Assembly: GCF_002959855.1 (NCBI RefSeq)
Contig: NZ_PPDB01000003.1
Location: 372,001 to 436,000, forward strand
Origin: Veillonella denticariosi JCM 15641
GTDB taxonomy: Bacteria > Bacillota > Negativicutes > Veillonellales > Veillonellaceae
Length of the DNA stretch: 64,000 bases
Direction of reading: 5' to 3'
Made by a program: the position numbers and the translations under genes. The notes under the pieces were generated by a model that saw only the letters and a program-made list of their open reading frames with translations, was not told the DNA's origin and made no database searches. Below, piece by piece: positions 1-64,000 of this stretch (position 1 is the stretch's first letter; each line of letters begins with the position of its first letter).

Positions 1-242
1 CCCAGCCGCGGCAGCAAATACGCCATCAAATTGTTACGGCGCACCTGCGCCGCATCAAAATCGGGCCGAACAATTTCGAGGTCAGGATTCACCTCACCCC
101 ACGGATTGTGAACAAGCTCTCCCCTATATTGACCGAGCCAATCTACAAACTGCTGTACTTTTGCTACCCGATCCACATCAAACGAGGCCATATATTCATC
201 AAAAGACAGCGTTTTCTCTTTCTCTGGCGCAAATAAGGACAT
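1..242 (-). CDS. Unrecognised protein, N-terminal 80 residues only
   Basis: The gene runs off the left edge, so only the first 80 codons are visible. Reading starts at an ATG (240-242) preceded by a G-rich Shine-Dalgarno (GGGGGA). The peptide begins MSLFAPEKEKTLSFDEYMAS and is acidic and soluble-looking, with a motif NPWGEVNPDLEIVRPDF followed by a basic stretch RRNNLMAYLLPRLG. There is no signal peptide or membrane segment. I do not recognise the family, and the missing C-terminus would be needed to name it. The coding call rests on the open frame, the ribosome site and its position after the AT-rich gap at 243-506. Confidence 0.6.
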   Translation of the reverse strand, partial: MSLFAPEKEKTLSFDEYMASFDVDRVAKVQQFVDWLGQYRGELVHNPWGEVNPDLEIVRPDFDAAQVRRNNLMAYLLPRL

Positions 243-506
243 AGGATTTCCCCCAATTTATACTACCGAACCATATAATTAATAATGCTATAATCACATT
301 AGCAGGTCTTTATATACTGTATTTATACATTAAAACCTATAATAATACAATCCATATATTACGGTACCCAATCATGATATGTGATAATATATCCGATAAT
401 CACGCACTACATAAAATCTATGCTGTTACTGTATTCATAGTAGTACCGGTTTCTGAAAGTTTGATGTAAAATTAATACTCAAATATTTCTGCATACAACA
501 TCACAT

Positions 507-1280
507 TTATATATAAAACTCGATTTTGTCTTCTTTGGCAAGCTGGAATTGTTCAAATATATGGTTTCGAATATTTACGAAGGACGCCGAGGTCCGGTCC
601 GTCCTATCGATGAGATTGACAGGGATAATGGTTTGCACCCGTCCCGGATTGGCGGCGAGCACTACGACGCGATCTGCAAGGACCACCGCCTCTTCAATAT
701 CATGCGTAACGAATACAACCGTTTTGCCCTCTTCACGGCAGATGCGGGAAATTTCATCCTGTAAATTGATGCGTGTCAACGCGTCGAGGGCCCCCAGCGG
801 TTCATCCATGAAAATAATATCCGGATCGACCGCCAGCGCTCGCGCAATGGATACACGCTGCTGCATCCCGCCGGATAACTCCGCCGGATAGCGGTTTCGC
901 GCATGGTCGAGCCCCACCATTTTCACGTATTTGTCGATGATAGCAGGTCGCTCTTCCTTAGGCACGTTCTTGCTTTCAAGGCCCAGTTCAATATTGCTTT
1001 CCACCGTTCGCCACGGTAGCAGTCCGTAATTCTGAAAGACCGTTACATACCGCAGTTGAGGTGCTTTCACCTCTGCTCCGTCAATGGTAACGGAACCCGA
1101 GGTGACGAGCTCAAAGCCTGCCATAGCATTTAAAAGCGTACTTTTACCGGACCCGGAAGGACCTAAAAGGCAAATAAATTCGCCTCGTTCAATGTCCAGA
1201 TTAATATTTTCAAGGATGGGGAGCGGTTCTCCATCTTTCATAAATTCCTTATGTGCATTGCGCACCGAAATGTAACCCAT
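507..1280 (-). CDS. ABC transporter ATP-binding protein, nitrate/sulfonate/taurine type
   Basis: Cytoplasmic ATPase (257 aa) that powers the importer encoded upstream on the same strand. Walker A GPSGSGKST is at residues 40-48, the signature LSGGMQQRVSIARAL near 135, Walker B DIIFMDEPLGALD near 155-167, and a switch histidine in VFVTHD. It groups with the SsuB/TauB/NrtD subfamily, which is short and lacks a C-terminal regulatory domain. It starts 11 bp after the permease gene with a clear AGGAGG site, so it is the last gene of a binding-protein, permease, ATPase operon. The substrate cannot be read from the ATPase; nitrate, sulfonates, taurine or a pyrimidine-type compound are all possible. 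Confidence 0.9.
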   Translation of the reverse strand: MGYISVRNAHKEFMKDGEPLPILENINLDIERGEFICLLGPSGSGKSTLLNAMAGFELVTSGSVTIDGAEVKAPQLRYVTVFQNYGLLPWRTVESNIELGLESKNVPKEERPAIIDKYVKMVGLDHARNRYPAELSGGMQQRVSIARALAVDPDIIFMDEPLGALDALTRINLQDEISRICREEGKTVVFVTHDIEEAVVLADRVVVLAANPGRVQTIIPVNLIDRTDRTSASFVNIRNHIFEQFQLAKEDKIEFYI

Positions 1281-1291
1281 GCGTCCACCTC

Positions 1292-2044
1292 CTATTTTTC
1301 AATGCCCCAACGTCTATAAATCCATTTTTCGATGAGGGACACGCCCCAATCGAGCAAAAGTCCCACAAAGCCGATCGTCAAAATCGCCACCATCAAGAGG
1401 TCGTTACGCAAATTATTCCGCATGTCGATGATGAGAAATCCAAGCCCCGTCTGGGAGCCTACCATTTCCCCCGTCACCAGGAAAATCCACGCCGTGCCGA
1501 GCGCGATATGAAGGCCCGATGCGATACCGGGAAACACCGCGGGCAATACGATCTTAAACAACAGTTCCGGCTGCTTGATGCCAAAATTTCGAGCCACCTT
1601 GATGTATACGGGGTCGATATTCTGAATCGCCGACACCGTGGATAACAGAACCGGAAAAAATGCCGCGATAAAGATGATGACGATCGCCGGCGCCTGTCCG
1701 ATACCGAAAAAGAGGACGATAAAAGGCAACCATGCCACCGGTGAAATGGGACGAATCACCTGAACGATGGGATTGATATAGTTCCAAATGCCCTTATACC
1801 ATCCTAAAATGAGTCCCAAGAACACGCCGGCTACGACGGAAATGATATAGCCGATAAAAAAGCGCACCAAACTGTCAGCAATATCCTTGAACAACATGCC
1901 ATCCCCGATGAGTTCTCCGAACCCGAGCAGCACCTTGTACGGCGTCGGCAACAAGGCTTCGTTAAATCCGCCGAGGCGGACAACCAGCTCCCAAATCAGC
2001 CAGGCCGCGATGAACGCGCCCGGCACATATGTGTATTTCTTCAT
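1292..2044 (-). CDS. ABC transporter permease, SsuC/TauC family
   Basis: Inner-membrane channel subunit (250 aa) with about six hydrophobic segments. The coupling (EAA-like) loop is recognisable around GLHIALGTAWIFLVTGEMVG. N-terminal segment MKKYTYVPGAFIAAWLIWELV is the first membrane span. Length and layout match the BPD_transp_1 permeases of nitrate/sulfonate/taurine importers; one gene implies a homodimeric pore. It follows the binding-protein gene by 10 bp and precedes the ATPase by 11 bp, so the three are co-transcribed. Confidence 0.9.
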   Translation of the reverse strand: MKKYTYVPGAFIAAWLIWELVVRLGGFNEALLPTPYKVLLGFGELIGDGMLFKDIADSLVRFFIGYIISVVAGVFLGLILGWYKGIWNYINPIVQVIRPISPVAWLPFIVLFFGIGQAPAIVIIFIAAFFPVLLSTVSAIQNIDPVYIKVARNFGIKQPELLFKIVLPAVFPGIASGLHIALGTAWIFLVTGEMVGSQTGLGFLIIDMRNNLRNDLLMVAILTIGFVGLLLDWGVSLIEKWIYRRWGIEK

Positions 2045-2054
2045 GGTCTACCCC

Positions 2055-3008
2055 CTATGGCAACAACGATGTATCTACAAACTCCGCATAACTCGGCACC
2101 TTTTTAATCAGATCGACATGGGTCATGTGATGCACGAGCGCATTATAACGATCCTCGGTGAGGGCCAAATCTCCAAACCCGATCACCTGCAAGGAACGCT
2201 CGATGACAGGATCCTTAAACTTCATGTATTTTAAGGTAATCTCCTTTTGCGCCTCTGGATGCTCATCTAAATATGTACCTGCATCGAGATAGGCTTTTGT
2301 AAAAGCCTTCGCCAAATCGTGATGTTCATCGACGAATTGACCGTTGAACACGAGGGCGCAGCAGATATTGTCATGCCATAAGTGATCAGGGTCTTCAAAG
2401 ACCTTCCCGGCTCCCATTTCTATAGCGAGAGAACCGAACGGCTCCGCCACGCTATACCCGGCGATTTGACCGACCGACAGTGCGGACGGCATTTCGGGCG
2501 GACTCATCTCCACTATGTGTACATCCTTCTCGCTAAGACCTGCCCGTTCAAGCATAAGGTCTACAAGGATTTTTTGAGTCGATTGTTTATGAGGGATGGC
2601 AAAGGATTTGCCTTTCAAATCCTGTACAGAGTTAATGTCGTTATTTACAACGATAATGTTACCTTCCGTATGACCTAATGCCGCTGCGCGCACATCAATC
2701 CCCTGTTCACGAGCCTTTACGCCGAGCTCAACGAGAACGGCTGCGGCGTCTACTTTACCGGTGTTGAGCGCATCCATAAGTTCCGGCCAGGAACCGTATT
2801 TAACAAGCTCTACATGAACGGGACCATCCGCCGTCTCCAATTCCTTCGTAGCAAATACGGGCAGCGCATGAGTAATCGGCAAATACGCAACACGCACGGT
2901 CTTCAGCTCCTGTGCTGACTTCGGTACCGTATGCTGATGATATGCATACGCCGCACCTCCGATAACGAGAAGCACAACAGCAATGATAAGATACCAGGTT
3001 TTCTTCAT
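2055..3008 (-). CDS. ABC transporter substrate-binding protein (NMT1/SsuA-like)
   Basis: Exported periplasmic binding protein (317 aa) and first gene of the importer operon. It has an uncleaved or cleavable N-terminal signal (MKKTWYLIIAVVLLVIGGAAYAYH) with no lipobox cysteine, consistent with a diderm periplasm. The mature part starts with VRVAYLPITHALPVFATKE and contains DLKGKSFAIPHKQSTQ and AEPFGSLAIEMGAGKVF, the pattern of NitT/TauT family ligand binders. It probably captures the solute for the downstream permease and ATPase. The ligand is not inferable with confidence; aliphatic sulfonates, nitrate analogues or thiamine-precursor pyrimidines are the family range. Confidence 0.85.
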   Translation of the reverse strand: MKKTWYLIIAVVLLVIGGAAYAYHQHTVPKSAQELKTVRVAYLPITHALPVFATKELETADGPVHVELVKYGSWPELMDALNTGKVDAAAVLVELGVKAREQGIDVRAAALGHTEGNIIVVNNDINSVQDLKGKSFAIPHKQSTQKILVDLMLERAGLSEKDVHIVEMSPPEMPSALSVGQIAGYSVAEPFGSLAIEMGAGKVFEDPDHLWHDNICCALVFNGQFVDEHHDLAKAFTKAYLDAGTYLDEHPEAQKEITLKYMKFKDPVIERSLQVIGFGDLALTEDRYNALVHHMTHVDLIKKVPSYAEFVDTSLLP

Positions 3009-3131
3009 AATATCCCCTCTTTCTACCTCACAACAAGGGGCGTTTCTGACTCATGTCACTTTTCGCATTTTTCTAAACCTTAGATCAAATAAGGCCTTAG
3101 ATCACCTCGTCTTCTAAACTTAATATAACCT

Positions 3132-3160
3132 ACTATAACAATATGTTTTATTTATGTCAA
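3132..3160 (-). promoter_or_regulatory. Sigma-70 type promoter of the ABC importer operon
   Basis: On the minus strand the -35 is TTGACA (3155-3160), the spacer is 17 bp, and the -10 is TATAGT (3132-3137). It lies about 125 bp upstream of the binding-protein start. The leader in between contains TGATCTAAGG twice, which may be a regulator site or part of a structured leader; I could not assign it to a known riboswitch. Confidence 0.6.
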
Positions 3161-3354
3161 TAATACATATTAACATTATAGGCTTTATATATCATATAAT
3201 GTACTTCATATTTCAATACCATATGCTATATTTCCTATTTCATATTTCACTTTCATATTTCACTTTCATGTTTCATACACCATACATCGTATGTTATTTA
3301 CCGATCACACCCCGATTGAGTGAATGTTTACGCATACATAATGGCGCACACAAA

Positions 3355-3384
3355 AACAGGCACCGCCATAAAGGCGATGCCTGC
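3355..3384 (-). terminator. Rho-independent terminator after the ArnT-like gene
   Basis: Hairpin with arms CAGGCAtCGCC/GGCGgTGCCTG; on the minus strand it is followed by TTTTTG. It sits just downstream of the glycosyltransferase stop at 3427. Confidence 0.6.
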
Positions 3385-3391
3385 AATCTGC

Positions 3392-3443
3392 AATTAAACT
3401 TTAGTAAAACAGAGTCTAATTAAACTTTAGTGAAACAGAGTCT
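3392..3443. repeat. 26-bp tandem duplication at the 3' end of the ArnT-like gene
   Basis: Two head-to-tail 26-bp copies (3392-3417 and 3418-3443) differ at one base. The right copy contains the last codons and stop codon of the glycosyltransferase, so the left copy is a duplicated gene end. The single mismatch points to a fairly recent slippage event. Confidence 0.9.
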
Positions 3444-5058
3444 GTTTATTTAAAATATATACTTCGGAGGTTCCCGCTTCGCTGTATTCCGATACATACG
3501 GATAGATGGAAGACTGACGGAAGTGTTTAATTTCCCCTTTCGGCACGATCAGCATAAGCGGTTTGCCGGAGGAAAGGATCTTAATAAATTCCTTCTCCGA
3601 TACTTGCTGCATAAGATATTTTTTCTGCCATTCAGCGCTGCGTTTTTTTAATTTACCTTGATCATCCCAACGGCTTTCATCACCATTGATTTTAACCACC
3701 TTGTGCCCCGTATAATATACGACAGCCGTGCTGTATCCGTTATAGTAATACACATCGCCGTCATACGAATCCACAACAGGCACCACATCGATGGAACTGC
3801 GCTGTTTAAATAAAGGCTCAACGCCCTCCATCAGAACAATCGAGGAGATCACCATCGTACCGAGAACAATAATGCTCACCAAACGATATCGATGATGTGT
3901 ATACCATGCATGCAGTACAAGCAGAACCGAAACAGCTACGACTACATACAATAAATAATAGAATCCCCACGGCGCAAAGAATGACGCCACTACATAAGAA
4001 AGCCACAGCAACAAGGTAGGTCCTATAATGATCCACGGAAGAACCCTTGATCGTCCGGCCCGAACTGCTTTCATCACGCCCATCGCACCGAAAGCGCTGA
4101 CCGGAATAAGGCTCACGAATGTATACAGAGGATATTTGGTGGCCATCAACGTATAGAATAAAATCGTTCCCAAGCCCCATGCCAAACAGTATACATACGC
4201 CTTACGGCGTTGTTTATATCCGCTGATTATGCCATAAATGACAGCCCCGGTCCACGGCAAGGAAGCCCCCAAAAAGATGGCAATATAATACCACCATACA
4301 TTGTCCTCCGGATGCTCGGACTGGGTAGCCCGCGTCACATTATGCAAGCCCAAAAATCCGTCGATAAAGGCCTGTCCGTGAACGGAGTACATATAGGCAT
4401 ACCAAGGCAAGGCAATCGCGCAGAACACGAGAATGCCGCGCCAATCAAAGATGCGTTTCAACATCGTACCGGAGCGATATATAGCGGCATAAATAAGCAG
4501 AATGATACCCGGTAATACGATGGCTACCGGCCCCTTTGTGAGAACGCCTAACGCTGCAAACGCATAGGCTACGATCATCGCATTTCGGCGATTCAACACA
4601 AGGCCTTTATAAGCATAAATCATGATCATCAACGTCGTATACAGCAATACCATATCCGTGACGACGCCATGCGCAACGGTCCAGAACATCAAGGACGAAC
4701 CGAGCACGGACGCTGCAATAAGGCCCAATACCCAACGACCGCTCATCGAATGTATCGCCTGATACATGGTAGCCACCGATAAAGCCCCGAAGAGGGTGCT
4801 CGGCAAGCGCACCACCCAATCGGCAATACCGAACAGCTTGAAGCCTAACGCGATAAGCCAATAAATCATAATCGGCTTATCATACCAATAGGTCCCGTAA
4901 ATCTGAGGCGACAACCAGTTTCCCGAAAGAACCATTTCCTTAGCGGTCAACGCATAATTCGACTCCACCGGATCGGTAACGGGCAGAATATTATTTCCCA
5001 CCATGTAAAATACAAGCCACACGATAAACACGACAGGTGTCAATCTAGAGAGTTTCAT
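3427..5058 (-). CDS. ArnT-like GT39 glycosyltransferase, integral membrane
   Basis: Membrane glycosyltransferase (543 aa) of the GT39/PMT superfamily, related to ArnT, which moves 4-amino-4-deoxy-L-arabinose from undecaprenyl phosphate to lipid A. Seen here: a first membrane span, then the acidic periplasmic loop PVTDPVESNYALTAKEM that matches the catalytic D/E motif of GT39 enzymes, a YWYDKPIMIYW motif typical of ArnT-like proteins, about 11 further hydrophobic segments, and a soluble C-terminal domain from about residue 420. The downstream minus-strand order is DedA then this gene, 12 bp apart. DedA proteins affect lipid carrier recycling and cationic peptide resistance, so the pair plausibly works in envelope modification. 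The sugar is not established. Confidence 0.8.
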   Translation of the reverse strand: MKLSRLTPVVFIVWLVFYMVGNNILPVTDPVESNYALTAKEMVLSGNWLSPQIYGTYWYDKPIMIYWLIALGFKLFGIADWVVRLPSTLFGALSVATMYQAIHSMSGRWVLGLIAASVLGSSLMFWTVAHGVVTDMVLLYTTLMIMIYAYKGLVLNRRNAMIVAYAFAALGVLTKGPVAIVLPGIILLIYAAIYRSGTMLKRIFDWRGILVFCAIALPWYAYMYSVHGQAFIDGFLGLHNVTRATQSEHPEDNVWWYYIAIFLGASLPWTGAVIYGIISGYKQRRKAYVYCLAWGLGTILFYTLMATKYPLYTFVSLIPVSAFGAMGVMKAVRAGRSRVLPWIIIGPTLLLWLSYVVASFFAPWGFYYLLYVVVAVSVLLVLHAWYTHHRYRLVSIIVLGTMVISSIVLMEGVEPLFKQRSSIDVVPVVDSYDGDVYYYNGYSTAVVYYTGHKVVKINGDESRWDDQGKLKKRSAEWQKKYLMQQVSEKEFIKILSSGKPLMLIVPKGEIKHFRQSSIYPYVSEYSEAGTSEVYILNKQTLFH

Positions 5059-5070
5059 ACAATCCCCTCC

Positions 5071-5658
5071 TTATCGACGGTTGCGATAGTATCTGTAGCC
5101 TAGGACAGCTGCAACAATAGCAAATACGACAATCATGACAATTAAAAACTCATGATTGTATTCGATAAGATCTTTCCAGTTTTCACCGAGGACTTTACCC
5201 AAATAAACGAGCAAAATCGTCCACGGAATCGTACCGAGGACCGTCCAAATGATAAAATGCCACAAAGGATAACGAGCCATACCCGCCGGGAACGAAATAA
5301 ACGTACGTACCCCCGGCAATAAACGGCCGAAAAATACCGCCGCACCGCCGTATTTATTGAACATCTTTTCGGCAAGTTCAAATTTATGTTCATTAAAGAA
5401 TATATATTTACCGTACTTCAACAACAACGGCCGTCCGCCGTATTCCCCCATCCAGTACGACAGAATAGACCCTATAATTCCGGCTAAAATGCCGACCACC
5501 ATCGTTGTATGCAGGTCAAATATACCCTGCGCGATTAAATATCCCGCAAAACCCAGAACGATTTCACTAGGAATAGGTACATTGGCGTTTTCCAAGGTCA
5601 TCGCAATAAACATGGCCGCATAGCCATACGTTTCCATAAATGAAATGATATATTCCAC
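5071..5658 (-). CDS. DedA family membrane protein
   Basis: Integral membrane protein (195 aa) of the DedA/VTT family, implicated in membrane lipid or undecaprenyl phosphate transport. The family motifs are visible: ENANVPIPSEIVLGFAGYL near residue 23, a conserved glycine-rich segment GSILSYWMGEYGGRP, and FFGRLLPGVRTFISFPAGMARYPLWHF near residue 110. Four to five hydrophobic segments are present. It is the first gene of a two-gene unit with the ArnT-like gene 12 bp downstream. Normal family length and good ribosome site. Exact substrate unknown. Confidence 0.9.
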   Translation of the reverse strand: MEYIISFMETYGYAAMFIAMTLENANVPIPSEIVLGFAGYLIAQGIFDLHTTMVVGILAGIIGSILSYWMGEYGGRPLLLKYGKYIFFNEHKFELAEKMFNKYGGAAVFFGRLLPGVRTFISFPAGMARYPLWHFIIWTVLGTIPWTILLVYLGKVLGENWKDLIEYNHEFLIVMIVVFAIVAAVLGYRYYRNRR

Positions 5659-5777
5659 GTAATTTACCTCTTTATCAATACCCGTCTCGGGTTCTATAAT
5701 GCGTTAACTCCAGCGCATCGTTTCGCTGACAGTTTCATACAACCATTTGGTATACCTTATATTTTACCATAATAAAG

Positions 5778-5802
5778 AGGCCCTCACCATAGGCGAGGGC
5801 CT
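5778..5802 (-). terminator. Terminator after the DUF2922/DUF1659 genes
   Basis: AGGCCCTC/GAGGGCCT stem with a 9-nt loop, followed on the minus strand by TTTATT. It lies about 70 bp past the DUF2922 stop. Confidence 0.65.
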
Positions 5803-5870
5803 TCATACTACATATGGAATATGCAATGTTAACAACAATCCCTTTGCTCCAAGATCAGCATGCTGCCAAT

Positions 5871-6092
5871 CTATTTGAGTTCGGTAATCCGTGTTGTCAC
5901 TTCACGAGCCGCTGTAAACGCAGCGAGCACTGCATCATGGGGTCCAAGGATAACCTTATTCGCCACTAACGCATTAGCCGCTGTTTTAGCATCTTGTAAA
6001 GTAATTCCAGCGCGAGGTGCGCTAATTGTAATCGATGCGCTTTTACCATCGACCGTAGAAAACGTAAGATATACAACGCGTTTTTCCGCCAT
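5871..6092 (-). CDS. DUF2922 family small protein
   Basis: Small protein (73 aa) matching the DUF2922 pattern: KRVVYLTFSTVDGKSASITISAPR followed by LQDAKTAANALVANKVI. I chose the ATG at 6092 (MAEKRVV), because AAAGGAGGCGCCCAC sits just upstream; a longer frame from 6128 would place that ribosome site inside the gene. In Firmicutes such proteins often occur beside DUF1659 proteins, as here (gene at 6212-6418). The function of the family is unknown to me. Confidence 0.75.
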   Translation of the reverse strand: MAEKRVVYLTFSTVDGKSASITISAPRAGITLQDAKTAANALVANKVILGPHDAVLAAFTAAREVTTRITELK

Positions 6093-6211
6093 GTGGGCGC
6101 CTCCTTTCATAGTTCGTAAGCAAGTCATTCAAATTAATAAGGATGGGAATGCGTGGACTGAGCACGCGACATCAAAGGTTCGACATTGCCGATGATGCAC
6201 TGTGCCAAACG

Positions 6212-6418
6212 TTAATGTCCTAGGGATATTTCGTTGATGCGGACCACATCGGACAAGCTGTGGTCATACAAGGCCGCCAATGCATCGCCGACAATTTTCA
6301 TATTGTCATCGGACGCTTCTTCGGCAACACGCGTATAGGTGACGTTCTTATACTTCGGCATATCTTCGGTACCGACATTAAAGCGCAACACCAGTTTCGT
6401 ACGTTTAATCGTAGCCAT
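6212..6418 (-). CDS. DUF1659 family small protein
   Basis: Small protein (68 aa) beginning MATIKRTKLVLRFNVGTEDM, with KYKNVTYTRVAEEASDDNMKIVGDALAALYDHSLSDVVRINE, the DUF1659 pattern. The start at 6418 is chosen for its GGTGATACG context after AAAGGAGG; a further upstream frame (to 6493) lacks support. It is the upstream partner of the DUF2922 gene, separated by about 120 bp that hold no gene, and probably shares its terminator at 5778-5802. Function unknown. Confidence 0.75.
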   Translation of the reverse strand: MATIKRTKLVLRFNVGTEDMPKYKNVTYTRVAEEASDDNMKIVGDALAALYDHSLSDVVRINEISLGH

Positions 6419-6508
6419 CGTATCACCTCCTTTCACCGCCCTACATTCTCGAATTAAGGTCATGACAATGCCCTCCGCGATATATGGCGTCATTTTTGTG
6501 AAAGTACG

Positions 6509-6620
6509 GAAATAACATCGGCTTACATATAGAAAATACCGACTACATGCCGAAACAGATATCTACTACATGCAGAAACAGATACCGACTACATATAAAA
6601 ACGGATACAACGCATATAAA
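6509..6620. repeat. Five degenerate 23-bp direct repeats
   Basis: Units begin at 6509, 6532 (20 bp, shortened), 6552, 6575 and 6598. Shared core is GAAACAGATA...ACTACAT; units 3 and 4 differ at about five positions, mostly at their 3' ends. They fill the gap upstream of the DUF1659 gene and downstream of the kinase-fold gene. There are no unique spacers, so this is not a CRISPR array. Confidence 0.75.
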
Positions 6621-6805
6621 GAACCGAACCGTCCGCACATAAAAATAAGACCCTTATCCTCGGTACTCGGCCTCCTTCGAGGGGGCCTTACAGTACGTCG
6701 ACATAAAGGTCTACACAAAGCTCTATAATTATCTAACAATAAACTATAACCCATATAACGGATATAACTCGTACAACAACAAAAAGAAATAAACTACAGA
6801 GACTT

Positions 6806-7552
6806 TTATTCAGTTTTTAACGCCATTATAAAATCATAAGCTTTCACGGCCGCCTCGGTATCCACAAAGTGGAACGGGTTGAGGAGTCGGCAGAATTTGA
6901 AGAGGTATTCATGCTTACGAAAGATGTCTTTAATATGTAAAATCGTATCGCGCGCCGTACATGCCGAACTATATCCGTTCATCATCGCATAAAGGTAATC
7001 CATCGGCAAATTATCTTCACGTAAATAACTGTGCACAAAGATCAGTACGTCCCACCCCTGAGGGGTCAATTCAGGCCAGCGGCGGCTGTTCTCCCAGTCG
7101 AGCATCGTAATTTTATCCTTAGCGGGATCATACGTTATATCGCGCATGGCGGGACGCCCGTGGGACAAACCGTAATCATGCAGCTGTCCTAAGATTTTAC
7201 CGAATATATAAAAGATATGTGTTACCATCTCTTTTAAATCGTTATCATCAGGATGCTGAGCAGTCAATTCACTATAATACGACAATGTGCGACCGCTGTA
7301 TTCCGTAACGAAGTAGTGTTCCCGAAACCCGGCAATAACCGGAGCCACCGGCAGCTTTGTATTCACAAAGGATATTTTATAAAATTCATAGTCAAAAGAT
7401 GCTCGCGGTGCGGGTTTAATCCAACTCGACCTATGATTGCTGATATCTTGTTTTACGTAATACTTTTTACCGTCAAAATCAACGGGAAATACACGATGGT
7501 CCGTTTCATTGACAATCATGCGATCTATATAATCTAATAACATATCATTCAT
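6806..7552 (-). CDS. Protein-kinase-fold phosphotransferase (LPS kinase/APH-like)
   Basis: Soluble protein (248 aa) with the aminoglycoside phosphotransferase/lipopolysaccharide kinase fold. A nucleotide-binding lysine is suggested by KKYYVKQDI near residue 35, a catalytic-loop-like HDYGLSHGRPAMRDI near residue 140, and a metal-binding DWENSRRWPE near residue 165. The usual HxDxxxxN catalytic pattern is replaced by HGRPAMRD, so activity is uncertain. The family includes WaaP/KdkA-type LPS core kinases and Bud32-like proteins; in a diderm organism the LPS core is a reasonable but unproven substrate. The gene is monocistronic, with its start at 7552 chosen by the ORF limit and MNDMLLDYI. Confidence 0.6.
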   Translation of the reverse strand: MNDMLLDYIDRMIVNETDHRVFPVDFDGKKYYVKQDISNHRSSWIKPAPRASFDYEFYKISFVNTKLPVAPVIAGFREHYFVTEYSGRTLSYYSELTAQHPDDNDLKEMVTHIFYIFGKILGQLHDYGLSHGRPAMRDITYDPAKDKITMLDWENSRRWPELTPQGWDVLIFVHSYLREDNLPMDYLYAMMNGYSSACTARDTILHIKDIFRKHEYLFKFCRLLNPFHFVDTEAAVKAYDFIMALKTE

Positions 7553-7739
7553 ACTGGCCCCCTCCGCACCAGTCCCTTTCGGTACTTATTACTATGCGCT
7601 CTTTTCTGAGTCTAAAAATATACATATACAATCAACATAGATATTATACTATAGCGCTCTTCGTTTATCAAAAGAGGACGCCTCTATCCTATATTTCGCA
7701 AAATATGGACCGGCCTTACAACGCACCATACATCAAAAG

Positions 7740-7770
7740 TAAAAACCCCCAGCCTGGGCTAGGGGTTTTT
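7740..7770 (-). terminator. Terminator of the fumarate reductase operon
   Basis: Strong hairpin AAAACCCCcAGCC/GGCTaGGGGTTTT with T-runs on both sides, so it can act in both directions. It lies 75 bp past the stop of the last operon gene at 7846. Confidence 0.85.
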
Positions 7771-7845
7771 ACTGGTAATTATGATAATAGGTTTGGATTT
7801 AGAGCTATATTATGGCCAACTGAGGCCTCGTCTAAATCAAACGAA

Positions 7846-8721
7846 TTAACCTACGAATTTAGTCACTGCCGCAGTATCAGTCAAGTGACGTTTAGGCATG
7901 CCCATTTCAGCAGGGGAAATGCCAAGTGCAAGACCGATTAACTGGGACATGTGCAAGATTGGCATATCTTTGCCGCCGCCAACAACTTCTTTTGCTTCTT
8001 TCTGGAACATATCAAGTTGCATTTGGCAAAGCGGACAAGGAGTTACAACGCAATCTGCGCCTTCATTAGCTGCATCTTTGTTGATGGAGCCGGTCATCTG
8101 CATTACGGAATCATGTGCAGGATATACAGCATGGAAACCGCAGCAATCAAGCTTACGGGAGAAGTCGATTGGTGTAGCGCCGATAGCGGAAATCAAATCT
8201 GCTAAGGATGTAGGCATTTGATAATCTTCGAAGCCCAATTCAGTTTGAGGGCGAAGAATATGACAGCCGTAATATTCAGCTACACGTAAACCTGTTAACG
8301 GTTTAACAACTTTTTCTTTCAATTTGTCCAAACCGTAATCGCGGATCAACACCCACAAGAAGTGAGTTACATCAGTTGTGCCACGGTATTGTTTACCGAT
8401 TTGAGCCAATTTCTTGTTAACTTCGTTTTTTTCTTTTTCGTTGTTATCAAGTTCGTTTTTAGCTTCGCGAAGCATCAATGTACAAGTGTTACATACAGTC
8501 AAAAGGTTCAAACCTTTTTCTTCTGCCAATGCGATATTACGAGCATTTGTAGCAAGTGTAACTTCCGGAGCGATATCCTGAACGTGGGACGCGCCGCAGC
8601 AAGTCCAGCCGTCAAGTTCTTCCAACTCGATACCTAATTTTTTAGCCACAGCAACTGTTGCTAAGTAGTCTTCTTTGGCAGCGCTTTCAAGAACGCAACC
8701 AGGGAAAAATGCGTATTTCAT
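7846..8721 (-). CDS. Succinate dehydrogenase/fumarate reductase CCG-domain subunit (SdhE/HdrB type)
   Basis: Third subunit (291 aa) of the operon, replacing the usual haem-binding membrane anchor. It has two cysteine-rich CCG domains: CVLES...TCCGASH...CNTCTLM in the first half and YGCHILRP...LDCCGFHAVYP...CPLCQMQ in the second. This is the HdrB/SdhE/MfrE pattern, which in homologues binds iron-sulfur centres and passes electrons between quinone and the iron-sulfur subunit. No transmembrane span is visible, so membrane contact may be through amphipathic segments. The start codon overlaps the iron-sulfur gene stop by one base, indicating translational coupling. Such three-gene sets are called E-type or methylmenaquinol:fumarate reductase type. 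Confidence 0.88.
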   Translation of the reverse strand: MKYAFFPGCVLESAAKEDYLATVAVAKKLGIELEELDGWTCCGASHVQDIAPEVTLATNARNIALAEEKGLNLLTVCNTCTLMLREAKNELDNNEKEKNEVNKKLAQIGKQYRGTTDVTHFLWVLIRDYGLDKLKEKVVKPLTGLRVAEYYGCHILRPQTELGFEDYQMPTSLADLISAIGATPIDFSRKLDCCGFHAVYPAHDSVMQMTGSINKDAANEGADCVVTPCPLCQMQLDMFQKEAKEVVGGGKDMPILHMSQLIGLALGISPAEMGMPKRHLTDTAAVTKFVG

Positions 8722-9683
8722 TATTTACTTACCTCCTCAGCTGCTTTCATAAGTCTGCGAACACCATCAATACCGTTTACAGGTTTTTGAGGTACTACAA
8801 GTTCAAATGGATTGATTTTGCTGTGTTTCCACAAGCGCAATGCATAGAATGCCTGTTTAGCGGAATCAACAACACCATCGGATTTCAAGCTCATAGAAAC
8901 TTCTTTCAAGCGACCGGTTTTGTAGAGATCGTCTTTGAAAGCAACCGCATGGCGAACGCCCTTGCTGTTAGTAAGGCCGGCTTTTGTAGCTTCCTTACGC
9001 AAGTTGGAAATATCCATAGCAGGTTTTAAGTGTTTAGGGCAACGGGAGATACAGTTCATGCAGTGAACGCATTTCCAAAGACCGTTGTCGAATGCAGGTT
9101 GAATGTGAGCCATAGGCGCATCATCGCGGCTATCCAACACGAAACGGTTAGCTTTGGTGAATACATATGGTTCCAAGAAATCATCTTCACGAGCAGTCAA
9201 TTTGTTACATTCGGATGCGCAGCAACCGCAAAGGATACATTCTGTACCGGCAACGAATTTTTTGAAGTCTGCCGGAGTTTGACGAACGATTTTGTCGCCT
9301 TCGTTGAATTCAGCTTTAAGGAAAATCCAAGGAGCGACTGTTTTCAAGCGATCAACTTTGGATTCCCAGTCAACAACCAAGTCACGGATAACACGGAAGT
9401 TGCCAATCGGAGCGATTGTCAATTCGTCTGTGCCATAACGTTCTGTCAATTCATCGATTTTAGATTCACAGCCGAGCATCGCTTCGCCGTTTACACGGAT
9501 GGAGCAAGCGCCGCAAACTGCGGAACGGCAAGCTGCCAAGAATGTCAATGTTGGATCCTGTGTATCTTTAATTTTTTGAAGGCCCCAGAGGATTGTACGG
9601 TCAGGTTCGTAATCGAATTTGAAAGTCTGTACAAACGCGCGACCTTGTTGGTAACGGTGAATATGGTAGGTGATTTGTCTCAT
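8721..9683 (-). CDS. sdhB: Succinate dehydrogenase/fumarate reductase iron-sulfur subunit
   Basis: Electron-transfer subunit (320 aa). N-terminal ferredoxin domain with CRSAVCGACSIRVNGEAMLGC for a [2Fe-2S] centre near residues 52-72; C-terminal motifs CILCGCCASEC and CVHCMNCISRCP. In the second motif the fourth position is cysteine, where E. coli SdhB has isoleucine, so the sequence could hold a second [4Fe-4S] centre instead of [3Fe-4S]; the same is described for archaeal E-type enzymes. It is longer than classical SdhB (about 240 aa) by a C-terminal extension of some 80 residues. One base separates it from the flavoprotein gene and it overlaps the CCG subunit. Confidence 0.92.
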   Translation of the reverse strand: MRQITYHIHRYQQGRAFVQTFKFDYEPDRTILWGLQKIKDTQDPTLTFLAACRSAVCGACSIRVNGEAMLGCESKIDELTERYGTDELTIAPIGNFRVIRDLVVDWESKVDRLKTVAPWIFLKAEFNEGDKIVRQTPADFKKFVAGTECILCGCCASECNKLTAREDDFLEPYVFTKANRFVLDSRDDAPMAHIQPAFDNGLWKCVHCMNCISRCPKHLKPAMDISNLRKEATKAGLTNSKGVRHAVAFKDDLYKTGRLKEVSMSLKSDGVVDSAKQAFYALRLWKHSKINPFELVVPQKPVNGIDGVRRLMKAAEEVSK

Positions 9684-9684
9684 C

Positions 9685-11403
9685 TTAGTACTTCCTTTCT
9701 TGTGGTTCGTATTTAGTGAACACTACGTCGCGTTCTGTTAATTCGTATTGACCGTCAGCACCTAATTTGATCAAGGAATGTTTTAAATATCTTTCATCAT
9801 TACGTTTAGGATGGTCTTCACGGATATGAGCGCCACGGGATTCACGGCGGTGTAAAGCGCCCATAGCAATAGCTTTTGCTACTGTTAACATGGAGCCGAT
9901 TTCACAATAGTTTACGAATGCCATGTTGTAAGTACGTTCAGGGTCACCTACATAACAAGTTTTATAATCTTCAATCAATTGTTCGATTTCTTTTAAGGCT
10001 TCAGTAATACCTTCTTCATTACGGAAGATACCTACTTTATTCCACATCGCATCAGCCAATGCATCGCGGATTTCTACAACCGGACGGCCGCCTTCACGGG
10101 ATGTTACTTCTGTGAAACGATCTTCCCAAGCTTTTGCAGCTGCGGCAAGTTCCGCATCTACATTTGGTTGTTCATGAGATTCAGCATAATCAGCTGCGCC
10201 AGCACCGGATACTTTACCGAATACTACGCCGTCAGCCAGGGAGTTACCGCCCAAGCGGTTAGCACCGTGGATGGAGATACAGGATGCTTCGCCGGAAGCG
10301 AACAGACCAGGCAATTCACATGCACAAGTTTTGTAATCCACTACGTCGATACCGCCCATTGTATAGTGACATGTAGGACGAATAGGTACCGGTTGAGTCA
10401 ATGGATCGCAATGTTCGAAAGTCATAGCCAAGTCACGGATACCATGAAGTTTTTCAATGATAACTTCAGGACCTAAGTGACGAAGGTCAGCTACTACGTA
10501 TGCGTTAAGACCAGAACCGAAACCACGACCTGCAGCGATTTCATCTTCGATTGCTTTCGCTACAACGTCACGGGATGCTAATTCCATTTTGTTAGGCGCA
10601 TATTTTTTCATGAAACGTTCGCCTTCAGCGTTAAGAAGATAACCGCCTTCACCACGAACCGCTTCGGACATCAAGATACCGGTACGACCGAGACCTGTTG
10701 GATGGAATTGGATCATTTCCATATCTTTCAAACCGTTACCGGCGCGGAATGCTACCGCCATGCCATCGCCTGTGGAAAGGAACGGATTTGTAGTACGAGT
10801 CCAGAAAATACGACCTGCACCGCCTGTAGACAAGATAATAGCTTTTGCTTTAATCTGTTCTACTTTACCTTCTTTCATGTTCCACACAACAGCGCCACCG
10901 ACGTGACCGTTTGCGTCTTTAACAAGATCTAAAAGGTACCATTCTTGTAAGAAGTGTACGCCTTCTTTCAAGCATTGTTCATAAGTAGTGTGCAAGATAA
11001 CGTGACCTGTTTTATCCGCGGAGTAGCAAGTACGTGGATAGGATTGACCACCGAAGTTACGTTGCGCGATTTTATTTTCTTCTGTACGAGAGAATGGAGC
11101 GCCCATGTGGTCCATTTCAAGCACGCCTTCCGGACAGCGGGAGCAGAAGAATTCGATAGCGTCCTGGTCGCCAAGATAGTCGGAACCTTTTACTGTATCA
11201 AAAGTATGTGTTTCAACTGTATCTTCAGCTGCTACGTTATTCAAACATGCATTAACACCGCCTTGCGCCATTGCTGTTGCCGAACGGGTTGGGAAAATTT
11301 TAGTAATAAGAGCTACTTTTAAGCCTTTGCGACGACCAACTTCAAGAGCCGCACGCATACCAGCGCCACCGCTACCTACTACTAGAACATCAAACTGTTC
11401 CAT
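9685..11403 (-). CDS. sdhA: Succinate dehydrogenase/fumarate reductase flavoprotein subunit
   Basis: Catalytic FAD subunit (572 aa) interconverting fumarate and succinate. FAD-binding GSGGAG is near residue 10. Active-site residues known from E. coli are present in FHPTGLG, VRGEGGYL, CHYTMGG and HGANRLGGNSL. The segment PTRSATAMAQGG aligns with PTRSHTVSAQGG of E. coli SdhA, so the histidine that normally links FAD covalently is alanine here. In E. coli FrdA, loss of that histidine spares fumarate reduction but harms succinate oxidation, so I infer a dedicated fumarate reductase. No twin-arginine signal is present, so the enzyme faces the cytoplasm. It is the first gene of the operon, read away from the two-component system. 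Confidence 0.93.
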   Translation of the reverse strand: MEQFDVLVVGSGGAGMRAALEVGRRKGLKVALITKIFPTRSATAMAQGGVNACLNNVAAEDTVETHTFDTVKGSDYLGDQDAIEFFCSRCPEGVLEMDHMGAPFSRTEENKIAQRNFGGQSYPRTCYSADKTGHVILHTTYEQCLKEGVHFLQEWYLLDLVKDANGHVGGAVVWNMKEGKVEQIKAKAIILSTGGAGRIFWTRTTNPFLSTGDGMAVAFRAGNGLKDMEMIQFHPTGLGRTGILMSEAVRGEGGYLLNAEGERFMKKYAPNKMELASRDVVAKAIEDEIAAGRGFGSGLNAYVVADLRHLGPEVIIEKLHGIRDLAMTFEHCDPLTQPVPIRPTCHYTMGGIDVVDYKTCACELPGLFASGEASCISIHGANRLGGNSLADGVVFGKVSGAGAADYAESHEQPNVDAELAAAAKAWEDRFTEVTSREGGRPVVEIRDALADAMWNKVGIFRNEEGITEALKEIEQLIEDYKTCYVGDPERTYNMAFVNYCEIGSMLTVAKAIAMGALHRRESRGAHIREDHPKRNDERYLKHSLIKLGADGQYELTERDVVFTKYEPQERKY

Positions 11404-11614
11404 AATGACCTCCTCATAACTACCATTTAATAAGAAAATTAGTTAGACTATCCAATTTCATAAAGCTCATAAAAAATTTTGATAACCTAATCATTTTTCT
11501 TTGCAAGAAAAAACCCGTACTTACGCGATTTTTCTTATAGCTTTGTCTTTAATTATAGAGAGCATTTCAGACCATGTCTAAACCCTATTATGCATAATTA
11601 ATTTTGATGAATTT

Positions 11615-11635
11615 AATTGATAGCTCATATCAATT
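11615..11635. promoter_or_regulatory. Inverted repeat, candidate operator
   Basis: AATTGATA-GCTCA-TATCAATT, arms of 8 bp, about 210 bp upstream of the fumarate reductase flavoprotein gene. It superficially resembles an FNR site, but the half-site spacing is 7 rather than 4 bp. Confidence 0.4.
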
Positions 11636-11905
11636 ACTATTTCTTCAAGCAGTTTAAAGATAATCAATTTATTTAAATGAATATTTTTTATTCAAACTTT
11701 AGGATAATACGAAAGTAGTTCGGTTCCGAAATTTCTCTGTATTGTAATTTTCTAACCAATGAAAGCTATCCCCATAAAATCAACATTCATAACATGTTCC
11801 ATAATTATAAATCGAAACAGACCTCTTAAATTCCTACTAAAAACACCTCGAATTTAGCCCGTAAAAGTACACAAAAAAAGCCAATTATAAATAACGATTA
11901 TTTCT

Positions 11906-11922
11906 ATGATAATTATTATCAT
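11906..11922. promoter_or_regulatory. Perfect 7-1-7 Fur-type box
   Basis: ATGATAATTATTATCAT is a perfect palindrome around a central T and contains TGATAATnATTATCA, the classical 7-1-7 Fur site of Firmicutes (PerR and Zur sites are related). It is about 500 bp upstream of the fumarate reductase operon and 370 bp upstream of the response regulator gene, so either could be the target. Confidence 0.65.
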
Positions 11923-12289
11923 AAGTTTTCCTTGTGATTTTCTTCACAACCCCGAAAATCTGAAAAAACAGGTCTAACTATGCACATACGGCAATCTTCG
12001 ATATAGTTTCCTCGTCATTCATTAGTAAAATTCATTAAGATTCATGGGTTTCGCTCATTTCGGCGACTTTCATATTAAGAAAAGCCTCATAACCTCGCTA
12101 TTTCATTCATGTTTTGCTCATTCCTATTGTATAAGGTATGATTATAGATAAATAAATTATATAATATTATATATAGGGCCTTATATAAGTCGCTTCTTTT
12201 ATAAGAAAGCACATATATAACAACTATATCAATGTAGTCTGAGAGCTAAGAGAGCTATATTTTTTTATCATACATAAGGAGAACTGAGA

Positions 12290-12964
12290 ATGAAAATTTT
12301 ACTTGTAGAAGACGAAGAAATGCTAAATGGTATTACAGCCAAATATTTACGCGCAGAAAATATGACGGTTGATACATGCTTCAACGGTCAACAAGCTATT
12401 GATTATGTAAATACATCCAGTTATGACGTAATCGTTATGGATATTATGATGCCGGTTCTTGACGGTGTCAGCGCATTGGCGCAGATCCGCAACGACGGCA
12501 ATACGACACCTGTATTATTGCTTACGGCAAAAGACTCCTTGCAGGATAAGGTAACCGGCCTCAACACGGGTGCGGACGACTACCTTGTAAAACCGTTCGA
12601 TCTCGAGGAATTGACTGCCCGCATTTACGCTTTGGCTCGACGCAATGCGCGCCACGCACAAAACGACATCCACGTAGGTCCGTTGACGATCAATGTACCT
12701 CAACGTACGGTAAAACGCGACGGCGAAACGATTTCATTGACGGCGAAGGAATTCGACCTCTTGTTCTATTTAGCAAGTAATGAAAACATCGTATTATCTC
12801 GTCAACAAATTCTCGACCATGTATGGGAATACGATTATGAAAGCTATTCTAATCTAATCGACGTATATATTAAAGATTTGCGCAAAAAAGTCGATACTGA
12901 TGAAAATGTAAAACTCATTCAGACAGTTCGCGGAGTAGGGTATGTCCTCAAAACAGAAAACTAA
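12290..12964 (+). CDS. OmpR/PhoB-family response regulator
   Basis: DNA-binding response regulator (224 aa). The receiver domain has the acidic pocket EDEE (residues 7-10), phospho-acceptor D51 in VMDIMMP, and the conserved lysine in LLTAKDS. The C-terminal winged helix carries LTAKEFDLLFYLASN and LIDVYIKDLRKKVD, followed by RGVGYVL. A strong site AAGGAG precedes the ATG. It overlaps the histidine kinase gene by 23 bp, so the two are translationally coupled and form one system. The signal is unknown; the position opposite the fumarate reductase operon, across a Fur-type box, makes respiratory or metal control worth considering. Confidence 0.95.
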   Translation: MKILLVEDEEMLNGITAKYLRAENMTVDTCFNGQQAIDYVNTSSYDVIVMDIMMPVLDGVSALAQIRNDGNTTPVLLLTAKDSLQDKVTGLNTGADDYLVKPFDLEELTARIYALARRNARHAQNDIHVGPLTINVPQRTVKRDGETISLTAKEFDLLFYLASNENIVLSRQQILDHVWEYDYESYSNLIDVYIKDLRKKVDTDENVKLIQTVRGVGYVLKTEN

Positions 12965-14351
12965 TGATCCTCACCGAGACTTGGATACCATATCGGGGGC
13001 GGCCACTGATTTATTCAACCGCCTCCCCCTTACATTCAAAATCATGTCTTGGTACACCATTTTCCTGCTCATCATTTTGATGGTCGCATCCGCATGGATT
13101 TATACATATACTCACGAGTCGGATAACAAAGAGGTACGGGAACGCCTGCAGCAACAAGCCATGATCATGGCTACGGATATTCGCAAATTCAAACCGTATC
13201 AGGATAATACATTCTTCTTCGTATCCACGCAGGACGGGTATATCATCAAAGGGGCATTGCCTGATGGATTTCCTAATCAGACAGTACTCTCCTTAGGGCA
13301 GGTAGGTGAAATTCAATCCGGTGAAGATACATTCTATTATTACGATACGCCTGTAAATGAACCGAATTACCGTGGTATTCTCAGAGCCGCCACAAAGGTA
13401 AAGACGGCGTCGAAAAAAACAGAAAATCTATTGTACAGCCTCTTGCTGGGTAATGTAATCTTCTTACTCATTTCATCACTGGGGGGCTACCTTTTTATCA
13501 AAAAAGGCCTTAAACCTGTCCGAACCTTGACAAGAACGGCAAAGTTTATCGGCAAGAACAACGACTTGAGTCGACGCATCGATATTCCGGCGCGAACGGC
13601 ACGGGATGAGATTTATGAACTGACGGTCACATTTAACCGTATGATTTCAGGCTTGGAGGACTCATCCAACCGCGAAAAGCAGTTCAGTTCGGACGTCTCT
13701 CATGAATTGCGCACACCGATTTCCGTCATTCAGGCGGAAAGTGAGTACGCCTTAAAATACGCACGGTCCGAAGACGACCTGCGCGAAGGGCTCACTCATA
13801 TTCAGGAGCAGGCGAAATTCATGTCAAGTCTCGTTTCCCAGCTATTGGATGTAGCACGCCTGGAGAAGGCTCACGATCTCAATGTGGCACCGCTCGACGT
13901 ATCACAGATGCTGACGAATATGGTTCACGATTATACGCGATTATCCAGTGAAAGACATATTACCATTACGTCACGCATCGAACCGGGCTTACACATAACG
14001 GCTCACGAAGTGTCTTTGCGACGTGCTATCGCCAATCTGGTGGATAATGCGATGAAGTTCACCAAATCAAAAATCGATATTTCCGCCAGACGTGTCGGCG
14101 ACGAACTGGTTATCGAAGTCACGGACAACGGTATCGGCATCGAAAAGGAAAATATCGAGCATATCTGGAACCGCATGTACCAGACGGAACAATCCAGAAA
14201 CAAGAAATCGAATCACGGTATCGGTCTCGGCCTGTACTTTGTGAACAAGGTTATCACCTTGCATCACGGCACGGTCAACGCGACGAGTACACCGAATGTA
14301 TTTACGACCTTTACCATCCGCTTGCCATATTCGGAAGCGGAAGAAGAATAA
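12942..14351 (+). CDS. Sensor histidine kinase
   Basis: Membrane histidine kinase (469 aa) paired with the preceding response regulator. Two membrane spans (about residues 33-53 and 166-187) enclose an extracytoplasmic sensor loop of about 110 residues. A HAMP linker follows (GLKPVRTLTRTAKFIGKNNDLSRRI), then the phospho-acceptor box SSDVSHELRTPISVI and ATPase boxes NLVDNAMKF, VTDNGIGIEKENIEHIW and GIGLGLYFV. The start at 12942 lies inside the regulator gene; a few later ATGs exist but this one gives the full N-terminal cytoplasmic tail. The sensor loop shows no domain I can name. Confidence 0.93.
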   Translation: MSSKQKTNDPHRDLDTISGAATDLFNRLPLTFKIMSWYTIFLLIILMVASAWIYTYTHESDNKEVRERLQQQAMIMATDIRKFKPYQDNTFFFVSTQDGYIIKGALPDGFPNQTVLSLGQVGEIQSGEDTFYYYDTPVNEPNYRGILRAATKVKTASKKTENLLYSLLLGNVIFLLISSLGGYLFIKKGLKPVRTLTRTAKFIGKNNDLSRRIDIPARTARDEIYELTVTFNRMISGLEDSSNREKQFSSDVSHELRTPISVIQAESEYALKYARSEDDLREGLTHIQEQAKFMSSLVSQLLDVARLEKAHDLNVAPLDVSQMLTNMVHDYTRLSSERHITITSRIEPGLHITAHEVSLRRAIANLVDNAMKFTKSKIDISARRVGDELVIEVTDNGIGIEKENIEHIWNRMYQTEQSRNKKSNHGIGLGLYFVNKVITLHHGTVNATSTPNVFTTFTIRLPYSEAEEE

Positions 14352-14360
14352 TTTTATACA

Positions 14361-14447
14361 AAAAGGACAGCCACGGTGTGAATGGACCCTCCCTATTAGA
14401 TGTAATCTCTAATATCGAAGGGCATCACCCGATGTGGCTGTCCTTTT
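14361..14447 (+). terminator. Long structured terminator of the two-component operon
   Basis: Outer 14-bp arms AAAAGGACAGCCAC/GTGGCTGTCCTTTT, nested inside by GGTG/CACC, CCCT/AGGG and TATTAGA/TCTAATA. The whole 87-nt element folds as one long interrupted hairpin ending in a T-run, much larger than a standard terminator. Confidence 0.75.
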
Positions 14448-14469
14448 ATGTTGTTATGACCCGGCAGTA

Positions 14470-14578
14470 TTATAAACCTACCGTTATAAATCTACCGTTA
14501 TAAACTTATCGTTAGCTTATCGTTATAATTCATTCGTTATAACCCATTGTTATAATCCTGACTGTTATAATCCTATCA
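14470..14578. repeat. Cluster of GTTATAA-type short direct repeats
   Basis: About eight copies of (C)GTTATAA or close variants, irregularly spaced at 12-18 bp, fill the gap between the histidine kinase terminator and the DUF445 gene. Low-complexity expansion is the simplest reading. Confidence 0.7.
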
Positions 14579-15884
14579 GCTGCGCCCACAGAGGTGTGTA
14601 CACATATTCCAGGAATATCCATGTCAACAGCCCCGCCACGGCTCCTACGACGGCACCGTTAATGCGAATCCAGCTGAGATCGTCCTCCACCTTGGATTCG
14701 ATGAAGTAAATAAACTTATCAGTGCTGAGACCGCCCAATACCTGACGAATGATGGTCTCGATCAAATCATAGCCCTGCTCCAGCACATATTGAGCGATAT
14801 CATGCATGGTTCGTTCGATACGGTTGCGCAGGTCCTCAGACCTGCCGTATACGTTCCACAGTTCAAGAGCGATGTTGACGAGCACCTGAGCCGGCGTTTC
14901 GCCGTTCTCATCCCCTACGAGGAGCAGTTCCTCAATATAAGGACACAGATGATTTTCGATAATCGATTCCCAGTCCTGCTCCCGAATCCAGCGTTCCCAC
15001 GCTTCATCGAGGGCGGCACAGACCTCGCGATTATCCTCGATATTGCGAATCGGCGTCACCCATTGTCTTAACCACGCCGTCCGTTCCGGACTGTTCGGAC
15101 GTTTCCATGTTTCAAGCATGGCGTAGACTTCCTGAATGATGGCCTCCGCCATTTCCTTATAGTTGATCACATCCGTCGCTTCCGATACGGATATAAAGAA
15201 ATCCTGAAAGAACCCTTTGCGCTTTTTGCGATGCGCCTCTTCCGCCACAACAGAGGTGAGCCATGTCCCCATCGCCGGATGATTCATGCGTTCCTGAACG
15301 ACGCCGAGAACCTGAACGACCATGCTTTCATAGCGATTATGCTCACATAGATCGAGCAGAACGTGTTTCAAGGCGGGCACGAGGGATTGTTTTCTCAGCA
15401 ATATGCGAATGCGATTCGCCCCCCATGTGGCCCATTCCGCGGAAGATTGAGATTTCCACAACAGGTGCAGCCCTTGATGTATGACGAGCCGAGCCGCCCT
15501 CTGCCCTTCAGGGGACAGAAGGAATTGCTCAAAGAGCGGTACAAACTGTATATTCCCGACCAGAACAAGGCACCGATCCTTCGTGAGCATCTTCGTTTTC
15601 ACCAGCTGAATGACACCATTGATAAGGCGTTCCTTGTTGCGCGGGATCAACGCCGTATGATATGGAAAGCCCAGAGGCTTGCGAAACAGAGCGGTCACCG
15701 CAAACCAGTCCGCCACACTGCCGATGAGCGCCGACTGAACCGCCCAATACAGCGGCTGATACCAGCTTTCACCGTCATAGAAAAATTGTCCTACGAAAAC
15801 GCAGCAATACAGGAGCGCCGTCAACGCGAAAATGCCGTTAGCACGCTGTTTCAACGTGAGTGACCTGATGTAATGAATCATCAT
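14565..15884 (-). CDS. DUF445 family membrane protein (second of a tandem pair)
   Basis: Protein of 439 aa with N-terminal membrane spans (ANGIFALTALLYCCVFVGQFFYD and a second near residue 45-65) and a C-terminal span (GAVVGAVAGLLTWIFLEYVY). The hallmark DUF445 signature is present: SALIGSVADWFAVTALFRKPLGFPYHTALIPRNKERLI. The middle is a long helical soluble region. It overlaps the preceding paralogue by 4 bp (ATGA), so it is translationally coupled to it. The family is widespread and of unknown function, sometimes near envelope genes. Confidence 0.9.
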   Translation of the reverse strand: MMIHYIRSLTLKQRANGIFALTALLYCCVFVGQFFYDGESWYQPLYWAVQSALIGSVADWFAVTALFRKPLGFPYHTALIPRNKERLINGVIQLVKTKMLTKDRCLVLVGNIQFVPLFEQFLLSPEGQRAARLVIHQGLHLLWKSQSSAEWATWGANRIRILLRKQSLVPALKHVLLDLCEHNRYESMVVQVLGVVQERMNHPAMGTWLTSVVAEEAHRKKRKGFFQDFFISVSEATDVINYKEMAEAIIQEVYAMLETWKRPNSPERTAWLRQWVTPIRNIEDNREVCAALDEAWERWIREQDWESIIENHLCPYIEELLLVGDENGETPAQVLVNIALELWNVYGRSEDLRNRIERTMHDIAQYVLEQGYDLIETIIRQVLGGLSTDKFIYFIESKVEDDLSWIRINGAVVGAVAGLLTWIFLEYVYTPLWAQLIGL

Positions 15885-17119
15885 CCTATCACCCCCTTGA
15901 AAAATACCGTAAGGCCGTGGAATACGCCGCCCAGCACGGCCCCCACGAAGGACCCGTTAATACGCACCATCTGAAGGTCGTAATACATTTTGCCGCGCAC
16001 GATATGCGTGATTTCGTCCGGTGAATAGCGGGACAGTTCCTGCCCTACGACGCGATCGATGAGAGGATGCAGTTTCTGCAGCCACGGAATGCTGCGAAGG
16101 AGGAAAAATCGTTCAAAAGGCGCCTGTTTATCGGGATTCAGGAGAATTTCCGTACAGAGGATGTTAAATCGTTCCAGCACCATATCCATGAGGCGATGCC
16201 AGTCCAACGTGTCGCCGTCGATGAGCTTTTCCTCCCATTCTTCAAGAATCATGCGCACCCACTGGTCCTTATGTTCTTCGATGAAAGCCTGCCATTCTAT
16301 GTTCGTTTCCAGATTGTTGAAAAATCTGATGGCCTGGCCCCATACATAGCGTCCCAAGGTGGAGTCGATGGACTCGTTTTCCTTGAGGAATGTGACCGCC
16401 TTTTTCTGCAACGTGTCTACCAGTCGCTCCGGTGAAAGCTCATGACCGCCAAAGGCGATGGCCAGCTCGCGGAAAAAGAAATTCTTCGTGTATCGCTTCA
16501 TGATATCCAGCATGACACGATACAAGTATGGGTATATCTGATTCGAGGAGATAACGCGCTGACAGGTACGATTGAAATAGAGCCAAAACACGCTCGCCGT
16601 ATGGCGTTCCAACATGCATCGGCCGAATAAGATAACGAGCGGCGTCGCCTTCCAGTTGGACACGCCCTTATAAACGGCCTTGTTGATTTCCTGGCGCATC
16701 GGCTCGATATCCATGTGCGCCAACACCTGATTGCCTATACCGTACAGGAGATTGCGGATCTGGTTCTGCCCCTCTTCGCTCACACCGTATTCGACGATAC
16801 GCACCATAACGCGTTCCTTCTTGATGGCATAATACATCTGAGGAATCCGCAACAGTTCCTCACTGAGCATGGTGCGACCGATCTGAATCAAACGCTCCTT
16901 GCTGCGCGGTAAAATAGCCGTTTTAAAAGGAATTCCCAAAGGCTTCGTAAAAAGAGCCGTCACCGCATACCAGTCCGCGAGCCCACCGATCATGGCGGCC
17001 CCGGAAACATGCATCACAAAGGCCCAGAATGCATCATGGCGTTGAGGATATGAAATTAAAAATATAATCGCCATGACGCTCAACAGTAAGGTCGCCATCG
17101 GTTTAGTTTTTATCATCAC
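15881..17119 (-). CDS. DUF445 family membrane protein (first of a tandem pair)
   Basis: Paralogue (412 aa) of the next gene with the same architecture: two N-terminal spans, the signature GAAMIGGLADWYAVTALFTKPLGIPFKTAILPRSKERLI near residue 40, a helical middle, and a C-terminal span near INGSFVGAVLGGVFHGLTVFF. Identity between the pair is concentrated in the signature and the C-terminal glycine-rich span; the middles have diverged widely, suggesting an old duplication. The two proteins may form a hetero-oligomer. Function unknown. Confidence 0.9.
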   Translation of the reverse strand: MMIKTKPMATLLLSVMAIIFLISYPQRHDAFWAFVMHVSGAAMIGGLADWYAVTALFTKPLGIPFKTAILPRSKERLIQIGRTMLSEELLRIPQMYYAIKKERVMVRIVEYGVSEEGQNQIRNLLYGIGNQVLAHMDIEPMRQEINKAVYKGVSNWKATPLVILFGRCMLERHTASVFWLYFNRTCQRVISSNQIYPYLYRVMLDIMKRYTKNFFFRELAIAFGGHELSPERLVDTLQKKAVTFLKENESIDSTLGRYVWGQAIRFFNNLETNIEWQAFIEEHKDQWVRMILEEWEEKLIDGDTLDWHRLMDMVLERFNILCTEILLNPDKQAPFERFFLLRSIPWLQKLHPLIDRVVGQELSRYSPDEITHIVRGKMYYDLQMVRINGSFVGAVLGGVFHGLTVFFKGVIG

Positions 17120-17227
17120 TTGATCCTAACTTTATAAAGTACGTATACGGACTCTCCCAATATAACGCAACAGTCCCTATTGATGGCCCAACCTTCGCCG
17201 CCACACACAATACGGTGAAAGTAGTAT

Positions 17228-17932
17228 TTAAGCGATTGTACATTCGTCGCCATCCTTCTGCGGATGCCAAATCGTCACCTCCGGATAGAGGGCTTCAAAA
17301 TAAATGGACGGATGCCATTGAGGTCCGTTCAAATGCATAGGAATGAGCATCTTATTGACCGTCACGCGGCGCAGGAACTCGATAACACCCCACTCCTGAG
17401 CCGCTTCCAGGCGATTATCCACGGGGAACATGGCCACGTCGACGGAAAGGCCTTCCAGCTCCTTAAACTCACGCCAAGCCATGCGCTTTGCATCCGCATT
17501 GTTCTCCGGCGTATCGCCGAGCCAATGCCACCAGTTTAAATCACCTGCATGGAAAATAGAGTCGGAGTCGATATTCGCCGTGTTCGTCTTCACGTAAAAG
17601 GATCCGCCTTCATCAGTACTACCGTACATATGAATGCCTACATCATCCATTGCCGCATCCTGACCGGGACGCATGGTGATGCATTTCTTAACCTTTCCCT
17701 CGAGAGGTACATCCTTATGACAGATATAACGCGTATTCGGCCCATCAAACTCCGTGATGGACGGATTGAAATGATCCTGATGAATATGGCTCACGAAGAA
17801 CCAAAGCTCACGACCGCGCTTCGCCAGCTGCCATACGGTATTATTCGGATCCTTATAATAATCAAATACATAGCATCGCTTTCCGTCATCCACGAGAAAG
17901 CCGCTATGCGATAAAAATGTAATGTTCATCAT
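17228..17932 (-). CDS. MBL-fold metal-dependent hydrolase
   Basis: Cytoplasmic protein (234 aa) of the metallo-beta-lactamase superfamily, UlaG/YtkL-like branch. It begins MMNITFLSHSGFLVDDGKRCYVFDYY and carries the metal site motif FVSHIHQDHFN near residue 50, HAGDLNWWHW near residue 130, and a late histidine in LIPMHLNGPQW. The first motif is HxHxDH-like (HIHQDH), typical of zinc or manganese hydrolases. Substrate unknown; lactonase or phosphodiesterase activities are known in relatives. Monocistronic, with an operator-like palindrome just upstream of its -10. Confidence 0.8.
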   Translation of the reverse strand: MMNITFLSHSGFLVDDGKRCYVFDYYKDPNNTVWQLAKRGRELWFFVSHIHQDHFNPSITEFDGPNTRYICHKDVPLEGKVKKCITMRPGQDAAMDDVGIHMYGSTDEGGSFYVKTNTANIDSDSIFHAGDLNWWHWLGDTPENNADAKRMAWREFKELEGLSVDVAMFPVDNRLEAAQEWGVIEFLRRVTVNKMLIPMHLNGPQWHPSIYFEALYPEVTIWHPQKDGDECTIA

Positions 17933-17981
17933 CTATTATCATTACCTTTCAGTATATGAGAATATATATCAAGTATTTTTT

Positions 17982-18010
17982 ATTATACCATATTTCTGTT
18001 TCAGAAATAT
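17982..18010 (-). promoter_or_regulatory. Promoter and overlapping palindromic operator of the MBL-fold gene
   Basis: On the minus strand a TATAAT -10 (17982-17987) is preceded directly by a perfect inverted repeat, ATATTTCTG-AAA-CAGAAATAT read on that strand (17990-18010), which would cover the -35 to -10 spacer. That position is typical of repressor sites. There is no T-run where a terminator would need it. Confidence 0.5.
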
Positions 18011-18077
18011 AAAAAGCCGCAAAATACAAAATGATGTTATATAATCGCCTCTGTATTCCTCGTCATTTACATAGCAA

Positions 18078-18434
18078 TTATATACGTCCTGATGCCTTCA
18101 TATAATCAATATATTGATTGCCCCATGCTTCAAGGGATGCGAGAACAGTTTTAAAACCTGATCCCACCTCGGTGAGGCTGTATTCAACTTTCGGAGGAAT
18201 GGAGCTGTACACCTCGCGATGTACGAGTCCGTCGTCCTCCATCTGACGCAATGCACGGGTCAAGGTCGCCTGCGTAATGGGATATAAGCGGCGTTCTAAT
18301 TCGCGAAAACGTACGGGACCTTCAGATAATTCGTGCATGATCAATAGCGCCCATTTGCCACCCAATAACTTTTGACTCGTTGCATACGGACAACGACCCA
18401 CTAAATCGTGAACATTTACCAAAGCTTCTGCCAT
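18078..18434 (-). CDS. HxlR-family transcriptional regulator
   Basis: Winged-helix regulator (118 aa). The family pattern is clear: CPYATSQKLLGGKWALLIMHELSEGPVRFRELERRL, then ITQATLTRALRQMEDDGLVHREVYSSIPPKVEYSLTEVG. The N-terminal cysteine at CPYA is the position used for thiol or aldehyde sensing in HxlR/HypR-type members. The ATG at 18434 (MAEALVN) is chosen because AAGGAG precedes it; an in-frame ATG 24 bp upstream lacks one. It is divergent from an NAD(P)-binding oxidoreductase gene (18827), the usual target arrangement for this family. Confidence 0.88.
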   Translation of the reverse strand: MAEALVNVHDLVGRCPYATSQKLLGGKWALLIMHELSEGPVRFRELERRLYPITQATLTRALRQMEDDGLVHREVYSSIPPKVEYSLTEVGSGFKTVLASLEAWGNQYIDYMKASGRI

Positions 18435-18826
18435 AATGAAACTCCTTATTATTAACACACGTGCAATGTTGTCTTCTTACAAATTAAACAACACGTTATA
18501 TTATTATCGTATCATAGCCAGAAGAAATTTCAAGGATTTTATAGTATCTTTTTTATGGGTACAAAAATTTTTGTAAAATTTTTAATCAGTAATCATCATA
18601 ATTCTATCACTTTTGATAGTACCTATCCAAAATAATTCTACTATTCAAAATATATGCACTCATCTATAATATGGTCATCAGCTGAACACAACAGATTGTA
18701 GCGTAATAAATTTAAAAAACACTATCATATAGTGCTGCTACAAATTTATGAACTACGAACAGTATAGTAAAACCATAATCAATATCTCTTGACGAGAGAT
18801 ATGCTTTCAAAAAAAGGAGAATCATC
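18435..18826. other. Divergent regulatory region (392 bp)
   Basis: No gene is supported. It holds the promoters of the HxlR regulator and the oxidoreductase, and an inverted repeat at 18782-18802 just before the oxidoreductase ribosome site. A TATAAT-like -10 for the plus strand is visible near 18665. Confidence 0.5.
18782..18802. promoter_or_regulatory. Inverted repeat upstream of the NmrA-like gene
   Basis: ATATCTCT-TGACG-AGAGATAT, perfect 8-bp arms, 24 bp upstream of the oxidoreductase ATG. It is a candidate HxlR operator or a leader hairpin controlling access to the ribosome site. Confidence 0.45.
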
Positions 18827-19456
18827 ATGAATATTTTAGTAATCGGTGCAAATGGTAACGCAGGTCGTCGTATTGTAGAAAAAGCCCTCAAAGCAGGCCA
18901 TAAGATAACGGGTGTCATTCGTCGTGAGGGCGCAATTGAAGGCATTCCGACTATCGTAAAAGACGCATTACACTTAACAACAGAAGAGTTAACTTCATTT
19001 GATGTAGTGGTCAATGCTACAAGTGCTTTCACGCCAGATACGTATCATTTACCAGCAGATTTGACATTATTGCTTGTAAAAGCATTAGCTAACACAAATA
19101 CGCGCCTCATCGCTATAGGTGGTGCAGGCAGCCTCTACGTAGACGAAAATCACACAATTCAACTAAATGATACACCAGACTTTCCTAAAGAATTCTTAGT
19201 TCGTTCAAAAACTCATGGTAAGTCTGACGATATCTTGCGTAAATTCAGCAATGTAGACTGGACAATGTTTACCCCACCACCAATCTTTGATGTAGAAGGT
19301 CCGGAATCTGACGACTATATCATCGGTGACGAGGAAGTCATCGTAAATAAAGATGGTAAACCATATATTTCCTACGAAACATATGCTCAAATCTTGGTTG
19401 ATGAAATCAAAAATCATAAATTCGGTCGCCAACGTTTTACCGCAGTACAAAACTAA
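18827..19456 (+). CDS. NAD(P)-binding oxidoreductase, NmrA/atypical SDR family
   Basis: Rossmann-fold protein (209 aa) starting MNILVIGANGNAGRRIVEKA, whose GANGNAGR is the NAD(P)-binding glycine motif of atypical short-chain dehydrogenases. Further motifs DVVVNATSAF and LIAIGGAGSLYVDE are typical of the YwnB/NmrA-like group. The catalytic tyrosine motif of classical SDRs is absent, so it may be a redox sensor or a flavin/quinone reductase. It starts after AAAGGAG and is divergent from the HxlR regulator, which probably represses it until an electrophile or oxidant appears. Confidence 0.85.
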   Translation: MNILVIGANGNAGRRIVEKALKAGHKITGVIRREGAIEGIPTIVKDALHLTTEELTSFDVVVNATSAFTPDTYHLPADLTLLLVKALANTNTRLIAIGGAGSLYVDENHTIQLNDTPDFPKEFLVRSKTHGKSDDILRKFSNVDWTMFTPPPIFDVEGPESDDYIIGDEEVIVNKDGKPYISYETYAQILVDEIKNHKFGRQRFTAVQN

Positions 19457-19519
19457 TATCTCAATCTATTGATATATAACAGCATCCTCCCAACACAAAA
19501 CAACCTATATAAAGACACC

Positions 19520-19549
19520 GAGGGCTATTGACTGCAACCAATAGCCCTC
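19520..19549 (+). terminator. Terminator after the NmrA-like gene
   Basis: GAGGGCTATTG/CAATAGCCCTC, perfect 11-bp stem with an 8-nt loop, then TCTTATAATT. Confidence 0.75.
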
Positions 19550-19612
19550 TCTTATAATTAAAAACCTTTAAACAAATAATAATTATTATATTTATAGACA
19601 GAAGGTGATACA

Positions 19613-20395
19613 ATGAAACGCATGCCAACTCTATTCGTAGGCCACGGCAGTCCCATGATGGCCTTGGAACATACAGAAATGACAAATACTTTCAGAAACA
19701 TAGGAAACAATATAATTAAAAATTACGGAAAACCAAGAGCAATACTCGCCGTTTTCGCCCACTGGTACACAGATGGCACCTATGTGCAAAGTGCCGAAAA
19801 TCCGAAGCAGATTTACGATATGTACGGATTTCCCAAAGCGCTATATGAGGTTGTATATCCAGCCAAGGGTGATAACAAGCTAACACAAAAGGTTCAGCAG
19901 TTACTGGGTGACGACGTTTCTATCAACGATACATGGGGCATCGATCACGGCATGTGGACCGTGTTAGTTCACATGTTCCCTGATGCATCCATTCCCGTTG
20001 TGCAACTATCCATACATAAACACCTGAGCCCTGAAGGAGCCTATCAATTAGGCGTAAAGCTACAATCATTACGCGATGAAGGCTATCTCATCATAGGCAG
20101 CGGTAATATCGTTCACAATCTCAGGCGCCTGGAGTGGGATAGTCCATCCGGCACCCCTGCTGCGATTGAATTCGATCGATATATTGCCGATGCAGTCCTC
20201 GCGAACGATACGGATAAGGTCATCAATTATGCACAGCATTCTCAAGCAAGCTACGCAGCACCTACACCAGACCACTATCTCCCGTTAATTTATATTATGG
20301 GCGCCGATGAAAGTACAAAACCGACTGTATTTAATCAAACTTATAATTCAGGATCCCTGTCGATGACAGGATTTATATTTGAAGATAGTATATAA
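19613..20395 (+). CDS. Class III extradiol ring-cleavage dioxygenase, YgiD/DODA type
   Basis: Protein of 260 aa of the DODA (4,5-DOPA extradiol dioxygenase) family, related to E. coli YgiD. Metal-ligand histidines are expected in PTLFVGHGSPMMALE (near residue 11), in AHWYTDG, and in NIVHNLRRLEW near residue 165; DTWGIDHGMWTVLVHMFP is also family-typical. Family members bind Zn or Fe and act on catechols. In an anaerobe oxygen-dependent ring cleavage seems unlikely to be its main role, so the physiological activity is open. It stands alone, following a terminator, with GAAGGTG as ribosome site. Confidence 0.85.
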   Translation: MKRMPTLFVGHGSPMMALEHTEMTNTFRNIGNNIIKNYGKPRAILAVFAHWYTDGTYVQSAENPKQIYDMYGFPKALYEVVYPAKGDNKLTQKVQQLLGDDVSINDTWGIDHGMWTVLVHMFPDASIPVVQLSIHKHLSPEGAYQLGVKLQSLRDEGYLIIGSGNIVHNLRRLEWDSPSGTPAAIEFDRYIADAVLANDTDKVINYAQHSQASYAAPTPDHYLPLIYIMGADESTKPTVFNQTYNSGSLSMTGFIFEDSI

Positions 20396-20471
20396 AACGC
20401 AAGCCCTCCATTGAATTATGCATGAAAACCTGTACAATAAAGGTAAGAATCATACATATCAAGGAGGGCTT

Positions 20472-21149
20472 ATGGCAAATACAGAAACTACAATCAATGC
20501 AGTTGTCAATCCTCACACGAACGATGCGCCTATCGATATCGAAAAAACGATACGGGCCTTGGAGCGCAATAACTTCGTGGTCCATTATTTCGAGACCGGT
20601 CACGAGGCGACCGCATATCTGAAATCCCGCATTCAGCACAAGCGCGTGGCTCTCGGCGATTCGCGCACCTTGTTGGAGCTCGGCGTCTACGATGCGCTCT
20701 GCGAGGTCAACGAGGATGTAACCGATATTCATCGTCCTCTCCCCGGTGAAAGCTTCCGCGAAACGGCACTCCGCACGATGGGGCGTGACGTATTCCTCAC
20801 TTCCGTTAATGCCTTGGCGCAAACAGGTGAAATGGTCAATATTGACGGCACAGGTAATCGTATTGCCGCCTCGCTGTTCGGCTCTGAGGAAGTGTTTTTC
20901 GTACTTGGTCGCAACAAGATTACACCGGATTTAGCATCCGCCATCTACCGCGCCCGTAACACGGCGGCACCACTCAACAGCAAGAAAAACAAGAAAAGTT
21001 CGATTAATCCATGCGCAAAACTGGAAGAAAAATGCTACGACTGCAGTTCTCCCGATCGCATCTGTAATGCATTGACCATCTACTATAAAAAGATGCGCAA
21101 CATGCAGACAATGGAAGTCATCATAATCAATGAGGACCTGGGATTCTAA
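20472..21149 (+). CDS. LUD-domain protein (LutC/YkgG family)
   Basis: Protein of 225 aa with a LUD (lactate utilisation, formerly DUF162) domain: KTIRALERNNFVVHYFETGHEATAYL, then RVALGDSRTLLELGVYDAL and GNRIAASLFGSEEVFFVLGRNKITPDL. Relatives include LutC, a subunit of an iron-sulfur lactate dehydrogenase, and stand-alone uncharacterised proteins. A C-terminal cysteine group, CAKLEEKCYDC...RIC, could bind metal. I start at 20472 (MANTET), because AAGGAGGG lies just upstream; the upstream in-frame ATG would bury it. No lutAB genes are adjacent, so a direct role in lactate oxidation is not shown, although the organism type uses lactate. Confidence 0.85.
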   Translation: MANTETTINAVVNPHTNDAPIDIEKTIRALERNNFVVHYFETGHEATAYLKSRIQHKRVALGDSRTLLELGVYDALCEVNEDVTDIHRPLPGESFRETALRTMGRDVFLTSVNALAQTGEMVNIDGTGNRIAASLFGSEEVFFVLGRNKITPDLASAIYRARNTAAPLNSKKNKKSSINPCAKLEEKCYDCSSPDRICNALTIYYKKMRNMQTMEVIIINEDLGF

Positions 21150-21222
21150 TATTATATCTGCACCGGCAAAACCGGCAAATGAAATCCCCACCACACACCG
21201 ACAAACATAATCTGAAACTGAC

Positions 21223-21370
21223 AAAAGGGACTGTAACAAAACAGCCCCTTAATACTAAAAATACCAACAAAACCTAGGATGTTACAGACCTAATTTTCTT
21301 GGTATTTCTTATATTTTAAAGGAGTTACAACCAGAATGCGGTAAAAGAGCATTTTGTTGCAGCTCTTTTT
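21223..21370. mobile_element. Possible MITE-like element with about 19-bp imperfect terminal repeats
   Basis: Left end AAAAGGGACTGTAACAAAA (21223-21241) and right end TTTTGTTGCAGCTCTTTTT (21352-21370) are imperfect inverted repeats (about 15 of 19). Between them is a further hairpin AAATACCAA/TTGGTATTT. No ORF is inside. Alternatively the two ends are simply the terminators of the flanking convergent genes: each end also forms its own small hairpin. Confidence 0.4.
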
Positions 21371-22167
21371 TATATTTCCACCAAGCTTTTTAGATCATAT
21401 CCAAAGCCTGCCGTCTTTTCAGCCGCAGTTTTTTGCCATTCTGTGGGTGCTGTACCATCTTGCGCAAGGAAATAGCCCGAATCAAGATAGCGGATGATAA
21501 TATACTCTGAATTCTTTTGGTCAAAACCGTTACCACGGGAGAAATCGATACCATGGCCTGTATTGCGCGTTACGATGGCTTCCAATAACGGCAAGGTAAT
21601 GGCATTCAACGTGATTTTCATATCACATTTGTCGAAAATCTTTTTAAAGAATGAACTAGGTTTTTCTTCTTTATATACTAACAATTTACTAATTGTACCA
21701 TTGGATACGCATACTACGCGGCGGATTTCATTGATAGGAATCTCTACCTTGCCATTTGAGATAACACCGTTTTTAATAGTGATTTCTCGTTTACCCATAA
21801 TAGAATAATCCAATGGTAATTGAAGTGTATCCAAGTTTGCAGGGAAGTCCGCCGTCAGTTTATGGCGGACAAACGCTGCAATAATCGCTTTTGTTTCACG
21901 GATGTTATGACCGGTATTATAGTCCTTACGATCTGTATCTAGATCTTGGCCTTCAATATTTTTCCAATTATGATCTCTAAACATAATCGTATAATTACTG
22001 TTTGAGTTCAAATATCTTGTAAGATACAGCTCATTTACGTCTTCAAAATCAATGTCGGTTATAACTGTACCATTTGCATCTTTGTAGAGCACACCATTAT
22101 AACTAATTGTTAAAGTACGATCAGTATCTTCAAAAACAACAGGATTTGTGTCGAATATAGAAATCAT
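21370..22167 (-). CDS. Hypothetical protein
   Basis: Soluble protein of 265 aa that I do not recognise. It is rich in Asn, Asp and Thr, with beta-type segments (TLTISYNGVLYKDANGTVITDIDF; YTIMFRDHNW; GKREITIKNGVISNGKVEIPINEIRRVVCVSNG). The middle resembles a PH-like or immunity-protein fold, where a residue stretch decides when a stored value is used, but that is only an impression. It ends with KTAAEKTAGFGYDLKSLVEI. The gene is monocistronic, convergent with the LUD gene, and has AAGGAG before its ATG at 22167. Base composition is slightly lower in GC than the neighbours. Confidence 0.8.
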   Translation of the reverse strand: MISIFDTNPVVFEDTDRTLTISYNGVLYKDANGTVITDIDFEDVNELYLTRYLNSNSNYTIMFRDHNWKNIEGQDLDTDRKDYNTGHNIRETKAIIAAFVRHKLTADFPANLDTLQLPLDYSIMGKREITIKNGVISNGKVEIPINEIRRVVCVSNGTISKLLVYKEEKPSSFFKKIFDKCDMKITLNAITLPLLEAIVTRNTGHGIDFSRGNGFDQKNSEYIIIRYLDSGYFLAQDGTAPTEWQKTAAEKTAGFGYDLKSLVEI

Positions 22168-22500
22168 AGCTCTCTCCTTTTTACGACTTCAAATATAACT
22201 ACATTTACACATATCAAGTACATTCCATCCCCATAGTAAGCCCATACACCAACTATATATATGCATGGATATATTTTTGATAAGTGTTAAGTACTCACAT
22301 TAATTATATGTATCCAATACAAACATTGATTAAATACATTAATCAAATATACTTAATTTAATAATACACCTTCTATATTGATTTACACAAATACTATATT
22401 TCACTAACAATCAATGGCAATCAATTTTCTAAATCGACTTTCCAAACGCTCTATATGCGTTCAACAACATATTGATAGTAATAAAGATATTTACACAAAC
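22168..22500. other. AT-rich gap upstream of the hypothetical gene
   Basis: No gene is supported. A perfect inverted repeat TTGATTAA-ATACA-TTAATCAA lies at 22326-22346 and could be an operator of the 22167 gene. The rest is AT-rich promoter-like sequence. Confidence 0.5.
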
Positions 22501-22503
22501 AAA

Positions 22504-22529
22504 AAAGCTGATTCCGGAGAATCAGCTTT
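22504..22529 (-). terminator. Terminator of pta
   Basis: AAAGCTGATTC/GAATCAGCTTT perfect stem; on the minus strand it ends in TTTTTTG. It lies about 70 bp after the pta stop. Confidence 0.85.
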
Positions 22530-22531
22530 CA

Positions 22532-22603
22532 GTATTTCGTTGAAAGTTTTGAACTCATTGAAAGATATGAACTCATTAAAAACTTTGAACTCGTTGAAAT
22601 CAG
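22532..22603. repeat. 18-bp tandem repeats at the 3' end of pta
   Basis: Three clear 18-bp units (22550-22567, 22568-22585, 22586-22603) share TGAACTCaTTgAAA, with a more degenerate fourth at 22532-22549. The first clear unit on the gene side covers the pta stop codon. The period equals six codons. Confidence 0.8.
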
Positions 22604-23598
22604 ATGCTTTCAACAGCAGCAATCGCCGCAACGTCTACAACGTCTTGAGCGGAGCAACCGCGGGAAAGGTCATGAACCGGTTTAGCCAAGCCTTGAATCA
22701 ATGGTCCGAGAGCATCAGCGCCGGCAAAGCGTTGTACCAATTTATAACCGATGTTGGCCGCTTGAAGATCAGGGAAGATCAAGATGTTAGCTTTACCGGC
22801 TACATGAGAACCGGGAGCTTTCTTTTCTGCTACGGAAGGAACGATGGAAGCGTCCAGCTGTAATTCACCGTCGAATTTAAAGTCAACATTGCGTTCTTTC
22901 AAAATGTTAACGGCTTCAACCACTTTGTCTACTTCCGGAGTGGACGCGGAGCCCTTAGTGGAGAAGGACAACATGGATACGCGAGGGTCAGCCATGCCGA
23001 CAACCTTGCGCGCTTTTTCTACAGTGGATTCTGCGATATCCGCCAATTGTTCGCTAGTCGGGTTAGGCAATACGCCGCAGTCGGAGAATACAAGCATACC
23101 GTCATCGCCATATTCTTTTTTACTTGTAAACATGAACATGGAAGAAGATACAGTTTTAAGACCCGGTTTAGTACCGACAACCTGCAATGCAGCGCGCAAT
23201 ACGTTTGCAGTCGGAGATGCGGAGCCGGCCACCATGCCGTCAACAACACCGAGACGAACGAGCATAGCACCGAAGAAGAGGCAGTCGCCTTTTAAAGTTG
23301 CATCAGCTTTTTCAGGTGTCATCCCTTTTTTAGCGCGCAATTCTACGAATGTATCAACCATTTCCTGGTAACGGTCGTAGCCAGCAGGATCGATGATTTC
23401 GGCACCTTCGATAGATGCGCCTACAGCTTTAGCAGCTGCAGCGATTTCAGCAGGGTTGCCTACAAGCACCGGTGTGCAGAAACCTTCCTTCAAGATGATT
23501 TCAGTCGCTTTCAATACGCGTTCATCCTTGTATTCCGGCAATACGATTTTTTTACCTAACGGTTTTACTTTGTTTTTCAAATTTTGAATCAAATCCAC
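22600..23598 (-). CDS. pta: Phosphate acetyltransferase
   Basis: Enzyme (332 aa) converting acetyl-CoA and phosphate to acetyl phosphate and CoA, the first step to acetate and ATP. Family motifs: VLPEYKDERVLKATEIILKEG, DCLFFGAMLVRLGVVDGMVAGSASPTANVLRAALQVVGT, VSSSMFMFTSKK, FSTKGSA, and the C-terminal RFAGADALGPLIQGLAKPVHDLSRGCS. The length fits the short class I Pta of Firmicutes. No acetate kinase gene is adjacent, so it is a single-gene unit. Starts at MDLIQNLKNKV after AAGGAGG. Confidence 0.95.
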   Translation of the reverse strand: MDLIQNLKNKVKPLGKKIVLPEYKDERVLKATEIILKEGFCTPVLVGNPAEIAAAAKAVGASIEGAEIIDPAGYDRYQEMVDTFVELRAKKGMTPEKADATLKGDCLFFGAMLVRLGVVDGMVAGSASPTANVLRAALQVVGTKPGLKTVSSSMFMFTSKKEYGDDGMLVFSDCGVLPNPTSEQLADIAESTVEKARKVVGMADPRVSMLSFSTKGSASTPEVDKVVEAVNILKERNVDFKFDGELQLDASIVPSVAEKKAPGSHVAGKANILIFPDLQAANIGYKLVQRFAGADALGPLIQGLAKPVHDLSRGCSAQDVVDVAAIAAVESI

Positions 23599-23656
23599 GA
23601 TTTTGCCTCCTTAACATTGGCTATTTATGCCATATCAATACTATTATTATAGCAAT

Positions 23657-23796
23657 TTACGGTTCCTCTAACAACCATTCTGATACATTTCGTTGTTGAA
23701 TTCCGTCATAATCGGCATTTTTATTCAATTCATCTAAGGTCAGCAAAAATTTAGGATATTGATCCTGCACGGCTTTGAGAGGTGCTAATTCACGAT
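23657..23796 (-). pseudogene. 3' remnant of a DUF4143-type ATPase gene
   Basis: The minus-strand reading RELAPLKAVQDQYPKFLLTLDEL...GIQQRNV.EWLLEEP-stop matches the last 47 residues of the intact ATPase at 38961-40178 (ELAPLEAIRDQYPKYLLTMDEI...), with the stop codon kept. Upstream homology ends abruptly at about 23796, where the sequence becomes CTAAAACCTAA, matching the palindromic operator found in front of the intact gene. A deletion therefore seems to have joined the promoter region to the gene end. No start or ATPase domain remains. Confidence 0.8.
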
Positions 23797-23983
23797 GTTA
23801 GGTTTTAGGATTCCATTCCAATTTTATTCCAAGTCTATCATAAATTTGGATTTTATTCCAATTTTATATAATCAACATGCAAAGTTAGGAATAGATTCCA
23901 ATTTTTCATTTCAGCACAAATTAAATAACGACACAAATTAAGTAACGCTATTAAGTAAGACTATAATTTAATTTCTCTCTCCT
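23797..23983. other. AT-rich remnant region with ATTCCAATTTT repeats
   Basis: ATTCCAATTTT or close variants occur four times between about 23811 and 23912. Together with the half-palindrome TTAGGTTTTA at 23799-23808 this looks like the decayed upstream region of the ATPase remnant. No gene. Confidence 0.5.
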
Positions 23984-24286
23984 TTAATGCAGCCCCTGTT
24001 TCCTATCTGCATCGGCAACACCGCACGAGTACAGCTCACAAGGTCCACGCAAAAAGTCCTGTATTGTCAGGTTCCCTAAACCGTATACGATTTTATAGAT
24101 GGTTGACCATCTGGGGTCAATGGATCCGCTTTCAAGGTCACTGATATAGGACTGAGCGACCCCGGACTGATATGCCAGTTGGTATTGAGTCATACCCAAT
24201 CGCCTACGCCACAACAGTATTAACATACCGAGTCTATGTGCTTCCTGTCGGGCCCGAACGTCCCGAGAACATATGATAGGATCCAT
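23984..24286 (-). CDS. XRE-family helix-turn-helix protein
   Basis: Small DNA-binding protein (100 aa). The Cro/CI-type HTH covers about residues 20-75: RRRLGMTQYQLAYQSGVAQSYISDLESGSIDPRWSTIYKIVYGLG. A cysteine-containing tail (FLRGPCELYSCGVADADRK) follows. It stands alone between pta and the GltD-like gene, with no partner toxin or phage genes. Target unknown; it may be left from the same accessory insertion as the adjacent ATPase remnant. Confidence 0.85.
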   Translation of the reverse strand: MDPIICSRDVRARQEAHRLGMLILLWRRRLGMTQYQLAYQSGVAQSYISDLESGSIDPRWSTIYKIVYGLGNLTIQDFLRGPCELYSCGVADADRKQGLH

Positions 24287-24386
24287 ACCAGCCTCTCTCT
24301 ACTCTCATTCACAACACACGCCCGTATGCCTCCACAATACATCTACCGAATAAACCGCGCCCAGCATGTATTGAATGGCAATGACA

Positions 24387-24437
24387 GAAAAAGTCCCTAT
24401 ATCATTACGGATAAATCCGGTAGATATAGGGATTTTT
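24387..24437 (-). terminator. Terminator between the GltD-like and XRE genes
   Basis: Arms AAAGTCCCTATATC/GATATAGGGATTTTT with an inner GGATAAATCC, usable in both directions. Confidence 0.65.
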
Positions 24438-24602
24438 ATCATTATAAGCGATATATACTCATATTTTCACCATTTTGTGAAAGTTTGCATATATTTCGCT
24501 ATATTATTATGATTATGCATCAAAGAAACTCTGTAAATGCAGATATTATATGCACATATAAACATATATATATCGCGATAAATCATTGAATCGCAATATT
24601 AA

Positions 24603-25952
24603 TTACTCCGCACTTTCTTGAGCCTTTTTAATTTCCATGTATTTTACCATGCCGTCAACGGCGCGTTTCGCTTCGCGCATGGCGAGGACTACGGTTGCCG
24701 GCTTATGTACAACGTCGCCGCCGGCGAATACGCCTTCACGGCTCGTCATACCGTATGGGTCTTGAGACGTAATGATATACCCTTTTTCATCGACCTTAAG
24801 GTTATTTCCTTCACCGACGAGGCGTGCATTCGGTTTATGACCCGCAGCAATGATGATTTTATCGACAGGCATCACCTGATACGTGCCCGTACCGTGAATG
24901 CCGGCGCCGTCTTCATTGAGCGCCATCACTTCGTACTTAAAGCCTTCCACCTTATCTTTGCCTTCTACTCCGATTGGAGATGCAAACCATTGAAACTGAA
25001 CGCCTTCGGCGCGTGCTTCTTCATATTCTGAAAGCAATGCGGGCATCTGTTCCTGGCTACGACGGTATGCTACGGTAACCGCTTCACAGCCGAGGCGCAC
25101 GCACGTACGGGCCGCATCCATCGCTACGTTGCCGCCGCCGATGATAACGACGCGGTCCCCCTTCTTAACAGGGATCTGTGCTTCGTCAAGCTCGCCATTG
25201 TCTACTAATTGTACGTTAGTCAACAGATACATGGCCTGAAATACGCCGGTAATCTCATCGTTTTCCATGCGCACTTCTTGCGGAATATGCGTACCGGTAC
25301 CGATGAAGATGGAATCAAAGCCTTCCTCAAAAAGCTGATCCAATGTTTTATCCTGACCGATGAATGTGTTGCATACAAATTTAACGCCTAAACCTTCCAA
25401 ACGTGCGATTTCACGGCGCACAACGGATTTGGACAGGCGGAACTCGGGAATACCGAATAACAATACGCCGCCCGGTTCGGACTGACCTTCAAAGACGGTC
25501 ACTTCATAGCCTAATTTTGCAATGTCACCCGCTACGGACAAGCCTGCAGGACCGGAGCCGACAACAGCCACGCGACCGTGGTCCTGTTTAATCTTTTTAG
25601 GTTTCCGCAATTCATTGATGCTTTCAAAATCGGCCGCAAAGCGTTCCAATTTACCGATGTTAATAGGCGGTTTCTTAGCCTTATTCATGATACAATTGCC
25701 TTCGCATTGATTTTCACGAGGACAAACACGGCCGCAAATAGCCGGCAAATTCGTCCGTTCCGCCAGAATATCGTTCGCTTCGCCGAAATTGCCGCGTGCG
25801 ATAGCCTGAATGAAGCGGGGAATCTCGTTCTCAATAGGACACCCCATGCGACACAACGGCTTAGGACAATTCAAACAACGCTTCGCCTCCGCAAGCGCCT
25901 CCTCCATCGTGTAATCCGCATCAAAATGTAATGGTTTTAATTCGTTACTCAT
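24603..25952 (-). CDS. gltD: NAD(P)H-dependent oxidoreductase, glutamate synthase small-subunit type
   Basis: Flavin and iron-sulfur protein (449 aa) of the GltD/NfnB/SudA family. N-terminal cysteines CLNCPKPLCRMGCP and CGRVCPRENQCEGNC bind two [4Fe-4S] centres. The FAD motif GSGPAGLSVAGDIAKLGYEVTVFE is near residue 130 and the NADPH motif GGGNVAMDAARTCVRLG near residue 275; the C-terminal FAD contact is GVFAGGDVV. No large glutamate synthase subunit is adjacent, so it may be a stand-alone NADPH:acceptor oxidoreductase (for example ferredoxin-linked) or pair with a distant gene. The symbol reflects homology, not proven function. Confidence 0.85.
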   Translation of the reverse strand: MSNELKPLHFDADYTMEEALAEAKRCLNCPKPLCRMGCPIENEIPRFIQAIARGNFGEANDILAERTNLPAICGRVCPRENQCEGNCIMNKAKKPPINIGKLERFAADFESINELRKPKKIKQDHGRVAVVGSGPAGLSVAGDIAKLGYEVTVFEGQSEPGGVLLFGIPEFRLSKSVVRREIARLEGLGVKFVCNTFIGQDKTLDQLFEEGFDSIFIGTGTHIPQEVRMENDEITGVFQAMYLLTNVQLVDNGELDEAQIPVKKGDRVVIIGGGNVAMDAARTCVRLGCEAVTVAYRRSQEQMPALLSEYEEARAEGVQFQWFASPIGVEGKDKVEGFKYEVMALNEDGAGIHGTGTYQVMPVDKIIIAAGHKPNARLVGEGNNLKVDEKGYIITSQDPYGMTSREGVFAGGDVVHKPATVVLAMREAKRAVDGMVKYMEIKKAQESAE

Positions 25953-26230
25953 GGCACATGCCTCCTAACAAGGATCCAGTACTGTACTTATATTAACAAT
26001 TCTATATAGACGCGCAGCTCGATGAACCACTTTCACATATGAACGTATTGCCCCCATATAACGTTAAGAATTTATCAGTTGTAACCATTCGATATGCGTG
26101 TGCCACTGGTCATGCACACACTATTCTATAGTATATTTTAAATTGTGAAAGTCATTACCGTCAAGCAAATAGGCTACGATTTGATTATGTTATTATAATA
26201 ATACGTAACACTCTAAATAGGAGGATTTCT

Positions 26231-27418
26231 ATGAACACAGCAGAATTCACTCAAAAATACTATACCGAACGCCGAGGTTCTCATTCCCGCAAATGGGACG
26301 GCCAGCATCTTAAATTCAGCCGCACCGACCTGTTGCCGCTCTGGGTGGCGGACATGGACTTCATGCCTCCTCAATGCATTCAAAATGCGATTTGTAACTA
26401 TGTGAAAGCGGTGCCGCTCGGCTATACGATGACAAATCCCGCCTACATAGAGGCCGTGATGAGCTGGTATAAACGCCGTCACAGCTGTACGCTTTCAGCG
26501 GACTGGCTCACCGGCGCGCCGAATGTGATTACGGGCCTCATGTGGTGTATCGGAGCTTTCACAGAACCAAACGATGCCGTCGCCGTTCTGACCCCCGTAT
26601 ACGGCGCATTCGATACGAGCGCAAACGATGCTCAGCGGCATATCATTTCGGTCCCGATGCATCGCACCGCGGACAATCGTTATACCGTCGATTACGACGC
26701 TTTCAAATCGGCCATCGTCAAAAACGATGTGAAGCTGTTCATTCACTGCAATCCGTACAATCCGGTGGGTCATGTATGGACCGACGAAGAGATGGAGCAG
26801 CTGTTCAGCATCTGTAAACGTCATCATGTGCTCATCATCAGCGACGAAATCCATCAGGATCTCATTACGGGACCGACGCCGTTTACACCGGCGCTGTCGG
26901 TATCGGGCGGGGCCTATGCGGACAATATGGTCGCCATGTCCTCCGTGTCTAAATCGTTTAATATGGCGAGTCTTCACCAGGCCGAGGTCATCATCCCTAA
27001 TGAAAGCTTACGCAGCCGCTACAATACGTACAGATCGCACGTGTACCATACGGATTCGGACGTCATCGCCGAGGCGGCCATCACGGCGGCTTACACACAT
27101 CCGAATGCCGAAGCATGGCTCAATGATCTGCTCGCCGTCGTCAGAGAAAACTACGATTATATGTATAAAGAACTGTATGCAGCCCTTCCTGAGCTGCGCA
27201 TCAGCCCCATGGACGGCACCTATTTAGCGTGGATCGATTTCAGCACTTATATCAAACCTGAAAGTATGCGCGATGTCTTTGAAAATCAGTGCCGCATCGC
27301 CCCAAGTTTCGGCGAATGGTTCGGAGGCGAAAACTATGCTACCTTTGTACGATTAAACTTAGCTACCAGCCTAGAAAACATAAAAACCACTACCCACAGC
27401 ATTATTAGAAATATTTAA
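26231..27418 (+). CDS. PatB/MalY-type PLP aminotransferase (cystathionine beta-lyase)
   Basis: Pyridoxal-phosphate enzyme (395 aa), fold type I. Recognisable are the N-terminal RRGSHSRKWDG...LPLWVADMDFMPP typical of MalY/PatB, the PLP region GLMWCIGAF, HCNPYNPVGHVW, SDEIHQDL, and the lysine motif SSVSKSFNMASLH. PatB enzymes cleave the C-S bond of cystathionine or similar thioethers. The lysine-motif residues SKSFN fit SKTFN of relatives. It is a single gene with AGGAGG upstream and a strong terminator after it. Contribution to hydrogen sulfide production from cysteine is possible. Confidence 0.9.
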   Translation: MNTAEFTQKYYTERRGSHSRKWDGQHLKFSRTDLLPLWVADMDFMPPQCIQNAICNYVKAVPLGYTMTNPAYIEAVMSWYKRRHSCTLSADWLTGAPNVITGLMWCIGAFTEPNDAVAVLTPVYGAFDTSANDAQRHIISVPMHRTADNRYTVDYDAFKSAIVKNDVKLFIHCNPYNPVGHVWTDEEMEQLFSICKRHHVLIISDEIHQDLITGPTPFTPALSVSGGAYADNMVAMSSVSKSFNMASLHQAEVIIPNESLRSRYNTYRSHVYHTDSDVIAEAAITAAYTHPNAEAWLNDLLAVVRENYDYMYKELYAALPELRISPMDGTYLAWIDFSTYIKPESMRDVFENQCRIAPSFGEWFGGENYATFVRLNLATSLENIKTTTHSIIRNI

Positions 27419-27520
27419 AATATCAGTCATATTAAGCATAATAATCGTATCCAATCATACTATCCCCTACACAACCTTAGTACATACAGGGATATATGTG
27501 CGGTAAACTATAAGGCATAC

Positions 27521-27566
27521 AAAAAGGCTGCTCTACCATCAAACGGTGTTAGAGCAGCCTCTTTTT
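27521..27566 (+). terminator. Bidirectional terminator between PatB/MalY and DUF438 genes
   Basis: AAAAAGGCTGCTCTA/TAGAGCAGCCTCTTTTT, 13-15 bp stem with T-runs on both strands. Confidence 0.85.
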
Positions 27567-27617
27567 CATATATGTCCTATATATGTTACCTATTCAGGTT
27601 ACCACATATATAGGGTC

Positions 27618-29267
27618 TTATTTAGTTCTAACGAAATGATCTTTTGCAAATTGCATGTCCTGTACGAGTTCCAACGTACCAAGGTAATTCTTGTGCCCGT
27701 CGCGTACAGCCATATAATTGACGTAGAACGGACGGCCCTGCTTTTCGAGCCATACCGCTACATTGTCGCGTTCACCCTTGCGGAAGGAGTCAATAATGCC
27801 GCGCACGATCGGTTCCACCTTCGGAGGATGGCAGGAGAATACATCTCTACCGATAGCCGTGGTAGGACGTTTAAACACCTTTTCTCCGTCGTTGAAGTAC
27901 CGGTTGATATCTTCGTGATCAACAAAGGTAATCTCCATCGGCATGGTGTTGAGCATGGCCTCTAACTGGTCAAAGGTCAAGCTGCCGCCAATGAGGGCGA
28001 TGGTATGACTGTCTCCGTTTGTTCCTGCATCCCGTTCAGCTGCGCTTGCCTTTGTAGTGCTTTCAGCCAAAGCAGATTCCGCCTCCGCCCAAACAGCCGG
28101 TTCCACGCCGAAGATAACGTCGTAGTCTTTAGCATCCTTGTAAATTCGATACCATTCTTCAGCAGTGAAGTTCTCCGCACAAATCGGGAACAGAATATTC
28201 TGTTCCTTGTAAATCATCTCCTGAGCGCGCGTAAGGAGTGCATCAAAGTCGTCATACCACGCCCGGTCAAAGATATTCGCCTTAGCTAAACGGCCAAAGC
28301 CGTCGCGAATATCCCCATCGACGGTCCACATAACCATGGACGGACCGGAAATATCATAGGCTACCTTTAGATGCGGGTATAAAAGGTCTCCCTTCTTCGC
28401 GTAATGAACCGATACCCGGCGCACCGCGTTCACGTCCTCTACGGTAACAGTCTTATCGGCGATTTTGGCCTTTGTCGCTTCAATCAAAGCATCAAGCGCC
28501 TTGTTCTCTTCCGTCAACTGATTGAGGGGATGACCGACTGTCTCGATTAAGGACACTACGCTTTTACTCTGTTCCTGAGCCTCTAAAACGGCCTCCACCT
28601 TGGCGTGTTCAGCCTCCATCTGTTCATGGATGGTAGAGCCGTGGAACAATGCGGAGTGAAGATCACATAACTGCTGTACCTCCGCCAATGGTGTGCCTTC
28701 GCGCATGAGCCCTTGTTCGGCTTTCATGATTTCACTGGCCTCAACATGTGCAAATTGACTTGCAAAATCTTCACGAACGGAGCCGAGGTCTTCGCCGGTC
28801 CCCAACCGCTTCAAATAACCTTTCAGCTGCTCCACGCGTTCACTGTCGTTAACTGTATCATCGGTGTCAGCTTCTGCGTTACTGTCGTTAGCGCCATGAG
28901 TTTCATCGTTATTGCTATGAATCGCGGTTTTATCCGATTTTGCCGTGCCCACTGTCTCGGTTGCAGTCTGTGGCGCATCTATAGATGAACGGTTTTCAGC
29001 CGTAGATTCCGCCGATACATCGCCGTGCAAGTCCGGCATCTGCCCTTCCAGCACGAATCCAGCTTTCATAAAAGCCCCCACGATATCGATCATAGAGACA
29101 CCTTTCATCTTGGCCCCTTTCGGGATCGTCATAATCTTACCGACGGAATTCAGCATGATCTTATTCGTAATCTCGCTGAACCCCAGTTCCTTCATGATAT
29201 CCGCTACTTCCGGATATGCTTTCACCAAATCATAAACGGATTTGGATAAATCTAATTTCTTTTCCAT
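27618..29267 (-). CDS. DUF1858-DUF438-hemerythrin-PAS protein
   Basis: Multi-domain cytoplasmic protein (549 aa). Order: DUF1858 (about residues 1-75, KLDLSKSVYDLVKAYPEVADIMKELGF...GVSMIDIVGAFMKAGF), an acidic Ser/Asp/Thr-rich linker (about 85-150), DUF438 helical domain (about 150-215), hemerythrin-like HHE region (HSALFHG, HYAKKGDLLYPHL) and a C-terminal PAS-like domain (LPMEITFVDHEDINRYFNDGEKVFKRPTTAIGRDVFSCHPPK). Such proteins are thought to sense redox state, oxygen or NO through a di-iron or haem site. I start at 29267 (MEKKLDL) because GAGGTAATTAAC precedes it; the frame extends 58 codons further without a ribosome site. Confidence 0.85.
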   Translation of the reverse strand: MEKKLDLSKSVYDLVKAYPEVADIMKELGFSEITNKIMLNSVGKIMTIPKGAKMKGVSMIDIVGAFMKAGFVLEGQMPDLHGDVSAESTAENRSSIDAPQTATETVGTAKSDKTAIHSNNDETHGANDSNAEADTDDTVNDSERVEQLKGYLKRLGTGEDLGSVREDFASQFAHVEASEIMKAEQGLMREGTPLAEVQQLCDLHSALFHGSTIHEQMEAEHAKVEAVLEAQEQSKSVVSLIETVGHPLNQLTEENKALDALIEATKAKIADKTVTVEDVNAVRRVSVHYAKKGDLLYPHLKVAYDISGPSMVMWTVDGDIRDGFGRLAKANIFDRAWYDDFDALLTRAQEMIYKEQNILFPICAENFTAEEWYRIYKDAKDYDVIFGVEPAVWAEAESALAESTTKASAAERDAGTNGDSHTIALIGGSLTFDQLEAMLNTMPMEITFVDHEDINRYFNDGEKVFKRPTTAIGRDVFSCHPPKVEPIVRGIIDSFRKGERDNVAVWLEKQGRPFYVNYMAVRDGHKNYLGTLELVQDMQFAKDHFVRTK

Positions 29268-29408
29268 GTTAATTACCTCGTTATCAATTTCTATATAATA
29301 CGTATTTCGCGATATTTTACAACTTATAATCCTATGATAAACGATATCGATTATAATTTCTGTATCCATGGATATACTTTTGAAAGTTATAAAAAATATT
29401 ATCAAAAA

Positions 29409-29492
29409 TAGCGGATAGTCGACCCTCGCATCAAACTGCACACCAAAACCATATCCATTTCGGCATTCAGTTCACGGATCAACTACCCGCTA
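29409..29492 (-). terminator. Long terminator-like hairpin after thiC
   Basis: Arms TAGCGGgTAGTTGATC/GGTCGACTAtCCGCTA, read on the minus strand and followed by TTTTTGATAATATTTTT, enclose about 55 nt. It sits between the thiC stop and the DUF438 gene. Confidence 0.6.
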
Positions 29493-29580
29493 TATTTATT
29501 TTCTATGTGATGTATAGATAAAATCGCATCCACTCAAGCTAAAAAGAACTATACCACCTATTTGTCTTAACAAAATAAAA

Positions 29581-30885
29581 CTACAAAATATCTATATATT
29601 CGCTATTCAACGCCTTATTCATGCTGCGAACGGCACAGAACTTACCGCACATGCTGCAGGTTTCGCTATGATCTTTCTCCGGCGCACGGCTGTCGCGGAT
29701 GCTTCGCGCTCTTTCAGGGTCAATGGCACAAGCGTATTGCTGCTCCCAGTCAAGAACTTTTCTCGCGTCCGCCATCGCATCATCCCGATCACGTGCCCCC
29801 CGAATGCCTCGTGCGATGTCGGCCGCATGGGCTGCAATTTTAAAGGCCATGATGCCCTCTTTCACATCCTCCGCATTGGGCAGAGCCAAATGTTCCGCAG
29901 GTGTCACATAGCATAGGAAGGATGCACCGTGCATTCCCGCCACAGCCCCGCCGATAGCGGCCGTAATGTGATCATAGCCGGGTGCAATATCCGTAACCAA
30001 TGGTCCCAACACATAGAATGGGGCACTGCCGCACAAAGAGTCCTCCAATTCCATATTCGCCTGAATCTGGTTGAGCGGCACATGCCCAGGGCCTTCCACG
30101 ATAACCTGCACGCCTTTTTCGCGAGCTCGTTTAGTTAATTCACCTAATCGCACCAGCTCCTCGATCTGGCACACATCCGTAGCATCCGCGAGGCAGCCGG
30201 GACGGCATGCATCTCCCAAAGATATGGTCACGTCATGAAGTCGACAAATCTCCAATATATCATCAAAGTATTCGTAGAACGGATTTTCCTGACCGGTCAT
30301 GCTCATCCACGCAAATAACAGGCTGCCTCCGCGGCTCACAATGTTCAGTCTGCGCTTGTGTTTTCTGATTTGATCGATAGTCTGCCGCGTTATGCCGCAG
30401 TGCAGTGTCACAAAGTCAACGCCGTCCTCCGCATGTAATCGTATGGTATCCAAAAAGTCCTCCGCCGTGAGCTCCGCCAAATCCTTTTTATGATGAATGA
30501 CACTGTCGTATACGGGAACCGTACCGATCATGGCTTTACACTCACCGGTCAGCTTACGCCTGAAAATTCGGGTATCTCCATGCGTCGATAGATCCATAAT
30601 AGATTCGGCGCCCAATCGAATCGCCCAGTTCACCTTTTCCATTTCACTGTCATAATCCGTTACATCTCGCGATGTCCCCAGGTTGACATTAATCTTGGTC
30701 CGCAAAGCTTTGCCGATTCCCTCAGGGTCGATACAGATATGATTACGATTACACGGAATCACGACCTGTCCGGCGGCGACCAGTTCCCGCAACCGCTCTT
30801 CAGGAATACCTTCCTTTTGAGCGACAATTTTCATTTCATCTGTAACAAAGCCTTCTTTAGCGGCCTCCAATTGAGTGTAAAACAT
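29581..30885 (-). CDS. thiC: Phosphomethylpyrimidine synthase ThiC
   Basis: Radical-SAM enzyme (434 aa) that rearranges aminoimidazole ribotide to the thiamine pyrimidine HMP-P. The C-terminal cluster motif CSMCGKFC binds [4Fe-4S]. Core motifs seen: [71 protein letters not shown], and [19 protein letters not shown]. It is the short bacterial form without the N-terminal domain of plant and E. coli enzymes. Start at 30885 ([10 protein letters not shown]) after GAGGAGG. A TPP riboswitch with a terminator is directly upstream, so expression falls when thiamine pyrophosphate is abundant. No other thi genes are adjacent. Confidence 0.95.
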
Positions 30886-30930
30886 TTTACATTTCCTCCT
30901 CTTGAATATAATCATTCAGCTTTGTATACA

Positions 30931-31067
30931 AGAAAAAGGGCACCGATACTCGATCGATACCCTTTTATGGTGTCTGCGTGCTTCCTACGCGGGCATGATC
31001 CCGATCAGGTCAAAGGTCAGGTGCTGATAGCCCTTTCTCAGCCTATTCCATAGGCTCCCTTGCATAC
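30931..31067 (-). promoter_or_regulatory. TPP riboswitch with terminator in the thiC leader
   Basis: Aptamer at about 30968-31064: the minus strand reads GGGAGCC...GGCTGAGAAAGG, then ACCTTTGACCTGATCGGGAT and CATGCCCGCGTAGGAAGC, the conserved TPP-box sequences. An intrinsic terminator follows at 30933-30966 (AAAGGGTATCGAT.../GGTGCCCTTTTT), 48 bp before the thiC start. TPP binding should favour this terminator. Confidence 0.95.
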
Positions 31068-31121
31068 TCTGCTATGTAATTCTTCTACAGCATATCACTC
31101 TTTGAATAATAATTCAATAAA

Positions 31122-31592
31122 TTAACGAACCAAATTAGGATACGGACCGCCGGTTAATACCTTCCAAGATTCCGCAACAATACCTAAAAAGCCTTGATTA
31201 TAACCGAATGTATTATTCAAATCCTGTTCTTTCCAGGTTTGGTCTTCCTGATTGTATGTATACACCACATTCCACGGATCATCATATATACGCATGATAA
31301 CCATGCTGCCGGGCTTCATATCCTTCGCCGGAACAATCCACTCGTCACCATCGTCCAACACCAGACCGGACACGGTTTCAACGGAATACACAATTCTATC
31401 AGGCCCTTCAGAGACTACTTTCACAGAGGACTTGTCCAGATACGTACCATAGTTCATGTGTCCATAGGTTAAAATATAATTCGGATCACCATTCAGATGT
31501 TTAGGATATACATACGCAAAGGTATTTCTTAGCCCTCCGAAGAAGAATAAAAGTGCTAACGCAATAGCCCCTAATAATGCTATCTTTTTCAT
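31122..31592 (-). CDS. Hypothetical secreted protein
   Basis: Small exported protein (156 aa) with a clear signal peptide (MKKIALLGAIALALLFFFGG, cleavage likely after FAYVYP or slightly before). The mature part is rich in Tyr, Trp, Asp and Gly: YGHMNYGTYLDKSSVKVVSEGPDRIVYSVETVSG. Start at 31592 is set by AAAGGAGG; the frame continues 21 codons further without support. No conserved family recognised. It could be a periplasmic or outer-membrane-associated protein. A similar secreted protein with the same kind of Thr/Tyr-rich end is encoded at 40622-41368. Confidence 0.8.
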   Translation of the reverse strand: MKKIALLGAIALALLFFFGGLRNTFAYVYPKHLNGDPNYILTYGHMNYGTYLDKSSVKVVSEGPDRIVYSVETVSGLVLDDGDEWIVPAKDMKPGSMVIMRIYDDPWNVVYTYNQEDQTWKEQDLNNTFGYNQGFLGIVAESWKVLTGGPYPNLVR

Positions 31593-31688
31593 ATGCAAAC
31601 CTCCTTTATATTTACCTACACGAACAACAACTGAGTCCATCATGACAAATGTCAATTATATATATCAATAAACCCGCCCCAATGAGGT

Positions 31689-32228
31689 TCAGTCGATAAT
31701 ACACTGACAGGCCTGCATCGTTTTGAGCGCCGCATCATGCGATTCCGGGGTAACCCCCGCACAACAGGACGCGTCCACATGAATCGGAACCTCCGGCAGA
31801 CCCGCTTTCAAAATAAGCGCATTCGATACAACGCAGATGTCCGTACAGAGCCCCACAAGCGTAATCGATTCAATAGGGTTAACGGTGTGCATGCCTTCCA
31901 AACGGCTCAACAGCTCAAAAGACGCAAAATTCGGCTTATCTATGAATGACACAGGGCTCATGATTTTACGACTTTCAGCAGCCTCGATCAGCCCGTCCAC
32001 GATATGCCAGCCGTCCGTTCCTTTTATGCAGTGCGACACAGGTAACAGCTTGCCCTCCTGGCTGTCAAGGTAATGACTGTCATGAGTATCTCGCGTAAAT
32101 ATGATAGGTCCATGAAAGGACTCTATTTTTTTGCGCACATTGGCGACGATGGCCTCCGCCTGAGGAGAACCGAGGGCACCGTCCACAAAATCATGTTGCA
32201 TATCGATAACTACAAGAACGTTCTGCAT
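31689..32228 (-). CDS. Isochorismatase-family cysteine hydrolase
   Basis: Protein of 179 aa of the isochorismatase/nicotinamidase superfamily. The catalytic triad positions are visible: D9 in VLVVIDMQHDFVDGALG, a lysine before the middle, and the nucleophilic cysteine in VGLCTDICVVSNALILKA. FTRDTHDSHYL is the usual metal or cofactor segment. Substrates in the family range from nicotinamide to isochorismate and ureides; the DTHDxxY and GTDGW motifs lean to nicotinamidase-like enzymes. Operon relation: 111 bp downstream of the PgpA-like gene on the same strand. Confidence 0.85.
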   Translation of the reverse strand: MQNVLVVIDMQHDFVDGALGSPQAEAIVANVRKKIESFHGPIIFTRDTHDSHYLDSQEGKLLPVSHCIKGTDGWHIVDGLIEAAESRKIMSPVSFIDKPNFASFELLSRLEGMHTVNPIESITLVGLCTDICVVSNALILKAGLPEVPIHVDASCCAGVTPESHDAALKTMQACQCIID

Positions 32229-32339
32229 ATAACCTCCTGTACATTAAGTATACTAATATATCTGCCATTAATTATTGCCGTATCCGGTATTCCAATTATT
32301 ACTGTATCCGTACTGCTGTAAACTGACCGTAACAGCTAT

Positions 32340-32852
32340 TTACTCATCCGCCAACGCATGTTGCACGCGATGCGGTTCATTATGCGCAATGCGGCCCGCC
32401 GCTGCAGCGGCCACGGCACCTACCAGATCATCGAGGAATGTATTGCAACGGCCACCGACTTCACTGTCTAAATCCTTGATAATACCCGGTTTTACCTTAT
32501 CCAAGTAACCGTAATTCGTAAAGCCGATAGATCCGTACAGGTTAACGATGGAAAACGCCAGGATTTCATCGATGCCGTAAAGGCTTTCATCATGGGTCAC
32601 GATATGTTGTAACGGCTGAGACAGCTTGTTCTGCTCCGCCAATTTATCGAGTTCCACGCCCGTAAGAATCGCATTATGTACCTCGCGCTTAGCCAATACG
32701 GATGCCACGCTGTCACGGCACTCGTCGATGCTGAGATTAGGCATATACGGTTTCTGCACGTACAGCACCAGCTCGGCGATGTCTTCCAATGTAACGCCAC
32801 GCTCCGCCAGCAGTTCATATGTGTATTTTTCCAAGTCTTTTGTCGATTCCAT
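32340..32852 (-). CDS. Phosphatidylglycerophosphatase A-like protein (YutG type)
   Basis: Protein of 170 aa resembling the PgpA/YutG family: AELVLYVQKPYMPNLSIDECRDSVASVLAKREVHNAILTGVELDKLAEQNKLSQPLQHIV...GIDEILAF, then GYLDKVKPGIIKDLDSEVGGRCNTFLDDLVGAVAAAAAGRI. The last stretch holds the FxDDxxGA motif of PgpA. Unlike E. coli PgpA it has no transmembrane spans and belongs to the soluble Bacillus YutG type. The likely role is dephosphorylation of phosphatidylglycerol phosphate or a related lipid. Start at 32852 follows AAAGGAG. Confidence 0.8.
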   Translation of the reverse strand: MESTKDLEKYTYELLAERGVTLEDIAELVLYVQKPYMPNLSIDECRDSVASVLAKREVHNAILTGVELDKLAEQNKLSQPLQHIVTHDESLYGIDEILAFSIVNLYGSIGFTNYGYLDKVKPGIIKDLDSEVGGRCNTFLDDLVGAVAAAAAGRIAHNEPHRVQHALADE

Positions 32853-32961
32853 AACGTCTCCTTTCATCAAGTATCAGAGGATAGGTGCCGCCTCAAAATG
32901 TAAGCGCTACCGGTATCCACTCTTTCTCAATAGCAGTATATAAATAATTATACCATGAAAA

Positions 32962-32992
32962 AATCCCCGTCGAATTCGAGTCGGCGAGGATT
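32962..32992 (-). terminator. Terminator of the PNPOx-like gene
   Basis: Stem AATCCtCGcCGA/TCGaCGgGGATT (with G-T pairs), followed by TTTTTTC on the minus strand. Confidence 0.65.
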
Positions 32993-33037
32993 ATCCTTCT
33001 ATTTACATTCCTACTGAAATAGCAGGGGTATTAATAA

Positions 33038-33409
33038 TTATAATAATTGTTTAGCAGATTGTACGTGTAGTATCAGAACCCGGTTAATAAATGGATATTC
33101 CGCATACATCTTATCAAATACTTCACCTTCACGGATGAAAGATGTAGTACATTCCAAGCGGAACCCTGTCCCTTGGTAACCGTTAAAGCCTTCTACTTCG
33201 CGAGCGCCTAATGTAACGATAGCGCGATTGTTAATTTTCAAATCATTTTCTGAACTTGTTAAACCTGCCGCAGGCACCCAAAGATCATCACCATCAACCT
33301 TCAAATAGGAGTTCCAAGTATTCGTTACATGCGCTTCACCATTCGCCCACGTTGTAATAGATACCACACCTTCATGCTTAAGAACTTCTAATAATTTTTC
33401 CGGTAACAT
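33038..33409 (-). CDS. Pyridoxamine 5'-phosphate oxidase-like FMN-binding protein
   Basis: Small split-barrel flavoprotein (123 aa): VLKHEGVVSITTWANGEAHVTNTWNSYLKVDGDDLWVPAAGL, NNRAIVTLGAREVEGFNGYQGTGFRLECTT. It belongs to the pyridoxamine-phosphate oxidase superfamily but is too short and divergent to name as PdxH; many such proteins are FMN-dependent reductases or haem-degrading. It is a single gene with AAGGAGGT before the ATG and its own terminator. Confidence 0.85.
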   Translation of the reverse strand: MLPEKLLEVLKHEGVVSITTWANGEAHVTNTWNSYLKVDGDDLWVPAAGLTSSENDLKINNRAIVTLGAREVEGFNGYQGTGFRLECTTSFIREGEVFDKMYAEYPFINRVLILHVQSAKQLL

Positions 33410-33644
33410 CTATATGACCTCCTTATCGAATACATTTTTTTCGATATAAATATCATACCATATGGAGCGTACAATTAATAGTAGTTTTCAATACCATTTC
33501 TTAACCATCTCCGATTTCAGCACCATAGCACCAAAACCGTCAAGTTTACAATCGATATCGTGACCGTCGTTTGCAGCGGTCCACCATATCTTAGAAACCG
33601 GGCTACATATTGATATGACGGCTATATGATATCTACAATAAAAT

Positions 33645-34007
33645 CTACTCAATCTCATTTTTCTTTATTAAAGTTTCATACAACTCCAACTTATCTTCAA
33701 GATTATTCTTATAGCCTTCCAATCGTTTGATTTCGTTCTCAATAAACTGATAGTGTTCCTGCAACAGTGTCATTCTTTCACGGACCGTATGAGCTCCGGC
33801 ATACCGTAAGTCCGCATATCGCTTGATATTCGCAAGCGGCATTCCCATGTCTTTCAAGCGTTTAATAAACTGCACAAAGCCCACATCCTCCGCATGGTAA
33901 TTGCGAATGCCGTTCTGTCGCTCGATGTGAAGGAACCCTTGATCCTCATAATATCGCAATGTGGAAATGAGCAGTCCCACCAATTTTGAAAATTCACCGA
34001 TTTTCAT
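33645..34007 (-). CDS. MerR-family regulator
   Basis: Transcription factor (120 aa). N-terminal HTH MKIGEFSKLVGLLISTLRYYEDQGFLHIERQNGIRNYHAEDV, then a long dimerisation helix (about residues 78-118). There is no C-terminal cysteine set for metals; the nearest relatives are AdhR/NmlR-type regulators of carbonyl or redox stress. It is divergent from the carboxymuconolactone decarboxylase gene, and the 66 bp between them hold a MerR-type promoter with a 19-bp spacer and a palindrome, so that gene is the probable target. Confidence 0.9.
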   Translation of the reverse strand: MKIGEFSKLVGLLISTLRYYEDQGFLHIERQNGIRNYHAEDVGFVQFIKRLKDMGMPLANIKRYADLRYAGAHTVRERMTLLQEHYQFIENEIKRLEGYKNNLEDKLELYETLIKKNEIE

Positions 34008-34019
34008 ACTTTCACCACC

Positions 34020-34050
34020 TTGACCTCAAGTATACTCGAGCATATATCAT
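34020..34050 (+). promoter_or_regulatory. MerR-type promoter with 19-bp spacer
   Basis: -35 TTGACC (34020-34025), spacer 19 bp, -10 TATCAT (34045-34050). The spacer contains CTCAAG-TATA-CTCGAG, a palindrome with one mismatch pair. An elongated spacer holding the operator is the hallmark of promoters activated by DNA distortion by MerR-family regulators. It would drive the gene at 34074. Confidence 0.8.
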
Positions 34051-34073
34051 ACGTCCAGAAGGAGGTAATAATT

Positions 34074-34451
34074 ATGAAAGAAACACGCTTTAACATCGGT
34101 ATGAACACATTGAAACAAATTGACGGGCTACACGGCGAGGAGGTGTATAACACACTTCAAGAGATTTCACCGGCCATAGCCGATTTATTGGTCGAGCTGT
34201 TCGGCGACATCTACACGCGCCCCAACCTGGATTTCAAGGAACGGGAACTGATTACGCTCGCGTCCCTTTTAACACTGGGCGGTTGCGAGGCTCAGCTGAA
34301 AGTACATACCAACGCGGCACTCAACGTCGGTATCGCACCAGAGCAAATCGTAGAGGTCTGCACACATTGCATCCCCTATGCGGGATTTCCACGCGTACTG
34401 AATGCGCTGTTTACGGTGAAAGCAGTCTTTGAAGAACGAAACGTATTGTAA
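34074..34451 (+). CDS. Carboxymuconolactone decarboxylase (AhpD-like) family protein
   Basis: Small all-helical protein (125 aa): FGDIYTRPNLDFKERELITLASLLTLGGCEAQLKVHTNAALNVGIAPEQIVEVCTHCIPYAGFPRVLNAL. The family includes AhpD-type peroxidase partners and decarboxylases; the usual CxxC is not present as such, but a late cysteine and histidine (EVCTHC) is where the redox motif sits in relatives. The gene follows AAGGAGGT after a MerR-type promoter and is probably induced by an electrophile. I cannot tell decarboxylase from redox role. Confidence 0.85.
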   Translation: MKETRFNIGMNTLKQIDGLHGEEVYNTLQEISPAIADLLVELFGDIYTRPNLDFKERELITLASLLTLGGCEAQLKVHTNAALNVGIAPEQIVEVCTHCIPYAGFPRVLNALFTVKAVFEERNVL

Positions 34452-34475
34452 TTAAGGAACGACGGCAACAAAAAT

Positions 34476-34497
34476 AGAGGATCCCGACGGGCCCTCT
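34476..34497 (+). terminator. Hairpin after the AhpD-like gene
   Basis: AGAGG-at-CCC/GGG-CCTCT short GC-rich hairpin 25 bp past the stop. The T-run after it is weak. Confidence 0.4.
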
Positions 34498-34540
34498 CAA
34501 CAACATTATTATATTATGTACATTACACGACGCATCCAGA

Positions 34541-34569
34541 TTGACGATATACACCAATCTCATTATAAT
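34541..34569 (+). promoter_or_regulatory. Near-consensus promoter of antisense RNA 1
   Basis: TTGACG (34541-34546), 17-bp spacer, TATAAT (34564-34569) on the plus strand. It points into the 3' end of the holin-like toxin gene at 34676-34777, which is on the other strand, with no plus-strand coding gene before 35063. Confidence 0.85.
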
Positions 34570-34575
34570 GTAATA

Positions 34576-34690
34576 AAGAGATAGTCGACGAGTAGTTCCG
34601 TCAGGCTCATCCCTGAACACAATTAGACATGTAGAAATGGCCTTTCGTTTTCAGCTACCGGTTGGTAACGAAGGGCTATTTGTCGTTATT
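34576..34690 (+). ncRNA. Candidate antisense antitoxin RNA 1
   Basis: Predicted from the promoter at 34541 and the hairpin at 34635-34681 (arms AATGGCCtTTCGTT/AACGAAgGGCTATT), which can terminate in either direction. The RNA would be about 110 nt and overlaps the 3' UTR and stop codon of the toxin mRNA. Its 5' end has GATAGTCGACGAG, nearly the same sequence as the 5' end of the toxin mRNA (GATAGTCGAATGAG). The exact ends are inferred. Confidence 0.65.
34635..34681. terminator. Shared bidirectional hairpin of toxin-antitoxin locus 1
   Basis: Long hairpin containing the toxin stop codon (34676-34678) in one arm; used as terminator for the antisense RNA and possibly an internal structure in the toxin mRNA. 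Confidence 0.55.
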
Positions 34691-34777
34691 ACGACAAATC
34701 AGCACTATCAATGCGCCAAAGGAAATAACCACCGTTAATATCCCGAGGACAATCATAATGACTTCATAAGCATTCAT
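34676..34777 (-). CDS. Putative holin-like toxin 1 (33 aa, type I TA)
   Basis: Tiny hydrophobic protein beginning MNAYEVIMIVLGILTVVISF, with one membrane span and a charged tail CRNNDK. The MxxYEvi/aL start and single span match the putative holin-like toxin family (Hol_Tox) of Firmicutes, which includes type I toxins. AGGGGGTG lies 8 bp upstream of the ATG but is partly paired with CGCCC in the leader, so translation may be self-limited. A consensus promoter (34838-34866) precedes it and an antisense RNA promoter points at its 3' end. Likely action: membrane depolarisation when antitoxin is absent. Confidence 0.75.
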   Translation of the reverse strand: MNAYEVIMIVLGILTVVISFGALIVLICRNNDK

Positions 34778-34837
34778 AGGCTTTCACCCCCTTCAAAGAA
34801 AAAGGGCGACCCAACCTCATTCGACTATCTTAAATTC

Positions 34838-34866
34838 ATTATAAACCGAACTTATGTTCTATGCAA
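34838..34866 (-). promoter_or_regulatory. Promoter of holin-like toxin 1
   Basis: Minus strand TTGCAT (34861-34866), 17-bp spacer, TATAAT (34838-34843). Transcript would begin near 34832 with AAGATAGTCGAATGAG followed by GGTTGGGTC, a leader shared with toxin 2. Confidence 0.8.
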
Positions 34867-34905
34867 TAAAAATCTATTAATAAATATTAGCCTATTTATA
34901 ACTAA

Positions 34906-34940
34906 CAAAGGGAGCCTCTTAATAGAGTCTCCCTTTTATT
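34906..34940. terminator. Hairpin between the divergent toxin promoters
   Basis: AAAGGGAG...CTCCCTTTT with inner TCT/AGA, followed by TATTT on the plus strand. It may insulate the two divergent toxin units or stop plus-strand read-through from antisense RNA 1. Confidence 0.55.
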
Positions 34941-34974
34941 TGTGTACAAGTTGTACGAAATTAATTCATATTTT

Positions 34975-35000
34975 TCAATCAATAATTTCTGCTATATACT
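34975..35000 (+). promoter_or_regulatory. Promoter of holin-like toxin 2
   Basis: -10 TATACT (34995-35000) with a partial -35, TTTTCA, 17 bp upstream. The transcript would begin near 35007 with GAAAGAGCCATTAACGTG. Confidence 0.6.
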
Positions 35001-35062
35001 AATAACGAAAGAGCCATTAACGTGAGTTGGGTTCATCTCCGTCTTTTGAGGGAGGTGACATT

Positions 35063-35134
35063 ATGACTGTATACGAAGCATTATCATTAATGATTTTATT
35101 CGCTACCCTCGTAGTGTTAATTCTTAAGAAATAA
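35063..35134 (+). CDS. Putative holin-like toxin 2 (23 aa, type I TA)
   Basis: Tiny hydrophobic peptide beginning MTVYEALSLMILFATLVVLI and ending LKK: one membrane span with a basic tail. MTVYEAL is the signature start of holin-like toxins of Firmicutes. The site GGGAGGTG 5 bp upstream is preceded by CATCTCC, which can pair with it, as in type I toxin mRNAs. The 5' leader (GAGTTGGGTTC...TTTTGAGGGAGGTGA) matches that of toxin 1 (GAGGTTGGGTC...TTTGAAGGGGGTGA). An antisense RNA promoter lies downstream on the other strand. Too short for automated gene finding. Confidence 0.8.
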   Translation: MTVYEALSLMILFATLVVLILKK

Positions 35135-35159
35135 TCAATATAATATATTGATTACAAAA

Positions 35160-35219
35160 TAAGATAAACCTAACGTTCAAGACTAAGTACGGCAATACTT
35201 AGACACGTTAGGTTTATCA
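35160..35219. terminator. Long hairpin of toxin-antitoxin locus 2
   Basis: Perfect 14-bp outer stem and 6-bp inner stem; on the minus strand TTATTTTG follows, so it can terminate the antisense RNA. Confidence 0.7.
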
Positions 35220-35238
35220 AATTCACAATTCTTTGATG

Positions 35239-35273
35239 AGCCTAACGCCTAGAACACGTTAATTGGCTCTTTT
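35239..35273 (+). terminator. Terminator of the toxin 2 mRNA
   Basis: GAGCC-t-AACG/CGTT-aatt-GGCTC followed by TTTT on the plus strand. Its 3' arm is also the sequence complementary to the mRNA 5' end. Confidence 0.6.
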
Positions 35274-35281
35274 GTACTTAT

Positions 35282-35310
35282 AGTATAGTCTGAATTCTAA
35301 AGACTGTCAA
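35282..35310 (-). promoter_or_regulatory. Consensus promoter of antisense RNA 2
   Basis: Minus strand TTGACA (35305-35310), 17-bp spacer, TATACT (35282-35287), directly beyond the stop of the ECF gene. It fires toward the toxin 2 gene. Confidence 0.85.
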
Positions 35311-35314
35311 TTTA

Positions 35315-35812
35315 CTATCCAAGTCGTTTGCGCAAAATCGCATAGAGTATCACGCTAATAATAACGCTCATAACCGCTTGAATAGTATTAGTCAAAATAC
35401 TTGCAACGGCTACGCCCGGATCAAACACAAAGTATTCGGCGATAAAGTAGCCCGCGACGATGACGATACCGCCTACGACGGTCGCCACCAGTGCGGATGC
35501 GACGGACGTTTTATTATACAGTGTGCCCACAAGATAGCCTTCGATGCCTTTCACAACAAAGGTAATCGGCACGAATATGGTATAGCCGAGAAATAAATCG
35601 GCTAAGGCCGGCCCGATGGCACCGATATAGGCACCCTGTTTAGGCCCCAGTAACAGAGCGGATGTCATGATAACGACATCACCTACATTGAAATAGCCGC
35701 GAATGCCGGGCACCGGAACTTTGGTGTACATTGTGAGCAATGTGGCGAGGGCAATCAATACGGCTGTGAGTACTAACGTGAACGTAGCACTGCGGGTTGG
35801 AACGTGTTGCAT
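35315..35812 (-). CDS. ECF transporter S component
   Basis: Integral membrane substrate-binding subunit (165 aa) of an energy-coupling-factor vitamin importer. About five to six hydrophobic segments; KVPVPGIRGYFNVGDVVIMTSALLLGPKQGAYIGAIGPALADLFLGYTIFVPITFVVKGIEGYLVG is characteristic of S components of the ThiT/PdxU/riboflavin-like group. The gene is alone, so it presumably uses a shared EcfA/A'/T module elsewhere. The vitamin is not determined. The ATG at 35812 (MQHVPT) follows AAGGAGGA; the frame extends six codons upstream. Confidence 0.85.
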   Translation of the reverse strand: MQHVPTRSATFTLVLTAVLIALATLLTMYTKVPVPGIRGYFNVGDVVIMTSALLLGPKQGAYIGAIGPALADLFLGYTIFVPITFVVKGIEGYLVGTLYNKTSVASALVATVVGGIVIVAGYFIAEYFVFDPGVAVASILTNTIQAVMSVIISVILYAILRKRLG

Positions 35813-36062
35813 AGCGTCCTCCTTATACAATTAAAATAGACATGTGAATAAAACATATCACATGCCTATATCATATAACTTTATATCAACAGCCGCAAAT
35901 GAAATGCTCTTCACCAAGCCTTAACCGAGTACGGATATTATCATATTATTCATACGGTATACCATCATTTTGGCTATTCGGTTCATCCCGGCCGATTGAT
36001 TTAATACGTTCAATCACCCGATTCCATGTAGCTGATGTTACCCCGACAGAAAGGAACTCACC

Positions 36063-36629
36063 ATGAATATTTTAATCATTTACACCTATCCCAACCATCA
36101 GAGTTTCAACTATACCATTCTGAAAGCAGTGCAAGAAAATCTTTCAAAGAACCACAATGTGAACACCTTGGATTTATATGAGGAACAGTTCGACCCCGTG
36201 TTGCGATTTGATGACACGCACAAGCGGCGAGATCTAAGCACCGTACCGGACATGGAAAAATATCGCAATTTAATTACTTGGGCGGACCATATCATCTGTA
36301 TCTACCCGATTTGGTGGAGCGGTATGCCGGCTATGCTCAAAGGCTTTATCGATCGCGTATTTACAGCGGGCTTTGCCTATTCATACGGTAAAAGAGGCCT
36401 TATAGGTCATTTACAGGGGAAATCCGCCTGGGTCATCACTACCCACAACACTCCCGCCTTTCTGACGCCGTTTATTCAGGACTATGGCAAGGTGTTAAAA
36501 AATCAGGTTCTGAAATCCTGCGGCATCAAACCGGTTACACATACCCAGTTGGCGGGCACGGAAAACAGCTCAGACGAAAAACGCCGGCGTTTCTTAGACA
36601 AAATCGCTAATATCGCCGGCAGTATTTAA
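36063..36629 (+). CDS. NAD(P)H-dependent flavodoxin-like oxidoreductase
   Basis: FMN-dependent reductase (188 aa) of the NAD(P)H:quinone oxidoreductase (KefF/MdaB) family: MNILIIYTYPNHQSFNYTILKAVQENL at the N-terminus with the flavin phosphate-binding loop, WADHIICIYPIWWSGMPAMLKGFIDRVFTAGFAYSYGKRGL in the middle. It reduces quinones or related electrophiles by two electrons. Single gene with AAAGGAAC upstream. Not linked by position to a particular pathway, though a MerR/aldo-keto reductase stress operon is close on the other strand. Confidence 0.88.
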   Translation: MNILIIYTYPNHQSFNYTILKAVQENLSKNHNVNTLDLYEEQFDPVLRFDDTHKRRDLSTVPDMEKYRNLITWADHIICIYPIWWSGMPAMLKGFIDRVFTAGFAYSYGKRGLIGHLQGKSAWVITTHNTPAFLTPFIQDYGKVLKNQVLKSCGIKPVTHTQLAGTENSSDEKRRRFLDKIANIAGSI

Positions 36630-36681
36630 AATTCTTTTGTAGACTATATTTTTTAGCTATTCAGCCTCATGCTGCAAGAAA

Positions 36682-37266
36682 TCATTCTTTTTGATTTTTT
36701 TCATCTTGATATTTAATAATCTTTGCAGGAACACCGGCAACGACAGCATAGTCAGGCACATCTTTTGTAACTACTGCACCGGCACCTACAACGGCATAAT
36801 CTCCTATTGTAACGCCTGGACATATAGTGACATTCATGCCAATCCATGCATTTTTACCAATTGTCACCTTTCCATAAACATACTTAGTATGTCTTTCATT
36901 TAAATCATGATTAATCGTCGCAATCCTAACACAGGGTGCCAGCATGGCACCATCTTTAAATTCTATTCCACCTGATGCGGATAAAACAACGGAATGATTA
37001 ATGAACACATTTTTACCAAAGGTTACACGATTGCCGAAATCACAGATGAACGGAGTTAATATCCTCACATCATCTAATTTACGATTAAATAATGTTTCTA
37101 AATACTCAACGTATGTTAAATCATTCGGCATGACGGCGTTAGCCTTGGCGCATAATGTTCTTGACCGCATCATCTCGTCAATAGCTTCTGCAAAATATGG
37201 CTCTCTTACATCTGTAGGCCCGCCTTGATCCATTAAGTCATACACATAACCTTTTGTATAATCCAT
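36682..37266 (-). CDS. Maltose O-acetyltransferase-like sugar acetyltransferase
   Basis: Left-handed beta-helix acetyltransferase (194 aa). Hexapeptide repeats run through residues 90-180 ([47 protein letters not shown], then [52 protein letters not shown]). The catalytic histidine is in NHDLNERH. It resembles Maa/LacA/NodL enzymes, acetyl-CoA dependent. It starts 3 bp after the aldo-keto reductase stop, so it is the last gene of the MerR operon, an unusual partner there. Confidence 0.88.
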
Positions 37267-37269
37267 AAT

Positions 37270-38118
37270 TTACTCCTTTTCAAAAGATGGCTTCCATTTT
37301 GCGAAGTCATCTAATGCCTTTTCGGTTCTTATGTACCGTCTTTTTCCGACATTTAATGTTTCTATATTTTCCATATCTTCTTTTGAAAGTTCGAAATCAA
37401 ATATTTCAGCATTTGCTTTGATGTGCTCCGGATTTTTACTGCCGGGAATTGTAATGAATCCCATTTGTATATGCCATCTAAGAACAACCTGGGCACTACT
37501 TTTATTATATTTTTCAGCAATATCCTTTATAATCTGACTGTCCAAAAGATCCGCCGTCATGCCTTTTCCACCAAGTGGATACCAGGACATAATCCTTATA
37601 TTCTCTTTATCTGTTATTTTTCTAAGCTCTGTCTGTGGATAAAACGGATGACATTCCACCTGTATAACTTGTGGTTTAATTTCACACATGTTAAACAGTT
37701 CTTCAATATACTTTCCTTCAAAATTCGATACGCCTATAGCCTTTACCTTTCCCGCTTTATAGTCCGCTTCAATCATCTTATATCCCTTTTCCCAATTGCC
37801 TGTCGGCTGATGCAAAAATAATAAATCTATATAATCAAGATCTAAACGTTCCAAGGTTTCATCAACCGCATTTTCATTCTCATATTCAGTAGGCCAAAGT
37901 TTGGTAGATACAAATACTTCTTCTCTGTTCATACCGGAGAGTTTTATGCCTCGCCCAACGGCTCTTTCATTACAGTACGCATTCGCCGTGTCTACCATAT
38001 GGTACCCATTTTCGAGCGCAAATTTTACACTATTTTCTGCATCTTTAGGTTCAAGCAAATATGTTCCTATTCCAATTTTTGGCATTTCTACGCTATTGTT
38101 CAATTTAAATGTTTCCAT
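37270..38118 (-). CDS. Aldo/keto reductase
   Basis: NADPH-dependent carbonyl reductase (282 aa). Residues of the tetrad are visible: Asp in DTANAYCNERAVG near 43, Tyr of NAYCNE near 48, Lys in STKLWP near 72, His in LFLHQP near 104. VEVHP-type sequence appears as VIQVECHPFYPQ. Likely role is detoxification of aldehydes. It is regulated with the MerR gene upstream (56 bp away) and the acetyltransferase downstream, which share a promoter. Confidence 0.92.
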   Translation of the reverse strand: METFKLNNSVEMPKIGIGTYLLEPKDAENSVKFALENGYHMVDTANAYCNERAVGRGIKLSGMNREEVFVSTKLWPTEYENENAVDETLERLDLDYIDLLFLHQPTGNWEKGYKMIEADYKAGKVKAIGVSNFEGKYIEELFNMCEIKPQVIQVECHPFYPQTELRKITDKENIRIMSWYPLGGKGMTADLLDSQIIKDIAEKYNKSSAQVVLRWHIQMGFITIPGSKNPEHIKANAEIFDFELSKEDMENIETLNVGKRRYIRTEKALDDFAKWKPSFEKE

Positions 38119-38174
38119 TACGGTTCTCCTTATGTAATTTAATATTGTTATTACTCATCCGTGATAGCTCTTTA

Positions 38175-38564
38175 CTATTTTATGGTTTCTTGATCCCATA
38201 TTAAAATACCGGTTTTACATGCTTCTTCATATTTATCAATTTTGTAATTCAAACGATTAAGCGCATCATCGTATTTTTTTCTTGCTTCTACCACTTTCTC
38301 CCTAGCCGCTTTCAGTAAATCACATCTCATCTCAAAAGTTTCATCTCCCATTTGAAACAATCTCACATATTCTGTAATCATGTCCACAGGAACACCTGCA
38401 CTTCTCATACATATTACATTCTCTACCCACTTGAGATCTTCTTCAGAAAAATCGCGAATACCTCCACTTGTACGTGATACCTTAGGAATTGCTCCCACGT
38501 GTTCATAGTATCTCAATGCATCTGCCGTTATATTATATTTTTTGCATACTTCTTTTATAAGCAT
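38175..38564 (-). CDS. MerR-family regulator
   Basis: Transcription factor (129 aa): HTH MLIKEVCKKYNITADALRYYEHVGAIPKVSRTSGGIRDFSEEDLKWVENVICMRSAGVPVDMITEYVRLF, then a dimerisation helix rich in Lys/Glu. The closest known types are AdhR/YraB regulators of aldehyde stress. First gene of the operon with aldo-keto reductase and acetyltransferase. A promoter with a 19-bp spacer and an operator-like palindrome is directly upstream, so it activates its own operon. GC content is lower than in the metabolic genes nearby. Confidence 0.92.
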   Translation of the reverse strand: MLIKEVCKKYNITADALRYYEHVGAIPKVSRTSGGIRDFSEEDLKWVENVICMRSAGVPVDMITEYVRLFQMGDETFEMRCDLLKAAREKVVEARKKYDDALNRLNYKIDKYEEACKTGILIWDQETIK

Positions 38565-38602
38565 TTTGACTCCTATATATGGTAATCACACTCTCTATAC
38601 AC

Positions 38603-38633
38603 ATCATACAACTTGGAGTTAGCTCTAAGTCAA
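38603..38633 (-). promoter_or_regulatory. MerR-type promoter of the aldo-keto reductase operon
   Basis: Minus strand TTGACT (38628-38633), 19-bp spacer, TATGAT (38603-38608). Spacer plus -35 contains CTTAGAGCTAACTCCAAG, a palindrome of the AdhR/MerR type. Confidence 0.8.
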
Positions 38634-38802
38634 GAGTGAATTATATATAGAAAATCTTCGTCCATCAATAGTAAATACCTGCCTCGATACAGCATATGTC
38701 GTATCTGCTTGATTAATCTGCTCCATTATGCTAATACCTCTTAACACAGTCTTTTATTACTTACCTTCATCATACCAAATATACTGCTCTCTTTACACAA
38801 AA

Positions 38803-38825
38803 CGCCCTAGTAAATTACTAGGGCG
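38803..38825 (-). terminator. Terminator of the ATPase/small-ORF operon
   Basis: CGCCCTAGTA-att-TACTAGGGCG, perfect 10-bp stem followed by TTTTG on the minus strand; it contains the stop codon of the 48-aa ORF. Confidence 0.85.
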
Positions 38826-38964
38826 CTCTATGTAGTATAGTGTCTAAGTTTTCATCAGTAGCAATATCTAGTTCCTTAACACCAGATTCGCGAATAGGAC
38901 TTTTCATATGCCATTCTTCATAGGTGTCGAAGAATTTTTTTTGAATCCAATTGTAAATGCTCAC
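38818..38964 (-). CDS. Small protein (48 aa), GTG start, coupled to the ATPase
   Basis: Reads MSIYNWIQKKFFDTYEEWHM and continues 28 residues to LHRAP, with a GTG start that overlaps the ATPase stop in GTGA (4-bp overlap). AGGTGA lies 10 bp upstream. The stop is within the operon terminator. The peptide is soluble and mixed-charge with no known motif. Translational coupling, rather than sequence recognition, supports it as a gene. It may be a partner of the ATPase. Confidence 0.55.
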   Translation of the reverse strand: MSIYNWIQKKFFDTYEEWHMKSPIRESGVKELDIATDENLDTILHRAP

Positions 38965-40178
38965 AAGGATTCACCTAACAACCAGTCCAGCACATTATAT
39001 TGCTGAATGCCGTTATAATTATTAGTCTTATAAATTTCATCCATCGTAAGTAAGTATTTAGGATATTGATCTCTAATGGCTTCTAGTGGTGCTAATTCTC
39101 GCTCTCGCGTATTCGGATCTAATACGGTTTCCGATACTTGATAGTACTCTAATATGCCGCCAGGTTTTTGTGCAACAAAATCAACTTCACCCTTTGCTAA
39201 TTGTCCGACATAAACATTATAACCTCGGCGACGCAATTCAAGATAAACGATATTTTCTAAAATATGCCCCGTATCACGATCGACTTCCGGTAAAAGAAAC
39301 TGTTTAAAAGCTGTATCCACTACATAATACTTAGGACGCAGCCGCAATAATTCCTTGCCACGTACGTCAAAACGCTCCACTTCATATAATAACAAACTGT
39401 CCTCTAGCCCTCTAAGATAACGTTCCACAGTTTTATTATCCACCTTACGTCCGGCACTCGTTAAAGAGTTCGCAATCTTTGTAGGATTAATCAGGCTCCC
39501 TATATTGGCCAAAATATATCTCACAATACTTTCAAGTAATTTAATATCTGCAATTTTTAATCGATCAACGACATCTTTTAAAATAACAGTATTAAATAAA
39601 CCTTGTAAATAATCCTGCCGTCCCTGCCAATCATCAGACATATGCAAAAGCCCCGGAAATGAACCTTCGCTTACATATTTTTTATATAATGCTATTCGTG
39701 AAAGCCCACTTTCACTATAAGCATCAACATATTCCTTATAAGATAGAGGCATCATTTCAATTTGTACATAACGCCCCGTAAGTAATGTAGCCATATCAGA
39801 AGACATAAAATACGCATTGGAACCAGTAATATATATATCTATATTATCTTGTACGAAGAAATTATCCACTACACGTTCAAACTGCGACACATGCTGAATC
39901 TCATCAAGAAAAATATACATTCTTGTATCAGGAATAATACGTTCATTAATGTACTCGTATAAAGCCCGATAATCTCGTAAATTATCATATTCAATCAACT
40001 CAAAATTAATATCAATAATCTGTTCTGCCGTTACACCGTCAGATAATAACTCATCTTGAAATAGTTTAAATAATGTAGATTTACCACAACGTCGTATACC
40101 TGAAACAACCTTAATAATCGGTCTATCCCGGTGACGTCGTAAAAAATCTAAATAGTGTGGACGTGATATTAAAGACAT
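38961..40178 (-). CDS. AAA-family ATPase with DUF4143 domain
   Basis: Protein of 405 aa. N-terminal P-loop VVSGIRRCGKSTLFKLFQDEL near residue 25-45, Walker B MYIFLDEIQHV near 95, sensor DIYITGSNAYF near 133. The C-terminal DUF4143 domain (about residues 215-390) includes a nuclease-like end: GYNVYVGQLAKGEVDFVAQKPGG, resembling an E-V-D-F-V restriction endonuclease fold, and YYQVSETVL. Such proteins are common accessory genes of unknown role, sometimes suspected in defence or DNA metabolism. Its promoter region carries three palindromes. Lower GC than the surrounding genes; a truncated relative is at 23657-23796. Confidence 0.9.
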   Translation of the reverse strand: MSLISRPHYLDFLRRHRDRPIIKVVSGIRRCGKSTLFKLFQDELLSDGVTAEQIIDINFELIEYDNLRDYRALYEYINERIIPDTRMYIFLDEIQHVSQFERVVDNFFVQDNIDIYITGSNAYFMSSDMATLLTGRYVQIEMMPLSYKEYVDAYSESGLSRIALYKKYVSEGSFPGLLHMSDDWQGRQDYLQGLFNTVILKDVVDRLKIADIKLLESIVRYILANIGSLINPTKIANSLTSAGRKVDNKTVERYLRGLEDSLLLYEVERFDVRGKELLRLRPKYYVVDTAFKQFLLPEVDRDTGHILENIVYLELRRRGYNVYVGQLAKGEVDFVAQKPGGILEYYQVSETVLDPNTRERELAPLEAIRDQYPKYLLTMDEIYKTNNYNGIQQYNVLDWLLGESL

Positions 40179-40198
40179 CTTACACCTCCTTGTAAAAA

Positions 40199-40297
40199 TA
40201 GGTTTTAAAACCTAATATTGTATATAGTATATCACAAATTAGGTTTTAAGACCTAATTTATGCATTATATTATTAACTTTAGGTTTTAAAACTTAAA
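40199..40297. promoter_or_regulatory. Three palindromes at about 40-bp spacing upstream of the ATPase gene
   Basis: TAGGTTTTAAAACCTA (40199-40214, perfect), TTAGGTTTTAAGACCTAA (40239-40256, one mismatch pair) and TTAGGTTTTAAAACTTAA (40279-40296, one mismatch pair). Centres are 41 and about 40 bp apart, close to four helical turns, so bound dimers would lie on the same face. The first is 20 bp upstream of the ATG. Confidence 0.7.
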
Positions 40298-40390
40298 ACA
40301 AGGCATTCCACAAAAATTTTAGATCTCTTCAATTTTATCTAAAATCGAATTATCGAATTAAAGAATAATACAAAAGTAATGATGACAAAA

Positions 40391-40422
40391 TAGGCATAAG
40401 GTTATACAAAACCTTATGCCTA
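40391..40422 (-). terminator. Terminator of tRNA-Arg
   Basis: TAGGCATAAGGTT/AACCTTATGCCTA perfect 13-bp stem with a T-run on the minus strand. Confidence 0.8.
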
Positions 40423-40434
40423 CTAAATCTCTAC

Positions 40435-40511
40435 TGGTGCGCCTAACCGGAATCGAACCAGTGACACGCAGTTTAGGAAACTGCTGCTCTATCCTACTGA
40501 GCTATAGACGC
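40435..40511 (-). tRNA. tRNA-Arg (anticodon CCT)
   Basis: The 77-nt minus-strand RNA folds as a cloverleaf: acceptor GCGTCTA/TAGGCGC, D-arm AGCTCAGTAGGATAGAGC, anticodon stem GCAGT/ACTGC with loop TTCCTAA, T-arm GGTTCGATTCC. The 3' CCA is encoded (40435-40437). Anticodon CCU reads AGG. Confidence 0.95.
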
Positions 40512-40522
40512 ATGTATACTTT

Positions 40523-40552
40523 ATTATATCGTTTTTAAATCTATATACGCAA
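40523..40552 (-). promoter_or_regulatory. Promoter of tRNA-Arg
   Basis: Minus strand TTGCGT (40547-40552), 18-bp spacer, TATAAT (40523-40528), 12 bp before the tRNA. Confidence 0.65.
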
Positions 40553-40621
40553 GGATTATGATATAATACGACTATTAGTAGAGTGATATTAGATGTCCCC
40601 CATTTTGAAAGAGGTTACATA

Positions 40622-41368
40622 ATGAAAGCATTTACATATTCTGTTATCACAGGTTCACTATTAGCCGCATTAAGCATACTTTCAGTATATGCAGATTCCC
40701 CTGTACAGGCAGATGACCCGATTTATTCAACCCTGACAATCGAAGGCAACCGCGTTGTATCTGTCCAAACTTTCAAGATGAGAGAGGAACAGGAAAAGGC
40801 GGCGCTGAAAGAACAGGAACGCTTAAACAGAATCACGGAAAAACACCGTGCAAAACGGAAGAATCAAACTCGTGCAGAGATGTTAAAAGGCTTGACGCCA
40901 ATACCATACTATCCTCCTGTCAGTGAGACGCGCAAATTACAAAGTGAAATGTTCTCCGGACCATTGGGTAGAGAACTCGATTTGCGTATGGTAGAGGCTT
41001 ATACACGGGATTACGACAAGGCAAAGTCGGGTGATATCTATATATATGCGGATTACGCAGATTACACATCTAAACAGTTGTTAGGTGAGAAAGATGGTAC
41101 CACAGCCATTTCAGCCATGATTCTGCAAACCATCATGCGCAAGGGCGAAACGAAAGCTTTCAGCCTGGATGTGAACGTATATTATATTAATCCCACGACC
41201 CACACCATTTCCATGAGTCGTTCCGATGACATGAAGGGTATACACACAGACAAAAACGAAACGGATTATGTATTCAAACTCCCGAAACATCAACTCCAGC
41301 CGGGTAATCCACATTATGAACTGGCTAAATTGATGTATCATGATCTGACCGGTAAGGAATTTAATTAA
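40622..41368 (+). CDS. Hypothetical exported protein
   Basis: Protein of 248 aa with a signal peptide (MKAFTYSVITGSLLAALSIL, cleavage likely after the SVYA). A highly charged Lys/Glu helix follows (residues 55-95, EEQEKAALKEQERLNRITEKHRAK) that may be coiled coil, then a folded domain of beta type ending in HYELAKLMYHDLTGKEFN. No family recognised. Start at 40622 follows GAAAGAGG; the frame has an earlier ATG at 40583 without a site. It may act in the periplasm. Confidence 0.8.
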   Translation: MKAFTYSVITGSLLAALSILSVYADSPVQADDPIYSTLTIEGNRVVSVQTFKMREEQEKAALKEQERLNRITEKHRAKRKNQTRAEMLKGLTPIPYYPPVSETRKLQSEMFSGPLGRELDLRMVEAYTRDYDKAKSGDIYIYADYADYTSKQLLGEKDGTTAISAMILQTIMRKGETKAFSLDVNVYYINPTTHTISMSRSDDMKGIHTDKNETDYVFKLPKHQLQPGNPHYELAKLMYHDLTGKEFN

Positions 41369-41420
41369 TAACACAGATACAGAGTTTAATTAATAACATA
41401 AGTAAAGAATTTAATAGCAC

Positions 41421-41493
41421 AAAAAGGGCCCTTATGAACAGCATCCCCCAAATGAACACATTTTTTGGAGGTGCAGATCATTAGGCCCTTTTT
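41421..41493. terminator. Long structured bidirectional terminator
   Basis: Outer arms AAAAAGGGCC/GGCCCTTTTT with inner CATCcCCCAAA/TTTTGGaGGTG. It serves the exported-protein gene (plus) and catalase (minus). Confidence 0.75.
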
Positions 41494-41504
41494 ATTTGCA
41501 TTAT

Positions 41505-42968
41505 TTATTTTACATCACTGAAATCGATGTTCATGCCCAAGGCTTTAGCAACGCCTTCACCATAAGCAGGATCACATTGATAGCAATGTTTTGCATGACG
41601 TTCTTTGATAAAATCAGGTACGCCGTCCATAGCTGCTGCCGTATTTTCAAACAGGATTTGTTGTTTTTCAGGGCTCATGAGGCGGAATAATTTACCCGGT
41701 TGTGTATAGAAGTCAGAGTCGTCTTCATAGAAGTCATATTGATAAGCCGCTCCGGATACATCGAGAGGAGGATTTTTGAATTCCGGTTGTTCAGCCCATT
41801 CACCAAAGCTATTAGGTGCGTAGCCGATAGTAGATCCATGATTACCATCTACACGACCTTGGCCATCACGATGATAGCTGTTTACAGGACATTTTGGAGC
41901 ATTAACAGGAATCTGATGGTAGTTGGCACCGAGACGATAGCGTTGTGCATCCGCATAGGAGAATAAACGACCTTGAAGCATTCTATCCGGGGAGAAGGAA
42001 ATCCCCGGTACAATAGTGGACGGTGCAAATGCAGCCTGCTCCACATCCTGGAAGTAGTTTTCCGGATTGCGGTTAAGTTCCATCACACCCACTTCAATCA
42101 ATGGGAATTCATCGTGATACCACACCTTTGTTAAGTCAAACGGATTGTATGGCATGTTGTTAGCCTGTTCTTCCGTCATCACTTGAATGCATAATTTCCA
42201 TTTAGGGAAATCGCCGCGTTCGATAGCATCGAAAAGATCCCGTTGATGGCTTTCACGGTCATTAGCCACAAGATCAGCCGCCTCAGCATTGGAAAGATTT
42301 TCGATAGGTTGTTGGCAAACCCAATGGAATTTAACCCATACGCGTTCATCGTTTTCGTTGATAAGGCTATAGGTATGACTGCCAAAGCCATGCATTGTGC
42401 GATAAGACTTAGGAATGCCGCGGTCACTCATAACAATGGTAACTTGATGGATCGCTTCCGGCAAGCTGGACCAGAAGTCCCAGTTTGCTGTCGCATCGCG
42501 AAGGTTTGTTTTAGGATTGCGTTTTACAGCACGGTTCAAGTCAGGGAATTGCAATGGATCGCGAATAAAGAATACAGGTGTATTGTTACCTACGAGGTCC
42601 CAGTTGCCTTCTTCTGTATAGAATTTTACGGCAAAGCCACGAATATCGCGTTCCGCATCGGCCGCACCGCGTTCGCCTGCAACTGTGGAAAAACGTACGA
42701 ATAACGGTGTTTGTTTACCCACTTCAGAGAAAATTTTCGCTTTCGTATATTTCGTAATGTCATTGGTGACTGTGAAAGTACCGAATGCGCCGGAACCCTT
42801 CGCATGCATACGACGTTCAGGAATCACTTCACGCGCAAAGTGGCCCAGTTTCTCCATCAACCAGACATCCTGCATCAATACAGGGCCACGTTTACCTGCT
42901 GTAGCGGAATTGCGATTGTCGGGTACAGGTGCCCCAAAGGCTGTTGTTAATTTCTTTTCATCACTCAT
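41505..42968 (-). CDS. katA: Catalase (monofunctional haem type)
   Basis: Haem enzyme (487 aa) that splits hydrogen peroxide. The distal histidine motif is [13 protein letters not shown] near residue 52, Asn in FSTVAGERG region, and the proximal haem-ligand tyrosine motif is [14 protein letters not shown] near residue 340. Length and motifs fit the small-subunit clade 3 catalases. Notable in an anaerobe; some Veillonella strains are catalase-positive, others are not. A Fur/PerR-like box lies at 43079-43093 upstream, suggesting metal or peroxide regulation. Monocistronic. Confidence 0.96.
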
Positions 42969-43078
42969 AGTATAACTCCTACTTAGAAATAACCGGATAC
43001 TTTAATACATATTTGTTCATCAAACACTATAAAAAAATAACTTATAATAACTCATTTAGTATAATTAATCTCTATAAT

Positions 43079-43093
43079 GAATAATGATTATCC
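43079..43093. promoter_or_regulatory. Fur/PerR-like box upstream of catalase
   Basis: GAATAATGATTATCC has the palindromic core ATAATnATTAT of the 7-1-7 Fur/PerR boxes (PerR consensus TTATAATnATTATAA), about 110 bp upstream of the catalase start. PerR control of catalase would be expected. Confidence 0.5.
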
Positions 43094-43251
43094 AAATTCG
43101 ACTTAATGATAACATACTTTTATGAAGCATACAAATTATTTTGTGAAATTATCGTGTATACATGCTCTCATTTACATTTTATATTGATAATTTATAAGAA
43201 ACATTAACTCCTACATACCCTATCGTATATAGCCAAAATTATATATAACAA

Positions 43252-43285
43252 AAAGCTCCCGCAACTATAATAGTTGCGAGAGCTT
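43252..43285 (-). terminator. Terminator of the small hypothetical gene
   Basis: Arms AAAGCTCcCGCAACTA/TAGTTGCGaGAGCTTT with TTTTTG on the minus strand. Confidence 0.8.
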
Positions 43286-43291
43286 TCATTA

Positions 43292-43576
43292 CTATGCCGG
43301 GCGACTCCAGTCGACCTGCACATCGATGGCTTCCCACATACGGGTCAGCGCCAATTTCAAATTCTCCAGGGAATCAAGGGGTCTTACGTTCAATAGTTCA
43401 TACGTATCAAGCCCCGTTGCATTCTCAATGGCATGTTCTTCGTTCAGATAGGCTAACACCTTATTAACCCATTCCTGTTCCGGCAGATCAACGGCCACTG
43501 TCTTCGTATCCGTATCGTAAGATAGAACCCCATTGCTGTTATTGCCATAATGGATGGCTACGCGAAATATACTCAT
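43292..43576 (-). CDS. Hypothetical protein (94 aa)
   Basis: Small soluble protein: MSIFRVAIHYGNNSNGVLSY, then acidic helices (PEQEWVNKVLAYLNEEHAIENATGLDTYELLNV). No motif recognised. The ATG at 43576 follows AAGAGAGG. Single gene with its own terminator, convergent neither with catalase nor dinB; the sequence is compatible with a conserved genus-level protein. Confidence 0.75.
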   Translation of the reverse strand: MSIFRVAIHYGNNSNGVLSYDTDTKTVAVDLPEQEWVNKVLAYLNEEHAIENATGLDTYELLNVRPLDSLENLKLALTRMWEAIDVQVDWSRPA

Positions 43577-43700
43577 ATCTTTACCTCTCTTGCGGTAATT
43601 TATTAATTCTATATTCATATTGTATCATGAATGATTATATTCGTGAAAGTATTCAATATAAACAATCTATAAAGGATAGAGACCTGTGCTATCAAGACTT

Positions 43701-45107
43701 TTAATCAGGATCTTCGTCGAGCGGTAATTTGTCATCCGCTGTGCCCGCATCTGTTGCGGATTTCAATTCGGACCGTTTCCGACGTGACCCCGCCTCTCCG
43801 TGAAAGCGTCGCCACAAGGCTCCGCTCATAACGGCGGTCTCGCCGAACTTCGATTCCAGCGCATCCAGAACACCTGCCAGTTTATTCTCCGTTGTATCCT
43901 GCGTCGATACGAAGAGACTGTCCTGTACAGGAACCTCCTCATCAAGGCCGCTCACGGATAAGCCCAACAGACGAACCGGCTTCGGAGGGTTAATAAACTC
44001 TGCGGCACCTGCCGTATGTGAGCCTCCGCCTCGAGCAACCGTTGCAACCGGTCCGCCGGCGGTAGTCCTTGACGCATCCCTGATATTGCCGGCCTTACCG
44101 GCGAGGTCCCCGCATCCCGAAGTATGGTCCGCCATCAATTTATTCCACAGCAGCTGCGCCGTTTCGTAGAATATATGCTCATGATCCGTCGGCGTATCGA
44201 GCCGTTTCTGCCTGGACACGGTGCTGAAGTCGCCGTAACGGACCTTAATCGATACGGTATGGCCCTGCAGATTCCGTTTCCGTAAACGTTTTGACAGGCG
44301 GTTCGCAAAGTACCGAAACTCAAGAGCGATGCTGTTACCGTCCGACAAATCCTCTTCGTATGTTTCTTCGGCCCCGACGGACTGTATTTTGCGGTCCGTT
44401 TCAACGGGCCGATTATCGATGCCGTTCGCCAGTTCCCAAATACGCCGCGCCTGATTTCCCACGAGAGGTATAAGAGCGCTTTCATCAGTCAGGGACTGAA
44501 TATCCCGCATAACGTGAAAGCCGCCCTTTCTAAGGCATTTTTCCGTATGAGGGCCTACGCCCCAGATACGCTTGATCGGCAGCGGCGCCAACACCTGTTT
44601 CTCACGGCCGTAAGGAATGACAACGAGACCGTCCGGCTTGTCCAGATCGGATGCGAGCTTGGCGAGAAATTTATTCGGCGCCAGTCCGGCGGAAATGATG
44701 AGCCCTGTCTCTTCGTAAACACGGTCTTTAATGGCGCGGCCTAACTCCTTGGGCCCTTTGTACATGGTGGACATACCGCTCACCTCGAGAAAGGCTTCAT
44801 CGATAGAAAGCGGCTCTATATAGGGCGTGAATTCTTTCATAATCAAAAAAATCTGATGGGACACCTCTTTATAGCGATCCATCCGAGGATATACATAAAT
44901 GCCGTCGGGGCAAAGCTTCTTGGCCCGCGATATGGGCATCACCGAATGAACCCCGAATTTACGAGCCTCATAGGAACAGGTCGCCACGACACCACGTGAA
45001 GAAAGGCCACCCACGATGACGGGATGACCTTGATAGTCCGGATGATCCAGTTGTTCTATGGACGCGAAGAATGCATCCATGTCAACATGCATAATCCAAC
45101 GTCTCAT
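43701..45107 (-). CDS. dinB: DNA polymerase IV (Y family)
   Basis: Error-prone DNA polymerase (468 aa). Catalytic motifs: MHVDMDAFFASIEQLD at residue 6-22, SYEARKFGVHSVMPISRAKKLCP, and SIDEAFLEVSG near residue 101-111 with the acidic pair; HhH motif VGPHTEKCLRKGG. It is longer than usual DinB (about 350-415 aa). The extra parts are an Ala/Gly/Thr-rich insert of about 45 residues around residues 345-390 (SGCGDLAGKAGNIRDASRTT...) in the little-finger domain and a basic/acidic tail after about 440. It starts 3 bp after the ArsR gene. Confidence 0.93.
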   Translation of the reverse strand: MRRWIMHVDMDAFFASIEQLDHPDYQGHPVIVGGLSSRGVVATCSYEARKFGVHSVMPISRAKKLCPDGIYVYPRMDRYKEVSHQIFLIMKEFTPYIEPLSIDEAFLEVSGMSTMYKGPKELGRAIKDRVYEETGLIISAGLAPNKFLAKLASDLDKPDGLVVIPYGREKQVLAPLPIKRIWGVGPHTEKCLRKGGFHVMRDIQSLTDESALIPLVGNQARRIWELANGIDNRPVETDRKIQSVGAEETYEEDLSDGNSIALEFRYFANRLSKRLRKRNLQGHTVSIKVRYGDFSTVSRQKRLDTPTDHEHIFYETAQLLWNKLMADHTSGCGDLAGKAGNIRDASRTTAGGPVATVARGGGSHTAGAAEFINPPKPVRLLGLSVSGLDEEVPVQDSLFVSTQDTTENKLAGVLDALESKFGETAVMSGALWRRFHGEAGSRRKRSELKSATDAGTADDKLPLDEDPD

Positions 45108-45110
45108 AAA

Positions 45111-45455
45111 TTACACTTCTTTTTCGTGATCCGAAATACGGCAGTATTTAATTTGTGCACAAATACATTCATCCTTCGTTTTGTACAGTTGAGGAATGAT
45201 TTCCAGAATATCTTCGAATGTCGCTTCATTGATGGAATAACGGGTCCACAGGCCGTTACGCTGGGAATTTACCACACCCGCATCGATTAAGATCTTCATG
45301 TGATAGCTCAATGTCGATTGAGACAAGTTAAAGCTGGCCAAGATATCTGCGGCACATAATTCGTTACAGGACAACATATCGATGATATGCAATCTCGTTT
45401 CATCACTAAGGGCTTTAAAAATTGTCGCTAAGCGTTCGTAGGAAACTTCAACCAT
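45111..45455 (-). CDS. ArsR-family regulator
   Basis: Winged-helix repressor (114 aa): RLATIFKALSDETRLHIIDMLSCNELCAADILASFNLSQSTLSYHMKILIDAGVVNSQRNGLWTRYSINEATF. The ELCAADIL site has one cysteine where metal sensors have ELCVCDL, but the C-terminus has CICAQIKYC, which may provide thiol ligands, as in some arsenic sensors. Start at 45455 (MVEVSY) follows GAGGAG. It lies directly before dinB and is probably co-transcribed, an unusual pairing suggesting thiol-stress-linked mutagenesis or simple neighbour effect. Confidence 0.9.
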   Translation of the reverse strand: MVEVSYERLATIFKALSDETRLHIIDMLSCNELCAADILASFNLSQSTLSYHMKILIDAGVVNSQRNGLWTRYSINEATFEDILEIIPQLYKTKDECICAQIKYCRISDHEKEV

Positions 45456-45841
45456 ATCTATAAACTCCTCAAAATCCATATCAAATAATATCTATCTACT
45501 TATTTCTTTTATTATATACTATTTTTAAAAGTAAATCTATTTTTTTCTGTTTATCCGTATGTTAATAATTTCTTTTGAATACACAACTTTTATTTATGTA
45601 GTAAAATTTAACCACAAATTATCGAAAACGTCCACGTATATTGGCATCCTCACAGAATATACCGAATAAATTTACAACATATAGACACATTTTGTTATGC
45701 TCATCTATGCATATATACTGATTTTACCAAAAATTTTTTCTATAGAATATTCGGTTAAGAATATAAAAATACATTCTATTTATGGGTTAAGGCCTACACG
45801 AATCTTGCCCAGGTCTCTCTACCAATTTTAATGAAACTAAA
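45456..45841. other. AT-rich gap between the ArsR gene and the purA terminator
   Basis: No gene is supported. It carries the promoter region of the ArsR/dinB pair (about 45480-45560). The sequence has many A/T runs and no convincing RNA structure. Confidence 0.5.
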
Positions 45842-45865
45842 GAGCGTACCCCGAAGGATACGCTC
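45842..45865 (-). terminator. Terminator of purA
   Basis: GAGCGTAtCCTTCGGGgTACGCTC on the minus strand, followed by TTTAGTTT. Confidence 0.65.
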
Positions 45866-45981
45866 AATTAAACGTCAATTAAGTTTTAATTAACAAGACA
45901 TCATTACAAGTATTATAATTAACCAAATATCTTTAACTCACCGGATATCATCCGGAATATTTTTTACTAATTATATATCGT

Positions 45982-47292
<1,311 letters not shown>

Positions 47293-47336
47293 TTATTCCA
47301 CTAACATTATACAACAATGTTCGGACTCTGTGAAAG

Positions 47337-48482
47337 CTATATTTCCGGTTCCCTCAATAAGAAACTCATAATCAATCCCACGAGTCCTACCGGGATCAAG
47401 ACCTCTAATGCGGTCTGTACGCCGTAGATATCCGCCAGATGTCCCACATACGGCGCTACGAGGCCGCCCAACGTAATGCCTAGACCGAGTGTAATCCCCG
47501 AAGCGAATCCCGCATTTTTCGCCAAGTATTTTTGACCCAGCACCGTTACGGGGCCATATTGACTAAAAACACCGAACGCCATGGGAATCATGGCGCCGAA
47601 AAAGCCCCAGATATTGGGGATAAAAATAAAGGCGAGTACGGATGGCAGGAACACGATATATCCGAGTTTAATGGTTTTCAAAAATCCGATGCGATCGGAT
47701 AACCACCCGCCCACATATGTAAGAATGCCGCCGAGGCCGAAGTATGCGGTCAATGCCAAGCTGGATGTTTCCGGCGTGCCATTGATTACCGTAATGTACA
47801 AAATCGGAATAAAAATGGATAGCACGGAAAACAAGATGGACCGCGATGAAATGATAAAAAACAGTTTACCGAAGCTGAGCCAGTCATTGGTGGCATCACG
47901 GTCATCCTTCGTCATTTTTTCCTGTGTTACCGTACTTTCACCATCGCCGGTGAAAGCATAGTAATAAAGGGCTACCCCGATGGCCGCCGCCACCGTAAAT
48001 ATCCACAGATAATTCGCACCGAAGATATAGGTGCCGCCCGCAATGAGAGGTCCCAAGGCAAAGCCCGCACTGCCGCCAACCGCGAAACGCCCCATGGCAT
48101 TGCCGATTTCGTTAGACTGCGTACGCTTGACGAGAAGCGCCGCCTCGGGATGAAACAAGGCAGCCCCGATTCCGGCTATAAGAGACAAAAGCAAAATCAT
48201 CTCATAGCTGGTAGCCAGAGAAATGGCGCTAAGTGACACGAGACAGATCGTAAAGCCAAGCGGAATAAACCAGGGCACACGCCACCGATCGGCCACATAT
48301 CCCAAGACGGGTTGGGCCACGGACGCCACTATGGTATTGCAGAAAATAACGGTCGCCGCCTGATAATAATTGAGCCCATAATTCGCAATAAAAAACGGAA
48401 TCAACGCTGCAAGGGAACCTTGACCGAAATCGTTGATGCAATGAAAAATGGGAGGTGCATATTTTCGTACAATACGTTTCAT
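47337..48482 (-). CDS. MFS transporter, Fsr-like (fosmidomycin resistance family)
   Basis: Twelve-span membrane exporter (381 aa). Motifs: LGYVADRWRVPWFIPLG (major facilitator loop 2-3 motif), GAALFHPEAALLVKRTQSNEIGNAMGRFAVGGSAGFALGPLI and GGWLSDRIGFLKTIK. These match Fsr-type efflux proteins. Start at 48482 (MKRIVRKYAPP) follows TAGGAG; the frame opens earlier at 48521 without a site. Substrate unknown. An unusual inverted structured element (48510-48575) lies in its leader. Confidence 0.88.
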   Translation of the reverse strand: MKRIVRKYAPPIFHCINDFGQGSLAALIPFFIANYGLNYYQAATVIFCNTIVASVAQPVLGYVADRWRVPWFIPLGFTICLVSLSAISLATSYEMILLLSLIAGIGAALFHPEAALLVKRTQSNEIGNAMGRFAVGGSAGFALGPLIAGGTYIFGANYLWIFTVAAAIGVALYYYAFTGDGESTVTQEKMTKDDRDATNDWLSFGKLFFIISSRSILFSVLSIFIPILYITVINGTPETSSLALTAYFGLGGILTYVGGWLSDRIGFLKTIKLGYIVFLPSVLAFIFIPNIWGFFGAMIPMAFGVFSQYGPVTVLGQKYLAKNAGFASGITLGLGITLGGLVAPYVGHLADIYGVQTALEVLIPVGLVGLIMSFLLREPEI

Positions 48483-48509
48483 ACAAAAACTCCTATAAAA
48501 CAAAGGGTA

Positions 48510-48575
48510 GGCATAGACCAAAAGCCTCCAATGGCCATCTCTGCCCTAGCGGGCAGCGCCAAGTCGTTTTTTGTC
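48510..48575. other. Structured leader element A upstream of the MFS gene
   Basis: Contains CTGCCC-tagc-GGGCAG flanked by GGC/GCC segments and a T-run (GTTTTTT) on the plus strand. A similar arrangement (GAGGC, ATGGCC, TGCCA/TGGCA) occurs at 48685-48740. Could be a leader RNA of the MFS gene on the minus strand or a terminator on the plus strand; family unknown. Confidence 0.4.
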
Positions 48576-48684
48576 TATTAAACTATACTTATCTATACTT
48601 GTCATGTTCCTATTAGTCACCTAAGTGAACAATAGTGTCATCATTTATATTTACACTTCTATAAATTACAACTATAGTGTAAGT

Positions 48685-48825
48685 GGAGGCCTCTAGATGG
48701 CCGGTTCTTGCCAATTTCTCGAGAGTTGGCAGTGACCAGAAATAAAAAAGACCCCAGTCGTCGACCAGGCCACATCTTCACATATTAATCGAGTATGAGA
48801 CCTGGCGAAATCAAACATCCAAGCC
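48685..48825. other. Structured element B and terminator-like hairpins
   Basis: GAGGCCTCTAGATGGCC, then TTGCCAA...TTGGCA (with inner TCTCGAGA) at 48709-48731, then AAAAAAGACCCC and CCAGG/CCTGG pieces to about 48810. It lies after the HxlR gene (minus) and before the MFS gene, so terminators and possibly a regulatory RNA overlap here. No coding potential. Confidence 0.4.
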
Positions 48826-48856
48826 TCTCTTTTATGAGTATATCAATGTATAGGCT

Positions 48857-49171
48857 TTAATTTATTTTTCCCCAATCACACATAGCATTTATGATTGGTA
48901 TAAAAGATATCCCTTTTTCTGAAAGAAAGTATTCTACTTTTGGTGGAACTTGTGGATACTCTTTTCTAATTATAATACCATCTTCTTCTAACTCTTTTAA
49001 TTGAGCACTTAACATTTTATGTGTTATGGGCACTAAATTTCTTTTTAATTCACTATACCGTAAAATTTTTTCACAAGCTAATTCATATAATATTCTCAAT
49101 TTCCATTTTCCATTTATCATGGAAAATGTTTTTAAAAATGGTGCTTGTTTACTTCTACATATATTTTCCAT
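48857..49171 (-). CDS. HxlR-family regulator, AT-rich
   Basis: Winged-helix regulator (104 aa): MENICRSKQAPFLKTFSMINGKWKLRILYELACEKILRYSELKRNLVPITHKMLSAQLKELEEDGIIIRKEYPQVPPKVEYFLSEKG. A single cysteine near residue 5 could be the sensing thiol. It is divergent from the old yellow enzyme gene and presumably controls it. Both genes have far lower GC than the rest of the window, with A/T-ending codons throughout, which suggests acquisition from an AT-rich donor such as a Fusobacterium or Clostridium relative. Confidence 0.9.
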   Translation of the reverse strand: MENICRSKQAPFLKTFSMINGKWKLRILYELACEKILRYSELKRNLVPITHKMLSAQLKELEEDGIIIRKEYPQVPPKVEYFLSEKGISFIPIINAMCDWGKIN

Positions 49172-49299
49172 CTTACTACTCTCCTTTTAGATAGTATCTT
49201 CCAAAAAAGTGCGTTCTTACCCTAATAAATATAAAACAGTATAATGAAAAATATCTAAATAATATATCTAAATAATCAGTAAGGATAAGGAGTGATATT

Positions 49300-50235
49300 A
49301 TGTCAAATATATTTAGTCAGATTAAAGTAAAAGGTGTCAACTTTTCTAATAGAATTGTGATGGCACCTATGGTACATTTCGGTTATAAAAATAAAAATGG
49401 AATTATGGAAGAAAAATTACTTAATACATATCTAAACTATGCAGATAAAGGAATAGGTTTAATAATTAGTCAAGCACTTATAGTTGCAAATAAAAAAGAA
49501 ATAGTTGGAGATGTTTCAAACTGGGCAGGAATATATTCCAATGAACATATTAAATATTTAAGGAAAATTTCTGATACTTACCATAAATATGGCACTAAAT
49601 TTATAGCACAGTTAAATACTTTAAATTTTAAATTTCTCGAAAAGAATTCAAATAATATTAATGAACTCTCAAAAGATAATTTAATGTATCTTAGAGATTG
49701 TTTTATAAAAAGTGCTAAATTTTGTCAAGAAGCGGGACTTGATGGCATTGAATTACATGGTGCTCATGAATATTTTTTTAATATGTTATCATCAAAAATT
49801 TCTAATAAAAGAAAAGATAATTATGGGGGGAATCTAATTGAACGATTAAATTTAGTAAAAGAAATTATAGAAGGTATTAAAAATTTCTCAAAAGATAACT
49901 TTATTATTTCTTACAGAATGGGCTGGACTGAAAATATAAACACTGATATTGAAACAGCAAAAGCTCTTGAAAAAATAGGAGTTGATATATTACATGTATC
50001 CAGTGGAATACCAGAAAATAGAAAAATAAAATTGCCTGATGGATTTGAATATAATGATTTTATTTACACAGGTATTCAAGTTAAAAAAAATGTCAATATT
50101 CCTGTTATCATTGTAAATGACATAAGAACTTTAAGCAGAGGTAATAAGTTAATTGAAGATGGAGATTGTGATTTTGTTGCTTATGGAAGACCCTTCTTAT
50201 CTGATTCTAATTTTGTACTACATTCACTAAAATAA
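49300..50235 (+). CDS. Old yellow enzyme family NADH:flavin oxidoreductase, AT-rich
   Basis: FMN-dependent oxidoreductase (311 aa) reducing activated alkenes or related electrophiles. Motifs: FSNRIVMAPMVHFGY at the start, CQEAGLDGIELHGAHEYFFNMLSSKISNKRKDNYGGNLIERLNLVKEII in the middle (substrate-binding His-Gly-Ala-His), and DFVAYGRPFLSD near the end. It is shorter than typical 340-370 aa enzymes but has the essential core. Very AT-rich, like the divergent HxlR gene. Ribosome site AAGGAGTG. Confidence 0.9.
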   Translation: MSNIFSQIKVKGVNFSNRIVMAPMVHFGYKNKNGIMEEKLLNTYLNYADKGIGLIISQALIVANKKEIVGDVSNWAGIYSNEHIKYLRKISDTYHKYGTKFIAQLNTLNFKFLEKNSNNINELSKDNLMYLRDCFIKSAKFCQEAGLDGIELHGAHEYFFNMLSSKISNKRKDNYGGNLIERLNLVKEIIEGIKNFSKDNFIISYRMGWTENINTDIETAKALEKIGVDILHVSSGIPENRKIKLPDGFEYNDFIYTGIQVKKNVNIPVIIVNDIRTLSRGNKLIEDGDCDFVAYGRPFLSDSNFVLHSLK

Positions 50236-50334
50236 GGACTGTTACAAACCTATGAAATAAGAATAATTCAATTACTAACTAAACGTCTTAATTACCTCTT
50301 ATTCAATAATTTAATTTGCAACAACCTTTTTTAT
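50234..50334. mobile_element. Possible MITE-like element next to the old yellow enzyme gene
   Basis: Left end AAGGACTGTTACAAA and right end TTTGCAACAACCTT are imperfect inverted repeats (about 13 of 15) flanking 70 bp of AT-rich DNA. The left end resembles that of the 21223-21370 element (AAGGRCTGTWACAAA). Alternatively a terminator region. Confidence 0.35.
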
Positions 50335-50378
50335 ACATCCTAACCACTAAATATTCTCCCAATGCATAGCACCAATTT

Positions 50379-51674
50379 TTATAATCCAAACCGCGCCATG
50401 ATAGTGTCAACATGTTTTAACAATTTATATGGATCAAAACATGCATCAATTTCCTCATCAGTCATGTACTTCTTAATATTTTCATCAGCTTTTAAACCTG
50501 TTGCAAAGTCTTTGCCTTCAAGCCAGCGTTCCATAGCATGTTTTTGAACCCAACGATATGCTTCGTCACGTACCGCACCTTTGTCTACAAGATGTGTCAA
50601 AATTGTTTGGCTGAATACGAGGCCCCCTGTAAGGTTAAGGTTTTTAAGCATAGTTTCAGGATATACCAACAATTTATCAATGGTACGGATTGTTAGGTGC
50701 AGCATATAATTTAATGTGATCGTCGCATCCGGCAGAATAACGCGTTCTACAGAGCTGTGGGAAATGTCGCGTTCATGCCACAACGCCTGGTCTTCGTAGG
50801 CGGATTGAGCATATCCGCGAAGCAAACGGGCCAAGCCGCAGATTCTTTCACAGGTAATCGGATTGCGTTTATGCGGCATCGCAGAGGATCCTTTTTGTTT
50901 CGGGCTGAAGTATTCCTCCGCCTCGCGAACCTCCGTGCGTTGCAAATGACGAATCTCCAACGCGATTTTATCCAATGTGCCGCCGATGACAGCGATCGTG
51001 GAAATCAGTTCCGCATGGCGATCGCGCTGCACCACCTGCGTCGCAATTTTTACAGGTTCAAGGCCCAGTTTTTCGCACACATACTGTTCCACGAACGGAT
51101 CGATATTGGAGTACGTTCCGACCGCACCGGACAACTTGCCGACCGCTACATTCTTACGGGCATGTTCCAGGCGCTCCATATCGCGTTCCACCTCCGCCAT
51201 CCACAACGTCAGTTTCAAACCGAACGTGGTAGGCTCGCCGTGAATTCCGTGAGTACGACCGATCATCGGCGTATGTTTAAATTCCGCGGCGCGACGGCGC
51301 AATACATCGTGCAATTTCTGTAAATCGGCGAGCAAAATATCGCATGCCTGCTTCATCATGTAACCGAGCGCCGTATCTTTCACGTCTGTAGAGGTAAGTC
51401 CGAGATGGATATACTTAGCCGCTTCAGGACCGACGTATTCGCCCACTGCCGTCACGAAGGAAATGATGTCATGGTTCGTTTCCTTCTCGATTTCATGAAT
51501 ACGCTCAACGTCGAAATTGCCCTTTTCCCGAATGATTTTCGCCGCTTCTTTAGGGATTACGCCGAGCTCCGCCTGCGCTTCGGATGCCAGTGTTTCCACC
51601 AGTAACATTGTATCGAACTCGTTGCGTTCGCTCCAGATATGGCCCATTTCTTCTCGTGTATAACGTGGTATCAT
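50379..51674 (-). CDS. purB: Adenylosuccinate lyase
   Basis: Enzyme (431 aa) with two roles in purine synthesis: cleavage of SAICAR and of adenylosuccinate. Signature GSSAMPHKRNPITCERI near residue 262-278, and HLGLTSTDVKDTALGYMM, MIGRTHGIHGEPTTFGLK with catalytic histidines. Length fits Firmicute PurB. Single gene on the minus strand, separated from purA by the MFS and AT-rich insert; the insert may have split a former pur cluster. Confidence 0.97.
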   Translation of the reverse strand: MIPRYTREEMGHIWSERNEFDTMLLVETLASEAQAELGVIPKEAAKIIREKGNFDVERIHEIEKETNHDIISFVTAVGEYVGPEAAKYIHLGLTSTDVKDTALGYMMKQACDILLADLQKLHDVLRRRAAEFKHTPMIGRTHGIHGEPTTFGLKLTLWMAEVERDMERLEHARKNVAVGKLSGAVGTYSNIDPFVEQYVCEKLGLEPVKIATQVVQRDRHAELISTIAVIGGTLDKIALEIRHLQRTEVREAEEYFSPKQKGSSAMPHKRNPITCERICGLARLLRGYAQSAYEDQALWHERDISHSSVERVILPDATITLNYMLHLTIRTIDKLLVYPETMLKNLNLTGGLVFSQTILTHLVDKGAVRDEAYRWVQKHAMERWLEGKDFATGLKADENIKKYMTDEEIDACFDPYKLLKHVDTIMARFGL

Positions 51675-51887
51675 GATGTCTCCTTTGCATGATAAAAGCT
51701 AGTATTGATAGGCTTATTGTACCATATGTGAAAGGGTCATTCAATCAATTCGGCCTCAAATTCCGAATGATAAATATATTAAATTTACTAATTGTTCACA
51801 TTTTAAAAATAGATTTTTTTAAGCTATACTCTATCAATATAAGTTCGCTTGAAAAATATTTATTAATATTACATGTGAAATTCTAAT

Positions 51888-52877
51888 TTATGAATTAGCC
51901 GAATTCCCGGCCTCCCGACTCGCTTTGAGTCCACGTTTAAGTTCATATACTTCTATGCCCTCATCAAGACGATGAATACGGTTAATCGTTTTAGGGTGAG
52001 TAATAAAGAAACGGCTGAAGAATCCTCTTCTTTCACAATCACACACTTGACCATTATCCAGAACGGCAATTTCTGCACTTAGAATCCCTAAATAGACCAG
52101 ACCATCTCGCAATTCTCGGCCCAAGCCGATCGATACGGCATAGGCGTCTGCAGCGTACTCGCGGCGCCGACTGTCAAAATAATACGTAATATATTGAGGT
52201 ATCAGCAGCACGTATTTCACAGCTGCAATCATTGCCAAAAAGACCAGTTGAAGTATGCGGACCAGAATATTAAGAATCGGTATAATCATGAATACATTTA
52301 ACGCTACATTTAAAAGTATCACCAGATTCAAAATTAATTGGCCCAAGCGGTTCATCGCATAGGTAATCGTTAAGTAAATCGTGTCCCGATGCCTCAAGTG
52401 ACCTAGTTCATGTGCCAAAACGCCGACCAGCTGTCGCTCATCCAGAATCTGTAATGCTCTCGTATGAACCGTAATATGATTAATACCGGAAGCAAACGCA
52501 TTAATATCATTATCACTGCGCATGCGCAGCACTAAAGAGTTTCGAGAAACGCCACTGCGTTCGCATAATTCTTTCATAATAGGCTCTATATAACCCGATT
52601 CCGCCGTTGTCGGTTTTCTTTCACCGTTTAGTACATGTGAAAGCCAGCGAAAAGGCGGCAGAAAGAATCCGATCGCCACAATAACAGGCAGCGCCATAGC
52701 CAAAACGATATACACCTCCAACTTATCAGCCAAATGCAATGGTTTCATGAGCCAGTCCCATGAAAAGGGATGCACCATTTGTACTGCCGATTCCAGAATA
52801 GGAAAAAATACAAAAACGATGATAACATTGACTATATAGGTAAGAATAACTTGAAGCATACGCTCTCTCTTCTGCAT
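51888..52877 (-). CDS. M48-family membrane metalloprotease (HtpX-like)
   Basis: Integral membrane zinc peptidase (329 aa). The zinc site LAHELGHLRHRD (HExxH) is near residue 155, with the third ligand in SRRREYAADAYAVS near residue 240 (the E of EYAAD). Four hydrophobic segments: near 10-30, 50-75, 180-200, 205-225. This fits HtpX/Ste24-like proteases in membrane protein quality control. Start at 52877 follows AGAGAG. Monocistronic. Confidence 0.9.
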   Translation of the reverse strand: MQKRERMLQVILTYIVNVIIVFVFFPILESAVQMVHPFSWDWLMKPLHLADKLEVYIVLAMALPVIVAIGFFLPPFRWLSHVLNGERKPTTAESGYIEPIMKELCERSGVSRNSLVLRMRSDNDINAFASGINHITVHTRALQILDERQLVGVLAHELGHLRHRDTIYLTITYAMNRLGQLILNLVILLNVALNVFMIIPILNILVRILQLVFLAMIAAVKYVLLIPQYITYYFDSRRREYAADAYAVSIGLGRELRDGLVYLGILSAEIAVLDNGQVCDCERRGFFSRFFITHPKTINRIHRLDEGIEVYELKRGLKASREAGNSANS

Positions 52878-53070
52878 ATTTCAACTATAGGAACAAATTA
52901 ATGGGTACAAATTAATTTATAGTATATCATAGCTGCACATTGTGAGATATAATAATCATACGGATCTTTGTATCATAATTTTGTATCATGATAGAATTTA
53001 GCTTTATAAAAGAGCCTATTAATCCTATATAATAATATACCTGAATATGTTTCACTTAATGGAGGATTGC

Positions 53071-53478
53071 ATGTCAAATTTAAACAGAAAAGAACGCCGC
53101 GCTCAGCGCAACGAATCAAATACTACGGGCACTCTCTTGCGCTTATTCTTCGGCCTCAGTTTTATCGGCTTAGCCGTTGTGCTCTTTGATGAGCTTGATA
53201 TCAACTATGGCTTCTCCATCTTTACAGTAGATATTCTCGTGTCGTTACTCTACGTTATATTGAATAAATCCCGCATCAACACATCTCTTGCTGTACACAC
53301 GAATGTACGCGTTATCATCGCTTTTCTCATCATGCTGATCACCATGTTCTTTTACGCCTTCGCATTGTGGCGCGCCGATCAATTCAGTACCCCAATGCAG
53401 GTGACACTCTTTATCGGCGGCGCTATCGTCTATACGGCGGTATACAACTCAACTAAAACAATATTTACACAAAATTAA
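53071..53478 (+). CDS. Small membrane protein, unknown
   Basis: Protein of 135 aa with a basic start (MSNLNRKERRAQRNESN) and four hydrophobic segments (GTLLRLFFGLSFIGLAVVLF; GFSIFTVDILVSLLYVIL; VRVIIAFLIMLITMFFYAF; VTLFIGGAIVYTAVY). The Lys/Arg-rich N-terminus predicts cytoplasmic orientation. No family assigned. The start at 53071 follows TGGAGG; the frame is open 24 bp further. It is upstream of malic enzyme by about 130 bp that includes a promoter. Confidence 0.8.
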   Translation: MSNLNRKERRAQRNESNTTGTLLRLFFGLSFIGLAVVLFDELDINYGFSIFTVDILVSLLYVILNKSRINTSLAVHTNVRVIIAFLIMLITMFFYAFALWRADQFSTPMQVTLFIGGAIVYTAVYNSTKTIFTQN

Positions 53479-53535
53479 TGTGCTTTCCAGATACTTGACA
53501 ATAACAATGTAAAATATACTTTCAATATAATTGAC

Positions 53536-53564
53536 GACTAGTGTATGATAAGAACAGGTACAAT
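53536..53564 (+). promoter_or_regulatory. Probable promoter of malic enzyme
   Basis: TTCAAT, 17-bp spacer, TATGAT on the plus strand (about 53521-53549), with transcription start near 53556, about 50 bp upstream of the ATG. Confidence 0.45.
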
Positions 53565-53605
53565 TTAATATAGTACCACGTATCATTCTCTATCAGGAGG
53601 TCAAT

Positions 53606-55225
53606 ATGAAAGCTTATGAAATTTTAAACAATCCCTTCCTAAACAAAGGTACCGCTTTTACCAAGGATGAACGACAAAAATTAGGACTTGAAGGTTTGTT
53701 ACCCCCTGAAGTACAGACATTAGAACAACAGGCAGCTCAAACCTATGAATTATTTAACCGTAAAGATTCCCTATTACAGAAACGGGAATTTCTAATGCGT
53801 ATTTTCTCTACAAACCGCACACTCTTTTTCAAAGTATTTAGTGAACATGTGGCCGAAATGATGCCAATTGTATATGACCCCGTCATTTCGGAAAGCATTG
53901 AACGATTCAGTCACGAATTCATCGACCCGGAATATGCCGCATATATTACGGAGGATAATATTGACCAAATCGATACCATTCTAGAACGTGCTGCAGACGA
54001 TCGTGATATTCGTCTCATCGTTGTTACTGATGCGGAAGAAATTCTGGGCATCGGGGACTGGGGTACTAACGGTGTGGATATCTCTGTGGGAAAACTTATG
54101 GTCTATACCGCAGCTGCCGGTATAAATCCCGAATGGGTTCTACCTATCGTGCTCGATGTAGGCACTAATCGAAAGGAACTTCTCGAAGATCCATTATATC
54201 TGGGCATACGTAAAAATCGTATTACCGGCGACACATATAACAAATTCATCGAAACTTTTGTCCGTCATGTAGAAACTAAATTTCCAAAACTATATCTCCA
54301 CTGGGAGGATTTCGGTCGTGACCACGCCACAGAAATTTTAAAAACCTACCGTCCTCAAATCGCGACCTTCAATGATGATGTACAGGGTACAGGCATTATA
54401 TCCCTCGCGGGTATCTTAGGTGCACTCAAAATCAGCGGCGATAAATTGACAGATAAAAAATATGTATGCTTCGGTGCGGGTACGGCCGGCGTAGGTATTG
54501 CCAATCTGGTCATGACTGAAATGATGGCACAGGGCTTATCCGAAGATGAAGCACGTAGCCGTTTTTATCTCGTAGATAAACAGGGGCTCTTATTCGATGA
54601 TATGCCGGATTTAACTGTTGAACAGAAATCATTCGCCCGCAAACGTTCTGAATTCAGTAATGCCCATGAATTGACTAATTTACATGCTGTTGTAAAAGCT
54701 GTTCAGCCCGGCATCCTGATAGGTACATCTACGGCACCGGGAACTTTCACGAAAGAAGTCATCCAAGAAATGGCCAAACATGTTGAAAGGCCTATTATCT
54801 TCCCATTATCTAACCCGACTAAATTAGCCGAGGCAAGCGCTCAGGATTTGTTGACATGGACTGACGGAAAAGCGCTCATCGCAACAGGTGTGCCATATGA
54901 TCCGATTGAATTCAACGGAGTAACGTATGACATTGGTCAAGCAAACAATGCTCTCATCTATCCCGGAGTAGGTCTTGGGGTATTAGCTGTAAATGCAAGC
55001 CGTTTAAGCGATAAAATGATTTCCGCTGCGGCTCACGCACTACAAGGGCTTGTAGACACGACAAAACCGGGTGCCGCCACATTACCTCCTGTTGAAAAAT
55101 TAACAGAATTTTCACGCACGGTTGCCAAGGCAGTCGCTGAATGCGCTATCAAAGAAGGCCTTGCGGAAAAACAAAATGTAGATGACGCCATCGATGCAAT
55201 TGTATGGAAACCGGAATACAAATAA
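53606..55225 (+). CDS. maeA: NAD-dependent malic enzyme
   Basis: Oxidatively decarboxylates malate to pyruvate and CO2 (539 aa). Full-length MaeA/SfcA type: [43 protein letters not shown] in the N-domain, [20 protein letters not shown] (substrate and metal), [15 protein letters not shown] (NAD loop), and the C-terminal [30 protein letters not shown]. The dinucleotide loop suggests NAD rather than NADP, but this needs assay. Fits malate and lactate metabolism of this type of organism. Single gene with SD AGGAGG. Confidence 0.94.
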
Positions 55226-55310
55226 CCCTCTGCAGTAACTACCATATAAATTACATCATAACATTTTCACAAAATCAAATTTCTAAAATATAAATTCTTT
55301 CATCAATAGC

Positions 55311-55350
55311 AAAAGGCTGTACTCGATGTTCATCATCGGTACAGCCTTTT
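55311..55350. terminator. Bidirectional terminator between malic enzyme and tonB
   Basis: AAAAGGCTGTAC/GTACAGCCTTTT, 12-bp stem; it overlaps the tonB stop. Confidence 0.8.
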
Positions 55351-56218
55351 ATTCGCCTAATACGACAGGTATGGTCAATGTCGTAGGGTGTCCTAAATTG
55401 TTTTCAATAGTGCCGCTGTGTTTCACGATGCGAAGCGCCTCGTCTTTAATGGCCGGCGCCACCTTATCGTCGATAATTCGCGTGCCCACCACTTCGCCGG
55501 ACTCGCCGAAATGCACTTTCACCACCACGGCGCCCTGCAAATGCGATTGACGGGCCTGTTCCTGCACGCGTTTCAAAAAGCTCGTCGCATTTCGTTCCGG
55601 TGTCGGCTTCAATTCCTCCTGTAACCCTCGTGAAAGCAGTCCTAATGCCACAGGGCTCATAAAGGATAGATCGGATTCCTGATCGGGTAAATTATTCCCG
55701 TTCGTACCGTCATAAATTCCTGAATTTGGATTTTTCTTATTCCGGGAAAATGAACCGAAGGATTTTTGCTCAGACTCCCCTTCTTTCGATTTAGCAAACC
55801 CGTCCTGCATCTCCGCTACAGGCTCATCCGACTGATTCACGGAATCCGTATTGCGCACATAACCCCATTCCATATGTTTCGGCGTATTAACGTCCGGCGT
55901 CGAATAGAGATTATTCGCTGCGGTCTGTTTCGGCTCAACCGTTTCCGTATGTTTCTCCTCCTGTGCCGACTTATCATTATCGGTATTGCCCTTTGCCGCA
56001 TCGGTGGCCGCCGGGTCCGCATGATGAAGTTCCACCTTGCCCGTTTCAGTACCGAAGCTTTCACCATCACTGTCGACATCAAAGGTGATTTCCGTCATGA
56101 TATCCCCGCCGAAGCCCGTACCTCCCATCTGCTGCAGAGACAGGCCGAACGCAAAGGTCCACAGGGAACTAATAACGGCGGCGATGACGAACGGTTTCTT
56201 ATAATTCGTATCCAGCAT
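55349..56218 (-). CDS. tonB: TonB-like energy transducer
   Basis: Envelope-spanning protein (289 aa) that couples the proton motive force to outer-membrane receptors. N-terminal anchor (PFVIAAVISSLWTFAFGLSL), a long periplasmic stretch rich in Asp/Glu/Asn (not the Pro/Lys-rich type of E. coli), and a TonB C-terminal domain (HLQGAVVVKVHFGESGEVVGTRIIDDKVAPAIKDEALRIVKHSGTIENN). It follows exbD by 3 bp, completing ExbB-ExbD-TonB. Existence of the set confirms an outer membrane in this Firmicute-like organism. Confidence 0.88.
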   Translation of the reverse strand: MLDTNYKKPFVIAAVISSLWTFAFGLSLQQMGGTGFGGDIMTEITFDVDSDGESFGTETGKVELHHADPAATDAAKGNTDNDKSAQEEKHTETVEPKQTAANNLYSTPDVNTPKHMEWGYVRNTDSVNQSDEPVAEMQDGFAKSKEGESEQKSFGSFSRNKKNPNSGIYDGTNGNNLPDQESDLSFMSPVALGLLSRGLQEELKPTPERNATSFLKRVQEQARQSHLQGAVVVKVHFGESGEVVGTRIIDDKVAPAIKDEALRIVKHSGTIENNLGHPTTLTIPVVLGE

Positions 56219-56221
56219 AGC

Positions 56222-56626
56222 CTATTTGCGCTCCGTCGCTACACTAATATACTTGGCGCCGTTCACCTTGAGCAAATCAAGCAACGTAATGACATCGTTA
56301 TACACGACATCCTTGGCGGCACGAACGACAAAAGCCTGCCGCGGATTTTCCGTCACGATCTGTTGCACCGCACCGGCCAACGCCTCTCCGTCAAGTTCAC
56401 GGTCATCGAGGAACAGCCGATGATTCGAGGTGAGCGTAATCGTTTTCGGCTCGATGGACTTCGCCGATGAAGTCGAAGTACTCGGCAAACTGATCGGTAT
56501 CTGCTGCTCCGAATTCATGTACAGCGTGCCGATCATGAAAAATACGAGCAGGAAAAACACGATATCGATCATGGGGATAATCATGATGGCCGGTTCTTTT
56601 TTTACACCTAATGTACGTCGTCTCAT
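56222..56626 (-). CDS. exbD: Biopolymer transport protein ExbD
   Basis: Membrane protein (134 aa) with one N-terminal span (IIPMIDIVFFLLVFFMIGTLYM) containing the conserved aspartate of the proton path (MIDIVFF). Periplasmic domain follows: KTITLTSNHRLFLDDRELDGEALAGAVQQIVTENPRQAFVVRAAKDVVYNDVITLLDLLKVNG. It forms the motor with ExbB and TonB. The start overlaps the exbB stop by 4 bp. Confidence 0.92.
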   Translation of the reverse strand: MRRRTLGVKKEPAIMIIPMIDIVFFLLVFFMIGTLYMNSEQQIPISLPSTSTSSAKSIEPKTITLTSNHRLFLDDRELDGEALAGAVQQIVTENPRQAFVVRAAKDVVYNDVITLLDLLKVNGAKYISVATERK

Positions 56627-57228
56627 ACGGATGAATCCTCGTTATATACGTCTAAAATGACCCCGCACGCATGCTCCAGTTCATTGATGAAATCATTTAC
56701 GCGCGCCGCACAGTAACTGTGAAAGCCGAGCGCTATGATGGCAACTGTAAGGCCCGTTGCCGTCGCAATGAGCGCCTCCGATACGCCGCCGGTAATGACA
56801 GTAGGGGCCCCGATGTCGCCACCTACAACGGCAAAAGCGCGAATCATACCGAGCACGGTCCCCAATAAACCAAGCAGCGGCGCCATCGTTACAATCATGC
56901 TGAGCCACCCGAGACCGCGCTTCAATCGCTCATCTACATAGCCGATAACGTCCTGTAATCGATTTTCAAGCGCCGTATAATTACGGGCGCGACGCATCGG
57001 CGTCGCCAATAGTTCACCGAGTTCTTTGGCGTCGCGTTCCACCACGGTCGGCAACATCACCCACGACGGCTGCTGTTCCATAGACTTCGTGACTGCTTTC
57101 AGATCCCTCCGAAAGCGGCGATACAACAAAACACGCTCCACGCCGATCATCCACGTTGCAATGAGAAAAATAAATAGCGGAACCATGACAAATCCGCCGG
57201 CTGAAAATAAATGAATAATACTGTCCAT
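56623..57228 (-). CDS. exbB: Biopolymer transport protein ExbB
   Basis: Membrane protein (201 aa) of the MotA/TolQ/ExbB family. Three spans: near residues 12-32 (FVMVPLFIFLIATWMIGVERVLLY), 110-135 (MIVTMAPLLGLLGTVLGMIRAFAVV) and 150-175 (SEALIATATGLTVAIIALGFHSY). The conserved GLLGTVxGM motif is present. First gene of the exbB-exbD-tonB operon. The ATG at 57228 is chosen for TTGGAGG; the frame is open seven codons further. Confidence 0.92.
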   Translation of the reverse strand: MDSIIHLFSAGGFVMVPLFIFLIATWMIGVERVLLYRRFRRDLKAVTKSMEQQPSWVMLPTVVERDAKELGELLATPMRRARNYTALENRLQDVIGYVDERLKRGLGWLSMIVTMAPLLGLLGTVLGMIRAFAVVGGDIGAPTVITGGVSEALIATATGLTVAIIALGFHSYCAARVNDFINELEHACGVILDVYNEDSSV

Positions 57229-57429
57229 GCTAAACCTCCAAAAGTCCACATATATCGGACTCTATTGGAAATAATTATATCATGTTTTTCCATATCCCAT
57301 AAGAAAAATATACACGCAAAAATGTCAAGTGACCATTAAGAACCTCCGTGATTATCAGTCACCGCACTTTCACCGAAAAGAATGCTACACTACAAATAAA
57401 ATCAAGAAAGTCCTATGTAATAATTGTTA

Positions 57430-57447
57430 AGCACGTGTACACGTGCT
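57430..57447. promoter_or_regulatory. Perfect 18-bp palindrome, probable HicB operator
   Basis: AGCACGTGTACACGTGCT lies 18 bp before the HicA start, covering the likely promoter. HicB proteins commonly bind such palindromes to autoregulate. Confidence 0.75.
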
Positions 57448-57465
57448 ATCATATAAGGAGAGTAT

Positions 57466-57642
57466 ATGAAGGACAAAGATTTACTTAAGCTACTTCAGAA
57501 AAACGGTTGGAAGGATGTACGGCAGTGCGGCAGTCATCACCGATTAAAGAAAGGTGATAAAGTGGAAGTAATCGCGGTTCACGGAAGAGATATGCCTGCC
57601 GGATTATTAAACGCTATTTTAAAACGTACAGGACTGAAATGA
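57466..57642 (+). CDS. hicA: HicA-type mRNA interferase toxin
   Basis: Small dsRBD-like toxin (58 aa) starting MKDKDLLKLLQKNGWKDVRQ, with the catalytic histidine in GSHHRLKKGDKVEVIAVHGRDMPAGLLNAILKRTGLK. The GSHH motif is the family hallmark. It cleaves mRNA when the antitoxin is degraded. The gene is too short for common cut-offs; AGGAG lies upstream. HicB follows after 9 bp. An 18-bp palindrome covers the promoter. Confidence 0.92.
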   Translation: MKDKDLLKLLQKNGWKDVRQCGSHHRLKKGDKVEVIAVHGRDMPAGLLNAILKRTGLK

Positions 57643-57651
57643 GGAGGACCT

Positions 57652-58029
57652 ATGAAATTTATATATCCTGCTGTTATCCATGATGATGGCGACGGTTTAT
57701 GGGCTGAATTTCCCGACTTGGAATACACCAGCAGCACAGGGGCAACGCTGACAGAGTTATTAACAAATGCTCAGGAAGCAATGGAATTATTCATCTTAGG
57801 TGCACTTGAGGATGGTGGAACTCTGCCTGAAGCCACTTCCATTCGCAATTTACCGTGTACAAAATCCACCTATCCTACACTCGTGCAAACGGATATCGAT
57901 TTAGCTAAAAATAGCAAATCTGTAAAGAAAACCCTGACCATTCCGGCATGGTTGAATGAACGCGCATTAGCCAAAAACCTTAACTTTTCACAAATTCTAC
58001 AGGAGGCGCTCGTAGAAAAAACAATGTAA
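57652..58029 (+). CDS. hicB: HicB-type antitoxin
   Basis: Antitoxin (125 aa) of the type II hicAB pair. N-terminal HicB domain (FIYPAVIHDDGDGLWAEFPDLEYTSSTGATLTELLTNAQEAMELFILGALEDGGTLPEATSI) with partly degraded RNase H-like fold that binds HicA, and a C-terminal DNA-binding ribbon-helix-helix (SVKKTLTIPAWLNERALAKNLNFSQILQEALVEKTM). Normal length. Starts after GAGGAGG. Autoregulates the operon through the upstream palindrome. Confidence 0.93.
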   Translation: MKFIYPAVIHDDGDGLWAEFPDLEYTSSTGATLTELLTNAQEAMELFILGALEDGGTLPEATSIRNLPCTKSTYPTLVQTDIDLAKNSKSVKKTLTIPAWLNERALAKNLNFSQILQEALVEKTM

Positions 58030-58132
58030 AATTACAATACCATCTTCTACGAAATCAGCCTATTATACTTATCCGCCACTAACTATAGGGCACATAAAGA
58101 TCCCCTTAAAAATCACATAATCACGCAAATGA

Positions 58133-58214
58133 AAAAGACCCGATGTCTCTATACAGCAGCTTCACCTTTACATGGTAAAGCGATCAAATGCCGTATAGAT
58201 GTCGGGCCTCTTTT
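58133..58214. terminator. Long bidirectional terminator between hicB and meaB
   Basis: Arms AAAAGACCCGATGTCTCTATAC/GTATAGATGTCGGGCCTCTTTT enclose about 38 nt with inner TTTACATGGTAAA. Confidence 0.7.
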
Positions 58215-58224
58215 CGTTATTTTT

Positions 58225-59478
58225 CTATTTAATCGATTTATCAAAGATTCCGATTAGTTCTTCTACGGCCTGCGACTCACTCATTTTACCGTTCAGTACG
58301 GCCGCTTCCACTTCGCCCATGCGCCCTTGAATGACAACATTATTAAAGAACAGGTTGTGCAAGTGTTCATCAATCATGTCGCGCACCCATTGTAAGGACT
58401 GTTCCTGACGTCGTTTGAGGAACACTCCGTTTTCCTTGCATTGTTCGGCGAACTCTTCGATAACCTCCCATAGCTCGGGCAGGCCGTCTTTAGTAACGGC
58501 CGAGCAAGTATAGGCCCGAGTCTTCCATTTTTCCGTAGCCGGACGGATGTAATGCAGCATCCGGTCATAATCGCTACGCGCAATGAGGGCCCGTTTAAGG
58601 TTGTCCCCATCCGCCTTATTGACTACGATGGCATCCGCCAGTTCCATAACGCCTTTTTTAATGCCCTGCAGTTCATCACCGGCACCGGTGAGAACGATAA
58701 GCATAAAGAAGTCCACCATGGAGCGGACGGTGACCTCACTTTGACCGACACCTACGGTTTCCACGAGGATAATATCATATCCCGCCGCTTCACACAGCAG
58801 CATAGTTTCTCTACTTTTACGAGCTACGCCGCCCAATGTGCCTCCCGCAGGGGACGGACGAATATACGCATTCGGATGTTTTGTCAACGTTTCCATGCGC
58901 GTCTTATCGCCCAGAATACTGCCCTTCGTGACCTGACTCGTCGGATCCACCGCAAGAACCGCTACCTTATAACCCGCTTCAATGAGCATGTTACCGAAGG
59001 CTTCAATGACGGTACTTTTACCGGCTCCCGGCACACCTGTGATGCCGATGCGCAATGCCTTGCCCGTACGGGGCAACACAGCCTGCAGCACCTGCTGTGC
59101 CGTTTGAAAATGCATTGTATTGTTACTTTCAACCAATGTTATGGCCCGTGAAAGTATGACGCGGTCACCCTGCTCGATGCCGCGCACATAATCAGCAACG
59201 GTCAGCTTTTTACGTCGCTGCACGGGTCGTGACGACGGGGCCAGATGAGCGGAGCTCGTCACGAGGCCGTCATGCATTTCCTTGACGCCCTTCATCACGT
59301 GACACGCGTACGTGTCATCCGCTTTCGCTTCCTCCGGCACCCAGTCGGGACGATAGGTACTGCCCTCGGCGCTTGCGTTTTTTACACCCAGTTCAGGGGC
59401 GTTACTTTCACCGGAGGTGAAAGCGGCGTCCTGCGTGTTACGCAATTCATCCGGAGCAGTCCGTTTCTTATCAGTCAT
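58225..59478 (-). CDS. meaB: Methylmalonyl-CoA mutase-associated GTPase MeaB
   Basis: Chaperone-type GTPase (417 aa) that protects and reactivates the B12-dependent mutase. The G domain starts near residue 140: [18 protein letters not shown] (P-loop), [41 protein letters not shown]. The first 100 residues or so are longer than in most MeaB proteins (about 330 aa) and low in conserved sequence, with an acidic and serine-rich composition. Last gene of the mutase operon, overlapping the large-subunit stop by 8 bp. Confidence 0.93.
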
Positions 59479-61660
59479 TAGACTCTTCCTGAACGTGGCT
59501 GCTCAAGGTTTCCAATAATTTTTTCGCCGCTACCGGCAAAACTGTACCAGGTCCAAAGATAGCCACTGCGCCATGTTCGCGTAGGAATTCATAGTCCTGA
59601 GCAGGGATTACGCCACCGATGGCAACCAAAATATCTCCACGGCCCCGCTTGTTGAGTTCCTCTACAAGTTGAGGCAACAATGTTTTATGCCCCGCCGCAA
59701 GAGAACTGAATCCGACAATATGAACGTCATTATCCACCGCATCTTGAGCTGTTTCTTCCGGAGTTTGGAACAAAGGTCCGATATCCACGTCAAAGCCCAT
59801 ATCCGCGAAGGATGTAGCAATTACTTTCGCGCCGCGATCATGACCGTCCTGACCCATCTTGGCAATCATGATACGAGGACGACGACCTTCGATTTCTTCA
59901 AAGTCATCCGCCATCTGACGTACTTCCTTGATAACATCATCATCTTCAAATTCGCTGGAGTATACGCCGGAGATAGAACGGATAACCGCTTTATGACGGC
60001 CGCATACCTTTTCAACGGCAAAGGAAATTTCGCCCAAGGATGCACGGGCACGAGCCGCTTCAAGCGCAAGGGCGAGCAAGTTGCCTTCGCCCGATTCCGT
60101 AGCGTTCGTAATCGCTTCGAGACAGGATTGAACCTTTTCTTCATCGCGGTTAGCGCGCAATTGTTCAAGGCGACGAATTTGCGCCTCACGTACCGCCGTA
60201 TTATCTACGTCGAGGATATCCAACGGATCTTCCTTATCTAAGCGATATTTGTTGATGCCGATAATGGCTTCACGACCGGAGTCGATACGAGCCTGACGAC
60301 GTGCAGCGGCTTCTTCGATACGCATCTTAGGAAGCCCTGTATCGATAGCTTTCGCCATACCGCCAAGGGATTCAATTTCCTGAATGTGACCCCATGCGCG
60401 ACGAATCAATTCGTCTGTCAATGCTTCTACATAGTAGGAACCGCCCCATGGGTCGATAACCTTACATACCTTCGTTTCATCCTGGATGTAAAGTTGAGTA
60501 TTACGCGCAATACGCGCCGAGAAGTCCGTAGGCAACGCGATCGCTTCGTCAAGCGCATTCGTATGAAGAGATTGGGTATGACCCAATGCGGCCCCCATCG
60601 CTTCCATACATGTACGAGCTACGTTGTTGAACGGATCCTGTTCCGTAAGAGACCAGCCGGATGTCTGGCTATGTGTACGAAGAGCCATGGATTTAGGGTT
60701 TTCAGAGCCGAAGCTTTTAATAATCTTAGCCCACAACATACGAGCCGCACGCATCTTCGCCACTTCCATGAAGTAGTTTTTGCCGATAGCCCAGAAGAAG
60801 GACAAGCGCGGCGCGAACTGGTCAACGTGAAGGCCCGCATTAACACCGGTACGGATGTATTCGAGACCGTCGGCCAATGTATAACCTAATTCGATATCCG
60901 CCGTCGCGCCCGCTTCCTGCATATGGTAACCGGAGATGGAGATACTGTTAAACTTAGGCATATTCTGCGATGTATATGCGAAGATATCCCCGATGATACG
61001 CATCGATGTAGCCGGAGGATAGATATATGTATTACGCACCATGAATTCTTTCAAAATATCATTTTGAATTGTGCCGGCCATAACCTTTTTATCTACACCC
61101 TGTTCTTCACCGGCTAAGATGTAGAACGCCATTACCGGCAATACGGCGCCGTTCATTGTCATGGATACGGACATCTGGTCAAGAGGAATACCGGAGAACA
61201 GAATTTCCATATCGAGAATGGAGTCTACCGCAACACCCGCTTTACCAACGTCGCCCACAACGCGTGGATGGTCGGAGTCATAACCGCGGTGAGTGGCAAG
61301 GTCAAAGGCGATAGATAGACCCTTTTGACCGGCTGCCAGGTTACGGCGATAGAACGCATTGGATTCTTCCGCGGTGGAGAAACCGGCGTACTGACGAACC
61401 GTCCAAGGACGCGTTACATACATCGTGGAATAAGGTCCGCGCAAATACGGAGGCACACCGGCCATGTAGTCAAGGTGTGTCATTCCTTCATAATCCATCT
61501 CCGTATAAAGCGGTTTCACCTGGATCTGTTCCATCGTCGTATTGTATAACTCTTCAAAGCTTTTTCCCGTTTCCTTTTGGAGTTCAGCAAGCCATGCATC
61601 GCGAGATGTGGCCGTCTGGGTTCCCAAGCCAAGAGAGGAGAAGTCTGGATTTTTAAACAT
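59471..61660 (-). CDS. mutB: Methylmalonyl-CoA mutase large subunit
   Basis: B12-dependent enzyme subunit (729 aa) interconverting succinyl-CoA and methylmalonyl-CoA. N-terminal catalytic barrel ([51 protein letters not shown]), active-site TxxA and histidine ([53 protein letters not shown]). C-terminal B12 domain ([30 protein letters not shown]) with the cobalt ligand His in DGHDRG. It begins at 61660 (MFKNPDF), since GGGATGTGAG precedes it; the frame is open 25 codons further. Overlaps meaB. Confidence 0.95.
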
Positions 61661-61664
61661 GAGC

Positions 61665-63827
61665 TCACATCCCTTTCTTATCTTGTAACGTATGTAAGAT
61701 TTCGTAACAATTTGCACGAACAGAAATGAAATCATCTACGCCCGCTTCGCGGTAGGTAGGTTCCAGGTCCTTCGGAGGTGCCCCTGCCAGGATAACCGTC
61801 ACATTCGGCATAGTTTCCTTCAACTCCTTGGCGAGCGGCGGAACCAGTTCCGGATAGGTGGCATCCGTAGAACAGATAACCACTACATCGGCGCCGCTTT
61901 CACGAGCCGCCTTCGCCGCATCAGCCGTCGTTTCATGACCGTCGTTCTTGATAACCTCGAACGCCGCCACTTCAAAGAAGCCTGTGGAGAAATCGGCGCG
62001 CGGTTTATGTTGCGGTATAGGACCCATATTCGCCAGGAATACCTTCACATTGTCCTTCGTCCGTTGTTTGTATTCTTCCGTACGCATTCTGAGCGCCTCA
62101 AATTGTTCCGTCCAGCGATGAGGCGTGATGGCTTCGATCGTTTCCGATGAAATATCACCCGCATCCAAAGCCTTGCGGATTTGACGCATCGTCAATTTCT
62201 GCAACGCCCCCAGTTCGATGAGGCCGATCAATGCACCCGGTTCCGTCGTACTCGCCTCCAGCGCCGCCTGAGCTTTCACAACCGCATCAGGGTCGGCTCC
62301 GGACAGGTAAGCCTCGATTTGCGCCGTCCGTTTTTGACGCAATGTATCCTGGTTTTCAGGTTTAGAATCCAAGAGCTCTTCGGTCATGTTCGCATACATG
62401 TTGTTCCCTACGGCAACGTCTTTGCGGTATGCCAGGTTCTTGAAACGCTCCGCCAACACGGCTTTCACCTGCGCCTGCGGATACCCTTCCTTCAATGCGG
62501 CGACAATCCCGCCTTTCGCTTCAATAGCCTGGAATTCGGCCCAAATTTTTTCACACAGTTCGGCCGCCAAGGTTTCCACATACCAGGAACCGCCTACAGG
62601 GTCAACCGGTTGACGCAATTCGAATTCCGTCTGCAACATGACCTGAATATTACGCGCAATACGACGGGAGAAATCGTCGGATTTGCGAATCGGCTGGTCA
62701 AACGGAGATACCTCCAAACTGTCCAAACCGCCCACAACGCCGGAGAATGCCTGTGTCGTGTTACGCAACAGATTTACATACGGATCGTATACGGTCTTTG
62801 TGAAAGCCGATGTTCTGCCGTGAACATGCACCGCGCGATCGCTTTCATCAGCACCGAAAGCCTCCATGATACGCGCCCAGATCACACGCAAAGCCCGTAA
62901 TTTCGCGATTTCCATGAAGAAGTTGGCCCCTAGAGAGAAGGTGAACATCATGCTGTTCGCAATGGTATGAATGTCCACATTACGTTGCGCCAACTCACGT
63001 ACGTAACACGCCGCCGTCGCCAAAGCGTAAGCCACTTCCTGCACGTCATTAGCACCACCGTTTGCATAGGCGTCGCCGGAAATAAGGACGGTCTTGAGCT
63101 GTGGCGCCTGTTCGGAAGCCCAGATCACGCTATGTGCCATTTCATCAAACGCCGTGTCCAACGACATATGCAGCGCACCGTCCTTCACCCATACGCCGAT
63201 AGGATCCGCACCTACGAGACCTTTCAGGTCGGACGTCTGCTTTTTCGTCGCTTTCACAGTGGCGGAAATCATCCCCAACAGGATGGCGGATGATGCACCG
63301 GCCTCGATGTAGAGAGGATTTTCCTTGAAGTTAAACCGTTCCAATAATTGCGCACAATCTTCAACAGTCGATAACGATGTACCGCCCACGCCTACAGCGG
63401 CACCAACCTGCACATCCTGATCATGACGCGTCGCTTCATCCAGACGGATGTTATGAATCGTACTGCCCTTGACAATTTCGTACAGGCTCGCATGATTTGC
63501 GTCCTTCGGTAACGACTCATCTACGTATTGCGACACGCCCCAGGAATCCTTAATATAGCCGCTCGCCTTGGTGCCTCTCAAAAATTGACCCGCACCGGGA
63601 TACACGCCCTTCGGAATTTTTTCCTGATGCAACGCTGGCGTATAAATCGGCTGTAAAGTAATTCCTTCATAGGTTTTGGTGAACATCTTTTTATGAAAGT
63701 CCCCGCCCTTTAAAGCCTTTTCAACCTCAGCCTTCCATTTTTCATACGTAGGTTTCTCAAATTCATCAAATGACACAGGAGCTAGCAGTTCGCTATTTGC
63801 GGCATTTGAAGCCATTTTATCAGACAT
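61665..63827 (-). CDS. mutA: Methylmalonyl-CoA mutase small subunit
   Basis: Non-catalytic partner (720 aa) of the mutase heterodimer. It keeps the barrel ([31 protein letters not shown]) and a B12-like C-terminal domain ([67 protein letters not shown]), but the cobalt-ligating DxHxxG is lost. Propionate-forming anaerobes use such a two-subunit form. First gene of the operon mutA-mutB-meaB, with 4 bp between it and mutB. AAAGGAGG precedes the ATG. The upstream region is cut by the window end. Confidence 0.95.
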
Positions 63828-64000
63828 ATATGTGCCTCCTTTTCAACTCGAAACCATACTAGGAACAGCGAATCCGTCATCGTACCTATAAACTGTTCGG
63901 GATGTATCCGACTCGAGCAAATCCGGCATTATCAAATCGTAATACAAAGCTCCTAATACGCCCCTCCCGAATGGCAACAAAAAACGTGCCACCCTGGAGT

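What the first reader, a model, noticed from the sequence alone, without database searches (positions are those of the whole stretch)
40199..40297. Three same-face palindromes in front of the DUF4143 ATPase gene
Three related palindromes (core AGGTTTTAAAACCT) have centres 41 and 40 bp apart, close to four turns of the helix. Such phasing suggests cooperative binding of a dimeric repressor or of the ATPase product itself. The family has no known regulator.
Basis: seen in the sequence. Interest (0 to 1): 0.55.

Follow-up and report, generated by a model that had tools for sequence, protein, structure and literature searches.

The report
ATPase genes carrying self-recognised DNA arrays
A very common family of suspected anti-virus genes in bacteria often carries, just in front of the gene, a row of evenly spaced DNA signs whose spelling changes together with the DNA-reading part of the gene's own protein, so the protein very probably reads its own gene.

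Summary
In detail: three 18-bp palindromes, centres 41 and 40 bp apart, stand before an AAA_14/DUF4143 ATPase gene and nowhere else in this Veillonella genome. It is one case of a wider rule. In the window's subfamily (174 non-redundant genes) strong palindrome pairs at 39-41 bp occur in 59; nine decoy spacings give 1-6. The 40-bp pitch came back in two later gene sets. Other subfamilies have other pitches: 33-bp direct repeats (38 of 82 genes; decoys 0-1) and 23 bp (4 of 4). Spelling is private to the gene: 14 of 14 paralogue pairs within genomes differ. Of 313 scored protein columns, the two that covary most with operator bases 3-6 are residues 247 and 249, at the start of the predicted recognition helix (family-wise p 0.001); D247+K249 goes with G at base 5 in 16 of 16 genes, 3 of 42 others. 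So the ATPase most likely binds its own promoter array. Repression is inferred, not shown. PADLOC files the protein as PDC-S01, a very common phage-defence candidate; I found no mechanism described. Exact same-face phasing and the 48-aa partner (a gene remnant) are not supported. I found no report of these arrays.

The parts
40198..40215 (.). Operator copy 1 (proximal to the gene), ATAGGTTTTAAAACCTAA
   Evidence: score and shuffles
40239..40256 (.). Operator copy 2, TTAGGTTTTAAGACCTAA
40279..40296 (.). Operator copy 3 (distal), TTAGGTTTTAAAACTTAA; the BLAST block shared with L004 and L005 begins about 1 bp outside its outer edge
38961..40178 (-). AAA_14 + DUF4143 ATPase gene, 405 aa (PADLOC PDC-S01); class I, Walker A GIRRCGKS
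39363..39506 (-). Predicted winged helix-turn-helix, residues 225-272 (limits set by me)
   Evidence: 11 of 44 class I proteins hit the Pfam MCM_C winged helix at E<=1 (best 2.2e-4; window protein only E 0.08, residues 236-268); 5 of 44 hit FUR (best 6e-4)
39432..39440 (-). Codons 247-249 (Asp-Asn-Lys) at the start of the predicted recognition helix; residues 247 and 249 covary with operator bases 3-6
38818..38964 (-). 48-aa ORF: truncated start of a neighbouring gene (open frame 277-289 codons in relatives), not a partner
40435..40511 (-). tRNA-Arg (CCT) upstream of the array; context only

Best explanation
The palindromes are an operator array for the ATPase itself. The winged helix of the AAA_14/DUF4143 protein (about residues 225-272) reads each 18-bp palindrome as a dimer, residues 247 and 249 helping to set bases 4-5 of each half-site, base 5 above all. 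Dimers on neighbouring sites are held at a fixed 40-bp pitch, probably through the AAA+ domains, and form a short ordered nucleoprotein array over the gene's promoter that keeps the gene's own expression low. ATP binding or hydrolysis, or a phage or plasmid signal, would dissolve the array and raise expression. Shown by sequence: the arrays, their clade-specific pitch, their private spelling, and the covariation of operator with two residues of the predicted recognition helix. Inferred: direct binding, dimers, contacts between dimers, repression, release by a signal, and a role in defence.
For: Pitch: class I peak at 40 bp in 71 genes, again in 42 new genes and 61 more; 59 of 174 genes at score 36 or more with spacing 39-41, nine decoy spacings 1-6 of 174. 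Controls: no 40- or 33-bp peak in 29 PF04326 genes or 43 other window genes. Class III and unclassified: 38 of 82 genes with 14-mer repeats at 32-33 bp, seven decoys 0-1 of 82; class V: 23 bp in 4 of 4. Private spelling: 14 of 14 paralogue pairs in 7 genomes differ in bases 3-6. Array mainly upstream: 0 further copies in 28,164 bp of genes and 4,646 bp downstream, 1 in 8,943 bp further upstream, 23 loci. Covariation: columns 249 and 247 rank 1 and 2 of 313, family-wise p 0.001, n=58; in 31 hold-out genes 247 ranks 1 (family-wise p 0.023) and 249 ranks 3 (family-wise p 0.30) of 312; D247+K249 with G5 16 of 16 against 3 of 42. In 29 disjoint close pairs, base 5 differs in 1 of 13 with the same residues 247/249 and in 10 of 16 with different ones, one-sided p 0.003.
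Against: No binding or expression data. A simple promoter scan does not place promoters preferentially on operator copies (28 of 48 overlap, 32 expected), and the window scan finds no promoter-like site on the gene's strand inside the array. About two thirds of class I genes (115 of 174) show no array at the threshold used. Class II genes (30) show no clear pitch. A sliding-window Mantel test with 33 genes did not single out the winged helix. The winged-helix columns as a block stood out with 37 genes (0.94 against 0+-0.27) but less with 58 (0.52 against 0.03+-0.23): the signal sits in two columns. In the 27 genes of the earlier sets alone 249 and 247 rank only 3 and 6 (family-wise p 0.59 and 0.93). 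In the disjoint-pair test of base 5 column 393 slightly outranks 249, and with bases 4 and 5 together that test gives only p 0.067.
Confidence: 0.8

Rival explanations
1. A separate host regulator binds the palindromes and controls the ATPase gene.
For: Palindromic operators are the usual target of separate dimeric repressors (general knowledge). The array lies in front of the gene and hardly elsewhere in the loci.
Against: Paralogues in one genome have different operators, 14 of 14 pairs; the operator covaries with residues of the ATPase itself. Among 48 class I loci the most widespread neighbour families matched phage packaging genes (9 loci) and a recombinase (7 loci); only the 12 most widespread families were listed and three representatives annotated, none a regulator, so rarer regulators are not excluded.
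Confidence: 0.06
2. The array is mainly a platform for the defence or maintenance job of the ATPase (a sensor, loading site or centromere-like iteron array), and any effect on its own transcription is secondary.
For: Two to six evenly spaced copies and a DNA-binding ATPase recall iterons and partition sites (general knowledge). Promoter overlap is not enriched. The genes look mobile: of 48 loci, 9 have a terminase-like and 7 a recombinase-like neighbour.
Against: The array is close in front of the gene's own start and hardly elsewhere in the 23 loci scanned; the window gene lies on a 600-kb contig next to ordinary genes. Neighbours were not searched for replication or segregation genes.
Confidence: 0.12
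3. The palindromes act as RNA hairpins in the leader (attenuation or mRNA stability).
For: They are palindromes in an intergenic region.
Against: Sister subfamilies use direct repeats with equally strict pitch; a pitch of 40 bp and covariation with a predicted DNA-recognition helix are not expected of hairpins. RNA folding was not computed.
Confidence: 0.01
4. Chance or AT-rich low complexity.
For: The region is AT-rich; near-matches with 2-3 mismatches occur elsewhere in the window.
Against: Dinucleotide shuffles, decoy spacings, control genes and two further gene sets.
Confidence: 0.01

Closest known systems
PDC-S01 single-gene phage-defence candidate (PADLOC-DB)
   Same: The window protein matches model PDLC04787 at E 2.4e-158 over nearly its whole length; the one protein each of classes II, III and V that I scanned also matches PDC-S01 models. 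[quoted passage not shown]
   Different: No promoter array, autoregulation or DNA-recognition code was mentioned in the passages read. Class I proteins keep the Asp but have Gln in place of the motif's Glu and no conserved Lys, so the nuclease may be dead in this subfamily.
Iteron-binding winged-helix initiators and AAA+/winged-helix proteins such as Orc1/Cdc6 (recalled, not tested)
   Same: A winged helix bound to several evenly spaced repeats; for Orc1/Cdc6 also an AAA+ domain in the same chain.
   Different: Here the array is a promoter-proximal site of the ATPase gene, the spelling is private to each gene, and the pitch changes with the subfamily (40, 33, 23 bp).
Control of defence genes by dedicated repressors, e.g. 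RptR (PMC12255303, title and start of abstract seen)
   Same: A repressor acting on defence genes.

Membership tests
AAA_14 + DUF4143 (PF13173 + PF13635) | Both Pfam domains above the gathering score | tested here: met
   AAA_14 115.9 bits (cut-off 27), DUF4143 75.6 bits (cut-off 28.1)
PDC-S01 (PADLOC-DB) | Full-length match to a PDC-S01 model | tested here: met
   PDLC04787, E 2.4e-158, protein 2-403 on profile 9-409 of 412
PDC-S01 (PADLOC-DB) | Protects against phage | not testable with these tools
PD-(D/E)XK nuclease | Catalytic D and (D/E)xK present | tested here: not met
   In the 44-protein class I alignment D333 and Q347 are invariant, so Gln stands in place of the motif's Glu, and no Lys is conserved two residues on; class III keeps invariant E387 and K389. 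The motif itself is recalled.
Self-recognised operator array | Repeated sites at a fixed pitch before the gene, more than chance | tested here: met
Self-recognised operator array | Operator specificity tracks the DNA-reading residues of the gene's own product | tested here: met
   weaker or negative tests
Self-recognised operator array | Product binds the array and changes transcription | not testable with these tools
   needs binding and reporter assays; promoter overlap not enriched
Transposon or integron ends | Matching sites at both ends of the unit | tested here: not met
   no copies in 4,646 bp downstream of 23 loci; in many of these loci under 100 bp of downstream sequence was held

The most novel reading that the evidence does not exclude
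One of the commonest candidate defence families of prokaryotes is a self-reading switch: each AAA+ ATPase assembles a miniature filament of fixed, clade-specific pitch (40, 33 or 23 bp) on a private operator array at its own promoter, ATP turnover or a phage signal dissolves it, and specificity drifts through a simple recognition-helix code so that many paralogues in one genome do not cross-talk.
Probability: 0.35. Interest if true: 0.9.

Novelty: new variant of a known kind. Interest (0 to 1): 0.76.

Why it matters
DUF4143/PDC-S01 ATPases are counted among the most common defence candidates (PMC12988326, passages; PMC13356809, passages). I found no mechanism or substrate for them in print and no clear relative among solved structures by sequence. 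The arrays supply a handle: a DNA target for each protein that can be read from its own upstream sequence, a partial recognition code, and a strict pitch that constrains how the ATPases assemble. Binding, assembly and release can now be assayed directly, and the array can help to place gene starts and define subfamilies.

Tried and rejected
Sliding-window Mantel test of operator against protein (33 genes): no window beat the null and the winged helix was not singled out; replaced by a per-column test. In one search (37 genes) no single column beat the null maximum, although the winged-helix columns as a block did; with 58 genes the block was weaker (z 2.1) while columns 247 and 249 beat the null maximum. 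For operator bases 1, 2, 8 and 9 neither 247 nor 249 is among the 15 best columns.

Promoter overlap: no enrichment, so repression by occlusion is not shown.

Mobile-element ends: rejected, copies only upstream in the loci scanned. The BLAST block shared by L004, L005 and the window does begin 1-6 bp outside the distal palindrome, which may only show that what lies outside is not conserved.

PDB search by sequence: nothing for the window protein; for the class I profile one weak P-loop match (E 0.5); for class III midasin P-loop regions at E 3e-4 and weak hits.

Literature: 'DUF4143' gave 1 paper, 'COG1373' 7, 'PDC-S01' or 'guilt-by-embedding' 6, AAA_14 11 with no relevant title, and three term combinations nothing on the family's regulation by title (one search listed 15 of 32). 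One search listed 15 of 1,561 papers, because 'padloc' also matches 'padlock'. Papers seen beyond a listing: PMC12988326, PMC13356809 and PMC10782964 as passages, PMC4406477 as a passage and one section.

Class II (30 genes) showed no clear pitch; class IV (5 genes) hints at 34 bp but is too small. Covariation was not tested for class III.

Full report
Observation. The three palindromes are real: 40198-40215, 40239-40256 and 40279-40296, centres 41 and 40 bp apart. In the whole genome only these three places come within three mismatches of TTAGGTTTTAAAACCTAA. The gene behind them, 38961-40178 on the minus strand, is an AAA_14/DUF4143 ATPase of 405 aa and the only DUF4143 match of the genome. 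The genome is a Veillonella by its nearest named relatives, V. atypica and V. tobetsuensis at 89 and 88% protein identity. Orthologues L004, L005 and L018 have the three palindromes too.

First clue. More distant DUF4143 genes have other repeats in the same place, such as three copies of a TTATAATTACGTTTATAA-like palindrome in Ligilactobacillus. V. atypica holds a second DUF4143 gene 20 kb away whose palindromes read TTTGGAATGAAATCCAA and the like. So the spacing is kept while the spelling changes.

Large-scale test. DUF4143 genes were collected from the class and phylum, by my choice of about 130 of the listed places plus the loci given. Of 214 loci with a recognised gene, 15 partial ones were dropped, leaving 199, collapsed at 85% identity to 156. 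The best palindromic pair in -200..+30 was compared with 200 dinucleotide shuffles. In class I (Walker A GxRRxGKS, the window's class) 30 of 70 genes had p<=0.01 and the best spacing was 38-42 bp in 29 of 70; in all other classes together it was 3 of 86. Spacing spectra averaged over genes gave a sharp peak at 40 bp for class I (71 genes after one reassignment; combined z 20.2 for palindromes, 13.5 for direct identity), at 33 and 32 bp for class III (43 genes; 14.7 and 12.0, direct), at 23 and 46 bp for class V (4 genes), and no clear peak for class II (30 genes).

Replication and controls. A second set from viral contigs and further genomes (92 new non-redundant genes; 21 reading frames left out as partial or too short upstream) gave the same top spacings: 40 bp in class I (42 genes; best spacing 38-42 in 11) and 33 and 66 bp in class III (30 genes; best spacing 31-34 in 12). 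A third set of 61 class I genes gave 40 bp again (32 of 61 with best spacing 38-42). Pooled, 59 of 174 class I genes reach the score of 36 at 39-41 bp; at nine decoy spacings 1 to 6 of 174 do. Among class III and unclassified genes, 38 of 82 have a 14-mer repeat matching at 12 or more positions at 32-33 bp; seven decoys give 0 or 1 of 82. Upstream regions of 29 PF04326 genes and of 43 other genes of this window show no peak at 40 or 33; the best spacing falls at 38-42 in 1 of 29 and 5 of 43, none of these significant.

What the arrays look like. Class I, in 58 genes with clear arrays: two (42 genes), three (14) or four (2) palindromes; T at base 1 (77%) and base 8 (90%) of the half-site is common to most genes, while bases 4 and 5 are almost free across genes (0.14 and 0.05 bits) yet kept within a gene (1.54 and 1.78 bits; inflated, because copies were chosen for likeness). 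Class III: two to six direct repeats at 32-33 bp, six in L350. Class V: two to five direct repeats at 23 bp. In 23 class I loci no further copy was found in the gene or in the downstream sequence held (55-400 bp per locus), and one was found further upstream.

Who reads them. The protein has a predicted winged helix between the AAA domain and the C-terminal domain: 11 of 44 class I proteins match the MCM_C winged helix (best E 2.2e-4) and 5 match FUR; the window protein itself matches MCM_C only weakly (E 0.08, residues 236-268). I compared operator half-sites with protein columns in 58 non-redundant class I genes, after removing the effect of overall protein distance. Of 313 scorable columns, K249 (11.0) and D247 (10.9) rank first and second against operator bases 3-6, above the 95% null maximum of 8.5 (family-wise p 0.001). 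They sit at the start of the predicted recognition helix, RKVDNKTVERYL. These columns had first come up. In the 31 genes fetched after it D247 ranks first (family-wise p 0.023) and K249 third (family-wise p 0.30); in the 27 earlier genes alone they rank sixth and third (family-wise p 0.93 and 0.59). The code can be read: D+K with G at base 5 in 16 of 16 genes (3 of 42 others); A+K with (G/A)AC in 4 of 4; A+E with (C/A)AG in 6 of 6; D/N+R with (G/A)CA in 4 of 4. Among pairs at least 50% identical, bases 4-5 differ in 37 of 146 pairs with the same two residues and in 208 of 234 with different ones (pairs are not independent). In 29 disjoint close pairs base 5 differs in 1 of 13 pairs with the same residues and in 10 of 16 with different ones (one-sided p 0.003); K249 ranks second of 405 columns for base 5; base 6 gives p 0.058 and the other bases no link; column 393 ranks first and is unexplained. 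With bases 4 and 5 taken together the same pairs give only p 0.067. Paralogues in one genome differ in bases 3-6 in 14 of 14 pairs from 7 genomes; these come from 63 loci whose genome I listed, with copies above 85% identity collapsed beforehand. A single host regulator would not predict this.

How it probably works. The ATPase binds its own array through the winged helix, one dimer per palindrome in class I, with a fixed step between dimers. Because 40, 33 and 23 bp are 3.8, 3.1 and 2.2 turns at 10.5 bp per turn, neighbours are turned by about -70, +50 and +70 degrees, so a short helical assembly fits better than strict same-face binding. The position in front of the gene suggests repression, but a promoter scan did not show preferential overlap (28 of 48, 32 expected). 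What releases the array is unknown.

What the protein is. PADLOC calls it PDC-S01 (E 2.4e-158), and the one protein each of classes II, III and V that I scanned also matches PDC-S01 models. [quoted passage not shown] In Thermus thermophilus a gene annotated with AAA_14 and DUF4143, TT_P0211, rises 6.6-fold when a plasmid is present in the Argonaute-bearing strain, and not in the strain without Argonaute (PMC4406477, one section read). Class I proteins have lost the PD-(D/E)XK signature (Q347 in place of Glu, no conserved Lys) while class III keeps E and K.

Surroundings. The 48-aa ORF next to the gene is the truncated start of a gene that gives strong matches (82-100% identity, open frames of 277-289 codons) in 9 of 14 Veillonella genomes, plus the remnant in the window. 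Among 48 class I loci searched for common neighbours, 9 share a terminase-like upstream neighbour (7 of these also a portal-like downstream one) and 7 a recombinase-like neighbour, judged by similarity to one annotated representative each. This fits the gene being mobile cargo; one survey of horizontally shared genes in gut bacteria lists COG1373 (PMC10782964, one passage; that COG1373 covers this family is recalled).

Noticed in passing
window 38818-38964: The 48-aa ORF is the broken start of a neighbouring gene of unknown function whose open frame is 277-289 codons in 9 of 14 Veillonella genomes searched; in G009 it overlaps the end of the ATPase gene by an ATGA.
   Followed up: yes
L350, L337, L100, L108 and others, upstream of class III DUF4143 genes: Direct-repeat arrays of strict 32-33-bp pitch, up to six copies, before class III (GARQVGKTW-like) ATPase genes.
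   Followed up: partly
L111, L113, L103, L217: Arrays of 23-bp pitch before class V (KWCGKT) ATPase genes.
   Followed up: partly
L263, L277, L279, L280, L288, L289, L293, L294, L299: Class I ATPase gene next to a terminase-like gene (and, in seven loci, a portal-like gene) in phage contigs, like a moron.
   Followed up: partly
alignment A1, residues 333-349 of the window protein: Class I has lost the Glu and Lys of the PD-(D/E)XK signature that class III keeps; whether this loss is linked to the palindromic 40-bp arrays was not tested.
   Followed up: no
window protein residue Q393: This C-terminal column ranks first for covariation with operator base 5 in the disjoint-pair test; no explanation.
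   Followed up: no
G099 and G351 genomes: Single genomes hold 19 and 26 DUF4143 matches, a natural test bed for non-crossing operator specificities.
   Followed up: no
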